From: Candidatus Palauibacter australiensis | GTDB taxonomy: Bacteria > Gemmatimonadota > Gemmatimonadetes > Palauibacterales > Palauibacteraceae | DNA length: 64,000 bases | Reading direction: 5' to 3' | NCBI GenBank assembly: GCA_026705295.1 | Contig: JAPPBA010000076.1 | Location: forward strand, 1 to 64,000 | In this document: in pieces, positions 1 to 64,000 of the stretch | Layout of the letters: every line of letters begins with the position of its first letter | Numbering within the stretch: the first letter of the stretch is position 1 | The notes under the pieces: generated by a model | What the model was told of the DNA's origin: nothing | What the model saw: the letters and a program-made list of their open reading frames with translations, nothing else | The model's database searches: none | Program-made: the position numbers and the translations under genes

Positions 1-516
1 CAGCGCCTCGATGTCGAAGGCCCGCAGGATCGGCTCGAAGTTCGCGCCCCGCACCGCCCGCGCCACCGGAAGAGCCTCGTCCGCCACGTTCGTGTGTCGC
101 ACGACGCGGAGGAAGATTCGCTCGTCGTCGGATCCGTTCCTCTCCCAGCGAAGGACCTGCGTATTCGCCTTCTGGCCTCCGTAGCCCATCCCCTCGGGAA
201 CCGCCGCCAGACGGCTCACGAGGAGGATGTCGCGCCCCAGAACCTCCTCCGGAATCTCGAACAGCCATTTGTCGTCCACCCGGTGGACGTGGACCATCCC
301 CGAATCCGTGACCGCTTCCTCCGTGACGACTTCGGCATAGGGCTCCGGCCCGTCTTCGTCATCGCCGCCGCCGCGGGGGCCGGGTCCCCCTCCGGCCGAG
401 GCGGTCGGGGCGGGCGCGGGCCTGGCGAAGGGCCGGATGCAGCCCGTGGCCACGACGAGGAGCGAGAGGCTAAGGATGAGGACGAGGGGGCGTGTACTGC
501 GCACGATCTGGACCAT
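1..516 (-). CDS. Zinc-dependent metalloprotease lipoprotein (DUF5118/DUF5117 type), N-terminal part
   Basis: Reading the minus strand from ATG at 516 gives 172 codons without a stop, running off the left edge, so the C-terminal part is missing. The N-terminus is a lipoprotein signal (basic start, hydrophobic stretch, ATG then Cys26), followed by a Gly/Pro-rich linker and a block with VDDKWLFEIP, GRDILLVSRL and YGGQKANTQVLRW. That block is the DUF5118 signature at the head of large secreted DUF5117/DUF4953 metalloproteases. The HExxH zinc site would lie outside the window, so activity cannot be checked here. Expected location is the outer membrane or periplasm. The family call rests on motif recognition; the identity of the catalytic half is inferred. 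Confidence 0.82.
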   Translation of the reverse strand, partial: MVQIVRSTRPLVLILSLSLLVVATGCIRPFARPAPAPTASAGGGPGPRGGGDDEDGPEPYAEVVTEEAVTDSGMVHVHRVDDKWLFEIPEEVLGRDILLVSRLAAVPEGMGYGGQKANTQVLRWERNGSDDERIFLRVVRHTNVADEALPVARAVRGANFEPILRAFDIEAL

Positions 517-652
517 GCTATGGCTTTCCGGTTCGGGAAAAAGTATGGAAGGGGTCACGGTCTTCGACCCGGGCGCTCAACGTAAGCGGGGGCGGAATGG
601 CGGGCCAACCTCGCCGGTCCGGCTGCCCCGGCCGATCCGCACGCCCGCCGCA

Positions 653-682
653 TTGACGGATCCGCCTTGAAACGCCTAACGT
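653..682 (+). promoter_or_regulatory. Candidate sigma-70-like promoter for the 775 lipoprotein gene
   Basis: TTGACG at 653-658, an 18-base spacer and TAACGT at 677-682. This would start transcription near 690 and leave a leader of about 85 bases before the gene at 775. It is read by eye only; the -10 is a moderate match. Confidence 0.35.
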
Positions 683-774
683 TCCGGCAGTTACGCCTTG
701 TCTCGTCGACGTTCGCCGCAGTGAAAGGCACGCGTGCGGAGGGCGCGGCGTCTTATTTCGAAGGAGGTACCCCG

Positions 775-1692
775 ATGCGCATCCGCACCCTGGCTCCCTT
801 CGCCCTGGCTCTGACCATCGCCTGTGGCGGGGCGGAGACGGAAGAAGCCGCGACGACGGAGGAGATGACGGAGGCGATGGACGATGCCCCGGCCATGTCC
901 GATGCCGAAGCGGCGATGACGGAAATCACCGATTACTACGAGACTCATTTCAACATGGGTCACGGCAGCATGGTCGGCGGCCGCTACTCCGAGGACGGAC
1001 TCCTCTGGAGCGCCTCCGGCGCCATGGTCTACGGGAGCGAGGCGGTCGGCGCCGCCCTCCAGGCGCGGATCGACGCGGAGGGCTCGCAGCTCGCGATCCA
1101 TCCGGGCGAAACCATGGGCTTCGGCGACCAGATCGTTTCGCGCGGACACTACGTCCTCACCGGCACGGTGGACGGAGCGGAGGCCCGGAACTCCGGGTAC
1201 TACATGGCGGTGGCCGAGAACGTGGACGGCGAGTGGTCGCTCAAGGGGGTCGTGAGCAACTACGACACGCCCGACCAGTCGATGTCCGCCGGCCAGATGA
1301 TGGACATGCCCGAGGGGATGGGGGGCGACCTCATCCAGGCGAGCGGCGACTACTTCGCCACGCACTACAACATGGGGCACGCCTCGATGGTCGCGAACAC
1401 CTTCACGGAGAACGCGGTCGCGATGATGCCGGGCGAGCGGGCCCGCGAGGGTCGCGCGGCCGTGGAGGAAGGGCTGCAGGCGATGTTCGACGCGGGCGTG
1501 ACGTTCAGCGGGATCAGCGGCTGGTCCGCGCACGAGCTGGACGAGGGTCATGTGGTCGGCATCGGCACCTACGGCACCGAGGGTCCGGACGGGGCCGGGG
1601 GCGGCCACTTCGCGGGGCTCTACTCGCGAGGCGAGGACGGGGGTCTCATGCTGCACTGGCTCGTGATGGGAGCGCACGCCTCCGGCATGTAA
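775..1692 (+). CDS. Lipoprotein with two tandem SnoaL/DUF4440-like (NTF2-fold) repeats
   Basis: This 305-residue protein starts at the ATG that follows a strong AAGGAGG ribosome site at 761-767; an upstream in-frame start at 667 has no such site. Residues 1-17 form a lipoprotein signal ending LTIAC, followed by an acidic linker to about residue 45. Two homologous halves follow: NMGHGSMV at 60-67 and NMGHASMV at 199-206, each with a YY/DYF entry helix and a late GYYMAV or FAGLYS strand, like SnoaL/DUF4440 domains. Such domains bind small molecules or act as accessory modules; no catalytic residue can be assigned. It stands alone, convergent with the transporter gene. The fold assignment is inferred from pattern, not search. 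Confidence 0.72.
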   Translation: MRIRTLAPFALALTIACGGAETEEAATTEEMTEAMDDAPAMSDAEAAMTEITDYYETHFNMGHGSMVGGRYSEDGLLWSASGAMVYGSEAVGAALQARIDAEGSQLAIHPGETMGFGDQIVSRGHYVLTGTVDGAEARNSGYYMAVAENVDGEWSLKGVVSNYDTPDQSMSAGQMMDMPEGMGGDLIQASGDYFATHYNMGHASMVANTFTENAVAMMPGERAREGRAAVEEGLQAMFDAGVTFSGISGWSAHELDEGHVVGIGTYGTEGPDGAGGGHFAGLYSRGEDGGLMLHWLVMGAHASGM

Positions 1693-1785
1693 CCGCCGGT
1701 CCGGGCAGTCTCCAGGGGCTGTGGCGGCCGGGCCGTTCCCCGCGGTCCGGCCGCCTCCGCGGCCCCCCGCCCGTGATTTTTTCTG

Positions 1786-3336
1786 CTACGAGCCGAGGTG
1801 CGCCCAGTCCGGCAGGACGCCGGGCTCGATCCCGAACAGGAGCGGCCCCACGGCGCGGAAGATCAGCGTGATCACGATCGCGCCGATGAGGTTGAGGAAC
1901 AGTCCCACCCGCGCCATCTCCGCGATCCTCACCCGGTTGCTCCCGAACACCACCGCGTTGGGCGGCGTCGCCACCGGCATCATGAAGGCGCACGAGGCGG
2001 AGAGCGTCGCCGGCACCATCAGCAGGAGCGGGTGAACGCCGGTCGCCACGGCCACCGCCGCGAAGATCGGGAGCACCATCTCCGTCGTCGCCGTGTTCGA
2101 GGTGAGTTCGGTGAGGAACGTCATCGCGAGGCAGATGACGAGGATCAGCACGAGCGGCGGCACCGTCGACAGCCCGCTGAATCCTTCCCCGACGAACCGC
2201 GCCAGCCCGGTGGTCTGGAAGCCGTGCGCGAGGGCGAAGCCTCCCCCGAACAGCAGCACGATGTTCCACGGGAGCCGGCGCACCACGCCGGGTCCCATGA
2301 CCGTGGCGGTCTTTGCGCCGGGCGACCTCGTGGGGACGAGAAAGAGAATGGAGGCCATCGTGATCGCCACGGTCCCGTCGTCGATCAGGTGACCGTAGGG
2401 CAGGAGCGACGACCAGCCCGGGATCGCAAGCCGGCCGATCTCGATCGGCGCCCGGAACACCCACAGCAGGGCCGTCGCGGCGAAGACGGCGAGGATCGCC
2501 CGCTCCTCGAAGGCCACGGGGCCGAGCTTCCGCATCTCGGACTCCACGACATCGCGGTCGACCGAGACCTCATCGGGCACGCGGAAGAAGACCCGGGTGA
2601 TCAGGATCCACGCGAAGACGAGCATGAGCGCCGCGATCGGAAGCGCCATGACGAACCACACGCCAAAGGAGATGTGCGGGGCGTCCGGGAAGGTGATCGC
2701 GAAGATGCGCTGGAGGGAGAGGTTCGGCGGCGTGCCGACCAGCGTCGCGATCCCGCCGGCCGAGCAGGCGTACGCGATTCCCAGCATGATCGACACCGAG
2801 AAGGCGCGCGTCCGGCCGCGCCCGAACTGCTCCTCCATGCGGAGGATGACGGCAAGTCCGACCGGGACCATCATGATCGCGGTGGCGGTGTTCGAAATCC
2901 ACATGGAGAGGAAGGCCGCCGCGAGCATGAAGCCAAGCACGATGCGGGCGGGGCCGCCGCCCACCGCGCGGATGACCCAGAGGGCGATTCGCCGGTGGAC
3001 GTCCCACTTCTCCATCGTGAGCGCGATCATGAAGCCGCCGAGGAAGAGCACGATCGTGCTGTTGAAGTAGATGGGCGCCGTCTCCCCGGTCCGTTCGATG
3101 CCAAGGACCGGGAACAGGAAGAGCGGAAGCAGCGCGGTCGCGAACAGCGGAATCGCGTCGGTGATCCACCAGGTGGCCATGAGAACGGCCACCGCCGCCA
3201 TGCGGGTGACTTCGGGCCGACCCGGCTCGAGGTCGAGCAGCAGCATCAGCAGGAAAAGGAGCGGTCCGAGCCACAGCCCGATGCGTTGGCCGCGCGAGCG
3301 CGTCCCGGACCGGTTCTCCGATCGGTGTTGTGCCAT
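1786..3336 (-). CDS. SLC13/DASS-family sodium-coupled anion transporter
   Basis: This 516-residue, highly hydrophobic protein has two inverted halves, each carrying the family Ser-Asn-Thr sodium/substrate motif: SNTATA at 148-153 and SNTATT at about 420. A conserved VGTPPN segment follows the first half and VATPPNAVVF the second. Family members take up dicarboxylates, citrate, sulfate or related anions using Na+; the substrate cannot be told from sequence. The ATG at 3336 has a GAGGAAG ribosome site. It is divergent from secD across 247 bases. A weak GC hairpin at 1749-1764 lies downstream of its stop. Length fits the family (about 450-600 residues). Confidence 0.88.
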   Translation of the reverse strand: MAQHRSENRSGTRSRGQRIGLWLGPLLFLLMLLLDLEPGRPEVTRMAAVAVLMATWWITDAIPLFATALLPLFLFPVLGIERTGETAPIYFNSTIVLFLGGFMIALTMEKWDVHRRIALWVIRAVGGGPARIVLGFMLAAAFLSMWISNTATAIMMVPVGLAVILRMEEQFGRGRTRAFSVSIMLGIAYACSAGGIATLVGTPPNLSLQRIFAITFPDAPHISFGVWFVMALPIAALMLVFAWILITRVFFRVPDEVSVDRDVVESEMRKLGPVAFEERAILAVFAATALLWVFRAPIEIGRLAIPGWSSLLPYGHLIDDGTVAITMASILFLVPTRSPGAKTATVMGPGVVRRLPWNIVLLFGGGFALAHGFQTTGLARFVGEGFSGLSTVPPLVLILVICLAMTFLTELTSNTATTEMVLPIFAAVAVATGVHPLLLMVPATLSASCAFMMPVATPPNAVVFGSNRVRIAEMARVGLFLNLIGAIVITLIFRAVGPLLFGIEPGVLPDWAHLGS

Positions 3337-3459
3337 GAGCTTCCTCGCCGCTCCGGGCCCCCGGGTTTTAGGCCCCGCCCGCGCGGGGCCCGGCGCGCGC
3401 CGCCCGAGATGGCGCGCCGCCGCCTAGGAACGTACCATCCGGCGCGAGACGCCGCGTAG

Positions 3460-3488
3460 TTTCCTCTCACGGGCCGCTGGGCTAGCTT
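3460..3488 (+). promoter_or_regulatory. Candidate secD promoter
   Basis: TAGCTT at 3483-3488 is followed by TGCGTCC. A weak TTTCCT stands 17 bases upstream at 3460-3465. The same TAGCTT with a similar GCGTCC tail precedes thrS at 20204. The predicted start lies about 90 bases before secD. Confidence 0.35.
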
Positions 3489-3583
3489 TGCGTCCCTTTG
3501 CCACGGGCCGCCAGGCCGGGGTCGCTCGTGCCCCCGCCGCGGGCCCGCGATCACGAGACCCACGAAGAACGGTGACAATCTAG

Positions 3584-5305
3584 ATGTTCGGTTCGGTACG
3601 CTGGCGATTGGTCTGGATCGCCGTTCTGGTAGCCATTTGCGGTTTCGCCCTGGTTCCCGAGACCATCGTGGACGAAGTCACGGGCGAGTCCGAGCGGGTC
3701 TGGCCGCTCAAGCTCGGACTGGACCTGCAGGGCGGCATGCACCTCGCGGTCGAGATCTACGACCCGGAGAACACCTTGAGCGGTCAGGACCTCGACGATG
3801 CGGTCGAACGCACGCTCACGACGATTCGGAACCGGATCGACGAGTTCGGCGTCCGCGAGCCGACCGTCCAACGCTCGGGCAACCGGATCATCATCGAACT
3901 CGCGGGGGTCGACGACTCGGAACAGGCGAAGCGGATCGCCACGGAGACCGCGTTCATGGAGTTCAAGATCGTCACGGACGGTCAGGAGTTCATGGACGCC
4001 CTCGAGCGGATCGACCGCGCGATCGTGAACGAGGTGGGGATCGAGAACCTCCAGGTCACGACGCTGGAGACCGAGCCGGAAGTCGACCTCAGCGACATCC
4101 TCGGCGGCGCCGCCGATTCCGCCACGGCGGAGGACGCGGCCGACGCGGAGGATGCGGTCGAAGGAGAGGGCCCGGCCGACGGGGAGGATCCGGCCGCCGA
4201 TTCGCTCGCGACCGAAGAGGAGGCTGCCGACGCGGTGGATGAAGCCACCGCGCGGCCGCTCGCTGCCCTGCTCGGACAGGGACGGATCCTCGGCGAGTAC
4301 CTGGTGCCGCAGGAGGATCAGCCTACGGCGGCGGCCTGGCTGGAACTCGAGGGCGTTCGGGAAGCGCTCCCCAGGGGCGTCACGCTACACTGGGGAGTGG
4401 AGCAGGTCGGGGCGGGCGCGGGATCCTACGTGCCGCTCTATGTGCTCGATGCGGAGCCACTCATCACGGGCGACATGCTTCAGGACGCGGGTCCGGCGAA
4501 CCGCGACCCGACGTTCAACCAGCCGATCGTCCCCTTCGAGACGACCCGGCGCGGCTCGCGGGTCTTCGAGCGCGGTACGGCGCGCAATATCGGCCAGAAC
4601 ATGGCCATCGTCCTTGACGACCGGGTCCAGAGCTACGCCGTCATCCGCAGCGTTCTGAGCCGTCGCGCCCAGATCGAACTCACCCCCGGAGCGTCCTTCC
4701 AGGAGGCGCAGGAACTCGCGCTCGTCCTTCGGGCCGGTGCGCTGCCCATGCCGATCGAAGTGGTCGAGGAGCGCAACGTGAGCGCCTCGCTCGGCGAAGA
4801 TTCCATCCGGCAGGGCCGCACCGCCTTCATCATCGGGATCGTCGGCGTGATCATCATCATGATGATCTACTACCGGGCGGCAGGAATACTCGCCGTCGGG
4901 GCGCTGCTCACGTACGTCATCTTCATGCTGGGCGGTCTGGCCGGCCTCGAGGCGACGCTCACCCTGCCGGGCATCGCGGGTCTCATCCTCTCCATCGGCA
5001 TGGCGGTGGATGCGAACGTCCTCATCTTCGAACGGGTGCGCGAGGAACTCGCGGCGGGGAAGACGCCGCGCACGGCGGTGGACGCGGGATTCGGCAACGC
5101 CCTGTCGGCGATCATCGACGCGAACCTCACGACACTCATCACCGGGATCATCCTCTTCCAGTTCGGGACCGGCGCGGTGCAGGGCTTCGCGGTGACGCTC
5201 TGCATCGGGATCCTCGCGTCGTTCTTCTCCGCGATCTACGTGACGCGGACGCTCTTCATCATGTACCTGAACCGACGCGGCTCCCGGGAGTCCGTGAGCA
5301 TATAG
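3584..5305 (+). CDS. secD: Protein translocase subunit SecD
   Basis: This 573-residue inner-membrane protein, with SecF, uses the proton-motive force to pull Sec substrates into the periplasm. TM1 (about 8-25) is followed by LGLDLQGGMHL (44-54), the P1 periplasmic domain, and five C-terminal TM helices from about residue 410 with the RND-type signature GMAVDANVLIFERVREE. An unusual Ala/Asp/Glu-rich segment of about 60 residues (roughly 162-225) sits inside the periplasmic region and is probably a flexible insertion. ATG at 3584 fits the TM1 start. secF follows after 13 bases, so the two are co-transcribed. Identity is secure; the role of the acidic insert is unknown. Confidence 0.96.
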   Translation: MFGSVRWRLVWIAVLVAICGFALVPETIVDEVTGESERVWPLKLGLDLQGGMHLAVEIYDPENTLSGQDLDDAVERTLTTIRNRIDEFGVREPTVQRSGNRIIIELAGVDDSEQAKRIATETAFMEFKIVTDGQEFMDALERIDRAIVNEVGIENLQVTTLETEPEVDLSDILGGAADSATAEDAADAEDAVEGEGPADGEDPAADSLATEEEAADAVDEATARPLAALLGQGRILGEYLVPQEDQPTAAAWLELEGVREALPRGVTLHWGVEQVGAGAGSYVPLYVLDAEPLITGDMLQDAGPANRDPTFNQPIVPFETTRRGSRVFERGTARNIGQNMAIVLDDRVQSYAVIRSVLSRRAQIELTPGASFQEAQELALVLRAGALPMPIEVVEERNVSASLGEDSIRQGRTAFIIGIVGVIIIMMIYYRAAGILAVGALLTYVIFMLGGLAGLEATLTLPGIAGLILSIGMAVDANVLIFERVREELAAGKTPRTAVDAGFGNALSAIIDANLTTLITGIILFQFGTGAVQGFAVTLCIGILASFFSAIYVTRTLFIMYLNRRGSRESVSI

Positions 5306-5318
5306 GAACGAAGTCATC

Positions 5319-6251
5319 ATGAGGGTCTTCCAGAACGCGAGCTACAAGTTCCTTTCCATGCGCCGGCCGGCGTACTTCGCGTCGGCCGCGATCATCACGA
5401 TCGGCCTCCTGTCGATCATCTTTCGCGGCGGGCTGCGGACGGGCGTGGAGTTCACGGGAGGCGTCCTGCTCGAGGTCCAGTTCTCGCAGATGACCGATGT
5501 GGGTCAGATCCGCGACGCACTGTCGGTCGGCGGCACGACGGGCGTGCAGATTCAGCAGCTGCGGACGGTCGGAGCGGAGACGTACGATTTTCTGTTGCGC
5601 GTGCCGGTCGGGGAGGAGGAGGACCAGAACGCGATCCGGGACCAGATCAGGGCGAGCCTCGAGACGCAGTACTCCGCGGCCAGCTTCGAGATCGCGCGCG
5701 GCGATACGTTGAGCGCCAAAGTGGGGGACGAGTTCCAGCGCACCGCGGTCATCGCCGTGCTGCTTTCCTTCCTCCTGACCCTGATCTACCTCGCCTTCCG
5801 CTTCGAGTGGCGGTTCGGCGTCGCCGCCGTCATCGCGACGGTGCACGACATGCTCATCACCTTCGGGTTCATCTCGCTGTTCGACATCGAGATCAACCTC
5901 GCGACCGTCGCCGCGATCCTCACGATCATCGGATATTCGCTCAACGACACGATCGTCGTCTTCGACCGCGTACGGGAGAATCTCAGAAAGAAGCGGAAGG
6001 AACCGTACGACGCGACGCTTAACCGCAGCCTGAACGAGACGCTGCCCCGAACGGTTCTCACCAGCGGCACGACGCTGATCGCGCTGCTCTCGCTGGTCGT
6101 GATCGGGGGTGCCGTGATTCGGCCCTTCGCGGGCGTGCTCATCATCGGCGTGCTCATCGGGACGTATTCCTCGATCTTCGTGGCGTCGCCCGTGCTCGTC
6201 GAGATTCACGACCGGGCGCGCAGGCGCTCCGCGATCGCCGCCCGCACCTAG
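5319..6251 (+). CDS. secF: Protein translocase subunit SecF
   Basis: This 310-residue partner of SecD has six predicted TM segments. TM1 (about 17-35) is followed by the VEFTGG motif near residue 44, and the C-terminal half carries AAILTIIGYSLNDTIVVFDR, the conserved SecF/RND helix pair. Length is normal. It is separate from secD, not fused as in some phyla. tatD begins 16 bases downstream, so it probably belongs to the same transcript. Confidence 0.96.
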   Translation: MRVFQNASYKFLSMRRPAYFASAAIITIGLLSIIFRGGLRTGVEFTGGVLLEVQFSQMTDVGQIRDALSVGGTTGVQIQQLRTVGAETYDFLLRVPVGEEEDQNAIRDQIRASLETQYSAASFEIARGDTLSAKVGDEFQRTAVIAVLLSFLLTLIYLAFRFEWRFGVAAVIATVHDMLITFGFISLFDIEINLATVAAILTIIGYSLNDTIVVFDRVRENLRKKRKEPYDATLNRSLNETLPRTVLTSGTTLIALLSLVVIGGAVIRPFAGVLIIGVLIGTYSSIFVASPVLVEIHDRARRRSAIAART

Positions 6252-6267
6252 CGGCACCGGGCCAGGC

Positions 6268-7059
6268 GTGACCGGTACGGGAGCCGGGACGACGCTCTTC
6301 GACTCGCACCTTCATCTGACGGCGGCCCGCTTCGCCCCCGATCTCGAAGAGGTGGTGGACCGGGCCCGCGCGCGGGGCGTACACCGGATGGTCACGGTCG
6401 CCTCGGATCCCGAGGACGCCGAGCAGGCGCGGGCGCTGGCCGCGCGGACGCCCGGTCTGTGGGCGACGGCGGGACTTCATCCCCACGCGGCGGACCGGAC
6501 CTCGGCCTCCCTCATGAGCGAGATCGACCGCATCGCCGAAGCCCCGGAGGTCGTCGCGATCGGCGAGACGGGGCTCGATTTCCATTACGACAATGCGGCC
6601 CGGACGGCGCAGCTGGAGAACTTCGAGGCGCACCTCGGGCTCGCGGCCCGGCTCGGTCTGCCGGTCGTCGTACACTCGCGCTCCGCGGAGGCCGAGACGG
6701 CGGAGCGGGTGAGGGAGTACGGCGACGGCGCCGCCGGAGTGCTGCACTGCTTCACGGGAGGCGAAGCACTCCTCCATGCCGCCCTGGATGCCGACTGGTA
6801 CGTCTCCTTTTCGGGCCTCATCACGTTCGTCCCCGAGCTGGCCGAGTGGGCCCGCGCGGTGCCGGCGGAGCGGCTCCTCATCGAGACGGACGCCCCCTAC
6901 CTGGCGCCCGCTCCCCGCCGCGGACGCCGAAACGAACCCGCCTACCTCACGCACACGTGCGAGCGGCTGGCGCAGGTGCGCGGCATGTCCTTCGAGGAAG
7001 CCGCGGCGCTCACGGCGGGCAACGCCCGCCGCTTCTACGGCGTGGAGGACGAGGCGTGA
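6268..7059 (+). CDS. tatD: TatD-family metal-dependent deoxyribonuclease
   Basis: This 263-residue TIM-barrel hydrolase has DSHLHL (metal ligands) near residue 12, GLHPHA near 69, GETGLDFHYD near 95, VVHSR near 130, HCFTG near 155 and LIETDAPYL near 208. All metal-binding positions of the TatD family look intact. Members are 3'-5' exonucleases used in DNA repair and turnover. GTG at 6268 is the first start giving the full barrel. The stop overlaps the mutL GTG by 4 bases, so translation is probably coupled. Confidence 0.92.
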   Translation: MTGTGAGTTLFDSHLHLTAARFAPDLEEVVDRARARGVHRMVTVASDPEDAEQARALAARTPGLWATAGLHPHAADRTSASLMSEIDRIAEAPEVVAIGETGLDFHYDNAARTAQLENFEAHLGLAARLGLPVVVHSRSAEAETAERVREYGDGAAGVLHCFTGGEALLHAALDADWYVSFSGLITFVPELAEWARAVPAERLLIETDAPYLAPAPRRGRRNEPAYLTHTCERLAQVRGMSFEEAAALTAGNARRFYGVEDEA

Positions 7060-8849
7060 ACCGCCCGGGGGCGGGCGGCGTTCAGATCCTGCCCGACCAT
7101 GTCGCGAACCAGATCGCGGCGGGCGAGGTGGTGGAGCGTCCGGCCTCCGTCGTGAAGGAACTCGCCGAGAACGCAGTCGATGCCGGGGCGCGTCGCGTCG
7201 AGGTCACGCTCCGCAACGGTGGAAAGACCGAGATCCGGGTCTCGGACGACGGGAGCGGGATGAATCGCGAGGACGCCGTGCTCGCCCTGGACCGGCACGC
7301 GACAAGCAAGATCCGGAGCGTGGACGATCTGCGGAGCGTGCGCTCCTTCGGCTTCCGCGGCGAGGCGCTGCCCTCCATCGCGGCGGTCAGCCGTTTCGAA
7401 CTGCACACGGCGCTGAGTCCGGAAGAGGGCGTGCGGGCGCGCGTGGACTTCGGGCGCATCCGCAGCGTCGATGACGTCCCGCGTCGGCGCGGGACGACGG
7501 TGACGGTCCGCGCGCTGTTCCACGACCTTCCCGCGCGTGCGAAGTTCCTCCGGAGTTCGGCCGCCGAGACGCGGGCCGCGGGCGAGGCGCTCGTGCTCCT
7601 CGCGCTCGCGAACCCGGCCGTCGGCTTTCGCCTCGAGTCGAATCGCCGCGCGTCCATGGATCTCGCCCCCGCGCGGGACTGGCTCGCACGGATCGGACAG
7701 CTCTGGGGCGACCTCGCCCCCACGCTCATCCCCGTGGAAGATGCGGGCGGGGCCGTGCGCGTCCGGGGCTTCATCCAGCGGCCCGACGCGGCGCGCGCGA
7801 GGGGAGGGCGCCGCTACACCTTCGTGAACGGTCGACCCTTCCGGGATGCCGCCCTCCTGCGGCTGGTGGATGACGCGTTCCGGACGACGGTCGTCGAGGG
7901 TCTTCGGCCGAGCCTCTTCCTGCGCATCGAGACCCCGCCCGCAGCGGTGGACGTCAACGTCCATCCGGCCAAGGCGGAGGTGCGCTTCCGCGACCGCGAG
8001 AGCGTCGAGACGGCGGTTCGCGACGCCGTGCGCGCCGCGCTGGCCCGGCTCGATTCGACGAAGCCCGTGGGGGTCCGCGGCAGCGCGCCCGACGCCGAGC
8101 CGGGGCATCGAACGTCCGCCCGCGGCCGCGCCGCGAAACCTCGCGGCGAGCCGACCGCGGAGATGCCGCAGTTCGCGCTCTTCGTCTCCGGACGCGACGA
8201 CGCCGGCGGGCCGGGCGGGCCGGGGGTCGAAGCTGGCGCGGCCGGGCAGAGCGGCGCGGCGGAGGCGCCGTTCGCCGGTCCGGAACTGTGGCAACTCCAC
8301 GACCGTTACATCCTGGCCGCGACCCGCGAGGGGCTCCTCATCGTCGACCAGCACTCGGCGCACGAGCGCGTGCTCTACGAGGAGATCATGGCGCGGTTCG
8401 AAACCGGAGGAGGCACCTCCCAGGCGCTGCTCTTTCCCGTCACCCTGCAGTTCTCCCCCCCGGAGGCCGAGGCGCTCGAGGACCTGGCCGGATTGCTCGC
8501 CCGGCAGGGTTTCGAGTTGGAGCCGTTCGGCGAGCGGACCTGGATTCTGACCGCGGCCCCTCAGCCCCACTCCCGGTTCGACGCCGAGCGCTGCCTGCGC
8601 GAGATGGTGCGGGAACTGGCAGAGGGCTCGCCGCTCGTGGACACGGCGCGCAACCAGCACGAGCGCCTCGCGAAGAGCATGGCGTGCAGGGGAGCCATCA
8701 AGGCGGGCGAGCCCATCTCGCCGGAAGAGGCGAGGGAACTTTTCGACCGGTTGTTCGCGACGCCGCTGCCCGGACACGATGTCCACGGCCGCCCGACGAT
8801 CGTGCGCCTGAGCGTCGAGGAGCTCGACCGGCGGTTCGGCCGCGGGTAG
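7056..8849 (+). CDS. mutL: DNA mismatch repair protein MutL
   Basis: This 597-residue protein starts at a GTG overlapping the tatD stop; longer in-frame starts lie inside tatD and are rejected. The N-terminal GHKL ATPase shows IAAGEVVERP, ELAENAVDAGA, DDGSGM, HATSKI and GFRGEALPSI. A Pro/Gly/Ala-rich linker spans about 335-405. The C-terminal domain has DQHSAHERVLYEE near 430, close to the endonuclease motif DQHAxxExxxxE, and an ACR motif near 543. The usual CPHGRP metal site near 574 reads DVHGRP, so the zinc-binding Cys is missing. ATPase and dimerisation look intact; nicking activity is uncertain. mutS is not in the window. Confidence 0.95.
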   Translation: MNRPGAGGVQILPDHVANQIAAGEVVERPASVVKELAENAVDAGARRVEVTLRNGGKTEIRVSDDGSGMNREDAVLALDRHATSKIRSVDDLRSVRSFGFRGEALPSIAAVSRFELHTALSPEEGVRARVDFGRIRSVDDVPRRRGTTVTVRALFHDLPARAKFLRSSAAETRAAGEALVLLALANPAVGFRLESNRRASMDLAPARDWLARIGQLWGDLAPTLIPVEDAGGAVRVRGFIQRPDAARARGGRRYTFVNGRPFRDAALLRLVDDAFRTTVVEGLRPSLFLRIETPPAAVDVNVHPAKAEVRFRDRESVETAVRDAVRAALARLDSTKPVGVRGSAPDAEPGHRTSARGRAAKPRGEPTAEMPQFALFVSGRDDAGGPGGPGVEAGAAGQSGAAEAPFAGPELWQLHDRYILAATREGLLIVDQHSAHERVLYEEIMARFETGGGTSQALLFPVTLQFSPPEAEALEDLAGLLARQGFELEPFGERTWILTAAPQPHSRFDAERCLREMVRELAEGSPLVDTARNQHERLAKSMACRGAIKAGEPISPEEARELFDRLFATPLPGHDVHGRPTIVRLSVEELDRRFGRG

Positions 8850-8875
8850 CCGCCGCACCCGTGGGGAGTTCGCCC

Positions 8876-9805
8876 GTGCCCGTCATCGCGGGGCCTACGG
8901 CCTCGGGCAAGACGTCCGTCGCCATCGAGGTCGCGCGCCGGCTGGATGGCGAGGTCATTTCCATGGACAGCCGCCAGGCGTACCGGGGCTTCGCCATCGG
9001 GACCGCGGCACCCTCGGTCGGCGAACTCGCGGCCGCGCCGCACCTCGGCGTCGGCTTTCTCGACCCACACGAACGCTACGGCGCGGGTCGCTTCGCACGC
9101 CTGGCGACCCGCTGGCTCACCGAGATCCGTGCCCGGGGTCGCGTCCCCCTCCTCGCCGGCGGGACAGGATTGTTCCTGCGTGCGCTCACGCACCCGATGT
9201 TCGAGGAGCCCCCGCTCGACCCGGCGCGCCGGGCGGCGCTGCACGCCTGGCTGGACCCGCTCGAACGGGAGGAACTCGCCCGCTGGGCGGCACGCCTCGA
9301 TCCGGCGCTGGCCGAGCGGCGCCGTCCGCTCGACCGGCAGCGCGCCGCGCGCACGGTGGAGCTGGCGCTCCTGACGGGCGAGCCGCTCACCCGCTGGATG
9401 ACGAGCGCCCCGTCCGAACGCGCGCCGCTGAGGACCGCGACCTATGTGCTGGAGTGGCCCGGGCCGCTTCTCCGCGAACGGATCGAGCACCGCGCCGAGG
9501 CGCTGATCCGCGGTGGCGCCTGGCCGGAGGAGGTTCGCGACCTCCTGGCACGCGGCCTCGACGGATCGCGCGCCTTCGACGCGCTGGGCTACGCGGACGT
9601 GGCGGCGCTCGTCCGGGGCGAGGCGGGGGTGGACGAAACGATCGCGCGCGTGTCGAGGGCTACCTGGCGTTACGCCCGCCGGCAGCGGACATGGTTCCGC
9701 CACCAGGTCCCCGAGGACGCTGTCGTGCTTCGGGTGCTGGACGGGTCGACGACGCCGGGGCAACTTGCGCGCCGCATTGCAGCCGACTGGCGCGAATCAG
9801 GATGA
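8876..9805 (+). CDS. miaA: tRNA dimethylallyltransferase MiaA
   Basis: MiaA transfers dimethylallyl to adenosine-37 of tRNAs that read UNN codons. The protein (309 residues) opens with P-loop GPTASGKTS, then DSRQAYRGFAIGTAAPS, which corresponds to the family DSMQVYRGMDIGTAKP with Met and Val replaced, and GGTGLFLRAL. GTG at 8876 is chosen because GGGGAG lies 7 bases upstream (8863-8868); an in-frame GTG at 8861 has no such site. It sits 26 bases after mutL, echoing the mutL-miaA order seen in many bacteria. bshA follows after 10 bases. Length is normal. Confidence 0.93.
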   Translation: MPVIAGPTASGKTSVAIEVARRLDGEVISMDSRQAYRGFAIGTAAPSVGELAAAPHLGVGFLDPHERYGAGRFARLATRWLTEIRARGRVPLLAGGTGLFLRALTHPMFEEPPLDPARRAALHAWLDPLEREELARWAARLDPALAERRRPLDRQRAARTVELALLTGEPLTRWMTSAPSERAPLRTATYVLEWPGPLLRERIEHRAEALIRGGAWPEEVRDLLARGLDGSRAFDALGYADVAALVRGEAGVDETIARVSRATWRYARRQRTWFRHQVPEDAVVLRVLDGSTTPGQLARRIAADWRESG

Positions 9806-9815
9806 AGACGGGACG

Positions 9816-10970
9816 ATGAAGATCGGGATCACGTGCTATCCGACGTACGGGGGCTCCGGGGCGATTGCGACCGAGCTGGGGCTCGGCCTCGCCCGCAGGG
9901 GGCACGAGGTACACTTCATCTCCTATGCCCAGCCGTTCCGTCTCACCCACTTCATCGATGGCGTCTACTTCCACGAAGTCGAGGTCAATCGCTACCCGCT
10001 GTTCGAGTATCCCCCCTACTCGCTCGCCCTCGCCGTCACGATGCACGAGGTGGCGCGGGGCGAGGGACTCGACCTCCTCCACGTGCATTACGCGATTCCG
10101 CACGCCACGGCGGGATGGATCGCGCGCGACATGCTGCGGGACGGGGGTCGCGACGTGAAGCTCGTGACGACGCTGCACGGCACGGACATCACGCTCGTGG
10201 GCCAGGATCCGTCCTACTGGTCGATCACGCGCTTCTCGATCGAGAAGTCCGATCGGATCACCGCCGTCTCCGAGTGGCTCCGCGAGCGGACCCACCGCGA
10301 CTTCGACTGCAGTCGCTGCGCGATCGAGGTCATCCCGAACTTCGTCGATCCGAAGATCTACGACCGCGGGCGCCACCGGGGTCGGCACCGGCTCGCGCGG
10401 GCGGGAGAGAAGGTCGTGATGCACATCTCGAATTTTCGCGCGGTCAAGCGAATTCCGGACCTCATGGAGATGTTCGCGCGGATCCAGCGCGCCCTGCCGG
10501 CCCGCCTCATCCTGGTGGGAGACGGTCCGGAGCGGCAGCGCGCCGCGGAGATCGCCGGGGATCTGGGCATGGCGGACCGCGTGGTCTTCCTCGGCAAGAT
10601 CGACTCCGTCGCCGAACTCCTTGCCAGTGCGGATCTCTTCCTGCTCCCAAGCGAGCAGGAGTCCTTCGGGCTCGTGGCGCTGGAAGCGCAGGCTTCCGGC
10701 GTTCCCGTGGTGGGGTCCTCCGGGACGGGCCTCGACGAAGTCGTGGAGCACGGCGTGACCGGCTACCTCCATCCGGTCGGAGCGGTCGACGCCATGGCGA
10801 CATCGGCGATCGCGCTGCTGAGCGATGAGGCGCGCTGGGACGCGTTCTCGCGTGCGGCGCGGGACCGGTCCCTCGAGCGCTTCACGATCGACCGCATCGT
10901 CCCCCGCTACGAATCGCTCTACCGCAGCGTCCTGGCCGACGCGGACCGCTCCGGGGTTCGGACAGAGTGA
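9816..10970 (+). CDS. bshA: N-acetyl-alpha-D-glucosaminyl L-malate synthase BshA
   Basis: This 384-residue GT4-family glycosyltransferase catalyses the first step of bacillithiol synthesis, joining GlcNAc from UDP-GlcNAc to L-malate. The start KIGITCYPTYGGSGAIATELG and the N-terminal blocks HEVHFISYAQPFR, HVHYAIPHA and TTLHGTDITLVGQDPSY are characteristic of BshA rather than of general GT4 enzymes. The donor-site EQESFGLVALEAQASGVPVV follows in the C-terminal Rossmann half, with the E-x7-E pattern. The ATG at 9816 gives the canonical start. It overlaps uppP by 4 bases (GTGA). No bshB or bshC lies in the window, so bacillithiol synthesis itself is an inference. Confidence 0.9.
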   Translation: MKIGITCYPTYGGSGAIATELGLGLARRGHEVHFISYAQPFRLTHFIDGVYFHEVEVNRYPLFEYPPYSLALAVTMHEVARGEGLDLLHVHYAIPHATAGWIARDMLRDGGRDVKLVTTLHGTDITLVGQDPSYWSITRFSIEKSDRITAVSEWLRERTHRDFDCSRCAIEVIPNFVDPKIYDRGRHRGRHRLARAGEKVVMHISNFRAVKRIPDLMEMFARIQRALPARLILVGDGPERQRAAEIAGDLGMADRVVFLGKIDSVAELLASADLFLLPSEQESFGLVALEAQASGVPVVGSSGTGLDEVVEHGVTGYLHPVGAVDAMATSAIALLSDEARWDAFSRAARDRSLERFTIDRIVPRYESLYRSVLADADRSGVRTE

Positions 10971-11767
10971 ACCCGTTCGAGGCCTTCGTCCTCGGCGTCG
11001 TCCAGGGCCTCACCGAGTTCCTGCCCGTGTCGAGTTCCGGGCATCTCGTGCTCGGGCAGGCGCTGTTCGGGATCGAACTCCCCGGCGTCCAGTTCGAGGT
11101 CACCGTGCACGTCGCGACGCTGTGCGCCGTGTGCTGGGTCTACCGCCGACGCCTCGCGGCGCTGGTGCGGGGCGTGTGCTCGGCGGATCGCGGGAGTATC
11201 GGAGATGTCGGACTCCTGGCGGTGGCCACGCTCCCTGCCGCCGCCGTCGGGGTCGGCCTGCGGGGTGCCTTGGAGCCCACATTCGAGCAGCCCGTGCTCG
11301 CGGCGGCGATGCTGCTCGTCACCGGGGCCGTCGTCTGGTCGATCCGGCGCCTGTCTCGCCGGGCCACGCGCACCCGGCCGGCGGTCACCGGGGCGCTGGC
11401 GATCGGCCTGGCGCAGGCCGTCGCCATCCTGCCCGGCATTTCCCGCTCCGGGAGCACCCTGGCCGCGGCGACCGCCGCCGGCGTCGAGCCCCGCCGCGCG
11501 GCCGAGTTCTCGTTCCTCCTCTCCATCCCCGCGATCGGAGGGGCGGCCGTGCTGCAGGCGCCGGGTCTCGGGGGAGGCGGCCTCGCGGCGGGCGTGCTGC
11601 CCCTCTCGATCGCCTTCGCGGCCGCGGTCCTGTCAGGGGTCTTCGCCATTCGTATCTTCCTGCGGATGCTTGAAAGGCGTGTATTCCACCGCTTCGCCTG
11701 GTACTGCTGGCTCATCGGCGGAGGGTACCTGGCCGCCGCCGCGATCTGGCCGGCGCTGCGCGGATGA
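10967..11767 (+). CDS. uppP: Undecaprenyl-diphosphate phosphatase UppP (BacA)
   Basis: This 266-residue inner-membrane protein recycles the lipid carrier for peptidoglycan and other wall polymers by removing one phosphate from undecaprenyl diphosphate. The N-terminal GLTEFLPVSSSGHL (about 14-27) and the second motif PGISRSGSTLAAA (about 156-168) are the two catalytic boxes of the BacA family. Around seven hydrophobic segments are visible. The GTG start overlaps the bshA stop by 4 bases, indicating coupled translation. Loss or gain of function changes bacitracin tolerance in other species. Confidence 0.95.
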   Translation: MNPFEAFVLGVVQGLTEFLPVSSSGHLVLGQALFGIELPGVQFEVTVHVATLCAVCWVYRRRLAALVRGVCSADRGSIGDVGLLAVATLPAAAVGVGLRGALEPTFEQPVLAAAMLLVTGAVVWSIRRLSRRATRTRPAVTGALAIGLAQAVAILPGISRSGSTLAAATAAGVEPRRAAEFSFLLSIPAIGGAAVLQAPGLGGGGLAAGVLPLSIAFAAAVLSGVFAIRIFLRMLERRVFHRFAWYCWLIGGGYLAAAAIWPALRG

Positions 11768-11795
11768 CCGTCGAATGACTGACGCCGGAGCGACC

Positions 11796-12593
11796 ATGCT
11801 CGCAGAAGGAGTGGAAGACTGGGCGGGAAAGCCCATCGGAGCGCTGCGCGAGCGCTGGGACCGGGAGTCGGTCTTCGCCTTCGACCGCATCCCTTCGACG
11901 AACGATCTCGCCCGCGAGTTGATGGAAGCCGGGGCGCCGTCCGGCACGATCGTGCTCTGCCGCCAGCAGACGGCCGGGCGGGGAAGGGCGGGGCGGAGCT
12001 GGGCGTCTCCGGCGGGCGCCGGCGTCTATCTCACCATGGCGTTCCGCCCTCGTGCCGCCACCGTTCCGCCGCTCGTCACGGTCGTGGCCGGCGTCGATCT
12101 CGCGCGCGAACTGAACCAGCGCTTCCCGGGCCTCGGCGCGGCCGTGAAATGGCCCAACGACCTCATGGGGCGGGAGCGAAAGCTCGGCGGCATCCTGGCG
12201 GAGACGGCCCGGGCGGATGGCCAGGAGGCCTTCCTCGTCGTCGGTGTCGGCATCAACGTCGAATCCGACCGACTGCCGGATGACGTGGACGGCGCGGTGG
12301 CCCTGGCCGACTGCGTGGATCCGACGCCCCTCGTCGACGTCGCGGATGGGGTGGTGGCGGGACTCGAGCGCCGACTCCCCCGCGTACCGACTTCACTCGA
12401 CGCGGCGTCGCTCGAGGAGCTCGACCGTCTCGACTGGTTGAAGAATCGCTGGGTCGAGCACCGGCTCTCGGACCGCGAACCCACCGTCGGCCTCGCGGCC
12501 GGGATCGCTCCGGACGGCGCCCTTCTGCTGCGGCCGCGCGGGGGCGCCCTGCGCCGCGTCGTCGCGGGTTCCATCGCTCCCGGCGTAGGCTGA
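11796..12593 (+). CDS. birA: Biotin--[acetyl-CoA-carboxylase] ligase BirA (catalytic form, no HTH)
   Basis: The enzyme activates biotin with ATP and attaches it to the carboxyl-carrier protein. Motifs are FDRIPSTNDLA, GRGRAGRSWASP (biotinyl-AMP loop), KWPNDLM and KLGGILAE, followed by a short C-terminal SH3-like domain. There is no N-terminal helix-turn-helix, so it is a monofunctional ligase and not a repressor. ATG at 11796 has a GGAG site 5 bases upstream; an in-frame ATG at 11775 has none and would add seven residues. It follows uppP closely and precedes coaX by 4 bases. Confidence 0.92.
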   Translation: MLAEGVEDWAGKPIGALRERWDRESVFAFDRIPSTNDLARELMEAGAPSGTIVLCRQQTAGRGRAGRSWASPAGAGVYLTMAFRPRAATVPPLVTVVAGVDLARELNQRFPGLGAAVKWPNDLMGRERKLGGILAETARADGQEAFLVVGVGINVESDRLPDDVDGAVALADCVDPTPLVDVADGVVAGLERRLPRVPTSLDAASLEELDRLDWLKNRWVEHRLSDREPTVGLAAGIAPDGALLLRPRGGALRRVVAGSIAPGVG

Positions 12594-12597
12594 TCCC

Positions 12598-13377
12598 ATG
12601 CTCCTCACCGTAGACATCGGGAACACCGAATCCGTCCTCGGGTGGTTCGAGGATCTCACCCCCGTGCACACGTGGCGGATCGCGACGGACCGCCGCCGCA
12701 CGGCGGACGAGATCGGACTCCAGATCCGGGGGCTCCTCGGGGCCCGCGAACTGCCCGCTCCCGAGCGGATCGTGGTCGCCTCCGTCGTCCCCACGCTGCA
12801 CCGCGTCTGGCTCGCGGTGGGGAGGACGCTCGACGCCCCGTTGTGCTTCCTCAACGGCGGCTCGCCGATCCCCGTCCGGCTGGACGTCGACCACCCCCTG
12901 GAAGTTGGCGCCGACCGCATCGCGAACACGCTTGCCGCGGCGGAACTCTACCGTCGTGACACCATCGTCGTGGATCTGGGGACGGCGACGACCTTCGATT
13001 GCATTACCGCCGATGGCGTCTTTGTGGGCGGCGTCATCGCGCCCGGGCCCACGGCCGGAACGGACCAGCTCGCGCGCGCGACGGCGCAGCTCCCGCAGAT
13101 CCATGTGGAGAAACCGGCCCGGGTCATCGGCCGCAATACGAAGGACTGTCTGCGGAGCGGCGGCTTCTACTCGGTTGTGGAGGGGATCGACGGCATCGTG
13201 CGGCGGATCGTCGCGGAATGGGAGCGCGAGCCGCTCATCGTTGCGACGGGCGGACTCGCGCGAGTCGTGGGGCCGCACTGCCGCACCGTGGACCGCATTG
13301 AACCGGCGCTGACGATCACCGGCCTCGCGATCGCGGACCGATACCTGTTCGAACCGCCGGCCGGCGCCGACGGCTAG
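12598..13377 (+). CDS. coaX: Type III pantothenate kinase CoaX
   Basis: CoaX makes 4'-phosphopantothenate, the first step of coenzyme A synthesis. This 259-residue ASKHA-fold protein has DIGNTES near the N-terminus (usual DIGNTNT), GADRIAN near 103, DLGTATTFD near 124 and GGVIAPG near 143; the aspartates for catalysis and pantothenate binding are present. The birA-coaX order is common. TAGGCT at 12586-12591, six bases before the ATG and inside the end of birA, resembles other -10 elements of this window, so a leaderless transcript is possible in addition to read-through. Confidence 0.94.
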   Translation: MLLTVDIGNTESVLGWFEDLTPVHTWRIATDRRRTADEIGLQIRGLLGARELPAPERIVVASVVPTLHRVWLAVGRTLDAPLCFLNGGSPIPVRLDVDHPLEVGADRIANTLAAAELYRRDTIVVDLGTATTFDCITADGVFVGGVIAPGPTAGTDQLARATAQLPQIHVEKPARVIGRNTKDCLRSGGFYSVVEGIDGIVRRIVAEWEREPLIVATGGLARVVGPHCRTVDRIEPALTITGLAIADRYLFEPPAGADG

Positions 13378-13384
13378 CAGCCAA

Positions 13385-13400
13385 GGGCCGCGAACGGCCC
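13385..13400. terminator. Bidirectional hairpin between convergent coaX and the 72-residue membrane gene
   Basis: GGGCCG-CGAA-CGGCCC, a perfect 6-bp stem with a 4-base loop. On the minus strand the loop is UUCG and the stem is followed by TTGG. There is no long T-run. It lies between two converging stops, which supports a terminator role. Confidence 0.5.
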
Positions 13401-13410
13401 GCGTCCGGCT

Positions 13411-13629
13411 TCAGGACCCGCGGAAGTAAGCAGCGGTGCCGCAGCACTTCTCCTTCATCTTGTTCGCGAACTCCGGATTGATCATCCGCACGACCAGGTA
13501 GAAAACCGCGACGAAGATCGCGACCTTAACGACCATCCACACGAGGGGCAGGACGACGGAGAAGAGGATCCCCGTCACCCACAGACCCACCGCGCCCGCG
13601 GCCACCAGCACTACTGCTGCACGAAACAT
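13411..13629 (-). CDS. Small inner-membrane protein of unknown function
   Basis: This 72-residue protein has two close hydrophobic helices (about 4-26 and 27-47), then a short basic/acidic cytosolic-type tail with Cys-Cys at about 62-63 and a final aromatic stretch. The ATG at 13629 has a good GGGAGGT ribosome site at the right distance, and the gene is convergent with coaX and divergent from groES, so it is independent. I recognise no family. The Cys pair could bind metal or form a disulfide; that is speculation. Codon choice and length support a real gene. Confidence 0.7.
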   Translation of the reverse strand: MFRAAVVLVAAGAVGLWVTGILFSVVLPLVWMVVKVAIFVAVFYLVVRMINPEFANKMKEKCCGTAAYFRGS

Positions 13630-13779
13630 GTCGACCTCCCTTTCTGGCCGCCCCTACGATAGGCGTACAAGGCGGGTTTCATAACCCCCCGCAGCCGGCG
13701 GGCTCATCTCGCGAACCTGTGCGGCGGCCGCTCCCGACGGCCGGTGACGAGGCCGCGCGCGTCGGCTGTCCGAAGCCCC

Positions 13780-13808
13780 TTGATCGGAACCCTGCACCCG
13801 CATATCTT
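13780..13808 (+). promoter_or_regulatory. groESL promoter
   Basis: TTGATC at 13780-13785, exactly 17 bases of spacer, TATCTT at 13803-13808. The predicted start (about 13815) sits at the left edge of the CIRCE operator, so HrcA bound there would block initiation. Confidence 0.65.
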
Positions 13809-13817
13809 CGCCTCGCC

Positions 13818-13844
13818 TTAGCACTCGCCGTGCCAGAGTGCTAA
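13818..13844 (+). promoter_or_regulatory. CIRCE operator (HrcA binding site) of groESL
   Basis: A perfect TTAGCACTC-N9-GAGTGCTAA inverted repeat, the consensus CIRCE element. In bacteria with HrcA it represses groE until heat stress titrates GroEL. Both arms match without a mismatch. hrcA is not in the window, so its presence elsewhere is predicted. Confidence 0.96.
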
Positions 13845-13917
13845 CAGCCGCGGGATCCCTCGCGGCTTTCACCGGAAGGACAACCCAACACCGAAGGTCC
13901 AAGGAGGGACAGGCAAG

Positions 13918-14226
13918 ATGGCAACCGCCTCGAACACGAAACTGAACATCTCCCCCATGGCCGACCGCATCGTTGTCGCGCCGCTCGAAGAGACCGAGGA
14001 GATGCGCGGTGGTCTGTACATTCCGGACACCGCGAAGGAGAAGCCGCAGCAGGGCACCGTCGTCGCCGTCGGTCCCGGCCGCATGAATGACGACGGCGCG
14101 CGCATCCCGATGGAAGTCAAGGCCGGAGACCGGGTTCTCTACGGCAAGTACGCCGGGACCGAGGTGTCGCTGGATGGCGATGACTACCTGATCGTGAAGG
14201 AAAGCGACGTTCTGGCCGTCCTCTAG
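13918..14226 (+). CDS. groES: Co-chaperonin GroES
   Basis: This 102-residue protein forms the seven-membered lid of the GroEL chamber. It shows MADRIVVAPLEETEEMRGGLYIPDTAKEKPQQG split over the core strand and mobile loop region (about residues 13-45), and ends with DYLIVKESDVLAVL. It has an extra N-terminal stretch of about 12 residues before the usual start. AAGGAGGGA lies just upstream of the ATG. It is the first gene of the CIRCE-controlled operon, 71 bases before groEL. Confidence 0.97.
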   Translation: MATASNTKLNISPMADRIVVAPLEETEEMRGGLYIPDTAKEKPQQGTVVAVGPGRMNDDGARIPMEVKAGDRVLYGKYAGTEVSLDGDDYLIVKESDVLAVL

Positions 14227-14279
14227 CCGCTGGAGCGGGAGACGGCGGTTCAAAACCGTTGACTGATGCGCCCGAGTGA

Positions 14280-15938
<1,659 letters not shown>

Positions 15939-16004
15939 GCCAACCGCTGAGTATGGCGGGGGCGGACAGCCGTCCCCGCCGTCCGCTGTCAGGGAAGTGC
16001 GGGA

Positions 16005-16024
16005 GGCCCGGCTTCGGCCGGGCC
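16005..16024 (+). terminator. Hairpin terminator after groEL
   Basis: GGCCCGGC-TTCG-GCCGGGCC, a perfect 8-bp stem closed by a UUCG tetraloop and followed by TT. It lies 66 bases after the groEL stop and before the next gene. A second, weaker stem is at 15955-15980. Confidence 0.6.
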
Positions 16025-16059
16025 TTCGCGCATCTGCCCCCCGGGGTTAACGTCGTCCG

Positions 16060-17973
16060 ATGCGGCATTTCGGATCCCGCCCCGGCCACCCCGCAGCTAC
16101 AACGGCTCGCGCGCGTGTCGCGCGGTCGGCGCTATGTCTTGCCATCCTGACGCCGCTGGCCTGTGCGGACGCCACGGGCCCCGCGGGCCCCGCGGACGAA
16201 CTCTGTCCCCTGGCGGTGGGGCGCGGCGCCACTCGGGTCACGCTGTCGCTCGCGGCCGGGGAGATGTGCGTGCTGCCGGCGGGAGGCGTCCAGATCGTGG
16301 AGATCGGAGCGGGCAACGCCGCGGCGCGGTATCTGATGGTCGTGCAGAGCGCCCTGCGGCGGCCGGGGGCGACGACGCTTCTCAGGCTCGATGCGCGGGC
16401 CAGGGGGGCGGCGGCGGCGCGGGTCCCACCGCTCGTCGCTCCGGCCCGGGCGCTGTCGGCCGACCTGTTCGGCTTCGAGAATGACGGACGCCGCCTCGAT
16501 GATGCGTCGCGGGCCGACCTCACCTTCCGGACGAATGCCCGCCGCGCGGTGCTGGGCGCGCGCCCGCTCCGCCCGCTGCCCGCCGCGTCGCCGGCCCCGG
16601 GGCCGACGCGCGCGAATACGGCTCCCACGGTCCCGACCCGCCCTTCCGTCGGCGACACGGCGATCTTCAGCAACGCGGTGCATCCGAATCTCGACGTGGA
16701 CTGCGATGGGATCCACGACGTGACGGCCGTCGTCCGGGCGGTGGGCCCGAACTTCGCGATCGTGGAAGATCTCGATGGGGCCGGCGTCGTGACCGGCGGC
16801 CGCTACGACGCCGTCCTCGGATCGCTCGAGAGGTCGGTCCGGCCCGTACTCTCGGCGTATTTCGGCGAGCCCGCGGATATCGACGGGAACGGCGTCGTAT
16901 GGGTCCTGTTCACGCCCGTCGTGAACCGGACCACGCCCCGCGACAGCAACACCAGGATCCTGGGGTTCTTCAATCCGGCCGATCTGGCCGACCCCGAAGA
17001 CTGCGCGGCATCCAACGGCGGGGAGATCCTCTACCTCCTCGCGGCCGATCCCGACGGTCGGTTCTCCAGACCCGTACCCCTGTCCTACGCGACGAACGGG
17101 GCGGTCGGCGTGGCCGCTCACGAACTGGCGCACCTCATTTCGGCCGAGCGCCGCACCGTGCTCGCCGCGGGTTCGTTCGCCTCCCTCGAGGAAACCTGGC
17201 TGAGCGAGGCGCTGGCGCACTCGGCGGAGACGTTCGTCGGAATGTCTGGCGCCTTTCTGAGTCCCGGCGGCAACTACGACTTCGCGGAACTCTCCGCCAA
17301 TTCCGCCAACTTCGGAACCTATCTCTTCCCGAACTTCCGCCGCTCCGCGTTCTACATGCTCGGCCCGCACCGGACTCCCGCGCTGGGCGACGCCTACGCG
17401 CGGGACCCCGACGGAATCTCCTCGCTCGCGATGCGGGGCTTCGGGTGGCTCTTCCTCCGCTGGCTCGCGGATCAGTACGCGCCGGAGGGCGGCGGACTGC
17501 TCGGCGGTGCCGCCGAGGAGGCCATCTTCCACGACCTGGCGGGCGGCGGGCCTGCTCGCACGCGGGGCGTGGAGAACGTCGAGCGGGTCGCGCGGGCGCA
17601 CGGCGCCCCGGGCGCATGGGAGGACCTGCTCGCGGCCTGGGCGCTGGTCCCGATCGCGGATGATCTGCCCGGCGCTCCCCCCGCGACGCAGGTGAAGACG
17701 GTGAACCTTCGCGATGTGTTCGCCGCCCTCCACCGGGAACTGGAGGGAAGGGCTCCCTTCGCGCGCGCCTTCCCGCTCGAGGCGCTGGATATTCCGCTCG
17801 CCGATGGGACGGATGCCCGGATCGACTTCGAACTTGCCGCCTCGACCGGATACTATTTCCAGTTCGAGAGCGACGGGCCGCACCCGGAAGTCCGCCTGAG
17901 GCTCACGACGCAGGCCGGACTTGCCGTCCCCTCTTCCGAGGGCGTCCGCATCGTCGTGCTCCGGACTCGTTGA
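16060..17973 (+). CDS. Putative lipoprotein zinc metalloprotease, M30 (hyicolysin)-like, paralog 1
   Basis: This 637-residue protein has a lipoprotein-like signal (hydrophobic stretch then LAC at about 33-35) and a low-complexity N-terminal third. The catalytic region contains VAAHELAHLI near residue 352, an HExxH zinc site, with WLSEALAHSAE about 30 residues later supplying a probable further ligand, as in M30 peptidases. Upstream, YFGEPADIDGNGVV is shared with the neighbouring paralog. The C-terminal 100 residues look like a beta-rich domain ending in VVLRTR. It would act on proteins at the cell surface or in the periplasm; substrate unknown. It follows the groEL hairpin and sits head-to-tail with its paralog. 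Confidence 0.72.
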   Translation: MRHFGSRPGHPAATTARARVARSALCLAILTPLACADATGPAGPADELCPLAVGRGATRVTLSLAAGEMCVLPAGGVQIVEIGAGNAAARYLMVVQSALRRPGATTLLRLDARARGAAAARVPPLVAPARALSADLFGFENDGRRLDDASRADLTFRTNARRAVLGARPLRPLPAASPAPGPTRANTAPTVPTRPSVGDTAIFSNAVHPNLDVDCDGIHDVTAVVRAVGPNFAIVEDLDGAGVVTGGRYDAVLGSLERSVRPVLSAYFGEPADIDGNGVVWVLFTPVVNRTTPRDSNTRILGFFNPADLADPEDCAASNGGEILYLLAADPDGRFSRPVPLSYATNGAVGVAAHELAHLISAERRTVLAAGSFASLEETWLSEALAHSAETFVGMSGAFLSPGGNYDFAELSANSANFGTYLFPNFRRSAFYMLGPHRTPALGDAYARDPDGISSLAMRGFGWLFLRWLADQYAPEGGGLLGGAAEEAIFHDLAGGGPARTRGVENVERVARAHGAPGAWEDLLAAWALVPIADDLPGAPPATQVKTVNLRDVFAALHRELEGRAPFARAFPLEALDIPLADGTDARIDFELAASTGYYFQFESDGPHPEVRLRLTTQAGLAVPSSEGVRIVVLRTR

Positions 17974-18115
17974 CCTTGCCACCCCCCGCGGGCACGGATC
18001 GCGAAGGGCGGGTATCTTGGCCGCCGGAGGGGTGCCGGCCCGCTGGCCCCGCCAGGGAGTCGGCGGGCGTCGTGGACCGTGCCAGGGAGATCGAACTGTG
18101 AGAGACGCACGCAGA

Positions 18116-18165
18116 GCATGCTGAGGCAGCGCATGCTGACGCGGAGCATGCTGAGGCGGAGCATG
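18116..18165 (+). repeat. Four GCATG units at exact 15-base spacing over the start of paralog 2
   Basis: GCATGC-type cores at 18116, 18131, 18146 and 18161 are separated by exactly 15 bases, within imperfect repeats of GCATGCTGAGGCGGA. All four ATGs (18118, 18133, 18148, 18163) are in the same frame as the protease, so the encoded N-terminus is a five-residue repeat starting M-L. Confidence 0.85.
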
Positions 18166-20133
18166 CCGATACTGTGCGGCAAGCGGCTTCGCCTGGCGCG
18201 CCGGGGCGAGACCCCGCGTCTGCCGGGCGTCGCGATCTCCGCTCTCGCGCTCGCGGCTTGCGGCGGCGGCACGACGGACCCGCCGCCTCCTCCGCCGCCT
18301 CCTCCGCTCGCCACGGGGTGCGGGGGGGCGGCCACGCCGTCGGTGTCCGTCACGCTGGACCTCACGCCCGGCCAGCACGCCACGCTCGACAACGCGGCGG
18401 ATGTGCGCGCCTTCAAGCTGACCGGCTCGGACGCGCCCCGCGACTACGAAGTCATCGTACAGAGCGCATCCCAGGCGCCCGGCCAGAGCGTAAACGGCTG
18501 TATCCGGGTGCGCGCCGAGCGCGCCTCCGGGAACGTGACCCCGTCCCAACCCCCCCGTCTCACCTCCGGGGGGGGAGAGCTGAGCCGCGACCTTCGCCGC
18601 CGGGAGTCCTGGTTCGCGCGCGAGCGCGTCCTTCGGGAGCGGGAGCTGCAGGAACTCGCCGCGGTGGGGGCGCAGCCCATACGGTCCCGAACGCCGGGGC
18701 TCGATCCGCTGGACCTGGCCGATGCCCTGCGGCCGCCGGACCTCGGTGACACCCTGACCTTCCGAGTCGGCGTGGGCGCGAATCTCGTTGTGAACTGCCG
18801 CAACCCGACGATGGTCACGGGCGAAGTCAGGTACGCGGGAGAGTACTTCACCATCGTGGAAGACCTCCAGTTCCACAGTCAGCCGGACAGCGACCGGTTC
18901 TCGGAGGCCGAATTCGAGGCGATCGGCCGGCAGCTGGACGAAGTCGTGTATCCGACGGACGTCGCCTACTTCGGCGAGCCCGCGGACATCGACAACAACG
19001 GGACCGTGTTCGCTCTCATCACGGCCGAGGTGAACAAGCTCACGCCCGCGGGAGAGGAGAGCGTCGTCGCCGGCTTCTTCCTCGCGCGCGATCTCACGAC
19101 CAGATCGAGCTGCGAGGCCTCGAACGAGGGGGAGATCTTCTATCTCGTGGGCCCGGATCCGGACGAGGACTACGGCTCGGACATCAGCCTCAGCTTCGCG
19201 AACGCCCTCGCGCGGTCGACGGTCGCGCACGAGTTCGCCCACCTGCTCAACACCCAGCAGCGCGTCACGCTCGGGAGCGGGAACATCTTCGGCGATCGAG
19301 AGGTCGCATGGCTCGATGAAGGCATGGCCCACCTTGCCGAGGAGATCGCTGGCCTCCGGGCCGCGGGGCTCGGGACCAGGGCCAACCTGGATCTGGACAT
19401 GATCACGACGAGCGAGGAACAACTCACCGCCTACAACCACTTTCACGTCGTGAACCAGATCCGCCTCGGGCGCTTCCTGCGGGGCGGCTGTCCGCCGGAT
19501 CCCAACGGTCCGGGTGCGGCCCCGGCGCTCGGCGACGCGAGCGGGGAAGATCCCGGCGGAGTGGAGTCCCTCTCATTCCGTGGTTTCGCGTACGGGTTCG
19601 TGCGCTGGCTCGGCGACCAGTTCGGGGCGTCCGGGAGCGGGGGAGCGCTGCCCGGGAGCCGGGAAGAGGAGTTATTCCGGTATCTGACCAGGGGCGGGCC
19701 CGCACACTTCAAGGGCGTCACCAACGTGGAGCGCACGCTCCAGGCGGTCGCCGGAGTGAACATGGAATGGGAGGAACTCCTCTCGCTGTACCTCACCTCC
19801 CTCATCGCGGACGACCGCGTGCCGGCCGACGCGGATCCCCGGACGCAGTGGGCGACCTGGAATCTCCCGGCGCTGTTCCGACAACTGAGCGAGTCCAATC
19901 TCGGAGACCGCTGCCCGTTCACGCGCAACTTCCCGCTCACCCCCTCGAGGGTGAACGTCCATGTCTCGACGAACAGTTCGACCGAGTTCACCGTGAACTC
20001 CTCCACGGGACGCTACTTCTCGCTCGTTAGCTCGGGCGCGACCCCCGTCTTGGTCGTGGAGGTCATGGACCCGACCGGGGCGAACCTCCCCGGACGGGCG
20101 CGGGCGCAGGTCACCGTGCTCAGGACGCGCTGA
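18118..20133 (+). CDS. Putative lipoprotein zinc metalloprotease, M30-like, paralog 2
   Basis: This protein is up to 671 residues, depending on which of four in-frame ATGs (18118, 18133, 18148, 18163) is used; the last gives a compact basic start and the clearest signal peptide. A strong lipobox LALAAC is followed by a Pro-rich linker. The catalytic core has VAHEFAHLLNTQQR (HExxH) and WLDEGMAHLAEE about 35 residues later, and YFGEPADIDNNGTV as in paralog 1. Both end in VTVLRTR or IVVLRTR. All visible zinc-site residues are intact. The M30 assignment is by motif spacing; the substrate is unknown. thrS follows after its own promoter, so this gene closes the pair. Confidence 0.75.
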   Translation: MLRQRMLTRSMLRRSMPILCGKRLRLARRGETPRLPGVAISALALAACGGGTTDPPPPPPPPPLATGCGGAATPSVSVTLDLTPGQHATLDNAADVRAFKLTGSDAPRDYEVIVQSASQAPGQSVNGCIRVRAERASGNVTPSQPPRLTSGGGELSRDLRRRESWFARERVLRERELQELAAVGAQPIRSRTPGLDPLDLADALRPPDLGDTLTFRVGVGANLVVNCRNPTMVTGEVRYAGEYFTIVEDLQFHSQPDSDRFSEAEFEAIGRQLDEVVYPTDVAYFGEPADIDNNGTVFALITAEVNKLTPAGEESVVAGFFLARDLTTRSSCEASNEGEIFYLVGPDPDEDYGSDISLSFANALARSTVAHEFAHLLNTQQRVTLGSGNIFGDREVAWLDEGMAHLAEEIAGLRAAGLGTRANLDLDMITTSEEQLTAYNHFHVVNQIRLGRFLRGGCPPDPNGPGAAPALGDASGEDPGGVESLSFRGFAYGFVRWLGDQFGASGSGGALPGSREEELFRYLTRGGPAHFKGVTNVERTLQAVAGVNMEWEELLSLYLTSLIADDRVPADADPRTQWATWNLPALFRQLSESNLGDRCPFTRNFPLTPSRVNVHVSTNSSTEFTVNSSTGRYFSLVSSGATPVLVVEVMDPTGANLPGRARAQVTVLRTR

Positions 20134-20180
20134 ACGCTCCTCCCGAACGCGGCCTCATCCGCGACGCGAGGTGCCGGCGT

Positions 20181-20209
20181 TTGGCGATCCGTGCACGCTG
20201 CCCTAGCTT
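20181..20209 (+). promoter_or_regulatory. Candidate thrS promoter
   Basis: TTGGCG at 20181-20186, a 17-base spacer and TAGCTT at 20204-20209. The predicted start is about 20216, which leaves a leader of about 45 bases. The -10 is identical to the one before secD. Confidence 0.55.
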
Positions 20210-20259
20210 CCGCGTCCACCGAGAGTCCAACTCGAAATCGTGCATCGACGGGTAGGCCG

Positions 20260-22203
20260 ATGAACGACTCCCAGATTTCCGTTACGCTCCCCGACGGTTC
20301 CTCGAAGCGGCTGCCGCACGGATCGAGCGCCGCCGACCTCGCCGCGTCGATCGGTCCGGGGCTGGCTCGGGCCGCCGTGGCCGCGCGCGTGAACGGCGCG
20401 CTCGCGGATCTCTCGGCCGCCCTTCCGGATGGAGCGGAAGTCGCGATCGTCACGCGCAGCGACGAGGACCCCGACGCGCTCTACGTCCTTCGCCACTCCG
20501 CGGCGCACGCGCTCGCCACCGCCGTGCGGGAACGGTACCCGGGGGCGGGGATCGGCTTCGGCCCCCCGATCGACGACGGCTTCTACTACGACTTCGAGGT
20601 CCCGGCGCCCTTCACGCCGGAGGACCTTGAAGAGATCGGGCGCACGATGGCCGAGGTCGCGGGGGCGGACGATCCGTTCGAGCGCCGCGAAGTCACGCGC
20701 GACGAAGCCCTGGAACTGTTCGCCGACGATCCGCTCAAGCTGGAGCGGCTGGAAGAGATTCCGGAAGGCGAGGCGATCTCCGTCTATCGGAACGGGCCGT
20801 TCCTCGACCTGTGCCGGGGACCGCACGCTCCCCGCACGGGCGAGATTCGCCATTTCCGCCTTCTCAGCGCCGCGGGAGCCTATTGGCGCGGCGACGAGCG
20901 GCGACAGATGCTCCAGCGCATCTACGGCACGGCCTTCTACTCGCGGGAGGCGCTCGAGGCGTACATCGCCCGCGTCGAGGAGGCCCGCAAGCGCGATCAC
21001 CGGAAGCTCGGCAGGGAACTCGATCTGTTCTCGATCCAGGACGAGATCGGGCCCGGGCTCGTGTGCTGGCACCCCAGGGGCGCGCGCCTGCAACTCGAAC
21101 TCCGGCGCTGGATCGAGGACCTGCAGGAGTCCCACGGCTACCAGTTCGTCTACACGCCGCACGTCTCCGGCGAGGCGCTCTTCCGGCGCTCCGGGCACCT
21201 CCCGAACTACGCGGAGAACATGTACCCGCGCATGGAGGACGAGGACGGGGAAGCGTTCCGCGTGAAGCCGATGAACTGTCCGGGCCACATCACGATCTAC
21301 GCGGCGAATCCCCGCAGCTACCGCGACCTTCCGGTGCGGCTGGCCGAGATCGCGAACGTGTACCGCAACGAGCGGTCGGGGACGCTGCACGGGCTGCTGC
21401 GCGTGCGCATGCTCACGATGGACGACGGGCACGTCTTCTGTACGCCGGAGCAGATCGAGGACGAGATCTTCATCTGCCTCGAACTCGTGGACACCGTGAT
21501 GACGACGCTGGGTCTCGACTACCGGTTCGATCTCTCCACGCGCCCGGACGGGGACAAGCGGATCGGCGGCGACGAGGTGTGGGACGTGGCCGAGGGCGCC
21601 CTGCGCGATGCGCTCGAGCGCGGCGGACTCGAATACAAGCTGGACGAGGGCGGGGGCGCGTTTTACGGCCCCAAGATCGACATCAAGTACAAGGACGCGA
21701 TCGGCCGCGAGTGGCAGGGGGCCACGATCCAGCTCGACTTCAACCTGCCGGAGCGGTTCGAACTCGAGTACATGGGGACGGACAACAAGCCGCACCGCCC
21801 CGTGCTGATCCACCGCGCCATCTTCGGCACCCTGGAGCGCTTCACCGGCGTGCTCATCGAGCACTTCGCCGGGGCCTTCCCTCCGTGGTTGGCGCCCGTC
21901 CAGGTCCGCGTGCTCCCGATCACGGACGCGCACGCGGGGGCCGCCGCCGGAATTCGGGACCGGCTCGTCGCGGAGGGTCTGCGCGTGGAACTCGACGCCC
22001 GCTCCGACACGCTCGGCTACCGCATCCGCGACGGCGAACTCCAGAAGGTCCCCTACCTCCTCGTCATAGGAGACCGCGAAGTCGAGGCCGGCACCGTGGC
22101 CGTCCGCGCGCGCGGCGCCGAGCGCAAACAGGAAGTCGTCCCCCTCGACGGCTTCGTATCCCGGATCCGTGATCGCGTCGAGACCCGGTCCCTCGAAACG
22201 TGA
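20260..22203 (+). CDS. thrS: Threonine--tRNA ligase
   Basis: This 647-residue class II synthetase has an N-terminal TGS domain (about 1-63), an editing domain with HSAAHALA near 79, and the catalytic core. The zinc Cys lies in MNCPGH near 340 and class II motif 2 is in NVYRNERSGTLHG. RVRMLTMDDGHVFC replaces the usual RVR.FTQDDAHIFC, keeping the Asp-Asp and His. The C-terminal anticodon domain starts near 545. ATG at 20260 is used; longer starts run into the promoter. A terminator-like hairpin at 22373 separates it from infC. Confidence 0.96.
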   Translation: MNDSQISVTLPDGSSKRLPHGSSAADLAASIGPGLARAAVAARVNGALADLSAALPDGAEVAIVTRSDEDPDALYVLRHSAAHALATAVRERYPGAGIGFGPPIDDGFYYDFEVPAPFTPEDLEEIGRTMAEVAGADDPFERREVTRDEALELFADDPLKLERLEEIPEGEAISVYRNGPFLDLCRGPHAPRTGEIRHFRLLSAAGAYWRGDERRQMLQRIYGTAFYSREALEAYIARVEEARKRDHRKLGRELDLFSIQDEIGPGLVCWHPRGARLQLELRRWIEDLQESHGYQFVYTPHVSGEALFRRSGHLPNYAENMYPRMEDEDGEAFRVKPMNCPGHITIYAANPRSYRDLPVRLAEIANVYRNERSGTLHGLLRVRMLTMDDGHVFCTPEQIEDEIFICLELVDTVMTTLGLDYRFDLSTRPDGDKRIGGDEVWDVAEGALRDALERGGLEYKLDEGGGAFYGPKIDIKYKDAIGREWQGATIQLDFNLPERFELEYMGTDNKPHRPVLIHRAIFGTLERFTGVLIEHFAGAFPPWLAPVQVRVLPITDAHAGAAAGIRDRLVAEGLRVELDARSDTLGYRIRDGELQKVPYLLVIGDREVEAGTVAVRARGAERKQEVVPLDGFVSRIRDRVETRSLET

Positions 22204-22372
22204 CGCCTGCCAGTTCACCCGCTGGCCGGCGTTGACAGCGCGGGCGTGCGGGGGCACTTTCCGGTCGTTGAAAAACTGACAAGCGGGGCCGCGATGCCCC
22301 CACCCTATCGGCGCACGGAATCGTGCTGCTGCCGGGTCGATGGCGCACTCCCCCGGAGGGGCGTGCCTTCGT

Positions 22373-22406
22373 GCCCGGTCGGTCGTCGCCGAACCGGGCT
22401 TTTTTT
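22373..22406 (+). terminator. Intrinsic terminator / probable attenuator in the infC leader
   Basis: GCCCGGT (22373-22379), a 13-base loop and ACCGGGC (22393-22399), followed by seven Ts at 22400-22406. It is the clearest classical terminator beside the one at 27869. It ends 10 bases before the infC start, so it either ends thrS transcripts or controls the infC operon. GCCGGG at 22331-22336 could pair with its left arm as an antiterminator. Confidence 0.75.
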
Positions 22407-22416
22407 ATGAGGTGAA

Positions 22417-22929
22417 GTGAACGGAGATCCCAGAGTCAACGACAAGATCCGGATCAGCCCGATCCGGCTCATCGATGAAGAGGGCAACCAGCTCGGCATC
22501 GTCGCGACGGACGAAGCTCGTGGCCTCGCGGCCGAACGCGGGCTCGACCTCGTGGAGGTGGCGCCCGGCGCGCGACCGCCCGTCTGCCGGCTCATGGACT
22601 TCGGAAAGTACAAGTACGCGCAGGCGAGGAAGGCGCGGGAGGCGAAGAAGAAACAGCACATCATCCACGTCAAGGAAGTGAAGCTGCGGCCGAAGATCGA
22701 GGCGCACGACATCGACTTCAAGATGCGGCACGCCCGCAGGTTCATCTCGGATGGCGACAAGGTGAAGTTCACGCTCATGTTCCGGGGCCGCGAGGTCACG
22801 CACCCGGAGCGGGGGCGACGGATCCTCGAGATGGTCAAGGAAGAGTTGGAGGACATCGCGGTGGTAGAGTCGGACATCTCCCACGAGGGTCGCACGATGA
22901 CCATGCTGATGGGACCGCACCGCACGTAG
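22417..22929 (+). CDS. infC: Translation initiation factor IF-3
   Basis: This 170-residue factor binds the 30S subunit and checks the start codon and initiator tRNA. The N-domain begins [21 protein letters not shown], and the linker is Lys-rich ([17 protein letters not shown]). The C-domain has [24 protein letters not shown] and ends with LMGPHRT. It starts with GTG at 22417 behind GAGGTG, not with the AUU-type codon through which many infC genes autoregulate. It heads infC-rpmI-rplT-pheS-pheT and lies right behind the leader terminator. Confidence 0.96.
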
Positions 22930-23017
22930 CAGGGCCCTGCGAGGGGCTGCGACCACTCCAGTACGACGACTCCGTCGCGGACGGCCACGGACGGAGCAGA
23001 ACCGGAGCATACGCAAG

Positions 23018-23212
23018 ATGCCGAAAATGAAGACGAACCGGTCCGCCGCGAAGCGGTTTCGAAAGACCGGCAGCGGGAAGTTCCGGCGCCGGCGTGCCTA
23101 CCACAGCCACATCCTGACGAAGAAGAGCCCCAAGCGTAAGCGTCGGCTCCGGCAGGGGACCCTTGTGGCGAAAGCGGACGAGAAGCGGGTGAAACGGCTC
23201 CTGGGAACCTAG
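23018..23212 (+). CDS. rpmI: 50S ribosomal protein L35
   Basis: This 64-residue, very basic protein starts [21 protein letters not shown] and has a central Arg/Lys block ([20 protein letters not shown]), both typical of L35. It lies between infC and rplT, the near-universal order. The 88-base gap from infC shows a short GC hairpin but no clear regulator site. Confidence 0.96.
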
Positions 23213-23296
23213 TTCGGGCACGGGTTCGCCCAGTCCCCGCCCATTCCCGGGACAGTACCCGGACAGTCTCAGCATCAGGAATCAGGAGGTGCGGTC

Positions 23297-23653
23297 ATGC
23301 CACGCGCGACGAGCAGCGTTGCACGCAACCGTCGGAAGAAAAAGATCCTCAAGGAAGCCCGCGGCCAGTTTGGGGCGCGTTCGAAGCTCTACCGTACGGC
23401 GAAGAACTCCGTCGAGCGCGGCTGGGCCTATGCCTACGTCGATCGGCGCAGGAAAAAGCGCGACTTTCGCCGACTGTGGATCGCCCGCATCAACGCCGCG
23501 GCCCGGCAGAACGGCATCTCGTATTCCCGGTTCGTCAGCGGGCTGAAGAGCGCCGGCGTCGACCTCAACCGCAAGGTGCTCGCGGACCTCGCCATCCGGG
23601 ATCCGGCCGCCTTTACCAAGCTCGTCGAGGTGGCCAAAGCGCACGGCCCATGA
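23297..23653 (+). CDS. rplT: 50S ribosomal protein L20
   Basis: This 118-residue early-assembly protein binds 23S rRNA. It has a long basic N-terminal helix ([20 protein letters not shown]) and the core [27 protein letters not shown] lies 8 bases before the ATG. In other bacteria L20 represses the infC-rpmI-rplT mRNA by binding its leader. The stop overlaps the pheS ATG by 4 bases, an unusual direct coupling of a ribosomal protein gene to a synthetase gene. Confidence 0.97.
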
Positions 23654-24684
23654 CCCCGGCCGGAGCGTCTCTCCTCGATCGGCTCGCCGCCATCGAGGGG
23701 AAGGGGCTCGCCGCGATCGGGGAGGCCGCGGACTCCGCCACGCTGGAGGCCGCCCGGGTCGAATACCTGGGCCGCAACGGTCGGCTGGCCGACGTCATGT
23801 CCCTGATCGGCACGGTCGAGGCCGGGGCCCGACGCGACGTCGGACAGCGCGCGAACGCCGTGAAGACGGTGTTGCGCGGCGCCCTCGAAGCGCGCGCGAA
23901 GGCGCTGGAGAGCGCCACCGCCGGGCCGAGCGCCCGCATCGACCTGACCCTGCCCCCCCGCGAACGCTGGGTCGGCGGCGTGCATCCGGTGACCCGGGTC
24001 ATCGACGAGATCTGCGAGATCTTCGCCGAACTCGGCTTCACGAGCGTGCTCGGCCCCGAGATCGAGTCCACGTGGTACAACTTCACGGCGCTCAACATCC
24101 CGCTCGATCATCCCGCCGCGGACATGATGGACACCTTCTACCTGGAGAAGGATGTCGTACTGCGGACGCACACGTCGCCCGTCCAGGCGCGCGTGATGGA
24201 GGCCTTCAAGCCGCCCGTGCGCGTCGTCGTGCCGGGGCTCGCGTACCGGCGCGACTCCTTCGATCCCTCGCACGCTCCCGCCTTCGAGCAGATCGAGGGT
24301 CTCGCGGTCGATGAAGGCGTGGATTTCGTGGAGTTCCGCGCCGCGATCGAGCACTTCGTACACCACTTCTTCGGTCCGGGGACGAAGAGCCGGTTTCGGC
24401 CGTCCTTCTATCCCTTCACCGAGCCTTCGGCGGAGGTGGACGTATCGTGCACGGTGTGCGCCGGGGGCAGCTGCTCCACCTGCAAGCGCACGGGTTGGAT
24501 CACGATCATGGGAAGCGGAATGGTGGATCCCGCGGTCTTCGAGGCCGTGGGCTACGACCCGGAGCGCTACACGGGCTACGCATTCGGGATGGGACCGGCC
24601 CGCATCGCGATGGTGCGGCACGGGATCCCCGACATGCGGCTCCTCTACGAGGGGGAGATGAGCTTTCTGCAGCAGTTCGCATGA
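23650..24684 (+). CDS. pheS: Phenylalanine--tRNA ligase alpha subunit
   Basis: This 344-residue catalytic subunit of the heterotetramer has an N-terminal coiled coil (about 1-85) followed by the class II core. The core has [19 protein letters not shown], the motif-2 region with [19 protein letters not shown], and the Phe-site [11 protein letters not shown] CxxC...CxxCK pair near 273-284, common in PheS, may hold a metal. ATG at 23650 overlaps the rplT stop; earlier starts lie in rplT and are rejected. It overlaps pheT by 4 bases. Confidence 0.96.
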
Positions 24685-27170
24685 AGATCTCGTTCAACTG
24701 GATCGATGAACTGGCCGGACTGCGCGGGGAGTTGCGCGACCCGCGGGTCCTGGCCGAGCGCCTGACGATGACCGCTGCCGCGGTGGAGAAGCTCGAGACC
24801 GTGGGCGCGGAGCTGGACGGGATCGTCGTATCCCGCGTCCTCGAGACCCGTCCGCACCCGAACGCCGACCGCCTCACCCTGTGCAAGGTGGACCGGGGCG
24901 CCGGCGCGGTGCTCGACGTGGTGTGCGGGGCGCCCGTCATCGCCACCGGAGGGTTCTATCCGCACGTGGCGCCCGGCGTCGAACTCCCCGGCGGCTTCCG
25001 CATCGAGAGCCGCAAGATCCGTGGCGAGTTGAGTCACGGCATGCTGTGCTCGGAGGCCGAACTCGAACTGGGCCGCGACAAGGGAGGCATCATGCGCCTC
25101 GCGGACGGGCTCGAGCCGGGAACGCCGCTCGCGGCGGCGCTCGGCCTGCCCGACACGCGTCTCACGCTGGACCTGAACCCGAACCGGGTAGACCTCGCCT
25201 GCCACGTGGGAGTGGCGCGGGAAGTGGGAGGGCCTCCGGCGCTGCGCGGCTTCGGGGGGCCGGCGTGGTCGCCCGAGTGGCGCGACGGCGAGTCCGAGGC
25301 GAGTGGAGCCGGGGTCACGGTTCGCATCGAGGATCTCGACCGTTGTCCGCGCTACATGGCCGCCGTCATCCGGGGGGTCAGCATCGGGCCGTCGCCTACA
25401 TGGCTCGCGGGCCGGCTCCTCGCGGTGGGCGCGCGTCCGATCAGCAACGTCGTCGATGCGACGAACTACGTTCTCCACGAGTTGAACCAGCCGCTGCACG
25501 CGTTCGATCTCGCCCAGCTGGCCGGAGCGGAGATCCGCGTGCGTGCGGCCGTGGCGGGCGAGCCGCTGACGACGCTCGATGGCCAGGAGCACAAGCTCAC
25601 GGCCGACCAGACGGTGATCGCGGACCGCGATCGCGCGATCGCCTTCGCGGGTGTGATGGGAGGGCTCGACACGGAGGTCACGGGAGACACGGTCGACCTG
25701 CTCATCGAGTGCGCGTCGTTCGATCCGGCCGGCGTGCGGCGGACCCGGACCGGGGCGGGGCTCTCCACCGACGCGTCCTACCGCTTCGAGCGGGGGATCG
25801 ATGTCCACGCCCAGGAGCGGGCGCTCGCGCGCTGCGTGGAGCTCATCGTCGCCACGGCCGGCGGCGAGGCGGAGCTCGTCGGCCTCCGCGCGGGCCCGGC
25901 ACCGCCCCCGGCCCCGCCGATCGACGTTCGCGTGAGTCGCGTGAACCAGGTCCTCGGCTTCGGCCTCGAGGGGGTGGACGTCCTCGCCGCGCTCGAGCCG
26001 ATCGGCTTCGAGGCACTCCCCGGCGTGGAGGGCGGCGACGGCGCGAGCGGAGCAGCCGACGTGCTGCGCGTCTCCGTGCCCGGGTGGCGCACCGATGTCG
26101 CGCGGGAGATCGATCTCGTGGAGGAGGTTGCGCGCCGCGTCGGGTACGACGCCGCGGCCGGCCAGGACCGCAGGTTCCGGCCCAGCGCCGTGCCCGCGGA
26201 TCCGCGCGTCGAAAAGGCGGCCAGGGTGCGGAAGCTGCTCACTGGACGAGGACTCCTCGAAGCGCGCAGCCTGAGCTTCATGCCGGAGGACTTCCGGGGG
26301 AATCGCGCCGCCGTCTCGGTGCCGAACCCCCTCTCGGCCGAGGAGAGCTGCCTTCGATCCGCGATGGTTCCCGTGCTGCTTCGCCGCCTGGAACACAACT
26401 ATGCGCGCGGCAACCGAAACGTGCGCCTGTTCGAACTCGGCACCGTGTTCGGGTACGCGTCCGGCCCTGATCGGGAAAGGGACGTGGACGGCACCGGCCG
26501 TTTCGAGGAGTCGGGCAGAGTGGGGGCCGTCGTCGCCGGAGCCCGGCGCCCCGATCACTGGTCGGGGCCGGGACTCGACTTCGACCTGTGGGATCTCAAG
26601 GAGATCGCCGGATCGTTCGCGGATCGTCTCTGCGGGGCCACGCTGGAGCCGCGCGAGGACGCCTCGACGGCGGGCGCGCCGGAGAGCGGAGCGTCCCTCG
26701 CGGGACCCTGGCTCTCCCGTGGCGGGTTTCGCGCCGTGAAGGACGGCCGCGTGGTCGGCGTGGCGGGAGCCGTGGACGGAGTGTCCCTCGACGCTCCACC
26801 GTGGGCCGCGCCCGCATTCGCACTCGAGTTCGACCTCGCCGCCGTCGAGGGGCGGACCGTGCCCGCGTACCGGAAGACGTCGCCGTTCCCGGCCGTGCGC
26901 CGGGACCTCTCGATGACGGTGCCGAGAGGCATTCCCGCCGCGGAAATCGAGCAGGCGGCGAGAGAGGCGACGTCCGACCTCCTGCGTGACGTACGCCTCT
27001 TCGACGTCTACTCGGGCGAAGAGATCGAAGGCGGCCGCCTCGGACTCGCATGGACGTTTCGCTTCCGGGCCCCCGACCGTACGCTCACGGATCGCGATGT
27101 CGAATCGGAGATGTCCGCGCTTTCCAACGCCCTGGAGAAACGGTTCGGTGCCAGAATCCGGAAATCTTGA
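24681..27170 (+). CDS. pheT: Phenylalanine--tRNA ligase beta subunit
   Basis: This 829-residue subunit has, in order, a tRNA-binding EMAP-like domain (about 38-150, with TRPHPNADRLTLCKVD), the B3/B4 editing domain (about 215-385, with NVVDATNYVLHELNQPLHAFD), B5 (about 405-480), the inactive catalytic-like domain, and a C-terminal ferredoxin-fold anticodon-binding domain (about 735-829, with SPFPAVRRDLSM). Length is slightly over the usual 790-800. The last 23 bases overlap the next small gene. Confidence 0.96.
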   Translation: MKISFNWIDELAGLRGELRDPRVLAERLTMTAAAVEKLETVGAELDGIVVSRVLETRPHPNADRLTLCKVDRGAGAVLDVVCGAPVIATGGFYPHVAPGVELPGGFRIESRKIRGELSHGMLCSEAELELGRDKGGIMRLADGLEPGTPLAAALGLPDTRLTLDLNPNRVDLACHVGVAREVGGPPALRGFGGPAWSPEWRDGESEASGAGVTVRIEDLDRCPRYMAAVIRGVSIGPSPTWLAGRLLAVGARPISNVVDATNYVLHELNQPLHAFDLAQLAGAEIRVRAAVAGEPLTTLDGQEHKLTADQTVIADRDRAIAFAGVMGGLDTEVTGDTVDLLIECASFDPAGVRRTRTGAGLSTDASYRFERGIDVHAQERALARCVELIVATAGGEAELVGLRAGPAPPPAPPIDVRVSRVNQVLGFGLEGVDVLAALEPIGFEALPGVEGGDGASGAADVLRVSVPGWRTDVAREIDLVEEVARRVGYDAAAGQDRRFRPSAVPADPRVEKAARVRKLLTGRGLLEARSLSFMPEDFRGNRAAVSVPNPLSAEESCLRSAMVPVLLRRLEHNYARGNRNVRLFELGTVFGYASGPDRERDVDGTGRFEESGRVGAVVAGARRPDHWSGPGLDFDLWDLKEIAGSFADRLCGATLEPREDASTAGAPESGASLAGPWLSRGGFRAVKDGRVVGVAGAVDGVSLDAPPWAAPAFALEFDLAAVEGRTVPAYRKTSPFPAVRRDLSMTVPRGIPAAEIEQAAREATSDLLRDVRLFDVYSGEEIEGGRLGLAWTFRFRAPDRTLTDRDVESEMSALSNALEKRFGARIRKS

Positions 27171-27408
27171 CCGACAACGGGAAATCGAGCGACTGCTCGA
27201 CCGCCTCTCCCGGGCGGCGGGCAGGATCCAGACCCCGCGGACGGAACCCGGGGTCGCGGGCCCGAGCGGACCGGCGACCCCCGACATGGAGGAGCGACTC
27301 AAGGCGGTGACGGCCGAGAACCGTCGCCTGCGCGAGATGCTGGCCGAGGCCAGGGCAAAGGCCGTGCGACTCCGCAACCGCCTCGCTCACGTGGAGGATG
27401 AGGTATGA
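27148..27408 (+). CDS. Small coiled-coil protein between pheT and zapA
   Basis: This 86-residue protein uses a GTG start inside the end of pheT. An N-terminal heptad segment (about 5-22), a Pro/Gly-rich middle and a C-terminal helix (about 47-86) with ENRRLREMLAEARAKAVRLRNRL form a likely coiled coil. The stop overlaps the zapA ATG by 4 bases, so the two are translated together. A cell-division role, for example a ZapB-like partner, is inferred only from this coupling and the helical nature. If the GTG is wrong, the ATG at 27286 would give 40 residues. Confidence 0.6.
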   Translation: MPESGNLDRQREIERLLDRLSRAAGRIQTPRTEPGVAGPSGPATPDMEERLKAVTAENRRLREMLAEARAKAVRLRNRLAHVEDEV

Positions 27409-27710
27409 CTTCAGCGGATGATTCGCCTCCGATCAGCGTAACGATCTTCGGCGACCGATACCGGATCCGGACGGACCGGGGTGAAGCGCACACCCGGGCG
27501 TGCGCGAAGTACGTGGACGACGCGATTCAGCGTGCGCACATGACGGGTGCGGCCGAACTCCACCGCGCCGCGATCCTCGCCGCGCTCGAGATCACCGATG
27601 AACTCCTGCAGGCCCGCCGCGACGTCGAGCAACTCACGGCCGCCGTCGAAGCGCGGGTCACGGAAGTGACCGAACGGCTCGAGTCCATCGCGGGCAACAC
27701 CGTGCCGTAG
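27405..27710 (+). CDS. zapA: Cell division protein ZapA
   Basis: This 101-residue protein has the ZapA pattern: an N-terminal beta part (PPISVTIFGDRYRIRTD), an alpha stretch with ACAKYVDDAIQRA, then AALEITDELLQARRDVEQL and a long C-terminal helix. ZapA cross-links FtsZ filaments at mid-cell. It is the last coding gene of the pheST transcript. Its TAG stop is part of a TAGCTT that may start a small RNA. ZapA followed by a structured RNA is a recurring arrangement in other phyla. Confidence 0.85.
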   Translation: MTSADDSPPISVTIFGDRYRIRTDRGEAHTRACAKYVDDAIQRAHMTGAAELHRAAILAALEITDELLQARRDVEQLTAAVEARVTEVTERLESIAGNTVP

Positions 27711-27719
27711 CTTGCGGCG

Positions 27720-27896
27720 TGCAGAGTCCCAAGCGACGTTTCCTGGCGTGAGTTAGAGGGAATCAGCAGCGGTGTGCTGTCCGTAAGGCGGCTTCGCACG
27801 AGCGTGGCCCCAGCTTCAGATAGATGATCGGTCGGAGCGCATCGTTCCGTCCGATCTGAGCGGCATGCACCGGTGGATGAGTCCGCCGGTTTTTTT
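27720..27896 (+). ncRNA. Probable structured small RNA between zapA and rny (6S-like by position)
   Basis: There is no plausible gene in this stretch. TAGCTT at 27708-27713, matching other -10 elements here, would start an RNA near 27720, and an intrinsic terminator ends it at 27896. That gives about 177 nt. An 11-base arm (27825-27835) can pair with 27845-27855 with one mismatch, and GTGTG at 27772-27776 can pair with CGCAC at 27795-27799. 6S RNA (ssrS) sits next to zapA in many bacteria and has about this length, but I do not see clear 6S sequence blocks. The 5' end is inferred and no good -35 is visible. Confidence 0.5.
27869..27896 (+). terminator. Intrinsic terminator upstream of rny
   Basis: ACCGGTGGA (27869-27877), loop TGAG, TCCGCCGGT (27882-27890), one G-U pair in the stem, then a seven-T run at 27890-27896. 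It ends the zapA-side transcript or small RNA, and it rules out a longer rny start at 27873. Confidence 0.82.
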
Positions 27897-27929
27897 GTTC
27901 ATAGATGGTTCGAGGATTGGAGTCTGGCC

Positions 27930-29501
27930 ATGCTGGAATCCATCACCGTGCCGACGATGCTGTTGGCCATCGCGGGTCTCGTGGCGGGGGGCCTGGCAGG
28001 GATTCTGATCGAGCGGCGGGGCCTGCGCCGGGCGCGTGGCCGCCTTGAGAGCGACGGGCGGGACATCGTCGAGTCCGCGAGGTTGGAGGCGGGCAGCCTC
28101 CGCAAGGCGGCGGAACTTGCGGGGCGCGAAGAGGCACAGCGGCTCCGGGAGGAATCGGCCAGAGAGGCCGAGCGCCGGCGCGCCGAGCTGGAGCGGCTGG
28201 AGCAGCGGACGCTGGAGCGGAGCGAGACGCTCGAGCGGAAACTTGAGAAGATCGACCAGCGGCAGGAGCGGGTGGATCGTCGCCGCGAGCAGATCGAGGC
28301 GGAGCGCGGCGAACTCGAAACGCGCGCGAAGGCACTCGTCGACCGCGAGCGGGAACTCGGCAGGCGGCTCGAGGAGATCGCGGGCATCAGCCGGGAAGCC
28401 GCGCGCCGTGAATTGGTGGGCCAGATTCGCGACCAGGCGCGGGCGGACGCCGCACAGCACGTGCGGGAGGTCACCGAGCGGGCCCGGGGCGAGGCCGAAC
28501 GGGAAGCCCGCAAGATCATCTCCCAGGCGATCGAGAAGCTCTCCGTCGATCATTCCTCCGAAGCGGCCGTCTCGGTCGTCACTCTCCCCAGCGATGACAT
28601 GAAGGGCCGAATCATTGGGCGCGAGGGCCGGAACATCCGGTCCTTCGAGGCGGCCACCGGCGTCGACGTGGTCGTGGACGATACGCCCGAGGCCGTCATC
28701 CTCTCCTGTTTCGATCCCGTCCGCCGCGAAGTCGCGCGGCTGGCGATGGATCACCTCGTCGGCGACGGCCGGATCCACCCCGGCCGCATCGAGGAGGTCG
28801 TGGAGAAGGCGCGGGACGACGTCCAGGCGACGATGCGGCAGGCGGCAGACGAGGTTCTGTACGAACTCGGCATCCACGACCTGCACCCGAAACTCCGCGA
28901 AGTGCTCGGCGTCCTCCGCTTCCGGACCAGCTACGGGCAGAACCAGTTGCAGCACGCGCACGAGGTCGCGCTCATCGGGGCGACGATGGCGGCGGAGCTG
29001 TCGCTCGATGCGCAGCTGGTGAAGCGCATGGGTCTGCTGCACGACATCGGCAAGGGGCTCACGCATGAGAAAGAGGGGAGCCACGTCGAGATCGGCTACG
29101 ACCTGTGCAAGCAGTGCGGGGAGAAGGACGGGGTGCTGAACGCGATCCGCGCGCACCACGGCGAGGAGCCCGCCCGTTATCCGGAGACCTTCCTCGTCAC
29201 GGCGGCGGACGCGATCTCGGGCGCCCGTCCCGGCGCCCGGCGGGAGTCTTTTGAGCACTACGTGAAGCGATTGGAGAAACTGGAAGAGATCGCGAGTTCC
29301 TGGGACGGGGTCGAGAAGGTCTACGCGATTCAGGCGGGGCGCGAGATCCGGATCATGGTGACCCCGGACAAGGTCTCCGACGAAGAGATGGCGAGGCTGT
29401 CGGAGCGGACGGCCCGCCGCATCGAGAACGAGTTGCAGTATCCGGGGCAGATCAAGGTCGTCGTCGTGCGCGAGTCGCGGACCGTGGACTTCGCACGCTA
29501 A
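27930..29501 (+). CDS. rny: Ribonuclease Y
   Basis: This 523-residue membrane-anchored endoribonuclease starts mRNA decay in many bacteria. One N-terminal TM helix (about 10-28) leads to a long, highly charged coiled coil (about 35-200), a KH domain with MKGRIIGREGRNIRSFE near 220, and an HD domain with HAHEVALIG, LHDIGKG and IRAHHGE. All HD metal ligands appear present. The start at 27930 is chosen because the longer frame begins inside the terminator. Downstream, short direct repeats separate it from folD. Confidence 0.96.
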   Translation: MLESITVPTMLLAIAGLVAGGLAGILIERRGLRRARGRLESDGRDIVESARLEAGSLRKAAELAGREEAQRLREESAREAERRRAELERLEQRTLERSETLERKLEKIDQRQERVDRRREQIEAERGELETRAKALVDRERELGRRLEEIAGISREAARRELVGQIRDQARADAAQHVREVTERARGEAEREARKIISQAIEKLSVDHSSEAAVSVVTLPSDDMKGRIIGREGRNIRSFEAATGVDVVVDDTPEAVILSCFDPVRREVARLAMDHLVGDGRIHPGRIEEVVEKARDDVQATMRQAADEVLYELGIHDLHPKLREVLGVLRFRTSYGQNQLQHAHEVALIGATMAAELSLDAQLVKRMGLLHDIGKGLTHEKEGSHVEIGYDLCKQCGEKDGVLNAIRAHHGEEPARYPETFLVTAADAISGARPGARRESFEHYVKRLEKLEEIASSWDGVEKVYAIQAGREIRIMVTPDKVSDEEMARLSERTARRIENELQYPGQIKVVVVRESRTVDFAR

Positions 29502-29504
29502 CCA

Positions 29505-29551
29505 CCACGCTACCGGCCACGCTGACAACCACGCTACCAGCCACGCGAACA
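29505..29551 (+). repeat. Two 24-base direct repeats between rny and folD
   Basis: CCACGCTACC(G/A)GCCACGC occurs at 29505 and 29529, two near-identical units of about 24 bases in the 63-base gap. No function is evident. Confidence 0.75.
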
Positions 29552-29564
29552 GCGGAGAGAATGA

Positions 29565-30482
29565 ATGACGGCGCAGCTCATCGACGGGAAGCGGATCGCG
29601 GCCGAGATCCGCGCTGAAGTGGCGGAACGGACGCGGGCCCTTGCGGAGCGGGGGATCCGGCCCGGCCTCGGCGTCGTCCTCGTCGGCGACGATCCCGCCT
29701 CGCACGTCTACGTGCGGATGAAGACGCGGGCCTGCGAAGAGGCCGGGATCTACGCCCGCGACATCGCGCCGCCGGCCGACATCGGCCGCGCGGAACTTCT
29801 CGGCATCGTTGACGAACTGAACGCGGATCCGGCCATCCACGGGATTCTCGTACAGCTCCCCCTGCCTCGACACCTCGATGAGCGCGAGGTGACGGAGAGG
29901 ATCGATCCGGCCAAGGATGTCGACGGGTTTCATCCCGTGAACCAGGGGCGAATGTCCCAGGGAGACGCCAGCGCCTTCCGCCCCGCCACCCCCGCCGGCG
30001 TGCAGGAACTCATCCGTAGGACGGGCGTGGAGACGTCCGGCGCCCACGTCGTCATCGTCGGCCGCTCGAACATCGTCGGCATGCCGATGTCCCAGATCAT
30101 GCTGCAGAAGGAACCCGGGGCGAACGCCACGGTGACCGTGGCGCACAGCCGGACCGCGGATCTCGGCGCCGTGACGCGCCAAGGGGAGATCCTCATCGTC
30201 GCCGTCGGTGTCCCCGGCATCGTCCGCGGCGACATGGTGCGGGAGGGCGCCGTCGTGATCGATGTGGGCGTGAACCGGGTCGAGGACCCGACCACGGAGC
30301 GAGGCTATCGGCTCGTCGGCGACGTGGCGTTCGACGAGGCCGCGGAGCGCGCGAGCTGGATCACTCCGGTTCCCGGCGGCGTGGGGCCGATGACGATCGC
30401 CATGCTTCTCCGGAACACCGTGAGGTCGGCGGAGCGGACGGCGAGCCTCGCCGCGGCGGGGGCGGTGGCGGCGTCGAGTTGA
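29565..30482 (+). CDS. folD: Bifunctional methylenetetrahydrofolate dehydrogenase / methenyl-THF cyclohydrolase
   Basis: This 305-residue cytosolic enzyme interconverts 5,10-methylene-THF and 10-formyl-THF using NADP. It shows VGDDPASHVYVRMKTRACEE (cyclohydrolase Tyr and Lys), GILVQLPLPRH, KDVDGFHPVN and the Rossmann stretch VVIVGRSNIVGMP, ending with TPVPGGVGPMTIAML. All catalytic positions look normal; a short Ala-rich tail is extra. The stop overlaps a TTG of xseA. It heads the folD-xseA-xseB-ispA-nadK-recN run. Confidence 0.96.
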   Translation: MTAQLIDGKRIAAEIRAEVAERTRALAERGIRPGLGVVLVGDDPASHVYVRMKTRACEEAGIYARDIAPPADIGRAELLGIVDELNADPAIHGILVQLPLPRHLDEREVTERIDPAKDVDGFHPVNQGRMSQGDASAFRPATPAGVQELIRRTGVETSGAHVVIVGRSNIVGMPMSQIMLQKEPGANATVTVAHSRTADLGAVTRQGEILIVAVGVPGIVRGDMVREGAVVIDVGVNRVEDPTTERGYRLVGDVAFDEAAERASWITPVPGGVGPMTIAMLLRNTVRSAERTASLAAAGAVAASS

Positions 30483-30484
30483 CC

Positions 30485-31789
30485 GTGACGCGTCAGGCCT
30501 CGCTGTTCGGCGCGGCGGAAGTCCGCGATGGCCGCTCGCCGGAGGGCGCGATCACCGTATCCGACCTGAACGAGGCGGCGCGCGGCACGCTGGAGAAGCG
30601 GTTCGGCGACCTCTGGGTCCGCGGCGAAGTGACGAACTGGACCCGATCGTCCGCCGGGCACCGCTACTTCTCCCTCCGGGACCAGGAGCGGGACGCCAGC
30701 GTCGCGTGCGTTTTCTTCCGGGGGGATGCCTGGCGCCTGCCCGCGGATCCGGAGGACGGCATGGAGGTCTTCGTCCACGGCTGTCCGACCCTCTACGCGC
30801 GGCAGGGCCGGTTCCAGTTGCGCGTGCGCGCCCTCGAGGCGGCCGGCGAGGGATTGTGGCGGATCGCCTTCGAGCGGCTCCGCCGGGAACTGGCGGCCGA
30901 GGGCCTGTTCGATCCGGAGCGGAAGCGTCCCCTGCCTGCGTTCCCTCGCCGCGTGGGCGTCGTCACCTCGCGGGGCGGCGCGGCCGTTCACGACATCATC
31001 ACCGTGCTCCGTCGGCGGGCCCCCTGGGTCGATATCGTGGTGCGCCACTGCCGCGTGCAGGGCGAGGGCGCCGCCGCCGAGGTGCGGGCCGCCCTCGGGC
31101 GTCTCGCGGATTGGGGCGCGAGCGGTCCGGACCGGACGCTCGACGCGATCATCCTCAGCCGGGGCGGCGGGTCCGTGGAGGATCTGTGGTGCTTCAACGA
31201 GGAGACGGCGGTTCGCGCCGTCGCGGCGAGTCCGGTGCCGGTCATCTGCGCCATCGGGCACGAGGTCGACGTGACCCTGTGCGAGTTGGTGGCGGACCTC
31301 CGGGCGCCGACGCCGTCCGCGGCGGCGGAACTCGCCGCGCCGGACATCCGGAGCGTCCGCGCCTCGCTCGACGTGGCGGGGAGGGGTCTGGCCCGCGGGC
31401 TGCGCCGGCTCATCGTGCGCGGGAGCGATCGCGTGGAAGCGCTCGCGCAGCGCCTGCCGGCCTCCGCGGGCCACGCGCGCGATGTGGCGAAGCTGCGCCT
31501 CGACACGATGGCGGCCCGCCTCCCGGCGGGGATGGAGCGCGTGCTTGCCCGCTCTCGCACACGGCTTGCCGAAGTGGCCGCATCGCTCGACGCGCGGAGC
31601 CCGCTCAAGACCGTGGCCCGCGGCTACGCGGTCGCCACGGATCTCGATGGACGCCGTCTCACGCGGATCGACGACTTCACGCCGAGCCAACGCTTCCGCC
31701 TGCGGGTCACCGGGGGGCGGGTCGCGGCGACGACGGACGCCGTGGAACGCGACGCGGCGGAGCCGGATGCCGGGGAGCCGGACGCATGA
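30485..31789 (+). CDS. xseA: Exodeoxyribonuclease VII large subunit
   Basis: This 434-residue subunit has an N-terminal OB-fold (about 18-115: ITVSDLNEAARGTLEKRF, WVRGEVTNW) and the catalytic region with FPRRVGVVTSRGGAAVHDI, ILSRGGGSVEDLWCFNEE and AIGHEVDVTLCELVADLRAPTPSAAAE split over consecutive blocks. The enzyme trims single-stranded DNA during repair. GTG at 30485 is preferred; a TTG at 30479 overlapping the folD stop would add two residues. An acidic tail follows. The stop overlaps xseB by 4 bases. Confidence 0.95.
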   Translation: MTRQASLFGAAEVRDGRSPEGAITVSDLNEAARGTLEKRFGDLWVRGEVTNWTRSSAGHRYFSLRDQERDASVACVFFRGDAWRLPADPEDGMEVFVHGCPTLYARQGRFQLRVRALEAAGEGLWRIAFERLRRELAAEGLFDPERKRPLPAFPRRVGVVTSRGGAAVHDIITVLRRRAPWVDIVVRHCRVQGEGAAAEVRAALGRLADWGASGPDRTLDAIILSRGGGSVEDLWCFNEETAVRAVAASPVPVICAIGHEVDVTLCELVADLRAPTPSAAAELAAPDIRSVRASLDVAGRGLARGLRRLIVRGSDRVEALAQRLPASAGHARDVAKLRLDTMAARLPAGMERVLARSRTRLAEVAASLDARSPLKTVARGYAVATDLDGRRLTRIDDFTPSQRFRLRVTGGRVAATTDAVERDAAEPDAGEPDA

Positions 31790-32067
31790 GCGAGCCTTCG
31801 AGGGAGTTCGAATTCGAGACGGCGATCCAGGAACTGGAACGGATCGTCGCCCGCCTCGACCGGGAGGGCATCGGCTTGGACGAGGCGATCGCCCTCTTCG
31901 AGCAGGGGATCGGCCGTCTTGGGGAGGCTCGGCGCTGGCTCGAGACGGCGAGCGGCCGTGTCGAAGAACTCATCGCTTCGTCCACGGGACGGCTGGAAGC
32001 GACGCCGATGGAAGGTGCGGAAGCGGCGGGAGGCAAGCCGGAGGACCGGCCGGACGGCGAACCGTGA
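31786..32067 (+). CDS. xseB: Exodeoxyribonuclease VII small subunit
   Basis: This 93-residue helical protein has FETAIQELERIVARLDREGIG and LDEAIALFEQGIGRL, the XseB signature, plus a disordered C-terminal tail. It is needed with XseA for nuclease activity. ATG at 31786 overlaps the xseA stop, and its own stop overlaps the ispA GTG, so all three are translationally coupled. Confidence 0.94.
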   Translation: MSEPSREFEFETAIQELERIVARLDREGIGLDEAIALFEQGIGRLGEARRWLETASGRVEELIASSTGRLEATPMEGAEAAGGKPEDRPDGEP

Positions 32068-32978
32068 CCCTCGAACCGCACGAGCTGCACGAGCTGCGTG
32101 CCGCCATCGATGATGAACTGGAGGGCTGGCTGTCCGAGACGCTGCGGGGGACGGGCCCGATCGCGGAGCCCATCCGGTACGCCGTGCTCGCGAAGGGGAA
32201 GAGGATCCGGCCTCTCCTCTTCGTCGGGGCGTGGGAAGCCGCGGGCGCCGCCGCCGGGTCGGGCGCCGGGAACGGCGCGCGTGCGCTCCATCGCGTGGCG
32301 CTGGGGCCCGAACTCGTCCACACGTATTCCCTGATCCACGATGATCTTCCGTGCATGGACGACGACGACCTTCGCCGGGGTCGGCCGACGGTGCACGTCC
32401 GTTACGGAGAGCGCGCGGCCGTCATGACGGGCGCGGCGCTGCTTCCGCTCGCCATCCGCGCCGTGGCCGAGGGAGCGGCGGGCCTGAAGCTGCCGGATCC
32501 CGTAGCGGCCCGGCTCATCGGGGTCCTCACCGCCGCGGCCGGCAGCGACGGCATGGTCGGCGGCCAGCTGCTCGACCTCCTCGCGGAGAAGAAGAGCGTC
32601 AGCTCCCAGGCGCTCGAACGCATCCATCTCGGCAAGACCGCTCAGCTGATCGCGGCCTGTTGCACCATGGGCGGCGTGGCGGCCCGCGCGTCCGAGGAGA
32701 CGGTCGATCGGCTGACCCGCTTCGGGATCGCGATCGGGCTCGCATTCCAGACGGTGGACGATATCCTCGACGTCACGGGATCCTCGACCCGCATGGGGAA
32801 GATCGGCGGGCGGGACGAAGCCCTGGGAAAGGCGACGATGCCATCGGTCCTCGGTCTGGAGGGCGCGAGAGCCCGCGCGGAGGAGTTCGGCCGCGACGCG
32901 CTGGGCGCGATTTCACCGCTGGCGGGCGCGGACCGGCTGCGCGAAATCGGACGCCTCGTCCTCGACCGCGACCGTTGA
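32064..32978 (+). CDS. ispA: Polyprenyl (farnesyl/geranylgeranyl) diphosphate synthase
   Basis: This 304-residue all-helical prenyltransferase has AKGKRIRPLL, the first Asp-rich motif SLIHDDLPCMDDDDLRRG and the second QTVDDILD. The two-residue insertion in the first motif (DDLPCMD) is typical of bacterial IspA-type enzymes, which make C15 or C20 diphosphates for quinones and undecaprenol. Product length cannot be decided here. In many genomes dxs and tlyA lie between ispA and nadK; they are absent here. Confidence 0.92.
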   Translation: MTLEPHELHELRAAIDDELEGWLSETLRGTGPIAEPIRYAVLAKGKRIRPLLFVGAWEAAGAAAGSGAGNGARALHRVALGPELVHTYSLIHDDLPCMDDDDLRRGRPTVHVRYGERAAVMTGAALLPLAIRAVAEGAAGLKLPDPVAARLIGVLTAAAGSDGMVGGQLLDLLAEKKSVSSQALERIHLGKTAQLIAACCTMGGVAARASEETVDRLTRFGIAIGLAFQTVDDILDVTGSSTRMGKIGGRDEALGKATMPSVLGLEGARARAEEFGRDALGAISPLAGADRLREIGRLVLDRDR

Positions 32979-32985
32979 GCGGCCC

Positions 32986-33903
32986 ATGAAATTCTTCATC
33001 ATCGGCATCGCCGACCACCCGGAACTGGAACCGCTCCTGCAGCGCGTCGAGCGGAAGGCGGACGAACTCGGGGTCTCGCTCCTCTTCGAACCGCCGCTCG
33101 CGCAGATGGCGGGCCGCGACTCCGCCGCGCCGGAGGAGATCGAAGGGGATGTGGCCCTCGTCCTGGCCCTCGGCGGAGATGGGACGCTGCTGCGGGCGGC
33201 GCGTCTGGCGGCGCCGCGCGGGATCCCGGTGCTGGGCTGCAACCTGGGCCGGCTCGGGTTTCTCACCATGGTCTCGGAGGATGAACTCGAGGCGGCGATG
33301 TCGATGGTGGCGAGCGGGGACTACGCGCTCGAGAAGCGGCTCGCCCTCCGCGTCCGGGTGGTTCCGAACGGATCCAGCGGGCCGGACGGACGGAGCTTCT
33401 ACGCGATCAACGACGCCGTCATCCACAAGAGCGGCTTCGCCCGCCTGATCGGGCTGCGCGTGCTGGCCGACGACGACGAAGTGGGACACTACAGCGCGGA
33501 CGGCATCATCCTCGCCACGGCCACGGGCTCGACGGCCTACAGCCTCTCCGCGGGCGGGCCCATCGTCTCGCCGACGATGGAGGGCATCGTCGCGACGCCG
33601 ATCTCGCCGCACACGCTCGCCGTGCGCCCGGTCGTGTTCTCGGGAGACACGAGGATCTCCGTCGAACTCCTCTCGGGGGACCACGACCTGCAACTGACGG
33701 TCGACGGACAGCCCGGTTGCCGTCTCTCGGTGGGGGACCGGGTGGAGGTCGCCCGCTCGAGGCACGCCGTGGGGCTGGTCCGGCTGCCCCGCCATTCGTT
33801 CTTCACCGTCCTGAGGCGGAAGCTGCGCTGGGGCGACGTCCGCGAACACCCGACGGCCCCATCCGGGGGCTCCGGGCGGGACGGCGAGGAGCCAGGATGC
33901 TGA
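32986..33903 (+). CDS. nadK: NAD kinase
   Basis: This 305-residue enzyme phosphorylates NAD to NADP. It has the GGDGTLLRAAR motif near 64, GCNLGRLGFL near 84, NDAVIHKSG near 143, and YSADGIILATATGSTAYSLS with SAGGPIV near 170-190. The C-terminus is extended by about 20 Pro/Gly-rich residues over the usual end. It begins 7 bases after ispA and overlaps recN by 7 bases. Confidence 0.96.
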   Translation: MKFFIIGIADHPELEPLLQRVERKADELGVSLLFEPPLAQMAGRDSAAPEEIEGDVALVLALGGDGTLLRAARLAAPRGIPVLGCNLGRLGFLTMVSEDELEAAMSMVASGDYALEKRLALRVRVVPNGSSGPDGRSFYAINDAVIHKSGFARLIGLRVLADDDEVGHYSADGIILATATGSTAYSLSAGGPIVSPTMEGIVATPISPHTLAVRPVVFSGDTRISVELLSGDHDLQLTVDGQPGCRLSVGDRVEVARSRHAVGLVRLPRHSFFTVLRRKLRWGDVREHPTAPSGGSGRDGEEPGC

Positions 33904-35561
33904 GGGAGCTTCGGGTCCGGAACTTCGCCGTCGTCGAGGAGGCGACGCTTGAGTTCGGACCGGGCCTCAGCGTGCTCAGCGGCGAGACGGGGGCGGGAAA
34001 GTCCCTCCTCGTCGAAGCGCTCGCGCTCCTCGTCGGAGGCCGGCCGTCGCAGGACATGATCCGGGCGGGCACGGGCGCCGCCCGCATCGAAGGCCGCTTC
34101 GAGATCGAGGACGTCGAGGGACTGCGGACGCTGTGCGAGGACGCCGGCGTCGATCACGAAGATGGCTGGCTCATTCTGTGCCGCGAGCTGCGCCGCGAGG
34201 GCCGGCATCGGGCCTGGGTGAACGGCTCACCCTCCACGGCGGGAAAGCTGCGCGAGTTCGGGGGCCGGCTCCTGGACCTCCACGGACAGCACGATCACCA
34301 GCGGCTCCTCGACCGCGCGTGGCAGCGCCGGATCCTGGACGCCCACGGCCGGCACGAGGCGCTGGCCACTCGGACGGCGGTCGCATTCGAAGCGTTGCGC
34401 GGGATCGAGGGCCGCCTGGAGGAGACGCGCCGCGCCGCGCGCGAGGGGCGTGAACGGGCGGACTACCTGCGCTTCAAGCGGGACGAGATCGCCGCCGCCG
34501 GGCTCGAACCGGACGAAGATGGGGCGCTCGAATCGGAGGCCCGACGCCTCTCGCACTCGGAGGAGCTGATCGAACTCTCGGGCTCGCTCCATCACGGGCT
34601 GTACGAGGCCGAGGGATCGATCGTCGATCGGCTGGGCGAGTTCGCGGCCCGACTCGAGGCCCTCGTTTCGATCGACCGCGAGGCGGGCCCCTTTCGCGAC
34701 CTGCTCGACGCGGCGCTCCGCAACGTGGAGGAACTCGGACGGAACCTGGCGCCGTACCGCGATTCGATCGAGCACGACCCTCGGCGGCTCGACGAGATCC
34801 GCGTCCGGCAGGATCTCCTGTACCGGCTCAAGCGCAAGTACGGCGGCACGCTGGAGGATGTGATCCGGGTGGGCGAGGAGGCACGGCGCGAGTTGGAGAC
34901 CGTGCGGGGCGCCGATGACGAGATCGAGCGCCTCGAAACGGCGCGAGAAGCCGCGTCCACCGACCTGGCCGCGCTGGCGTCCGAACTCTCCGAGCGGCGC
35001 CGGGAGTCGGCCCGCGCGCTCCTCGAGGCCGTGACGGCCGCGCTCCCGGAACTCGGTCTCCCTGGAGGCCGCCTCGAGATCGCGCTCGACGCATTCGGCG
35101 AGATCAGGGCGACCGGCGCCGAAAGGGTGGAGTTTCTTGTCTCCCTGAATCCGGGTTTCCCCCCGGCGCCGCTGCGGCGCGTCGCCTCGGGCGGCGAGAT
35201 GAGCCGCCTCATGCTCGCGCTCGAGACCGCCCTCATCGAGGTGGACGACCTGCCGGTACTCGTGTTCGACGAGATCGATGCCGGGATCGGGGGAGAGGTG
35301 GCGCACCGGGTGGCGGCCCGGCTCGTGCGGCTCTCCGCCGCGCACCAGGTGCTCGTTGTCACGCACCTCGCGCAGATCGCGGCGCGTGCCGATGCCCACT
35401 ACTCCGTCGGCAAGGTCACGGAAGCCGAAGGCGTCCGGACATCGGTCCGGGTGCTCACCGGCGGGGAACGCGTCCACGAAGTCGCTCGCATGCTCGGCGG
35501 CGACCCGGCCAGCCGTGCCTCGCGCGCCCACGCCGAGGAGCTGCTCGCCGGCCAGTTGTAG
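33897..35561 (+). CDS. recN: DNA repair protein RecN
   Basis: This 554-residue SMC-like ATPase acts in double-strand-break repair. Its N-terminal Walker A is SGETGAGKS near residue 29, followed by the RecN-specific block GRLLDLHGQHDHQRLL near 123. Long coiled-coil arms run from about 150 to 400. The ABC signature is ASGGEMSRLMLA near 432 and Walker B is VLVFDEIDAGIGG near 455, followed by THLAQIAA. Start at 33897, since earlier frames lie inside nadK. It ends convergently with the outer-membrane gene, 25 bases apart. Confidence 0.96.
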   Translation: MLRELRVRNFAVVEEATLEFGPGLSVLSGETGAGKSLLVEALALLVGGRPSQDMIRAGTGAARIEGRFEIEDVEGLRTLCEDAGVDHEDGWLILCRELRREGRHRAWVNGSPSTAGKLREFGGRLLDLHGQHDHQRLLDRAWQRRILDAHGRHEALATRTAVAFEALRGIEGRLEETRRAAREGRERADYLRFKRDEIAAAGLEPDEDGALESEARRLSHSEELIELSGSLHHGLYEAEGSIVDRLGEFAARLEALVSIDREAGPFRDLLDAALRNVEELGRNLAPYRDSIEHDPRRLDEIRVRQDLLYRLKRKYGGTLEDVIRVGEEARRELETVRGADDEIERLETAREAASTDLAALASELSERRRESARALLEAVTAALPELGLPGGRLEIALDAFGEIRATGAERVEFLVSLNPGFPPAPLRRVASGGEMSRLMLALETALIEVDDLPVLVFDEIDAGIGGEVAHRVAARLVRLSAAHQVLVVTHLAQIAARADAHYSVGKVTEAEGVRTSVRVLTGGERVHEVARMLGGDPASRASRAHAEELLAGQL

Positions 35562-35586
35562 CGCCGGCCGAAGTGGGGTTGCGCCG

Positions 35587-37248
35587 CTAGAAGATGCTGA
35601 TCGGGAAGCGGAGTTCGGCCCCGTAGCGGAAAGAGGCCGGCGTCCGTCCCCCGGAGCCGGAGATTGCCCGCCGCAGCGAGATGCCGAACTGGTAGGCGCC
35701 TCGCACCGGCTTGGCCCCCTGATGCAGTTCCTCGACGCCGCCGGCCTCGGAGATATCGATGAGGAGTCCGACGCCCAGCCGGTGGCGGGTCTGCGCTCCC
35801 TCCTCCGCCACCGTGTTCGGGTCCAGCCCTTCGATCATCCCGACGAACTGATAGGTGGGCGCGGGCAGCCGGAAGTAGTCGTACTCGAGTCCGACGCTGA
35901 GGCCCGTGTTGAAGCGCAGCGAAGGGCGGACCAGAACCGCGACGTAGTCCCCCAGATCCCTCCTCATCAGCGCCACCAGGTCCTCCTGGTTATAGGGGCG
36001 ATCCGGAGGCGAGAAGCGGATCACCGCCTCGTCCGTGCGCTGCATCCCGTAGCGCGCGGACGCGCGGATCATGAAGCGGCTCCCGAAGGCGATGTCCTGG
36101 TACAGCGCCAGCTCGATGTCGGTCTGGCCGTCCCCGATCGGGATGTCCGCCGAATTCGACGGGTCGCCGAAGATCGTGAGGTTGCGGTTTCGGATCGGGA
36201 GGCGGGCGAGTGCGCCCACGCTTGTACGCAGCCGCACGCCGCGCTCCGGGTCCGCTCCGGAATCCGACCCCGCCGCCGCCGCCGCGCCCGGCCCCGGGAT
36301 CGGCCTGCGGCGCGTGATGCCATCGAAGAGGTTCACACGGACGAAGACCTCGACCTCCCCCAGATCGAGCTCGTTTCTGCTGTCCCTCGGCAGTCGGTCG
36401 GCGAAGCCCTGACCGAGGAACAACGAATTGAAGTCATCTTCCGTCGCGAACTCGGGCAGGGAGAGCTCCGGCAGCGTGAGGCCGAGCGCGTCGAACGCCG
36501 CCGCAAAATCCGCGAAGCGCTGCGCCATCTGGGTCCCTGCCACGCTGGAAGCGGTGGGAATCAGGGCTCCGGCGGCGGCCCGCTGCCCCAGAGTGTTGAC
36601 GAAGTTCCGCGTGGCGCTCTGGAGCGCGATCGCTTCCTCGAGCGCAGTCCCCGTCAGCGTGCCGCCGCGGATGAGCGAACCGAGATCGTCGAGCGCCGAC
36701 CGCGCGTCCACGACAAAGGGCGCACCGGCCTCGAAGGCCACGCCGTTTCCGGTCACGGTCGCGGTGGAATCGAAGGCGAACCCCACCGTCATGTCCGTGA
36801 GCGTGAAGGGAGCCCGGGCGCCGACGCTGACCCAGTCGAGGACCCCCAGCTCGACGCCGAGCCCGAGTCGGCGTACCTGGGCCCGCATCGCCGAGAAGTC
36901 GAGCCCGCCGAACGAGAAGTCGTCCTCGGTCACGGGTTCGAAGCCGAGCACCTCGGCATCGCCGTTGAGTTCCTGGATGAGTGCGAAGGGAGGGGGGAAC
37001 ATGCGGCGGGCGAGCGGACCGTCGAAGTGGGCGGCCAGCGGCTCGCGCTCCCCATCGAGGATCCCCGCGCTCGAGTCGAGGGCGAACTGTTCGGTCCAGT
37101 TCAGCAGGGTCGGCGCCACGGTGAGCCACAGCTTCCCCTGCCTCGGCAGTCGGGCGTCGGTGAACTGCCCGGCCAGATGGACCGGAGCCATGGCCGTGGA
37201 GACGAGGGCGAGGAGGATCGGGAGGACGCGTCGGGTCAGCGGGGGCAT
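35587..37248 (-). CDS. Predicted outer-membrane beta-barrel protein of unknown function
   Basis: This 553-residue protein has a classical signal peptide (residues 1-27, cleaved near HLAGQF). The rest has alternating hydrophobic strands, many short Gly/Asp turns and ends in ISIF with a terminal Phe, all typical of outer-membrane barrels. A helical insertion near 185-255 is Ala-rich. The ATG at 37248 sits 6 bases downstream of a TATACT -10, suggesting a leaderless mRNA; longer starts would run through the tRNA-Cys gene. I recognise no named family. The opposite strand is also open over long stretches but lacks any signal or motif. Confidence 0.75.
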   Translation of the reverse strand: MPPLTRRVLPILLALVSTAMAPVHLAGQFTDARLPRQGKLWLTVAPTLLNWTEQFALDSSAGILDGEREPLAAHFDGPLARRMFPPPFALIQELNGDAEVLGFEPVTEDDFSFGGLDFSAMRAQVRRLGLGVELGVLDWVSVGARAPFTLTDMTVGFAFDSTATVTGNGVAFEAGAPFVVDARSALDDLGSLIRGGTLTGTALEEAIALQSATRNFVNTLGQRAAAGALIPTASSVAGTQMAQRFADFAAAFDALGLTLPELSLPEFATEDDFNSLFLGQGFADRLPRDSRNELDLGEVEVFVRVNLFDGITRRRPIPGPGAAAAAGSDSGADPERGVRLRTSVGALARLPIRNRNLTIFGDPSNSADIPIGDGQTDIELALYQDIAFGSRFMIRASARYGMQRTDEAVIRFSPPDRPYNQEDLVALMRRDLGDYVAVLVRPSLRFNTGLSVGLEYDYFRLPAPTYQFVGMIEGLDPNTVAEEGAQTRHRLGVGLLIDISEAGGVEELHQGAKPVRGAYQFGISLRRAISGSGGRTPASFRYGAELRFPISIF

Positions 37249-37254
37249 CGCGCG

Positions 37255-37283
37255 AGTATAGCAGCCCGGGGCGCGATGGAGAA
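37255..37283 (-). promoter_or_regulatory. Candidate leaderless promoter for the minus-strand barrel gene
   Basis: On the minus strand TATACT occupies 37260-37255 with only 6 bases to the ATG at 37248. A weak TTCTCC lies 17 bases further upstream. Transcription would begin at or next to the A of the start codon. Confidence 0.5.
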
Positions 37284-37293
37284 CCGTCCGGCG

Positions 37294-37323
37294 GTGGCAT
37301 CCGTATGGTCGCTCCATTAGGCT
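37294..37323 (+). promoter_or_regulatory. Candidate tRNA-Cys promoter
   Basis: TAGGCT at 37318-37323 lies 11 bases before the tRNA. GTGGCA stands 18 bases upstream of it. The same TAGGCT occurs before coaX (12586) and before the efflux operon (51222). Confidence 0.45.
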
Positions 37324-37334
37324 GTGCGAACTCC

Positions 37335-37405
37335 GGCGCCGTGGCCGAGTGGTTAGGCAGGGGCCTGCAAAGCCCCCTACTCCGGTTCGAATCCGGACGG
37401 CGCCT
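37335..37405 (+). tRNA. tRNA-Cys (anticodon GCA)
   Basis: A 71-nt cloverleaf: acceptor GGCGCCG/CGGCGCC, anticodon stem GGGGC around a loop with GCA, and T-arm with GGTTCGAATCC. Discriminator base U73 is the one used by tRNA-Cys. CCA is not encoded. T-rich sequence follows immediately. Confidence 0.95.
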
Positions 37406-37410
37406 TTTTC

Positions 37411-37434
37411 TTCGGATCTCCCTTCGGATCTCCC
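37411..37434 (+). repeat. Tandem 12-base repeat after tRNA-Cys
   Basis: TTCGGATCTCCC occurs twice head-to-tail in the gap between the tRNA and the exchanger gene. No function is evident. Confidence 0.8.
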
Positions 37435-37468
37435 TTCGCATTTTCCGCGAACACAGGAGGAGAACGGG

Positions 37469-38614
37469 TTGGCTCTCAAGCTGAAAGCGGACCAGGTTCT
37501 CCTGCTCCTTCTCGTCTTCGTTCCCATCACGCTCATTCTCGAGTACGTCGTCCACGCGTCGGCGACCACGCTGTTTCTTACCTCCGCGGTCGCGATCGTT
37601 CCCCTTGCCGGGATCATGGGGAAATCCACCGAGATGCTGGCCGAGCATGTGGGCGCCGGTCTCGGAGGACTGCTCAACGCGACGTTCGGGAATGCCGCGG
37701 AACTCATCATCGCGATCTTCGCGCTCCGGGCGGGCCTGCATGACCTCGTGAAGGCGTCGCTCACGGGGTCGATCATCGGGAACATCCTCCTCATCTTCGG
37801 GCTCAGCGCGCTGCTCGGGGGTCTGAAGTTCCGGACACAGACCTTCAACCGCACCGCGGCCAAGCTGGGCTCCACGCTATTGCTCTTGAGTGCGGTCGGG
37901 CTCGTCATCCCGTCGCTGCTGTACTATCTCCGGGACGGGGCGGAGGCCGGGACGGCCGCCGCGACGGGAGCGGCCGCGGCGGCTGGATCCGGTTCGGGGT
38001 GGTTGAGCCTCGAGATCTCCGTCGTCCTCATCGTCTGCTACGTCCTCTCGCTCGTCTTCGCGCTGCGGACGCACGCGGAGCTCTATCAGGGGACGGCGCA
38101 CGCCGGCGGCGAGACGCACGCGGGTGGCGCGGCGCACGCGGATTCCGCGTGGTCGAAGGGCAAGTCGTTCGCCGTCCTCGTCGGGGCGGCCGCGCTCGTG
38201 GGCTGGATGAGCGAGATCCTCGTCGGCGGGGCAGAGGAGGCGGCCCACTCCCTCGGGATGACCGAGGTCTTCGTAGGCGTGATCGTCGTCGCTCTCGTCG
38301 GCAACGCGGCGGAACATTCGACGGCCGTGCTCGTCGCCCTGCGGAACAAGATGGACCTGTCGATTCAGATCGCGGTGGGATCGTCGCTCCAGATCGCGCT
38401 CCTCATCGCCCCGCTCCTCGTCTTCCTCTCCTACGCGATCGGGCCGGAGCCGATCGACCTCGTCTTCTCGCCGCTCGAGGTCGTGGCCGTCGCGGTCTCC
38501 GTCCTCGTCGTGGGACAGATCGCCGATGACGGCAAGACGCACTGGATGGAGGGCGTCCTTCTCCTCGCCGTCTACATTCTGCTCGGCCTCGCCTTCTTCA
38601 ACCTCCCCGGCTAG
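37469..38614 (+). CDS. Calcium/proton exchanger (CaCA family, Cax-type)
   Basis: This 381-residue inner-membrane antiporter has about 11 hydrophobic segments in two homologous halves, each with the ion-binding motif: [13 protein letters not shown] near 70 and [14 protein letters not shown] near 275. A His/Ala-rich linker ([15 protein letters not shown]) joins them. The start is TTG at 37469, fixed by AGGAGG 8 bases upstream; no ATG is available, and longer frames overlap tRNA-Cys. It expels Ca2+ or another divalent ion in exchange for H+. It may be co-transcribed with the tRNA. Confidence 0.9.
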
Positions 38615-38833
38615 CAGCCCCACCCGGCCCTCCGTCCGCCGGACCGGGGCAAAGCAACGCTTCCCGGACTCGGCGCGTCTCAGTGTTCCGGACGCGCGGA
38701 ACCTTTTAGCGCTCCGCGGGGTCGGGTCTTGCGGGAGAACTGAAGCCGGGGCGGCGGATCACCCTCCTGTGGCAGGGACGACGTTGGGATGAAGTCGGAT
38801 GTACCGAAGTGGTCGCGTGCGCCCCGGCCTCTC

Positions 38834-39022
38834 CTATCGCCCATCGTCGCCGTACAGTTCCTCGCGGCTGCATCGGAATCCCTCCGGCCAGGGCCCAAAG
38901 TCGTGCGGCGTGAAGATGTCGTCGACGGTGAACCGTCGGCCGGGTTCCGGGTCGGTCTCCACCTCGATCCCGTCGCGGTCTTCCGGCTCCTCCCGAGGAA
39001 GGGGTTTCTCGGTTTCGCGCAT
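38834..39022 (-). CDS. Small acidic hypothetical protein
   Basis: This 62-residue frame starts at ATG 39022 on the minus strand, with AGGAG 11 bases upstream, a somewhat long spacing. The protein is acidic and Pro-rich at first, then FTVDDIFTPHDFGPWPEGF and an acidic Arg/Tyr end. The conserved-looking C-terminal half argues for a real gene; I recognise no family. It is divergent from the amidase. The 219 bases between the exchanger stop and this gene show nothing else I can support. Confidence 0.45.
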   Translation of the reverse strand: MRETEKPLPREEPEDRDGIEVETDPEPGRRFTVDDIFTPHDFGPWPEGFRCSREELYGDDGR

Positions 39023-39160
39023 TTCCGTGTCATCTCCTGATCCGATCGTCCGGGCACTCAATCTAGTGGCTTGTCGGGCAGGGTGTTTCTCCGCAGTCTG
39101 AGTTCCTAGGGCAGCTCGGCCCGAACCAGGATCGGCCCGTCTCAACCACAGGAGTAGCGT

Positions 39161-40837
39161 GTGTCCGCAAAGCACGAACCAGAGATCGGAGAAGGCGGCG
39201 TGGAGATGTCACGCGGAGGGATCCGACGGCGAGGGTTTCTGAAGGCTGCGGCCGCAGCGACGGCGGCGGGAGCCCTGGATCCCCGGGTGCTGGTGGCCGC
39301 TCCAGACGCGATTCCCGCCGCTCCCGGCGCTACGGGGCCGAGGGCACCGCACGCTGCCGCGCAGGAGGAGGTGATTCCGCTCGGGAACGGGGAGCCGCCG
39401 GCGCTTCAGTTCCAGGCGTATCCGGGCGGGACGGGGGCGTTGCTGGAGAAGTACTGGCGCGCGGGGATGAACCCGTTCGAGAGAACCACGATCGATGTCG
39501 AGCCCTGGGAGGGGCCCGTGCCGTCCACCGAGGAGGAGATCGCGTTTCTCCCCGTACACCGGCTGTCGGCCCTCGTCAGGGAGCGCCGGGTCTCGCCGAC
39601 GGAACTGTTCGACATCTACATGGAGCGCATGAAGCGGTACGACCCCGTGCTGCTGTGCGCCGTGACGATCCTGGAGGACCGGGGGAGGGAAGAGGCGGAG
39701 CAGGCGGAGGCCGAGATCCGCGCGGGCGAGTGGCGCGGGCCCCTGCACGGGATTCCCTACGGTTTGAAGGACCTCTTCTCGACCGTCGGGGCGCGGACGA
39801 CGTGGGGCTCGGCCGCGTTCCAGACCCAGATGATCGAGGAGGATGCGGAGGTCGTGCGCCGGCTGAACGCGGCGGGCGCCGTGCTCATCGCGAAGCTCGC
39901 GACGGGCGAGTTCGCGCGGGGCGACCGCTGGTACCGCGGCCGGACGCTGAATCCGTGGAACCTGGCCTGGGGATCGAGCGGGTCTTCCGCGGGGCCGGGG
40001 TCGGCGACGGCGGCGGGCTGCGTCGCGTTCTCGATCGGGACCGAGACGCGCGGGTCGATCGTCTCCCCGAGCCGCCGCAACGGGCTGAGCGCCCTCCGCC
40101 CCACCTTCGGGCGCGTGAGCCGCTACGGGGGCATGGTGCTCTCGTGGAGCATGGACAAGACGGGGCCCATGTGCCGCACGATCGAGGACTGCGCGCTCGT
40201 GTTCAACGAGATTCACGGGTCGGACGAGAAGGACCCCGCCTCCATCACGATGCCGTTCCGTTTCGAGCGGAACCCGGACCTGGGCGCGCTCTCGATCGGC
40301 TACACCGAGGACGCGCCGCACTCCTTCGTCGAGAAGCTGGAGGAACTCGGGGCCCGGCCGCGGCTCATGCGCGAGCTGCCCGCCCAGTCGGCGAGCTCGC
40401 TCGGCGCTGAGTCGTCGTCGGCCTTCGACTTCCATGTGGCCCCGGGCGGGGAACTGCCCCCGGTGCCCGAGGGGCTCAGCGAGGTGGAGGAGCGCGACTT
40501 CACGCGGTTCCGCCGCGGGCGCGAGGGTCTGGCGATGGACTACGTGCACGCGCAGCGGCGGCGCCTCATCGTGATGCAGCGCATGGCCGAGGCGATGGAG
40601 GGTTTCGACATGTTCGCCACCGGCTCGGGAGAGGTGGGGCTCACGAACGAGACGGGGCACCCGGCGGCCGTCGTCCAGTACGGCTTCGGCCCGCTCGGGC
40701 CCGAGGGCGAGGAGGCGGAGCAGCCCCTGACGACCACGCTCATCGGGGATCTGTTCGCGGACGACAAGATCCTGAGCGTGGCGCACGCCTTCCAGGCGGC
40801 GACGGACTGGCACACGCGGCATCCCGCGCTCGACTGA
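39161..40837 (+). CDS. Tat-exported amidase (amidase signature family)
   Basis: This 558-residue protein has an N-terminal Tat signal: RRRGFLK then a long Ala-rich segment (about 20-60). The amidase-signature core has the catalytic Lys in [11 protein letters not shown], the Ser-rich [13 protein letters not shown] and the nucleophile region [12 protein letters not shown], so the Ser-cisSer-Lys triad appears intact. Family members cleave amides such as fatty-acid amides, peptide amides or aryl amides; the substrate is open. GTG at 39161 follows GGAG. Export to the periplasm and a serine hydrolase next door suggest a role in breaking down external compounds. Confidence 0.85.
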
Positions 40838-40850
40838 CGGGGGCCCGGCC

Positions 40851-40895
40851 ACAGACGGAAGCGCGACAGACGGAAGCGCGACAGACGGAAGCGGA
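40851..40895 (+). repeat. Three 15-base tandem repeats before the serine hydrolase gene
   Basis: ACAGACGGAAGCGCG occurs at 40851 and 40866, and a third copy at 40881 ends GGA instead of GCG. The last copy supplies the GGAG ribosome site for the gene at 40905. Confidence 0.92.
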
Positions 40896-40904
40896 GGACG
40901 AACG

Positions 40905-42179
40905 ATGAACAGAATGCCCAGGCGCCTCCTGTGGGGCGTACTCCCGGTGCTCGTGGTCGGAGGGGCGCTCGCCGTGGCCCGTGCCCCGGGGTCGTCGGCG
41001 GCCGAGGCGGACGCGGGCCGCCTCGAGCGGCTCAGCGGCGCCCTGGAGTCCTACGTGGAGGAGGGGGAGCTGGCCGGCGCCGTGGCCCTCGTCGCGCACG
41101 AAGGCGAGGTCTCCTACCTCGAGGCGGTCGGCCACCGGGACGTCGCGGCGGGCGACCCGATGGAGACGGACGACATCTTCCGCATCGCCTCGCAGACCAA
41201 GGCGATCGTGAGCGTCGGCGTCATGATCCTCCAGGAAGAGGGAGGACTTCTGATCTCCGACCCGCTCGGCCGCTATCTGCCCGAGTACATGGAGACGACG
41301 GTCGCCGTCCCCGATGGGGCGGGCGGATACGACATCGTCCCCGCGAACCGGCCGATCACGATCCGGGACCTGCTCACGCACACGGCCGGGATCGGCTACG
41401 GGGGCGGTCCGGCGGCGGAGCTCTGGGAGGAGGCGGGCATCCAGGGCTGGTACTTCGCGCACCGCGACGAGCCGGTCCGGGAGACCGTGCGGCGCATGGC
41501 CGCCCTCCCCATGGACGCGCAGCCGGGCGAACGCTACGTGTACGGCTACGCGACGGACATCCTCGGCGCCCTCGTCGAAGAGGTGTCGGGCGAGCCGCTG
41601 GACGCCTTCCTCCGTACGCGGATCTTCGAGCCGCTGGGCATGGTCGACACGCACTTCTACCTGCCGGAGGAGAAGCGCGACCGGCTCAGCGTCGTGTACT
41701 CGGCCTCGGAGGGCGGACTATCGCCGGCGCCCGACCCCGGCGGCATGGTCGGCCAGGGCGCCTACGTCGACGGCCCGCGGACGAGCTTCTCCGGCGGGGC
41801 GGGGCTCCTCTCCACGGCGCACGACTACGCACGCTTCCTCCAGATGATGCTGAACGGAGGCGAACTCGACGGCGCGCGGATTCTGTCGAGCAAGAGCGTG
41901 GACCTCATGACGGTCAACCACGTGGGGGACCGGTTCAACTGGGATGGCGGGGTCGGCTTCGGCCTCGGGTTCAGCGTGCTGGCCGATCTCGGCGCGCGCG
42001 GAACCCCCGGCTCGGTAGGCGAGTACGGGTGGGGCGGCGCGTACCACTCGACGTACTGGGTGGACCCCGCCGAGGATCTCGTCGTCGTCTACTTCACGCA
42101 GCTCATCCCGACGGGCGGCTTGGACGACCACGCGAAGCTGCGCACCCTGGTGTACCAGGCGCTCGACGAGATGCAATAG
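40905..42179 (+). CDS. Exported serine hydrolase, beta-lactamase class C/EstB-like
   Basis: This 424-residue protein has a signal peptide or anchor (about 1-33). The active-site SxxK is SQTK at 96-99, and a YGYAT motif stands for YxN near 215. Toward the C-terminus, [11 protein letters not shown] replaces the KTG/HTG triad. This pattern matches class C-fold esterases and peptidases more than true beta-lactamases. It is 67 bases downstream of the amidase and probably shares its transcript. The substrate is unknown. Confidence 0.85.
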
Positions 42180-42183
42180 CCGC

Positions 42184-42217
42184 GCGCGGCCCGCTGTTGT
42201 AGATCTGAGGGCCGCGC
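42184..42217 (+). terminator. Hairpin after the serine hydrolase
   Basis: GCGCGGCCC (42184-42192), a 16-base loop and GGGCCGCGC (42209-42217). No T-run follows. The loop carries a TAGATC that may serve as -10 for tRNA-Leu, so the region may do both jobs. Confidence 0.4.
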
Positions 42218-42223
42218 TCGCGA

Positions 42224-42307
42224 GCCGGAGTGGCGGAACTGGCAGACGCGCCGGACTCAAAATCCGGTGGGAGCAATCCCTTGAGGGTTCGAGTCCCTCC
42301 TCCGGCA
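42224..42307 (+). tRNA. tRNA-Leu (anticodon CAA)
   Basis: An 84-nt class II tRNA: acceptor GCCGGAG/CTCCGGC with A73, anticodon stem CCGGA/TCCGG around CTCAAAA (anticodon CAA, codon UUG), a long variable arm, and T-arm GAGGGTTCGAGTCCCTC. CCA is not encoded. Confidence 0.95.
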
Positions 42308-42356
42308 TCACGCTTCGCCCCCGTTTCCCCGACGTTTCTCTGACCGTGTCAGGCCC

Positions 42357-43337
42357 GTGACCCAGCCCACGATTCGAACCGTCGCCGTCGTCGGGGCCGG
42401 GGTCATCGGCCGAAGCTGGATCCGCGTGTTTGCCCGCGCCGGTTGCGAGACGCGCGTCTTCGATCCCGACCCGGAGCAACTGGCGCGCGCGCTCGAGTGG
42501 TCGCGGGCGTCCGCGGACGAGGACGAGGCCCTCGGGTTCATCGATGCCGGGGCCGCAGCCGGAGAAGGGCGGGCGGTCCGCCGCTGCGACACGCTGGAGG
42601 AGGCGCTGTCGGGCGCCGGATGGGTGCAGGAGAGCGGGCCGGAGACGCTCGCGGTCAAGCAGCGGATCTTCTCCGACCTGGACGCCGCGGCGGAGCCTGG
42701 CACGATTTTGGCCAGTTCGACGTCCGCTCACGACATGTCGCGGATCGCGGACGGTCTCCCGGGCGCCGGTCGCTGCGTCGTCGCGCACCCCGTGAATCCG
42801 CCGCACGTCATCCCCGTGGTGGAGCTCCTTCCCGGGGAGGGCACGCACCCCGAAGTGCTGACGGCCGCGCTCGCCTTTCTCGAAAGCGTGGGCCAGTCTC
42901 CCGTGCAGATGAACCGCTACCTGCCCGGTTTCCTCCTCAACCGGCTCCAGGCCGCTCTGCTCCGGGAGGCCGTCTTCCTGTACGGATCGGGCGCCGCCTC
43001 GGTGGAAGCGATCGACACGGTGGTGCGCGAAGGCCTGGGGCTGCGCTGGGCGCTGCTCGGGCCGTTCGGCACCGGACACACGAACGCGGACGGCGGCGCG
43101 GGCGAGTACTACCGGCGGTACGGCGATGCGTACCGCGAGACGTGGCGGGAACTCGAAGCGGATCCCGAGTTCTCGGAGCGCGTGATCGACGGGATCCACG
43201 CCGAGACCGAGGGGATGTACGGAGCCTCCGCCACCGAAGCCCTCTGCGCCTGGCGCGACCGCGTCGTGCGGCGCATCCGCGCGCTGAAGGAGGACGACCC
43301 TCCGCCCGGAGGTTCGACGCCGGGGATCGGGCGTTGA
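42357..43337 (+). CDS. 3-hydroxyacyl-CoA dehydrogenase family protein, lambda-crystallin / L-gulonate 3-dehydrogenase-like
   Basis: This 326-residue NAD-dependent dehydrogenase has the Rossmann motif VAVVGAGVIGRSW at its N-terminus, the block SSTSAHDMSRIA and the active-site His in AHPVNPPHVIPVVELLPG, which is closer to lambda-crystallin (CRYL1) than to fatty-acid oxidation enzymes. The C-terminal helical domain follows with GFLLNRLQAALLREA. The likely reaction is oxidation of a beta-hydroxy acid such as L-gulonate or carnitine; which one is not resolved. GTG at 42357. It stands alone after tRNA-Leu. Confidence 0.8.
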   Translation: MTQPTIRTVAVVGAGVIGRSWIRVFARAGCETRVFDPDPEQLARALEWSRASADEDEALGFIDAGAAAGEGRAVRRCDTLEEALSGAGWVQESGPETLAVKQRIFSDLDAAAEPGTILASSTSAHDMSRIADGLPGAGRCVVAHPVNPPHVIPVVELLPGEGTHPEVLTAALAFLESVGQSPVQMNRYLPGFLLNRLQAALLREAVFLYGSGAASVEAIDTVVREGLGLRWALLGPFGTGHTNADGGAGEYYRRYGDAYRETWRELEADPEFSERVIDGIHAETEGMYGASATEALCAWRDRVVRRIRALKEDDPPPGGSTPGIGR

Positions 43338-43461
43338 AGCGCGGGCCTCGTCTCATTCCTCAAACGCCGGAGCGCGCGCGCGTGTCTACTCACTTGCGCC
43401 GACAGGGCATTACTGCCACTACTGCGCCCACGAGCACCACCACAGTCAGGAGCCGCGAATC

Positions 43462-46400
43462 ATGCTGAAGCGTGCGTTTCTCCCCGTCCTCTTCGCGACC
43501 ACCGTCCTCGCGGCCCCGGGGGCCGCCCAGGAGGCCGTGGCCGATGAAGACTTCATGGCCGAGATGGAATGGCGTTCGATCGGCCCGGCGAACATGGCCG
43601 GGCGCGTCACCGACATCGAGGGAATCCCCGGCACCGGGACCTTCTTCATCGCAGGCGCGTCGAGCGGGATCTGGAAGACGACGAACAACGGGACGACCTA
43701 CCGGCCCGTCTTCGACAACGAGCGGGTCGTCTCGATGGGCGACATGGCGATCGCGCCGAGCAACCCGGACATCGTGTGGGCCGGGACCGGCGAGGAGGAC
43801 TCGCGCAATTCGATCTCGCCCGGAGGCGGCATCTACAAGTCCGTCGACGGCGGCCTCACGTGGGAGCTGAAGGGGCTCGAGGACACGCAGGCGATCGGCC
43901 GCATTGTCGTCCACCCGACGAAGGCGGACTGGGTGTACGTCGCGGCGCTCGGACACCCCTGGGGGGACAACGAGGAGCGCGGGCTCTACCGCACGAAGGA
44001 CGGCGGCGACACGTGGGAGCGCATCAACTTCGTGTCCGACAAGGCGGGCTTCGTCGACGTCGACATGCATCCTCAGAACCCGGACGTCCTGTGGGCGACG
44101 AGCTGGGAGCGCGTGCGCGGCCCGTACTTCTTCAACAGCGGCGGCCCCGGGAGCGCGATCTGGAAGTCCACGGACGCCGGCGACACGTGGGAGAAGGTGG
44201 AGGGCAACGGCCTCCCCGAGACCATGCTGGGGAGGCTCGAGGTCGCGATCGCGCCGAGCTACCCGCAGGTCATGTACGCGATGGTCGAGGCCGAGGCTCC
44301 GGAGGAGGCGGATGAGGACGGAGACCGCCACGCCTCAGGCCTGTACCGCTCCGCCGACGGCGGCGAGACGTGGGAGTTCATGAACTCGAACAACTCGCGC
44401 CCCTTCTACTATTCCGGCGTCTGGGTGTCCCCGGACGACCCCGACTTCATCTACTGGTCGTCCCTCTTCTTTTCCCGGGACGGGGGCCGCACAGTCGGGA
44501 ACCCCGCCCAAGGCGTGCACGTCGACTATCACGCACTGTGGTGGGATCCAACCAATCCGGATCACTTCATACTGGGCAACGACGGCGGGATCGCGATCAC
44601 GTGGGATCGGGGCGGCAACTTCGAGTTCCCCAACCGTATCCCCATGGGACAGTTCTATGCGGTCAGCTACAACATGGACACGCCCTACCGCGTGTGCGGC
44701 GGACTGCAGGACAACTATACGTGGTGCGGGCCGAGCGCCCGCGCCGGCGGCTCCATCGACAATCACATGTGGTATTCGATCGGGGGCGGCGACGGCTTTT
44801 ACGCGCCGCAGGACCCGACGAACCCGGACATCGTGTTCGGAGAATCGCAGCAGGGGCGGATCTACTGGCGGAACACGCGCACCGGGGAGCGTCACCAGTT
44901 GCAGCATCCCGACTGGCGCGAGCGCACGCAGACGCTGCGCGACTCGATCGCGATCCTGACGGGGGACGACCCCGACAGTCCGCCGGCCGGCAACGTGGCG
45001 CAGATCGAGGAACTGCAGGCCCTCGTCGCGCAGGACTCCGCGCTGTTCGATATGCGGTTCAACTGGAACACGCCGCTCGAACTGTCGCCGCACGATCCGC
45101 AAACGCTGTATATCGGCGCGAACCGGGTCCTGAAGTGGACGTACGACACGGACGAGATGACGCCGATCTCCGAAGACCTCACCTACGCGGATCCGGAGAA
45201 GATCGAGATCGCCTACAACACGACGGGCGGCATCACGCCGGACGTCACGGGGGCGGAGAACTTCGCCACGATCGTCTCGCTCGCCGAGTCGAAGCTCAAT
45301 GAGGGCGAACTCTACGCGGGGACGGACGACGGCCGCGTGTGGCGGACGCCGGAGGGTGCGGAGTGGATCGAACTCACGGACCGCTTCGACGGCGTTCCCG
45401 AGGGAACGTACGTGAGCCGGATCGAGGCATCGAGCCACGATCCGAACCGCTTCTACGTGACGTTCGACAACCACCGGCGCGACGACTACACGCCGTACGT
45501 CTACGTGACAGATGACGCCGGCGAGAGCTTCCGCTCGATCTCGTCGAACCTTCCGACCGGGGCGCCGGACTTCGTGCACGTGGTCCGGGAAGACCCGGTG
45601 AATCCGGATCTCCTCTTCGTGGGGACGGACGTCGGGGCCTACGTGTCCACGGACCGGGGCGGTTCGTGGTCGCGCTTCATGAACGGCTTGCCCACGGTGC
45701 CCGTCCACGATCTGAAGATCCATCCGCGCGAGAGCGAGATCATCGCAGGAACGCACGGGCGCTCCATCTTCGTGGCGGACATCTCGCTCCTGCAGCAACT
45801 CGACGGTGGGCGCCTGCCGGAGGCCGTGACGGTGTTCGAGCCGAAGACGGCGATCCAGTTCGGGGATCCGCCGGTGGGCGGCGAGTTCGTCGCGCAGAGC
45901 AACTTCCAGGCGGACGCGGGCGACTACGGCGCGCAGATCTCCTACTACGTCCCGGAGGACGTAGCGGAAGCGCTCGCCGAGGCGGCCGAGGAAGAGGCTG
46001 AAGCAGCGGCGGAAGAGGAGGCCGAGGAAGAGGCTGAAGAAGAGGCTGAGGAGGAGGGCGAGGAGGAAGAGGCCGAGGAGGAAGAGGAAGCTGCGGGCGC
46101 CGTGGTGGTGGGCCGCGCCGTTGCAGCGCCCGCGGGCGCCGGGGGCCGCACTTTCGTGATGTCCGGGATCGTGGCGGCCGGGCGAGGCGGAAACCGCCCC
46201 CAGGCGTCGATCGCGATCCTGAACGCGGCCGGCGACACCGTGCAGACGCTGAACGGTTCGGCCGCGGCCGGCGTGCAGCGCGTGCGGTGGACCTTCAACC
46301 GGCGGAGCGCGCCGCGGGAACCGTCGCCCGCGGATCGGCTGGACAGCCTGCGGACGGCGCGGCTCTACGAGACCGTGGGAGACTCGCTGGTCGAGCACGA

Positions 46401-46881
46401 AGGGGTCGCGCGGGAGACGATGGACCAGGTGCTCGAAATGATGCAGGGCGGCAACCAGGGCGCGATCGTCCGCATGTTCACCGGCGGCGGGGGCGGTGGA
46501 GGCGGCGCCGCCGGCTGGCGGGAGCGGCCGGCCGAGCGCTACCCGCCGCCTGGGCAGGCGGGGCGGGGCGGAGGCCGGGGAGGGGGTCGCACGGCGGCAA
46601 TGGCGGCTGCCGCGGCTTCCGCGAGCGGCGCCGACCCGGCGGCCATGCGCGAGGTCTTCCAGCAGGTGGGTGAGGCCGTTCGGGACCGGGGTGGCATGTC
46701 GACCATCCGTCGCTTCTTCGGCGGCGGTGGCGGTGGGGGCGGTCTGGCCGACCCGGGGAGCTACACCGTGGCGATCACGATCGGCGACGAGACCCACACC
46801 GTCCCGCTCGAGGTCGTACGGAAGGAAGGCTTCGGCTTCTGGGACGAACCCGACGGAGAGGACGACCGCGAGGACCCGTAG
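43462..46881 (+). CDS. Exported sortilin (VPS10)/BNR beta-propeller protein
   Basis: This 1139-residue protein starts with a signal peptide (about 1-23). Many Asp-box/BNR units such as SSGIWKTTNNGTT, GIYKSVDGGLTWE, GLYRTKDGGDTWE and AIWKSTDAGDTWE build a large propeller through about residue 790. Similar proteins, often called VPS10-domain or glycosyl-hydrolase-like, are abundant in Gemmatimonadota and related phyla. After the propeller come a Glu/Ala run (about 834-875) and two Gly-rich stretches (about 1010-1045 and 1090-1100). The acidic run is probably disordered. Glycosidase residues cannot be assigned. A strong hairpin follows the stop. Confidence 0.82.
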   Translation: MLKRAFLPVLFATTVLAAPGAAQEAVADEDFMAEMEWRSIGPANMAGRVTDIEGIPGTGTFFIAGASSGIWKTTNNGTTYRPVFDNERVVSMGDMAIAPSNPDIVWAGTGEEDSRNSISPGGGIYKSVDGGLTWELKGLEDTQAIGRIVVHPTKADWVYVAALGHPWGDNEERGLYRTKDGGDTWERINFVSDKAGFVDVDMHPQNPDVLWATSWERVRGPYFFNSGGPGSAIWKSTDAGDTWEKVEGNGLPETMLGRLEVAIAPSYPQVMYAMVEAEAPEEADEDGDRHASGLYRSADGGETWEFMNSNNSRPFYYSGVWVSPDDPDFIYWSSLFFSRDGGRTVGNPAQGVHVDYHALWWDPTNPDHFILGNDGGIAITWDRGGNFEFPNRIPMGQFYAVSYNMDTPYRVCGGLQDNYTWCGPSARAGGSIDNHMWYSIGGGDGFYAPQDPTNPDIVFGESQQGRIYWRNTRTGERHQLQHPDWRERTQTLRDSIAILTGDDPDSPPAGNVAQIEELQALVAQDSALFDMRFNWNTPLELSPHDPQTLYIGANRVLKWTYDTDEMTPISEDLTYADPEKIEIAYNTTGGITPDVTGAENFATIVSLAESKLNEGELYAGTDDGRVWRTPEGAEWIELTDRFDGVPEGTYVSRIEASSHDPNRFYVTFDNHRRDDYTPYVYVTDDAGESFRSISSNLPTGAPDFVHVVREDPVNPDLLFVGTDVGAYVSTDRGGSWSRFMNGLPTVPVHDLKIHPRESEIIAGTHGRSIFVADISLLQQLDGGRLPEAVTVFEPKTAIQFGDPPVGGEFVAQSNFQADAGDYGAQISYYVPEDVAEALAEAAEEEAEAAAEEEAEEEAEEEAEEEGEEEEAEEEEEAAGAVVVGRAVAAPAGAGGRTFVMSGIVAAGRGGNRPQASIAILNAAGDTVQTLNGSAAAGVQRVRWTFNRRSAPREPSPADRLDSLRTARLYETVGDSLVEHEGVARETMDQVLEMMQGGNQGAIVRMFTGGGGGGGGAAGWRERPAERYPPPGQAGRGGGRGGGRTAAMAAAAASASGADPAAMREVFQQVGEAVRDRGGMSTIRRFFGGGGGGGGLADPGSYTVAITIGDETHTVPLEVVRKEGFGFWDEPDGEDDREDP

Positions 46882-46891
46882 CTTTCGTGGC

Positions 46892-46925
46892 CCGCCGGAG
46901 CGGCAACCGTTCGCCGCTCCGGCGG
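46892..46925 (+). terminator. Strong GC hairpin after the sortilin-like gene
   Basis: CCGCCGGAGCGGC, an 8-base loop and GCCGCTCCGGCGG: a perfect 13-bp stem 11 bases after the stop. There is no T-run. Confidence 0.6.
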
Positions 46926-46988
46926 TGTCGCAAGGCTCGATGGCGGACCAGGGCAGCTCCGGAGACCGGGACGGGCGGATGATGATGA

Positions 46989-48464
46989 ATGATGAATAGA
47001 GAGGGAAACGGCGCGTCGATCCTGGAGAAGATCCGGAAGCGGCGCATGGTGCAGATCGCGCTCGTGTATGTGGGCGCGGCCTGGCTCGGCGTGGAGATCA
47101 CCGACTTCATCGTCGGGACGTACGCCTTCTCGAGGAAGATCCTCGACACGGTCGTCTTCCTCGCCATCCTCGGGTTCCCCGCCTTTCTCGTCATCGGCTG
47201 GTTTCACGGCGAACGCGGTCCGCAGCGCATCCGCCGGGCCGAAGCCTGGCTTCTGCTCACCCTGGTTTCCCTGGGCGCCATCGGCACCTACCGGATCGCG
47301 ACCGCGATACCGGCGGAGGCCGGCGGCGTGGAGACAGCGGCGCCCGTCACGGCCGCGGACGGTGCGGACGGCAGCGACGAGGGGCTGAGTTTAGCGGGGT
47401 CGGCGCCCGACCTGGGGCCCAACTCGCTGGCGGTCCTGCCCTTCCGGAACAACGTGCCCGACCCGGAACTCGAGTGGCTCGGTTCGGGTCTCGCGGACCT
47501 GCTCACGACGAACCTCGCGCAACTCCCCGGCCTGCGCGTCGTCGGCCGGCAGAGCCTCTACGACCTCCTCATGGAGGGAGGCGTCTCCGAGGAGGAGGAA
47601 ATCCCGGAGGCTCTGGCGCTGACCGTGGCGCGCGGGAGCGGCGCCCGCCTGCTGCTCTGGGGCAGCGTGACAGGATCGCCGGAGGACATGCGCATCGACG
47701 CCCAGTTGATCGAACTCGAGAACGGGACCATCGCGTCGGCGGACTTCGCCCGGGGCGACGACGTGTTCGAACTCGTGGACACGCTGACCGTGCGGCTCGC
47801 CGCCAACCTCTCCGGTACGACACAGCCGTCCGAGGCGGTTCGCATCAGCCACCTCGGCACGCGGAATCTGGAAGCCCTCGCCGCCTTCCACCGCGGCAAC
47901 GCCCTGCATCGCGAAGGCCGCGCCGACGAGGCGGAGGCCCACTACGAACGCGCCGCCACCATCGACAGCGCCTTCGCCCTTCCGCTGCTCGCCTCACGCG
48001 AGGAAGTCGAACCTGATCGGGAGTTCGGCGCCGGCTGGGTCGAGGTGTGGGAAGGAATCGACCCCGCTCGTCTCGATCCCGAGGATATCGATCCCGAGAA
48101 CCTCGGTCGCGCCCTGGCCGCGGGGTTCGTGAACGACGAAACGTTGCAGACGATCGTCGTGATGGCGGACTTCGACGAAGACGACATGGCGGAGATGGAG
48201 CAGGTGCGGGAGGAGGCGACGCGCCGGAGGACGGAGTGGCAGCAGCGCCGCGCGCTCCAGCTCATCCGTCGGCTCCCGGAGGGTCTACGGCGTCGCGTCG
48301 AGGGCTTGAGTGGAGAGGAGTTGTACGCCGCCATCGATTCCCTGACCGGCCGCGCGAGATCGGCCATCGGCCTGCTCGTCGGAGAACCCCCGCCACGCCG
48401 TGCCGACCGTCCCGAGCGCCCCCCGGACCCGCCGCAAGGACGCGACTCCACACAGTCGCGCTAA
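46989..48464 (+). CDS. Membrane protein with FlgO/TolB-like domain and a possible TPR
   Basis: This 491-residue protein has three hydrophobic helices near the N-terminus (about 20-40, 50-68 and 84-102). A FlgO-like domain follows with NSLAVLPFRNNVPDPELEWLG near 143 and GLADLLTTNLAQL, as in the C-terminal parts of many adenylate-cyclase or Ser/Thr-kinase-associated sensors. NLEALAAFHRGNALHREGR near 300 looks like a single tetratricopeptide unit, and the C-terminus is acidic then Arg/Pro-rich. No enzyme domain is present. It may be a signalling or envelope scaffold. The start at 46989 lies in an ATGATGAATGATGA cluster, so neighbouring ATGs are possible. Confidence 0.65.
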   Translation: MMNREGNGASILEKIRKRRMVQIALVYVGAAWLGVEITDFIVGTYAFSRKILDTVVFLAILGFPAFLVIGWFHGERGPQRIRRAEAWLLLTLVSLGAIGTYRIATAIPAEAGGVETAAPVTAADGADGSDEGLSLAGSAPDLGPNSLAVLPFRNNVPDPELEWLGSGLADLLTTNLAQLPGLRVVGRQSLYDLLMEGGVSEEEEIPEALALTVARGSGARLLLWGSVTGSPEDMRIDAQLIELENGTIASADFARGDDVFELVDTLTVRLAANLSGTTQPSEAVRISHLGTRNLEALAAFHRGNALHREGRADEAEAHYERAATIDSAFALPLLASREEVEPDREFGAGWVEVWEGIDPARLDPEDIDPENLGRALAAGFVNDETLQTIVVMADFDEDDMAEMEQVREEATRRRTEWQQRRALQLIRRLPEGLRRRVEGLSGEELYAAIDSLTGRARSAIGLLVGEPPPRRADRPERPPDPPQGRDSTQSR

Positions 48465-48503
48465 GGCCGAGTTCCTCCGTATTGGCTGACGCCGTGTTGA
48501 ATC

Positions 48504-49766
48504 CTAGCCGTGGCCGTCGTCGGCTGTTCGATACTCGATCAGCGCGGACTGGCCAACGATACTCACGATCCGGATGAGCAGTTCGGCCCCCTCGCGGTCG
48601 GTGACGAGCAGTTCCTCACCCGGCAGGAAGGCGACGGGCTCCCGCCGTCCCTCGTCTCGTTGGGGAACAGCACGAGCAGCTCGACGCCGGGCACCGGAGC
48701 ACCGGCCTCGCTCGCGCGGATCACGGCGGTCGCCGGCGTCGGCGCGGTGGGGGCGGCGGGAATCGTGAGAAACAGGTCCGCGTCGTCCACGAGTCGGTAC
48801 CGGGGCTCCTTGCCGCTCAGGCCACGCGTCTCGCGCAAGATCGTCGGAACCCCATCCCCCCTTCGTTCCATGAAGAACTGTCGCCCGCCCGACCCGAGGA
48901 TCTTTCCCACCGGCATGCGGCCCAGCATGGAGGCGAGCGTCTGGTTACGGGTCGCCTGCCGGGAAGCCATGCTCTCGACGGTGAGGTTGTTCGGAAGGGC
49001 GCCGGGAGAGTTGATCTCGACCCGGTCGGCAAACATCGAGAGCCGTATCCGGCGCCGCGAATCGAGTAGTCCCGGTGCGCCACGGCGTTGACGATGGCCT
49101 CGAACAAGGCCTTCTCGCTGTACTGCGGGAGATCGACGCGTGCGGGCTGCTTGTGCGCGCCGACTCGCATATTGCGGACCGCGAACTTGACGGCCTCCGC
49201 GATCTGACGTTGCAGCGGTCCCGTAATCGTCTGGGCGTCCAACTGGCCGGACGCCCTGTCCACGCCCCGGTATTGCGTCGCGCTGATGCAGGCGTTCGGC
49301 AGCCACTCTTCGGGAGCGGCGGAGCACAGCAGCACCCCGGCCACAGTTGCGCGGCGGACCCCACCTTCGTCGCGAGTCAGAAGCCCCATTGTCTCGAGCG
49401 CCAGCTTTGGATCGGCGGCGCCCTCGGCACTCAGCAGTGGTGCCCAGAGTTCCTCGTCGAGCGTGCCGAAGCCGGTGCCCGGCACAGGCTGCTCATCGAA
49501 CCACAGGAAGCGCGTACAGAGGTTGACGACGAGTTCTTCGAGCGCATCCATCTCGCCGCGGGCATCCCGTGGACCTCACCGTCGTCGGTGACGCCGCAGT
49601 ACATCACGCCGCCCCGGGCGTTGGCGAACGCGCCCAGTTCGTCGGCGATGCTCCTCCTCTCCGGGCGTATCGGACGGTTGCCGCGGAACTCGAATTCCTT
49701 GAATTCCGTGCGGCTGTCTTCGCCGAGGCGAAGCCGTTGCCGGATCTCGTTTTCGTCGAGGGTCAT
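48504..49766 (-). pseudogene. AlbA_2/HATPase (RecG-like) ATP-binding protein gene broken by three frameshifts
   Basis: Four minus-strand segments in three frames join into one protein. 49766 to about 49555 gives RTEFKEFEFRGN and ADELGAFANARGGVMYCGVTD, the AlbA_2 domain. About 49551 to 49060 gives MDALEELVVN through AIVNAVAHRDYSIR. About 49060 to 48640 gives RIRLSMFADRVEINSPGALPNN, an HATPase_c_4-type block. The last, to a TAG at 48506-48504, gives VAFLPGEELLVTDREGAELL. Each junction fits loss of one base, always in the same direction. The family holds transcription or defence-related ATP-binding proteins. All surrounding genes are intact, so decay is more likely than poor sequence, but reads should be checked. 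Confidence 0.75.
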
Positions 49767-49928
49767 CGGTCAACTCCGAAACCGGATGTCCACGCATGAC
49801 GCGCGGGGTGCGGGCACCGACGGAACGTAATGGACCCGGCCTGCAGAGTGGTAGCCGCCATGCTGGACGAATTCCGGGACAACGGCCATGTTGCAGGGGT
49901 CGTTGTACAAGAACCTCAGGGAGGCCAT

Positions 49929-51095
49929 ATGAAGCGAAGGTCGTTTCTCCGAGCCGGACTCACGGGCGCCGGCGTTGCCGGCATCGCCGCCGCACCCCTT
50001 GCCGCACCCCTCGCGGGCGCGACGACGGCGCGCGGCCTCGACACCCTCTTCAACCCCCGCCGACCGGGACGCGACTACAACGGACCCGTCCGGCTGAGTT
50101 CGAACGAGAACCCGCTCGGCATCGCTCCGTCGGCGCGGCAGGCGATCATCGACGGGCTCGACGAGGCGAACCGCTATCCCGGCGCGACCGGCGAACTCGT
50201 GCGCGAGGCGCTCGTTGCCCGCTTCGGCGTCAAGCCCGGCCAGCTCTTCTTCGGCTCCGGCTCGACCGAGATCCTGCGCATCGCCTCCGCGGCCTGGGCG
50301 GCGCCCGGCGGCCGGCTCATCTACGCCGAGCCGACGTACGAGGATGTCCCGAGGTACTCGCAGCCGTTCGCCTACGATCACGTCACGGTTCCGCTCACGA
50401 GCGACTATGCGCACGACATTGGCCGCATGCGCGAGGAGGTCGCGAAGTCGTCCGCGCCGAGCGTGATCTACTTCTGCAACCCGAACAACCCGACGGGCAC
50501 GCTCACCCCGACCGGACCGATCATGGACTGGCTCCGCGACGAGGGCGAGCAGCACCTCTTCCTCGTGGACGAGGCGTACTTCGAACTCGCGGACGATCCC
50601 GGCTACGAGACCTTCGTCCCCCTCATCGAGCGCCATCCGAACCTGATCGTCGCCCGCACCTTCTCGAAGGTGTACGCGATGGCCGGAATCCGCCTCGGCT
50701 ACGGGATCGCGCACGAAGCCACCGTCCAGCGGGTCCTCCCGTTCGCGACGCGGAACGCGCCCAACCACGTCGCGGGTGTGGCGGCCGTCGCCTCGCTCGC
50801 CGACGACGAGTTCTTCGCGAAGAGCGTGAAGACGAACGACGAGGCGAAGGCGATCATGTACGACGCCCTCGGCCAGCTCGACATCGAAGTCCTGCCGAGC
50901 CACACGAACTTCGTCATGCACCGGATCAAGGGCGAACTCGCGACCTACAACGAGCGCATGTTCGAGGCCGGATTCAACGTGGGCCGCCCCTTCCCGCCGA
51001 TGACGGACTGGAGCCGGCTCTCGATGGGCCTCCCGTCGGACATGGAGAAGCTCGCCGAGGTCATGACCGACTTCCGCAAGAAGGACTGGATCTGA
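49929..51095 (+). CDS. Tat-exported PLP-dependent aminotransferase, histidinol-phosphate aminotransferase-like
   Basis: This 388-residue protein has an N-terminal RRSFLR Tat motif and a hydrophobic Ala/Gly stretch (about 10-35), which cytosolic HisC lacks. The fold-type I core has SSNENPLGIAPSA, NRYPGATGELV, CNPNNPTGT, DEAYFELADD and the PLP lysine in ARTFSKVYAMAGIRLGYG, and ends with a conserved Arg region. ATG at 49929 follows AGGGAGG; a longer start at 49830 has no such site. It should be folded with PLP before export. The substrate is unknown; no histidine genes are nearby. A perfect palindrome terminates it. Confidence 0.85.
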   Translation: MKRRSFLRAGLTGAGVAGIAAAPLAAPLAGATTARGLDTLFNPRRPGRDYNGPVRLSSNENPLGIAPSARQAIIDGLDEANRYPGATGELVREALVARFGVKPGQLFFGSGSTEILRIASAAWAAPGGRLIYAEPTYEDVPRYSQPFAYDHVTVPLTSDYAHDIGRMREEVAKSSAPSVIYFCNPNNPTGTLTPTGPIMDWLRDEGEQHLFLVDEAYFELADDPGYETFVPLIERHPNLIVARTFSKVYAMAGIRLGYGIAHEATVQRVLPFATRNAPNHVAGVAAVASLADDEFFAKSVKTNDEAKAIMYDALGQLDIEVLPSHTNFVMHRIKGELATYNERMFEAGFNVGRPFPPMTDWSRLSMGLPSDMEKLAEVMTDFRKKDWI

Positions 51096-51101
51096 CGTAT
51101 G

Positions 51102-51133
51102 GGGAGGGCGGCATCGCGCGATGCCGCCCTCCC
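51102..51133 (+). terminator. Perfect 32-base palindrome after the aminotransferase
   Basis: GGGAGGGCGGCATCGC and its exact inverse complement, two 16-base arms (the loop is the central CGCG). It starts 6 bases after the stop. No T-run follows. Confidence 0.65.
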
Positions 51134-51198
51134 GCCGTTATGGATTGCTCCGCCCCCTCCGCACCGCTCCCGCGCTCTCCGCTCTACTATTGAATTAG

Positions 51199-51227
51199 TT
51201 GACCCGGCGCCCTCGTCCGTCTAGGCT
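51199..51227 (+). promoter_or_regulatory. Candidate upstream promoter of the efflux operon
   Basis: TTGACC at 51199-51204, a 17-base spacer and TAGGCT at 51222-51227. The start would be near 51234, giving a leader of about 170 bases that contains the inverted repeat at 51274. Confidence 0.5.
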
Positions 51228-51273
51228 CCCCCGCTGGGCGAACTAACCGGCCCGAGGTCCGTACAACGGTTGG

Positions 51274-51289
51274 GACACGTTCCCGTGTC
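51274..51289 (+). promoter_or_regulatory. Inverted repeat, possible repressor operator of the efflux operon
   Basis: GACACG-TTCC-CGTGTC, perfect 6-base arms in the 308-base gap before the adaptor gene. Pumps of this type are often under TetR-type repressors. No regulator gene is adjacent, so this is tentative. Confidence 0.4.
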
Positions 51290-51320
51290 AAAGCCTCGAT
51301 CTCTGACGGTTGATAGCCGG

Positions 51321-51347
51321 TTGACAGTCTTGCGATAGATTTAGCTA
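51321..51347 (+). promoter_or_regulatory. Second candidate promoter of the efflux operon
   Basis: A consensus TTGACA at 51321-51326 followed, 15 bases later, by TAGCTA at 51342-51347. The spacing is short. An 11-base imperfect direct repeat (GGTTGATAGCC/GGTTGACAGTC, 51309-51329) overlaps the -35. Confidence 0.35.
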
Positions 51348-51403
51348 GCCGCGACCATTCGAATTGGTCCACCACGCGAACGGAACACAGCGGTGCGAGG
51401 CTT

Positions 51404-52630
51404 ATGAAGGCACGTCATTGGGTCACGTTGATCGTCCTGCTCGTCGCGGGTGCGGCCGTCGTCGGCATCTTCATGCGGCTGAACGAGGACGAGGAGGAGG
51501 GACCGCAGAGCTTCGGCGACGCCGCGGCCGATTCCGTGGCCGAGGCGGTGCGGGGGACGGCTTCGGCGGCCGCTTTCGCCACGGACATCTTCCTTCCGGT
51601 CGAAGGGGCCGTCATCCAGCGCGACACCTTCGTGCTCTGGGTCACGGCGAGCGGTCACGCCGCTTCCCTCCGCCAGGCTCCCCTCCACGCGGAAGTCGAG
51701 GGGCCCGTCACCGCCGTGCCGGTGCAGGAAGGCGGGCTCGTGAGTGCCGGTCAAACTCTCGCCCGGATCGACCCCGCGCTCTACGAACTCCGGGTGCAGG
51801 GGGCGGAAGCCGGGGTGAAGCGAGCTCAGGCGGAGTACGACGACCGCGTGCTCTTCGACGACCAACTGCCGGACTCGGTACGCATGGCCAGGGCGGAACA
51901 GGCGCGGATCCGGGTCGGCCTCGACGAGCAGGAAGCAGCGCTTTCCGAGAGGCGGTATGAGTTGGCGAAGACTCGTATCGTCGCTCCCTTCTCCGGCCTT
52001 GTGGCGAACCTCTCGGTGGCGCAGGGGAGCCGCGTCCGAGCGGGGGACTCGATCGCGACGGTGGTCGATCTTTCGGAGATCGACATCGATGCCGGAGTGC
52101 TCCATTCCGAACTGCCGCTGGTGGAGGTGGGGCGACAGGCGACGGCCACCTTCCCTGCGCTCCCCGGCGAAGTCTTCCAGGGGCGCGTCGTGAGCGTGAA
52201 CCCGCTGATCGATGCCGAGACGCTGACCGCACGGGTCACCGTGCGGCTGTCGAACCCGGAGGCGCGGATCGTCCCGGGCATGCCGGGGAACGTGCGGATC
52301 GCCGGCCGGCAGCTCGAGGACCGGACGTTCGTGCCGAAGGAGGCGGTCGTGGAGCGGAGTCGGCGCCAGGTCGTGTTCGTGTTCGAGCCGGGGTCGCCGG
52401 GTGCGGAGACGGGGCGCGCCCAGTGGGAGTATGTGACGCTGGGCCTCGAGAACGACACACAGGTCGAGATCATCCCCAGCCCGGACGGAGACGACACATT
52501 CGTGCCCGCGGGCGGCGAAGTCGTGCTCGTCGACGGTCACGCCACGCTGACGCACGATGCCCAGGTGCGCATCGAAAACCACAGCGACCTCGTGGCGCCC
52601 GCGGAACCCGCCCCGGACGGTTCGCGGTGA
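51404..52630 (+). CDS. RND efflux periplasmic adaptor (membrane fusion protein, HlyD/AcrA-like)
   Basis: This 408-residue adaptor has an N-terminal hydrophobic anchor (about 6-23), an acidic linker, then the lipoyl-like half VEGPVTAVPVQEGGLVSAGQTLARID, a short alpha hairpin (about 125-180), the second half TRIVAPFSGLVANLSVAQGSRVRAGD, and a beta-barrel with FPALPGEVFQGRVVSVNPLID. It links the inner-membrane pump to the outer-membrane channel. It is the first gene of a four-gene operon, and its stop overlaps the TolC-like gene by 4 bases. Confidence 0.92.
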   Translation: MKARHWVTLIVLLVAGAAVVGIFMRLNEDEEEGPQSFGDAAADSVAEAVRGTASAAAFATDIFLPVEGAVIQRDTFVLWVTASGHAASLRQAPLHAEVEGPVTAVPVQEGGLVSAGQTLARIDPALYELRVQGAEAGVKRAQAEYDDRVLFDDQLPDSVRMARAEQARIRVGLDEQEAALSERRYELAKTRIVAPFSGLVANLSVAQGSRVRAGDSIATVVDLSEIDIDAGVLHSELPLVEVGRQATATFPALPGEVFQGRVVSVNPLIDAETLTARVTVRLSNPEARIVPGMPGNVRIAGRQLEDRTFVPKEAVVERSRRQVVFVFEPGSPGAETGRAQWEYVTLGLENDTQVEIIPSPDGDDTFVPAGGEVVLVDGHATLTHDAQVRIENHSDLVAPAEPAPDGSR

Positions 52631-54012
52631 GGCCGGCGGCGAGTCGGCGCATGCCACGGCTTCTTGCAACGGCCCTGCTGGCGACGGGCGGACTTGCGGC
52701 CGCATCGCCGGCGGTCGCGCAGGGACGGATGCTCCCGGATACGCTCGATATCGAGCGGGCGGTCCGAATCGCCGTGAGCGAAAGCCCGGTGCTGATGAGT
52801 TCCCGCGCCGCAGCGGACGGAGCGGGCGCCGACCGGTTGGCGGCCTGGGGGGCGTTTCTTCCCCGGGCGTCGGTGGGCCTGGATCTCAGTCGCTCGAGCG
52901 CCACCCGCTCCACGTACGATGCCCAGGAAGGACCCGCCGAGCGGCTGCAGGAACGTCTCACGTACACGTCTCAGTCCGCCGGCCAGGGGTTGAATCTCGG
53001 TATAACAGTGCTCGAGGGAGGTCGACGCTTCGCGGAACTTCGGCGGAGCGCGGCAAACTTCAGGGGCGCGCAGCGACGTTACGACGATGAGCAACGGAGG
53101 GTTGTCGCGGCGGTGCGGCGTGAGTTCCTCGACGCCCTGCGGCGCCAGGAGTTGCTGGAGTTGACGCGGACCCAGATCGCCGACCGGGAAATCGAACTCG
53201 AAATCGCCAGCCGGCGGTACGAGATCGCGGCCGTGGAACGCACGGACCTTCTTGGCGCCGAGCTCCAACTGCTGAACGCCCGGATCCGGCTCATTGCGGA
53301 ACAGAACCTGTTGCGGGTCGGGCTCCGGCAGCTCGCGGTCTCGATGGGGCTGCCGCCCGAAGCGGGCGAAGGACTCGTACTGGCCGGAGATGAGGGCCTG
53401 CCCGCCGGGGCGCCGGACATCGAGTCCATCGTCCGCACCGCCGTGATCTCCGATCCCGGACTTGCCGCGCTGGAGGCCGATCGGTCCGCGGCGTCCGCAT
53501 CGCTGTGGTCCGCCCGCATGATATACCTGCCCCGGATCGACGTAGGCTTCAGGTTGAACCGCAACGAGAGCTTCGGCTCCGATGTTTCGTTCTGGCAGTT
53601 CGACCCGGGCGATACGAGCAGTGGGTTCAGCGTCTCGGCTTCCTGGAACCTCTTCGACGGTTTCGGCCGGGAACGCCAGAACGCCCAGGCGTCGGCCGCC
53701 AAGCGACGGGCCGAGGAAGATTATCGGCGGTTGCGGTTGGAGATCGAACGCGATGTCAGGCGCTTCGGTACCGAGATCGAGGAGCTGGCTCAGACGCTGG
53801 GGTTACTGGAGCAGGCGTATGAGATATCGAGAGAGCGTCTCGATATGGAGCAGGAACGCTATCGGCTTGGCACCACGAGCTATCTTGAGCTTCAAAACGC
53901 GGTCACCGCGTTGCAGAACGCCGAGACCTCGCTGATACAGAACCGGTACGACTACCAGATCGCCTGGTCGAATCTGGCCGAATACGTCGACGGCGGGCCC
54001 GGCGGCCGATGA
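52627..54012 (+). CDS. TolC-family outer-membrane efflux channel
   Basis: This protein of up to 461 residues has a signal peptide ending near ASPAVAQ. Two tandem TolC repeats (DTLDIERAVRIAVSESPVLMSSR and APDIESIVRTAVISDPGLAALE) each form a long helical hairpin plus barrel strands. SASWNLFDGFGRERQNAQAS marks the second-repeat strand and turn. GTG at 52627 overlaps the adaptor stop; ATG at 52651 is an alternative that keeps the signal peptide. It is the exit duct shared by two pumps. Confidence 0.9.
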   Translation: MRPAASRRMPRLLATALLATGGLAAASPAVAQGRMLPDTLDIERAVRIAVSESPVLMSSRAAADGAGADRLAAWGAFLPRASVGLDLSRSSATRSTYDAQEGPAERLQERLTYTSQSAGQGLNLGITVLEGGRRFAELRRSAANFRGAQRRYDDEQRRVVAAVRREFLDALRRQELLELTRTQIADREIELEIASRRYEIAAVERTDLLGAELQLLNARIRLIAEQNLLRVGLRQLAVSMGLPPEAGEGLVLAGDEGLPAGAPDIESIVRTAVISDPGLAALEADRSAASASLWSARMIYLPRIDVGFRLNRNESFGSDVSFWQFDPGDTSSGFSVSASWNLFDGFGRERQNAQASAAKRRAEEDYRRLRLEIERDVRRFGTEIEELAQTLGLLEQAYEISRERLDMEQERYRLGTTSYLELQNAVTALQNAETSLIQNRYDYQIAWSNLAEYVDGGPGGR

Positions 54013-54043
54013 CGAACCCCCGCCGCATTCGAGTCCGCTGACC

Positions 54044-57000
54044 TTGGCGCTTCCCGACGTTTCGCTTCGGCGGCCGGTGGCTACGGCGATGCTCTATGTG
54101 GGCATCGCCGTGCTGGGCGTGGTGTCGTTCCTTCGTCTGCCCATCGACCTCCTGCCGGATGTCGCCTTCCCGACGCTCTCCGTGTGGACGACGTACTCGG
54201 ATGCGGGGCCCGCGGAGGTCGAGCGCTTCATCACGGAACCCATCGAACAACAGTTGTACTCGATCCCGGGGGCGCGCCGCATCTCGTCGCGATCGCGCGA
54301 GGGGCAGTCGCTCGTCCAGCTCCAGTTCGCCTGGGGCACGGACATGGAGTTCGCGACCCTCCACACCCGGGAGAAGCTGGACAATCTGACGGAGAGGCTC
54401 CCGGAAGGCTCGGAGCGGCCCACGATCCTGAGATCGGATCCGACGAGCGATCCGATCATGACGCTGGCCGTGAGCGGGACCGACCTGCGCGGCCTGCGCG
54501 ATCTCTCCGAAGTCGTCTTCAAGCGCCGCCTGGAGCAGTTGGACGGCGTCTCGCTCGCGGGGCTGACGGGCGGTCCCGAGCGGGAGCTGCGGGTCATCGT
54601 GGATCCGGAATACCTGGATGTGCACGAGGTTTCGCTCAGCGAGATCTCGAACGCGCTCGACCAGGCGAACTACAATGCGCCCGGCGGCACGATCCAGCGG
54701 GGCCGGTTCGAGTACAGCCTGCGTACGCTGGGCCAGTTCCGGGAGGTCGAGGAACTGCTCGACGTCGTCATCGCGCGGCCGCGGGGCGTCGGGGCCCGTC
54801 CCGTGCGGCTGACCGACGTCGCCACCGTGGTCGACACGATCGCGGATCTCGAGACGATTGCGCGTTTCAACGGGGAGCCCGCGATCGGGCTGCAGGTGTT
54901 CAAAGAGGCGGGGACGAACACGGTCCGCGTAGCGGACGGCGTGCGTGAGACGCTGGATCAGTTGCGGGAGGAGTTTTCGGGCATTTCGATCGAGATCGCC
55001 TCCAGCCAGGCGGCGTTCATCCGGGACGCGATCTCGAACGTTGTCTCCGCCCTGCTGCTGGGCGGAGCGCTGGCCTTCCTCGTCCTCTTTCTCTTCCTGC
55101 GCGATCCGAGGTATCCGCTCGCGATCGGACTCGCCATCCCGATCTCGGTCATGGCGGCCTTCGGGCTCTGCTATGCGTTCGATGTCAGTCTCAACATCAT
55201 GTCGCTCGGTGGCCTCGCGCTCGGGGTCGGGCTGCTCGTCGACAACTCCATCGTCGTGCTCGAGAACATCTTCCGGCACCGCGAGGAGTCGGGCGGGAGC
55301 GCGCGGGAGTCGGCCGGGCGGGGCGCCCGGGAGGTGGCGGCGGCGATCACCGCGTCGACGCTCACGACGATCGCCGTATTCGGACCGGTGCTGTACGTGG
55401 AGGGCGTGGCGGGCGCCCTCTTCGGCGACCTTTCGCTCGCGGTGACGTTCTCCCTCCTCGCCTCGCTGCTCGTGGCGCTCACGCTGCTCCCGGTGCTCGC
55501 CGCGCAGGTGGCCCGGGGGAGGCGCGGAGCGGAGGCCGCGGGCTTCGACGGCGAGACGTCCCCGTCGGCGTCCGTCGCGGCGGAAGCCGAGCGGCCGGGA
55601 CGCGTGCGCCGGGTCGGCCGAGCCGTGCGGGCGGGCGCCGTCGCGGGCGTGCGAGGCGTCGGGGGCGGGGTCGCCTACGTGGGGCGCTCGGTCAAGCTCA
55701 CGGGCGTCGATGTCGCGACCGGCGGCGGCAGAGTCCTGGGCCTGCTCTTCGGCCCCTTCCTGCGGGCCTTCGAGCGCGCCTTCCTCCGTTTCGCGGGCCG
55801 GTACGAGCGGACGCTCGAGTGGGCTCTCGCGCACCGGCTGGAAGTCCTCTCGATCGCCGTCGTCGCGCTGGCCGGCGCGGTCATGCTCGCCGGATCCCTC
55901 CCGCGGGGGCTCATGCCGCGCGTGGACGAGCAGCAGTTCTGGGTGGAGCTCAACCTCCCGCAGGGGACGCCGATTCGGACGACGGACGAGACGGCCGGAG
56001 AGGTGGAACGGCTGCTGCTCGACATGGCGGACGTCTCGGGCATCTTCACTCGCGTGGGCCGCAGCCGGGGCAGCGAACTCGCGGCGCGCGACCTGACCGG
56101 ACTCAACAACGCGGCGCTCGACGTCCAGCTCGCCGGGTCGTCGCGGCCGACGAGCGAAGCGATCGCCGAACTGCGCGCACGGCTCCCGGGCAGCGGCGTG
56201 GATCCGGCTTTCGTGACCATCGAGACCGGGCGGGCCACTTCGCTCGGCAGGGCGCTCGCGATCGGAGAGGCCGACCTCGCGGTGAAGGTGCAGAGCGGGG
56301 AACTGGAGGAACTCGTGCCGGTCGCCGAGGCGATCGAGACCCGGCTCGAGGGCGTCCCGGCGCTAGCCGATGTCCGGCTGGACTTCCTCCGCACGCAGCC
56401 GGAACTGGTCATCGAAGTCAATCGGGAGGTGGCGGCCCGGCACCAGATCACCGTGACGTCGGTCGCGACGGCGATCGAGGACTATCTGCGGGGGTCGCAG
56501 ACGAACAACGCGTACTCGGTGTTCGCCGACAAGGTCGACATCCGGGTCACGATTCCGGAGACGGCCCGGCGGGAACTCGACCGGGTGCTCGCGCTTCGGC
56601 TGCAGGGCGTACCGATCGGGGAACTCGTGACGGTCCGGCAGGGGTTCGGTCCGGTCGAGATCCGGCGCGAGGACCAGAACCGCACGATCCAGGTACTCGC
56701 GGACGTGGCCGAGGGCGGACTCCGGACGGCGGTCCGGGAGGTGGAGGCCGCGATCGCGGACATCCCGCGGCCGGCGCTCACGACCGTGCGCGTCGGCGGC
56801 GAGAACGAGGAGATGCAGGACAGCTTCCGCTCGCTCACCTTCGCGTTCGGTCTTGCCCTGGCCCTCGTCTTCCTCATCATGGCCGCCCAGTTCGAATCGC
56901 TCGTGCAGCCGCTCGTCGTCCTCACCGCGGTGCCGCTGGCGGCGATCGGGGCGGTGACCGCGCTCTGGATCGCCGGGGGCGGCCTCAACGCGATGAGCGG

Positions 57001-57451
57001 CATCGGGTTCGTGATCCTCATCGGCATTGTCGTCAACGACGCCATCGTGAAGGTCGACTTCATCAACCAGCGCAGACGGGCCGGGCTGGCCAAACGGGCG
57101 GCGATTCTCGAGGCGGGCCGGCTGCGGCTCCGTCCGATCGTGATGACGACCATCACGACGGTGGTCGGACTCCTGCCGCTCGCCGCGGGGCTGGGGGCAG
57201 GGGCCGACCTCCGTGCCCCGCTGGCCGTCGTGGTGATCGGCGGCCTCATCTCCGCGACCTTCCTCACGCTCATCGTCGTGCCCGTCGTATATTCGGTCCT
57301 GGTCGAGCCCTCGGTGTCGGTGGGGCCCGACCCGGGCCCGCGGCCCGAGCGCCGCGACCCGTCCGGGCTCCGGCCGACGCCGGGGTACGGCCTCGGCGGC
57401 CGCTCCGGGCCGGCCGCTCCGGGCATGGCGCGAGGGAGCGTGGAACCATGA
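54044..57451 (+). CDS. RND efflux pump subunit 1 (HAE/AcrB-like)
   Basis: This 1135-residue inner-membrane transporter has the usual N-terminal RRPVATAMLYVGIAVLGVV and porter domain PDVAFPTLSVWTTYSDAGPAEVE, then 12 TM helices. TM4 reads GVGLLVDNSIVVLENI, so the AcrB Asp407-Asp408 pair is Asp-Asn. TM10 reads GIVVNDAIVKVDFINQ in the region that carries the proton-relay Lys in AcrB. A basic, Gly-rich insertion of about 70 residues lies between TM6 and TM7 (about 490-560). The start is TTG at 54044, 31 bases after the channel gene. The stop overlaps the second pump gene by 4 bases. Substrate unknown. Confidence 0.92.
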   Translation: MALPDVSLRRPVATAMLYVGIAVLGVVSFLRLPIDLLPDVAFPTLSVWTTYSDAGPAEVERFITEPIEQQLYSIPGARRISSRSREGQSLVQLQFAWGTDMEFATLHTREKLDNLTERLPEGSERPTILRSDPTSDPIMTLAVSGTDLRGLRDLSEVVFKRRLEQLDGVSLAGLTGGPERELRVIVDPEYLDVHEVSLSEISNALDQANYNAPGGTIQRGRFEYSLRTLGQFREVEELLDVVIARPRGVGARPVRLTDVATVVDTIADLETIARFNGEPAIGLQVFKEAGTNTVRVADGVRETLDQLREEFSGISIEIASSQAAFIRDAISNVVSALLLGGALAFLVLFLFLRDPRYPLAIGLAIPISVMAAFGLCYAFDVSLNIMSLGGLALGVGLLVDNSIVVLENIFRHREESGGSARESAGRGAREVAAAITASTLTTIAVFGPVLYVEGVAGALFGDLSLAVTFSLLASLLVALTLLPVLAAQVARGRRGAEAAGFDGETSPSASVAAEAERPGRVRRVGRAVRAGAVAGVRGVGGGVAYVGRSVKLTGVDVATGGGRVLGLLFGPFLRAFERAFLRFAGRYERTLEWALAHRLEVLSIAVVALAGAVMLAGSLPRGLMPRVDEQQFWVELNLPQGTPIRTTDETAGEVERLLLDMADVSGIFTRVGRSRGSELAARDLTGLNNAALDVQLAGSSRPTSEAIAELRARLPGSGVDPAFVTIETGRATSLGRALAIGEADLAVKVQSGELEELVPVAEAIETRLEGVPALADVRLDFLRTQPELVIEVNREVAARHQITVTSVATAIEDYLRGSQTNNAYSVFADKVDIRVTIPETARRELDRVLALRLQGVPIGELVTVRQGFGPVEIRREDQNRTIQVLADVAEGGLRTAVREVEAAIADIPRPALTTVRVGGENEEMQDSFRSLTFAFGLALALVFLIMAAQFESLVQPLVVLTAVPLAAIGAVTALWIAGGGLNAMSGIGFVILIGIVVNDAIVKVDFINQRRRAGLAKRAAILEAGRLRLRPIVMTTITTVVGLLPLAAGLGAGADLRAPLAVVVIGGLISATFLTLIVVPVVYSVLVEPSVSVGPDPGPRPERRDPSGLRPTPGYGLGGRSGPAAPGMARGSVEP

Positions 57452-60400
57452 TCGATCTGGCCATCCGCCGGCCGGTGGCGACCGCCGCGATCTACATCGC
57501 GCTCTTCGCGCTCGGCGTGACGAGCTTCCGCCTCATCCCGGTCGAGGACCTGCCCGAGGTCGAGTTCCCCAGTCTCACGGTCACGGCCATCTGGAATGGC
57601 GCCTCGCCCGAGGCGCTGGAAGCGTTCGTGACCGCCCCGCTCGAGACCGTCATTCAGCAGGTCGGCGGGGTGGAGAAGGTCGTCTCCGAGTCCTTCGCCG
57701 ATCAGCAAGGGACGGGGTCGAACGCCCGCATCGACGTCGACTTCGAGCGCGAGACGCGCATGGAGTTCGCCCGCCTCGAGCTGAGCGAGCGGATCAATTC
57801 GATCCGGGACGAGTTGCCCGAGGGCGTGCTGCTCGACCTTTCCGAGTACGTCCCGCAGGAATTCGCGGAGGAGGATGAGCGGCTTCTCAGCTTCTCCCTC
57901 ACCGGCCCGTATACGTTCGCGCGCCTGGGAGAGATCGCCGACGAGGAGATCGCGCCCTTCGTGCGGGGGCTGCCGGGCGTGTCCGAGGTGAACGTCCGGG
58001 GAGCGGAGCGCCGCGAGATCGCCGTCGAGCTGGACCGGGGCCGGCTGGAGGCGCTCGGACTGCGGCCGGAGGAGGTCAGCCGCCGGATCTCCGAGCTCTC
58101 CACGCCGAGGGCCCCCGGATCGGTCGAACTCGATGGGCGGCAGTTCGCCATCGCCGTGCGCACCCGGGCGCTCGAGGTGTCCGACATCGCAGACATGATC
58201 GTCCTCACGCGGCCGGATGGGCCCGTCCGCGTGGGCGATCTGGGGCAGGTGCGCGACCAGACGGAAGACCCGACGTTCCTGTGGCGCATCGACTCGCAGC
58301 CCACGATTTCGATCAGCGTGTTTCGCCAGTCGGGCACGAACGTGATCCAGGTCGCGGATGACGTGAAGGCCGCGATGACCGAACTGGGCTCCACGCTCCC
58401 GGCGGGGGTGGGTCTCGAGTTGCTGCTGGACCAGAGCGAGAACATCCGCGAGCAGCTCACGGAACTTCGGCTCCGCGCCATCGCCGCCGCCATCGTGATC
58501 TTCATCGTCCTCACGCTCTTCCTGCGGTCGCTCGGCGCCGTCCTCGTCGTCTTCGCCACGATCGGGTTCAGCGTCCTGACCGCGGTGAACTTCCTCTACC
58601 TCGGCGGCTTCTCGCTCAACCTGCTCACGCTGTGGGGGCTCGCGTGGGGGTTCGGCCTCGTCGTCGACAACGGCATCGTCGTGCTCGAAAACGTGGAGCG
58701 TCACCGCCGGGGCGGGGCGGGTCCATCCGATGCCGCGAGCCGAGGGGCGCGCCAGGTCGTCCTGCCGGTCCTCGCCGCGACGCTGACGACCGCGATCGTG
58801 CTCGTCCCCTTCCTCTTCCTGCAGGGAGAGCTGCGGGTCTACTACCTGCCGCTCACGTTCGCTGTCGGTTTCTCGATCATCGCGAGCCTCTTCGTGGCGT
58901 TCACCTTCGTCCCCGCGCTCGCCTCGCGCGTCGCCCGCATGCGGGATTCCGCCGGGGCCGTGGTCGATTCGGCCCTGACAACGGGGGAGGCCGCGTCATC
59001 GCCGACCCGGCCGTCCGAACCCTTCTACATCGCGGGATACCGGTCGCTTCTCGGGTTCGGGTTGCGGCATCCCGTCCTCGTCGCGCTCGTCTGCCTCGGG
59101 AGCCTCGGCGGGAGCTGGTACCTGTTCGACGAACACGTGAGCACGGGGAGTTACTGGAGCGGATTCGGCGGGCGCGGCAGCGGTATCGACATCACGATCA
59201 GCTTCCCGCGCGGCGCGGGGCTGGAGCGCACGGACGACCTCGTGCGCTCCTTCGAGGCGAAGCTTGCCACCATCGATGAAGTCGAACGCTTCGAGGCCCA
59301 GGTCTGGCCGAACTACGCCCGCATGCGCGCGGAATTCCCCGACGAATTGGAGCACACGTCGATCCCGGTGGCCATCAAGGACCAGATGACCGCCTACAGC
59401 TACGGGTTCTCGGGCGTCGACGTCTTCGTACGGGGATACGGTCCCAGCTTCTACGGCGGCGGCTCCAGTCCCCCCAACTACAGCCTCCAGGTGCTCGGGT
59501 ACAACTACCTGACGGTGCAGGAGATCGCCGAGGAGATCGCGTCGCGCCTGACGCGGTTCTCGCGGATCCGCGACGTGGACCCGAACGCGAACAGCGGCTA
59601 TTACCGGCGCGACCGGGAATTCGAGTACTACGTGGAGCCGGATCGGGAGGCGCTGGCGGCCTACAACCTCCCGGTGCAGCAGTTGCTCAACTACGTGTCG
59701 AGCAACATTCAGGGTCGGCCGCGCGGGAGCCGGATCCGGGTGGGCGGCGAGGAGGTGCAGTACGCCGTCAAGGTGGACGGATACCGCGAGTTCGACTTCC
59801 ACGACCTGAACGATCTGCGCGTGCCGATCTCCTCCCGCGAGGAACTCCGGCTCGCCAGCGTCGCGGAGGTGGGGCAGCGGCAGGTCCTGGCCAGCATCCG
59901 CCGGGAGGACCAGCAGTACGAGCGGACCGTGGCCTGGGAGTTCCGGGGTCCGGTCCGGTTCGGCGACGTCGTCCGCGATGCCGTGGTGGACGCGATGGAA
60001 CTCCCGCCGGGCTACCGGATCGAAAAATCGCGCTACGGAGGCTGGACGACGGAGGAGACGACGCAGATGTGGGTCGTCCTCGCCTTCTCCATCCTCCTGA
60101 TCTACATGGTCACGGCCGGTCTGTTCGAGTCGCTCCTGGCGCCCTTCGTCGTGCTCTTCTCGCTGCCCTTCGCCCTCATCGGCGTCTTCCTCATCTTCTT
60201 CTACACCGACGCGACCTTCACCCGCACCGCGTTCATCGGCACGATCATGATGGGCGGCATCGTCGTGAACAACGCCATCCTTGTGGTCTACCACATCGGC
60301 GAAGTGCGCAAACGCATGCCGACGGCGGCGGCGATCGTGCAGGGAACGCTGGAGCGCGTGCGCCCCATCCTCATGACGACGCTCACGACGGTGTTCGGAC

Positions 60401-60552
60401 TCCTGCCGCTCGTGCTCTTCGCCCCGTCCCAGGATCAGAACATCTGGAACGCGCTAGCGCTGGCGACCATCGGCGGGTTGATTTCGAGTACGTTGTTCGT
60501 GCTCGTCGCAATTCCGGTCGCATATCGTTACATCGTGGCACGCCGTATCTGA
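57448..60552 (+). CDS. RND efflux pump subunit 2 (HAE-like)
   Basis: This 1034-residue transporter begins MIDLAIRRPVATAAIYIALFA; longer in-frame starts lie inside pump 1 and are rejected. The porter region has PEVEFPSLTVTAIWNGASPEA. TM4 reads GLVVDNGIVVLENV and TM10 GGIVVNNAILVVYHIGEV, again lacking the AcrB Asp-Asp and Lys. The second porter half (about 560-870) differs strongly from pump 1, with Tyr/Gly-rich YSYGFSGVDVFVRGYGPSFY. Two pumps with one adaptor suggest a heteromeric pump or two substrate ranges; this cannot be decided here. Confidence 0.92.
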   Translation: MIDLAIRRPVATAAIYIALFALGVTSFRLIPVEDLPEVEFPSLTVTAIWNGASPEALEAFVTAPLETVIQQVGGVEKVVSESFADQQGTGSNARIDVDFERETRMEFARLELSERINSIRDELPEGVLLDLSEYVPQEFAEEDERLLSFSLTGPYTFARLGEIADEEIAPFVRGLPGVSEVNVRGAERREIAVELDRGRLEALGLRPEEVSRRISELSTPRAPGSVELDGRQFAIAVRTRALEVSDIADMIVLTRPDGPVRVGDLGQVRDQTEDPTFLWRIDSQPTISISVFRQSGTNVIQVADDVKAAMTELGSTLPAGVGLELLLDQSENIREQLTELRLRAIAAAIVIFIVLTLFLRSLGAVLVVFATIGFSVLTAVNFLYLGGFSLNLLTLWGLAWGFGLVVDNGIVVLENVERHRRGGAGPSDAASRGARQVVLPVLAATLTTAIVLVPFLFLQGELRVYYLPLTFAVGFSIIASLFVAFTFVPALASRVARMRDSAGAVVDSALTTGEAASSPTRPSEPFYIAGYRSLLGFGLRHPVLVALVCLGSLGGSWYLFDEHVSTGSYWSGFGGRGSGIDITISFPRGAGLERTDDLVRSFEAKLATIDEVERFEAQVWPNYARMRAEFPDELEHTSIPVAIKDQMTAYSYGFSGVDVFVRGYGPSFYGGGSSPPNYSLQVLGYNYLTVQEIAEEIASRLTRFSRIRDVDPNANSGYYRRDREFEYYVEPDREALAAYNLPVQQLLNYVSSNIQGRPRGSRIRVGGEEVQYAVKVDGYREFDFHDLNDLRVPISSREELRLASVAEVGQRQVLASIRREDQQYERTVAWEFRGPVRFGDVVRDAVVDAMELPPGYRIEKSRYGGWTTEETTQMWVVLAFSILLIYMVTAGLFESLLAPFVVLFSLPFALIGVFLIFFYTDATFTRTAFIGTIMMGGIVVNNAILVVYHIGEVRKRMPTAAAIVQGTLERVRPILMTTLTTVFGLLPLVLFAPSQDQNIWNALALATIGGLISSTLFVLVAIPVAYRYIVARRI

Positions 60553-60630
60553 CGGCACGCCCGCCCGCAGGCCGTGGTGATGGCCCGGCGGGGCGCACTC
60601 AAAACACACAAGAAGCTGACGGGGGTCGAG

Positions 60631-61317
60631 ATGGTACGGTCGCGTCTATCCAGGTCCGGTTTCAGGCCGGGTTGGCTGCTCCTCGGGTGTCTGCTGGCGG
60701 TGAGCGCCTGCGAACGGGGCGGAGGGCCGAGCGAATTCCTCGGGGACCCGGCTTCGGCAGAGGTGAACATGACGGCACCGGAGACTTTCCAGGCGCGCTT
60801 CGAGACTTCGAAGGGCACGTTCGTGGTGGAGGCGCACCGCCAGTGGGCGCCGAACGGCGTGGACCGCTTCTACAACCTGGTGGAGAACGGGTTCTTCGAC
60901 GACGTGCGGTTCTTCCGCGTGATCGCCGGTTTCATGGCGCAGTTCGGGATCAACGGGAATCCGGAGATCCAGACCGCGTGGCGGGACGCGAACATCCAGG
61001 ACGATCCGGTGGTGGTGGGGAACACGCGCGGGCGGATCAGCTTCGCGCAGACGTCCATGCCGAACAGCCGGAGCACGCAGCTCTTCATCAACTTCGGCGA
61101 CAACTCGCGCCTCGATGGGATGGGGTTCGCCGCCATCGGTGAAGTGATTTCGGGGATGGAGGTCGTCGACGCGCTCTACTCGGAGTACGGCGAGGGAGCG
61201 CCGAGCGGGGGCGGGCCAAGCCAGGGACGGATTCAGGAGGAGGGCAACGCCTACCTGGAGGCCGAGTTCGCCGAACTGGACTTCATCGAGCGGGCGACCA
61301 TCAGCAGTGAGAACTAG
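60631..61317 (+). CDS. Lipoprotein peptidyl-prolyl cis-trans isomerase, cyclophilin type
   Basis: This 228-residue protein starts at ATG 60631 and has a lipobox AVSAC (Cys at 26), so it is probably anchored to the outer membrane on the periplasmic side. The cyclophilin core has VDRFYNLVENGFFDDVRFFRVIAGFMAQFG, with the catalytic Arg of FFRV, and SFAQTSMPNSRSTQLFIN. The usual TATA, Met/Gly spacing is altered but the Gln is kept. Starts at 60574 or 60580 would lengthen the signal oddly. It follows the RND genes by 78 bases and overlaps the next gene by 11 bases. It may help fold exported proteins. Confidence 0.87.
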   Translation: MVRSRLSRSGFRPGWLLLGCLLAVSACERGGGPSEFLGDPASAEVNMTAPETFQARFETSKGTFVVEAHRQWAPNGVDRFYNLVENGFFDDVRFFRVIAGFMAQFGINGNPEIQTAWRDANIQDDPVVVGNTRGRISFAQTSMPNSRSTQLFINFGDNSRLDGMGFAAIGEVISGMEVVDALYSEYGEGAPSGGGPSQGRIQEEGNAYLEAEFAELDFIERATISSEN

Positions 61318-62470
61318 CCGCACGGCAGGCAGGGCAGGGTCGGCGGCGGCGCTCGTTCTCGCGGCGATGACGGTGTTGCCGCCCGCCGATGCCGTGGGCC
61401 AGGAGGCGCGGCCGGCCGACGGGGAGCGGCCGCGCGCGCGGGAGGCGGGCGTTCTCATCGGGCGGCTGCCGACGGGGCCGCTGAATGCGATCACGGACGT
61501 GCCCGGGGTGCGGGTCGGCCACCGCACGGTGTGGGTGGGCGACTCGATCCGCACGGGGGTCACGGCGATTCTCCCGCACGGGGACAACGTGTTCGAGCGG
61601 CGGGTGCGGGCGGCGATCGCGGTCGGGAACGGGTTCGGGAAGCTGGTGGGGCTGAGCCAGGTCAACGAACTCGGCGAACTCGAGACGCCGATCCTCCTCA
61701 CCGGGACGCTGAGCGTGTTCCGGGCGGCGGACGCGCTCCTCGATACCCTCCTGTCGCTCCCGGCGAACCGCGAGGTGCGGTCGATGAACCCGGTCGTCGG
61801 CGAGACGAACGACGGGTACCTGAGCGACATCCGCGTCCGCCCGATCCGGCCCGAACACGTGCGCGAGGCGCTGCGGATCGCGGCGGGCGGCCCGGTGGAG
61901 GAGGGGACGGTCGGGGCGGGGACGGGGACGATCGCCTTCGGCTGGAAGGGCGGCATCGGGACCTCGTCCCGGCGGGTGGAGATCGGCGGGCGGATCGTGA
62001 ACGTCGGCGTGCTCGTGCAGAGCAACTTCGGGGGTTCGCTGCGGATCGACGGCGTGCGCGTGGGAGAGAAGCTCGCCGCGGCCGGCCTGCGCGGCGGGCG
62101 CGACCAGGGGGATGGCGACGGGTCCGTGATGATCGTGATCGCGACGGACCTGCCGCTGGCCTACCGCGAACTGGACCGCGTGGCCGACCGCTCGTTCATG
62201 GGGCTCGCCCGCACGGGGTCGTACATGTCGCACGGTTCCGGCGACTACGCGATCGCCTTCTCGACGGGGGAGGGGGAGGCCGTTCGAGGCGGCGGCGCGT
62301 TGTCGCGCGTGTTCGAAGCGGTGGTCGAGGCGACGGATGAAGCCGTCATCAACTCCCTGTTCAGGGCGACGACCGTGACGGGGCACCGGGGACGGACGAT
62401 CGAATCGCTCCCGCTCGAGCCCACGCTGGGATTCCTCCGCGAGGCGGGCGTTCTCGCGACGCCGCGGTGA
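61307..62470 (+). CDS. P1 family peptidase (DmpA/beta-peptidyl aminopeptidase-like, S58)
   Basis: This 387-residue Ntn hydrolase has a signal peptide (about 1-31). The fold has NAITDVPGVRVGHRTVWVGD, AIAVGNGFGKLVGLSQVNELG and NFGGSLRIDG. Self-cleavage is expected between Gly and Ser in GDGDGSVMIVIATDLPL near 265, the DmpA processing site, which frees the nucleophilic Ser. The enzymes cleave N-terminal residues from small peptides, including beta- or D-residues. GTG at 61307 overlaps the cyclophilin gene. The stop overlaps the ETF-QO GTG by 4 bases. Confidence 0.9.
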   Translation: MRTSRTAGRAGSAAALVLAAMTVLPPADAVGQEARPADGERPRAREAGVLIGRLPTGPLNAITDVPGVRVGHRTVWVGDSIRTGVTAILPHGDNVFERRVRAAIAVGNGFGKLVGLSQVNELGELETPILLTGTLSVFRAADALLDTLLSLPANREVRSMNPVVGETNDGYLSDIRVRPIRPEHVREALRIAAGGPVEEGTVGAGTGTIAFGWKGGIGTSSRRVEIGGRIVNVGVLVQSNFGGSLRIDGVRVGEKLAAAGLRGGRDQGDGDGSVMIVIATDLPLAYRELDRVADRSFMGLARTGSYMSHGSGDYAIAFSTGEGEAVRGGGALSRVFEAVVEATDEAVINSLFRATTVTGHRGRTIESLPLEPTLGFLREAGVLATPR

Positions 62471-64000
62471 AACCGCTGATTCCCTCGTCCCTGCAGCCAC
62501 CGCTGCCGCGGGGACGCTTCATCGTCGAAGAGGATCCCGACCCGGAAGCGGTGCCGCTGGACGTTCTCTTCGTGGGCGGAGGTCCGGCCGGGCTCGCCGG
62601 AGCGATCCGGCTGGCGCAACGCGCGGCGCGCGACCGCGCGGAAGGCGGACCGCTCGCCGACCTCGAGATCGGGGTCCTCGAGAAGTCGGGTGAACTCGGG
62701 GAGCACTGCCTCTCCGGGGCCGTCGTGAACCCGGGGGCCTTTCGCACGCTCTTCCCGGACCTCGACGAAGCGGAGCTTCCCCTCCGGGGCCGCGTGGCGG
62801 GCGATCGGGTGCTGCTTCTCACGGAGCGTGGCAAGATCCGGCTCCCGACCCCGCCTTCGATGCGGAACCACGGCCATCACGTGGCGTCGATCTGCGAGAT
62901 CGTGCGCTGGCTGGGCGCGCGGGCGGAGGAGCTGGGGGTGAACGTGTTCACGGGATTCCCCGCCGATGCGCTCCTCATGCGCGGCGGGCAGGTCGTTGGC
63001 GTCCGCACGACGCCCGCGGGTCTGGACCGGGAAGGGAACCCGGCGGGCGGCTACATGCCGGCCACGGACCTCTCCGCGCGAGTCACCGTGCTCGCCGAAG
63101 GGACCCGCGGGCCGCTGAGCGAGGCCTGGCTCGAGCGGGAAGGCGTCGGCTCGGCGAACCCGCAGATCTTCGCGCTCGGAGTCAAGGAACTGTGGGAGGT
63201 CGCGCGCCCGCCCGACGCGGTCACGCATACCATGGGCTGGCCGCTGCCGCGGGATGCGTTCGGCGGCAGCTTCATCTACCCCATGGGCGAGAACCTCGTG
63301 TCGCTGGGCCTCGTCGTGGGTCTCGACGCGCCCTATGTCGACCTCGACGTCCACGCGCTTCTGCAGCGCTTCAAGCAGCACCCGTTCGTGCGCGGGATCC
63401 TGGACGGGGGCGAACTCGTGGAGTGGGGAGCGAAGACGATTCCCGAGGGCGGGTACCACGCCATCCCGGACCGGCTGAGCGGGGATGGCCTGCTCATCGC
63501 GGGAGATGCCGCGGGACTCGTCGATGTCGCCTCCCTCAAGGGCATCCACTACGCGATGCGCTCGGGAGTCCTCGCGGCGGACGCGATCAGCCGGGCCCTG
63601 GCGGACAGGGGCGAGGGGGCGGAAGGGGGCGAGGGCGCGGGCGGAGGCGAGGGGGCGGACGGGCACGACGGAGCGGGCGGCGCGGTCCCGGCGGCTCGAC
63701 TGGCATCGTACGACGCGGCGCTGAGGGAGAGCCTCATCCAGGATCCGCTGTACCGCAACCGGAACCAGCGGCTCGCCTTCAAGTCCGGCTTCGTCGCCGG
63801 AGGCGTCAAGGCGGGGCTCATGCAGGCCACGGGCGGAACGTTTCCCGGCGGCCGGATCCCGAGCGAGCCCGACGCGGCGGCCCCCCGCGCCAAGCGGTTG
63901 GGGCTCGAGTACGCGTACGACGGCGAGCACGCGGTCGCCAAGGTCGACGCGGTCTTCCGCTCCGGGAACGCAACGCGGGACGACATCCCCTCGCACCTCC
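62467..64000 (+). CDS. Electron transfer flavoprotein-ubiquinone oxidoreductase (3' end cut by window)
   Basis: From the GTG overlapping the P1 peptidase stop, 511 codons run without a stop to the window edge. The FAD motif is VLFVGGGPAGLAGAIRLAQ, followed by EKSGELGEHCLSGAVVNPGAF, YPMGENLVSLGLVVGLDAPYVD, and GDAAGLVDVASLKGIHYAMRSG, all typical of ETF-QO. It passes electrons from fatty- and amino-acid dehydrogenases via ETF to quinone at the membrane. A Gly/Glu/Ala-rich insertion of about 30 residues sits near 380-405. The C-terminal 4Fe-4S domain lies outside. No etfAB is seen. Confidence 0.92.
   Translation, partial: MKPLIPSSLQPPLPRGRFIVEEDPDPEAVPLDVLFVGGGPAGLAGAIRLAQRAARDRAEGGPLADLEIGVLEKSGELGEHCLSGAVVNPGAFRTLFPDLDEAELPLRGRVAGDRVLLLTERGKIRLPTPPSMRNHGHHVASICEIVRWLGARAEELGVNVFTGFPADALLMRGGQVVGVRTTPAGLDREGNPAGGYMPATDLSARVTVLAEGTRGPLSEAWLEREGVGSANPQIFALGVKELWEVARPPDAVTHTMGWPLPRDAFGGSFIYPMGENLVSLGLVVGLDAPYVDLDVHALLQRFKQHPFVRGILDGGELVEWGAKTIPEGGYHAIPDRLSGDGLLIAGDAAGLVDVASLKGIHYAMRSGVLAADAISRALADRGEGAEGGEGAGGGEGADGHDGAGGAVPAARLASYDAALRESLIQDPLYRNRNQRLAFKSGFVAGGVKAGLMQATGGTFPGGRIPSEPDAAAPRAKRLGLEYAYDGEHAVAKVDAVFRSGNATRDDIPSHL

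Follow-up and report, generated by a model that had tools for sequence, protein, structure and literature searches.

The question raised by this locus is what is encoded in the 219-nt gap between zapA and rny (27711–27929, + strand) on contig C76 of an uncultured marine bacterium of the phylum Gemmatimonadota, whose genome is closest to Candidatus Palauibacter. Throughout, the window denotes the whole stretch of DNA that was analysed (64 kb). A first-pass annotation had described the gap as free of genes and had offered three readings of it: a divergent 6S RNA, another and so far undescribed RNA, or the leader of rny. The gap was confirmed to lack any gene-like open reading frame, and both neighbours were verified by Pfam: the upstream gene (27405–27710, + strand) encodes the cell division protein ZapA (PF05164, 62.6 bits), and the downstream gene (27930–29501, + strand), which is the presumed target of the element described here, encodes RNase Y (RNase_Y_N, 124.7 bits, together with KH_1 and HD domains). 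A probable Shine–Dalgarno sequence of rny, GGAG (27919–27922, + strand), was read off the sequence 7 nt 5' of the ATG at 27930. RNase Y initiates mRNA decay in many bacteria; knowledge of how the enzyme is controlled comes mainly from B. subtilis.

Promoter and Predicted Transcript

A TAGCTT sequence at the end of zapA had initially been taken as a −10-like element. This sequence is present (27708–27713, + strand), but a promoter matrix places the promoter instead at TTGCGG (−35; 27712–27717, + strand) and GACGTT (−10; 27735–27740, + strand), with a 17-nt spacer. This pair is the top-scoring site in the gap (9.6) and the third on the + strand of the whole window, according to a matrix that was built from families other than that of the window and that sees one promoter type only. 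The same placement recurs in relatives: TTGCGN-N17/18-TATNNT is found shortly 3' of the zapA stop across the class and in most families of the phylum, and the −10 at the equivalent place reads TACGTT or TAACTT in family f4 and CAACTT in other genera of the window's own family (f1). In most families, rny follows this promoter without an intervening T-run terminator.

Because the promoter lies at 27712–27740 instead of at TAGCTT, the transcript is predicted to start near 27747 and to be about 150 nt long, its exact start being extrapolated from the promoter; this shortens the length of about 177 nt proposed at first. The 5' end of the leader (27741–27767, + strand) is variable, with 43% mean pairwise identity and many indels among 13 congeners.

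Secondary Structure, Covariation, and Terminator

Of 200 shuffled versions of the predicted transcript, 199 fold less well than the transcript itself (z −2.66), whose fold consists of independent hairpins (P2, P3, and the terminator), with no rod enclosing a central bubble. P2 (27787–27811, + strand) comprises nine pairs, four of which show compensatory changes, with 98.3% of cells paired; P3 (27826–27856, + strand; −20.4 kcal/mol, fold z −4.9) comprises 14 pairs, nine of them with compensatory changes. The sequences of P2 and P3 vary freely, and invariance is limited to short segments. Two segments are conserved and unpaired, namely AGCUUCAGAUAGAUG and the joining segment UGAGCGGCAUGC (27857–27868, + strand), the latter being near invariant with the three divergent congeners included.

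For P2, P3, and the terminator taken together, 13 of 32 pairs carry compensatory changes (both sides) and 96% of cells pair (14 distinct sequences), in an alignment that was fitted to the structure and that owes its strongest changes to three divergent congeners; for these reasons, we regard the covariation support as good, not overwhelming. None of 500 shuffles reaches any of the covariation measures, and slid controls drop to 31–53% paired. Of the pairing arms that the first-pass annotation had noted, two internal hairpins and the terminator stand, and the closing arms do not: for the proposed P1 helix (GUGCUGU/GCGGCAU), covariation is no better than in shuffles.

The intrinsic terminator (27869–27896, + strand), recognised from the outset as a stem followed by seven T, has a 9-bp stem and a 4-nt loop (−15.4 kcal/mol, z −4.2; 98.1% identity), and its T-run ends 33 nt 5' of the rny ATG. 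Downstream of it, no promoter was recognised before rny by the matrix from other families (best score −0.3). The 5' arm of the terminator, GCACCGGTGG, is invariant in 15 of 15 sequences. This arm (window positions 27867–27876), which holds the palindrome CACCGGTG, occurs once in the 64 kb, and it stays unchanged in sequences whose 3' arm varies; a second constraint possibly acts on it. No antiterminator helix competing with the terminator was found in MFE and centroid folds or on inspection by eye; one candidate pairing with the terminator arms amounted to a 5-bp match only, and is lost in divergent members.

Conservation and Distribution

Among 13 congeners, mean pairwise identity is 93.9% in the core (27768–27895), 100% in the AUAGAUG linker, and 94.8% in the 33 nt between the T-run and the ATG, compared with 78% and 85% at the third codon positions of zapA and rny, respectively. 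Because these values exceed those of the flanking third codon positions, we infer that the interval is constrained as RNA or DNA, with sharp boundaries; the conservation of the 33 nt past the T-run indicates that the readthrough RNA appears to matter as well.

Alignment of the gap across relatives, as had been proposed in the first-pass annotation, established that the gap RNA is conserved and covaries among congeners. A covariance model (R2) gave one match each in 16 of 17 congeners, always in the zapA–rny gap and directly upstream of rny; among 43 genomes from the order, no further match had an E-value under 0.006. In one congener (G010, locus L077), zapA directly adjoins rny and there is no leader RNA, as expected of a cis element; the 6S RNA of this congener is intact.

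In other genera of family f1, the leader sequence is unalignable, and its layout recurs in most of the genera sampled: promoter, AUAGAU (some 80 nt downstream of the −35), a hairpin starting 0–3 nt further on, terminator, second AUAGAU, and rny. A structured leader with a terminator between the promoter and rny was found in the window's order (f1 and f2) and in some f7 genomes. The gaps of family f2 (L070, L072–L076) hold a distinct conserved leader, about 270 nt in length, with pairing of GCAGUUUUGCAUAG and GCAAAACUG and a terminator of its own before rny. The rny leader of family f4 (L116, L120, L121, L133, L134, and L139) contains a conserved block, GUAGGU..AAGC...GUAGUUAGC, and is without a terminator.

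The AUAGAU Element

One AUAGAUG element (27820–27826, + strand), invariant in the genus, lies directly 5' of P3, and a second (27901–27907, + strand) lies in the rny leader past the terminator, so that the two copies bracket the terminator; in the 64 kb of the window, ATAGATG occurs only at these two places (27820 and 27901). In 15 of 16 f1 leaders, a hairpin starts no more than 3 nt from the element; randomly chosen positions in these leaders gave an equally good result in 46 of 320 control trials, 20 of which derive from a single leader (L060) that lacks an element-adjoining hairpin. The combination of ATAGAT with T6 following at 45–75 nt was encountered once in 3.58 Mb. Near the rny start, ATAGAT is present at 15 of 18 f4 loci and 5 of 8 f3 loci (expected 0.1–0.2), and is almost absent elsewhere there. 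In both of these families, AUAGAU is positioned between the Shine–Dalgarno sequence and the initiation codon of rny far more often than expected by chance.

Two other roles for the element were considered and rejected. As the −10 of a downstream promoter, it has no accompanying −35, and in f3 and f4 it falls between the Shine–Dalgarno sequence and the AUG. As for a short leader open reading frame beginning at the first AUG (27824), the ATG is missing in many f1 leaders (which read AUAGAUC), and hence there is no conserved leader peptide.

RNase Y reportedly cleaves preferentially after a G within single-stranded, A/U-rich sequence, in some cases with structure just downstream, and one RNase Y site in S. 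aureus requires structure 6 nt downstream (PMC7101322). In B. subtilis, RNase Y regulates its own expression in part via cleavage in its 164-nt 5' UTR (PMC10303841). By analogy with this reported cut preference and this autoregulation, we suggest that AUAG↓AU could be an RNase Y site by which the leader would report the level of the enzyme.

A Candidate Attenuated Leader of rny and Its Alternatives

The gap appears to hold a real, conserved, structured, and previously undescribed RNA that looks transcribed; there is no Rfam match for it, and the strong conservation and covariation accord with the earlier reading of an undescribed RNA. We consider it probable, on the evidence of sequence, that the gap encodes an attenuated 5' leader of rny. 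Of the three readings offered initially, this is the best supported, on account of the phylum-wide placement of the promoter, the lack of a recognisable promoter past the terminator, the exclusive linkage to rny, and conservation up to the start codon. The anatomy is that of an attenuator: a promoter before, an intrinsic terminator within, and no further promoter of the matrix type ahead of rny. Because the terminator precedes rny, expression of rny would depend on transcripts that read through it, whether begun at this promoter or in the zapA operon, barring an unrecognised promoter.

Under the attenuated-leader reading, RNA polymerase would start at the promoter just 3' of zapA (27712–27740), and a leader of about 150 nt would be made, in which P2 and P3 form hairpins and AUAGAUG is exposed. 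Polymerase would usually be halted by the terminator, 33 nt upstream of the rny ATG, and readthrough would give rny expression; the leader would thereby set the amount of RNase Y. The input signal may be the level or activity of RNase Y itself, since AUAG↓AU with an adjoining hairpin is similar to published RNase Y sites, and the element recurs past the terminator. The leader is thus possibly an RNase Y feedback element. An extension of this idea, which we rate as improbable, is that the terminated leader acts as an RNase Y decoy, in which the AUAGAUG-hairpin mimics the AUAGAUG of the rny leader and the twin elements bracketing the terminator sense free enzyme, combining attenuator and sponge in one RNA.

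The main rival, which we hold to be rather unlikely, is that the gap encodes an independent small RNA, about 150 nt long, that acts in trans and adjoins rny through synteny only. It would account for a promoter and terminator of its own and for the strong conservation and covariation, and the unpaired AGCUUCAGAUAGAUG and UGAGCGGCAUGC could bind targets or proteins. A single-copy small RNA with fixed neighbours would give identical linkage to rny. Function could reside in the terminated RNA itself, and rny could be transcribed by leaky readthrough or from a promoter invisible to the matrix. Against this rival, in 43 genomes the RNA was found nowhere but next to rny, the leader past the terminator is conserved as strongly as the core, relatives use the same promoter for rny, and the RNA is absent from the congener in which zapA and rny abut.

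It is very unlikely that the gap holds merely the terminator of the upstream operon and the rny ribosome-binding site, conserved incidentally. Intergenic terminators are common, and one terminator-like match is expected by chance per 2 kb of such composition; however, a promoter, P2, P3, and AUAGAUG all lie upstream of this terminator, in sequence that is conserved above third codon positions and carries compensatory changes. A metabolite-sensing riboswitch controlling rny, for which a structured leader with a terminator would be the expected anatomy, is more doubtful still: there is no Rfam riboswitch match, the sequences of the two hairpins vary freely and the invariant segments are short, no switch helix was found, and RNase Y is, to our knowledge, not a usual riboswitch target.

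6S RNA in the Gemmatimonadota

Weak matches to the 6S family RF00013 at the zapA–rny junction, or after zapA, in relatives at first favoured a 6S reading of the gap. The zapA–rny gene order is kept phylum-wide across Gemmatimonadota, and linkage to zapA, which holds here, is consequently not diagnostic of 6S RNA. RF00013 itself gave no match in the window or the genome, either at the gathering threshold or at E ≤ 10, in agreement with the earlier remark that clear 6S sequence blocks are not seen in the gap. A phylum-specific model (R1), built from the weak RF00013 matches in Gemmatimonadota, detects one strong 6S RNA per genome in 240 of the phylum's 249 genomes, vs. a single one of the 249 in which RF00013 passes its own threshold; of the 40 genomes of the order that were searched, nearly all yielded one. 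This recovery is a by-product of the present analysis.

The genome's own 6S RNA is on another contig (G000:C109:3248-3395, corresponding to L158:1501-1648; 64.2 bits, E 1.4e-12), with the canonical blocks UUUCUUGAGCC, GACGUCAUGCCC, and GGGCUUCAAGAAA, a rod fold, and a terminator of its own; R1 has no match in the zapA–rny gap. In the phylum's other class, 6S RNA lies between zapA and rny (L020:1501-1680 and L022:1501-1667), in family f9 it lies just after zapA (L019:1501-1680), and in f4 it is elsewhere; it appears to have moved out of the zapA-linked slot. The classic zapA-linked slot does hold 6S RNA in some of the relatives just named, but the proposal that a divergent 6S RNA occupies it here is refuted by the canonical gene on the other contig, by the lack of a match of either model to the gap, and by a fold of separate hairpins in place of a rod. 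Rfam matches to v-snoRNA-1 (14.5 bits) and Cis90_sRNA (9.9 bits) in the window, far below thresholds, and to MIR1858 in L024 were attributed to chance or low complexity. A full-text search of open-licence PubMed Central returned no paper on 6S RNA in Gemmatimonadetes or Gemmatimonadota.

Comparison with Known Systems

The gap RNA shares with 6S (SsrS) RNA (RF00013) its adjacency to zapA, a similar length, and a promoter and terminator of its own, and differs in having no covariance match and no central-bubble rod, with the real 6S RNA encoded elsewhere in the genome. Terminator-type attenuators likewise have a promoter, a structured leader, and an intrinsic terminator just before the gene, with no other recognised promoter, although neither an antiterminator nor a leader peptide was identified in the rny leader here. 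The papers on RNase Y listed in a search of open-licence PubMed Central describe no rny attenuator. The rne 5' element (RF00040), the leader of RNase E, is similar in that it precedes the gene of a decay-initiating endonuclease whose level the leader is proposed to report; it belongs to a different enzyme and has a different structure, and the gap RNA has no Rfam match to RF00040. The rne 5' element works on mRNA stability, not via a terminator.

A further counterpart is the rny 5' UTR of B. subtilis, which resembles the present locus in having a leader (about 150–164 nt) ahead of rny and a housekeeping-type promoter (PMC10303841). In B. subtilis, RNase Y acts on its own leader, as is proposed for the present locus. 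AUAGAU at the rny start in several families offers a testable candidate for such a feedback site. Unlike the leader described here, that of B. subtilis has no reported intrinsic terminator, and it exerts control through cleavage and decay (PMC10303841). If the attenuated-leader reading is correct, a conserved, terminator-bearing rny leader in Gemmatimonadota would represent a second way of setting the level of RNase Y, through transcription elongation as opposed to mRNA decay.
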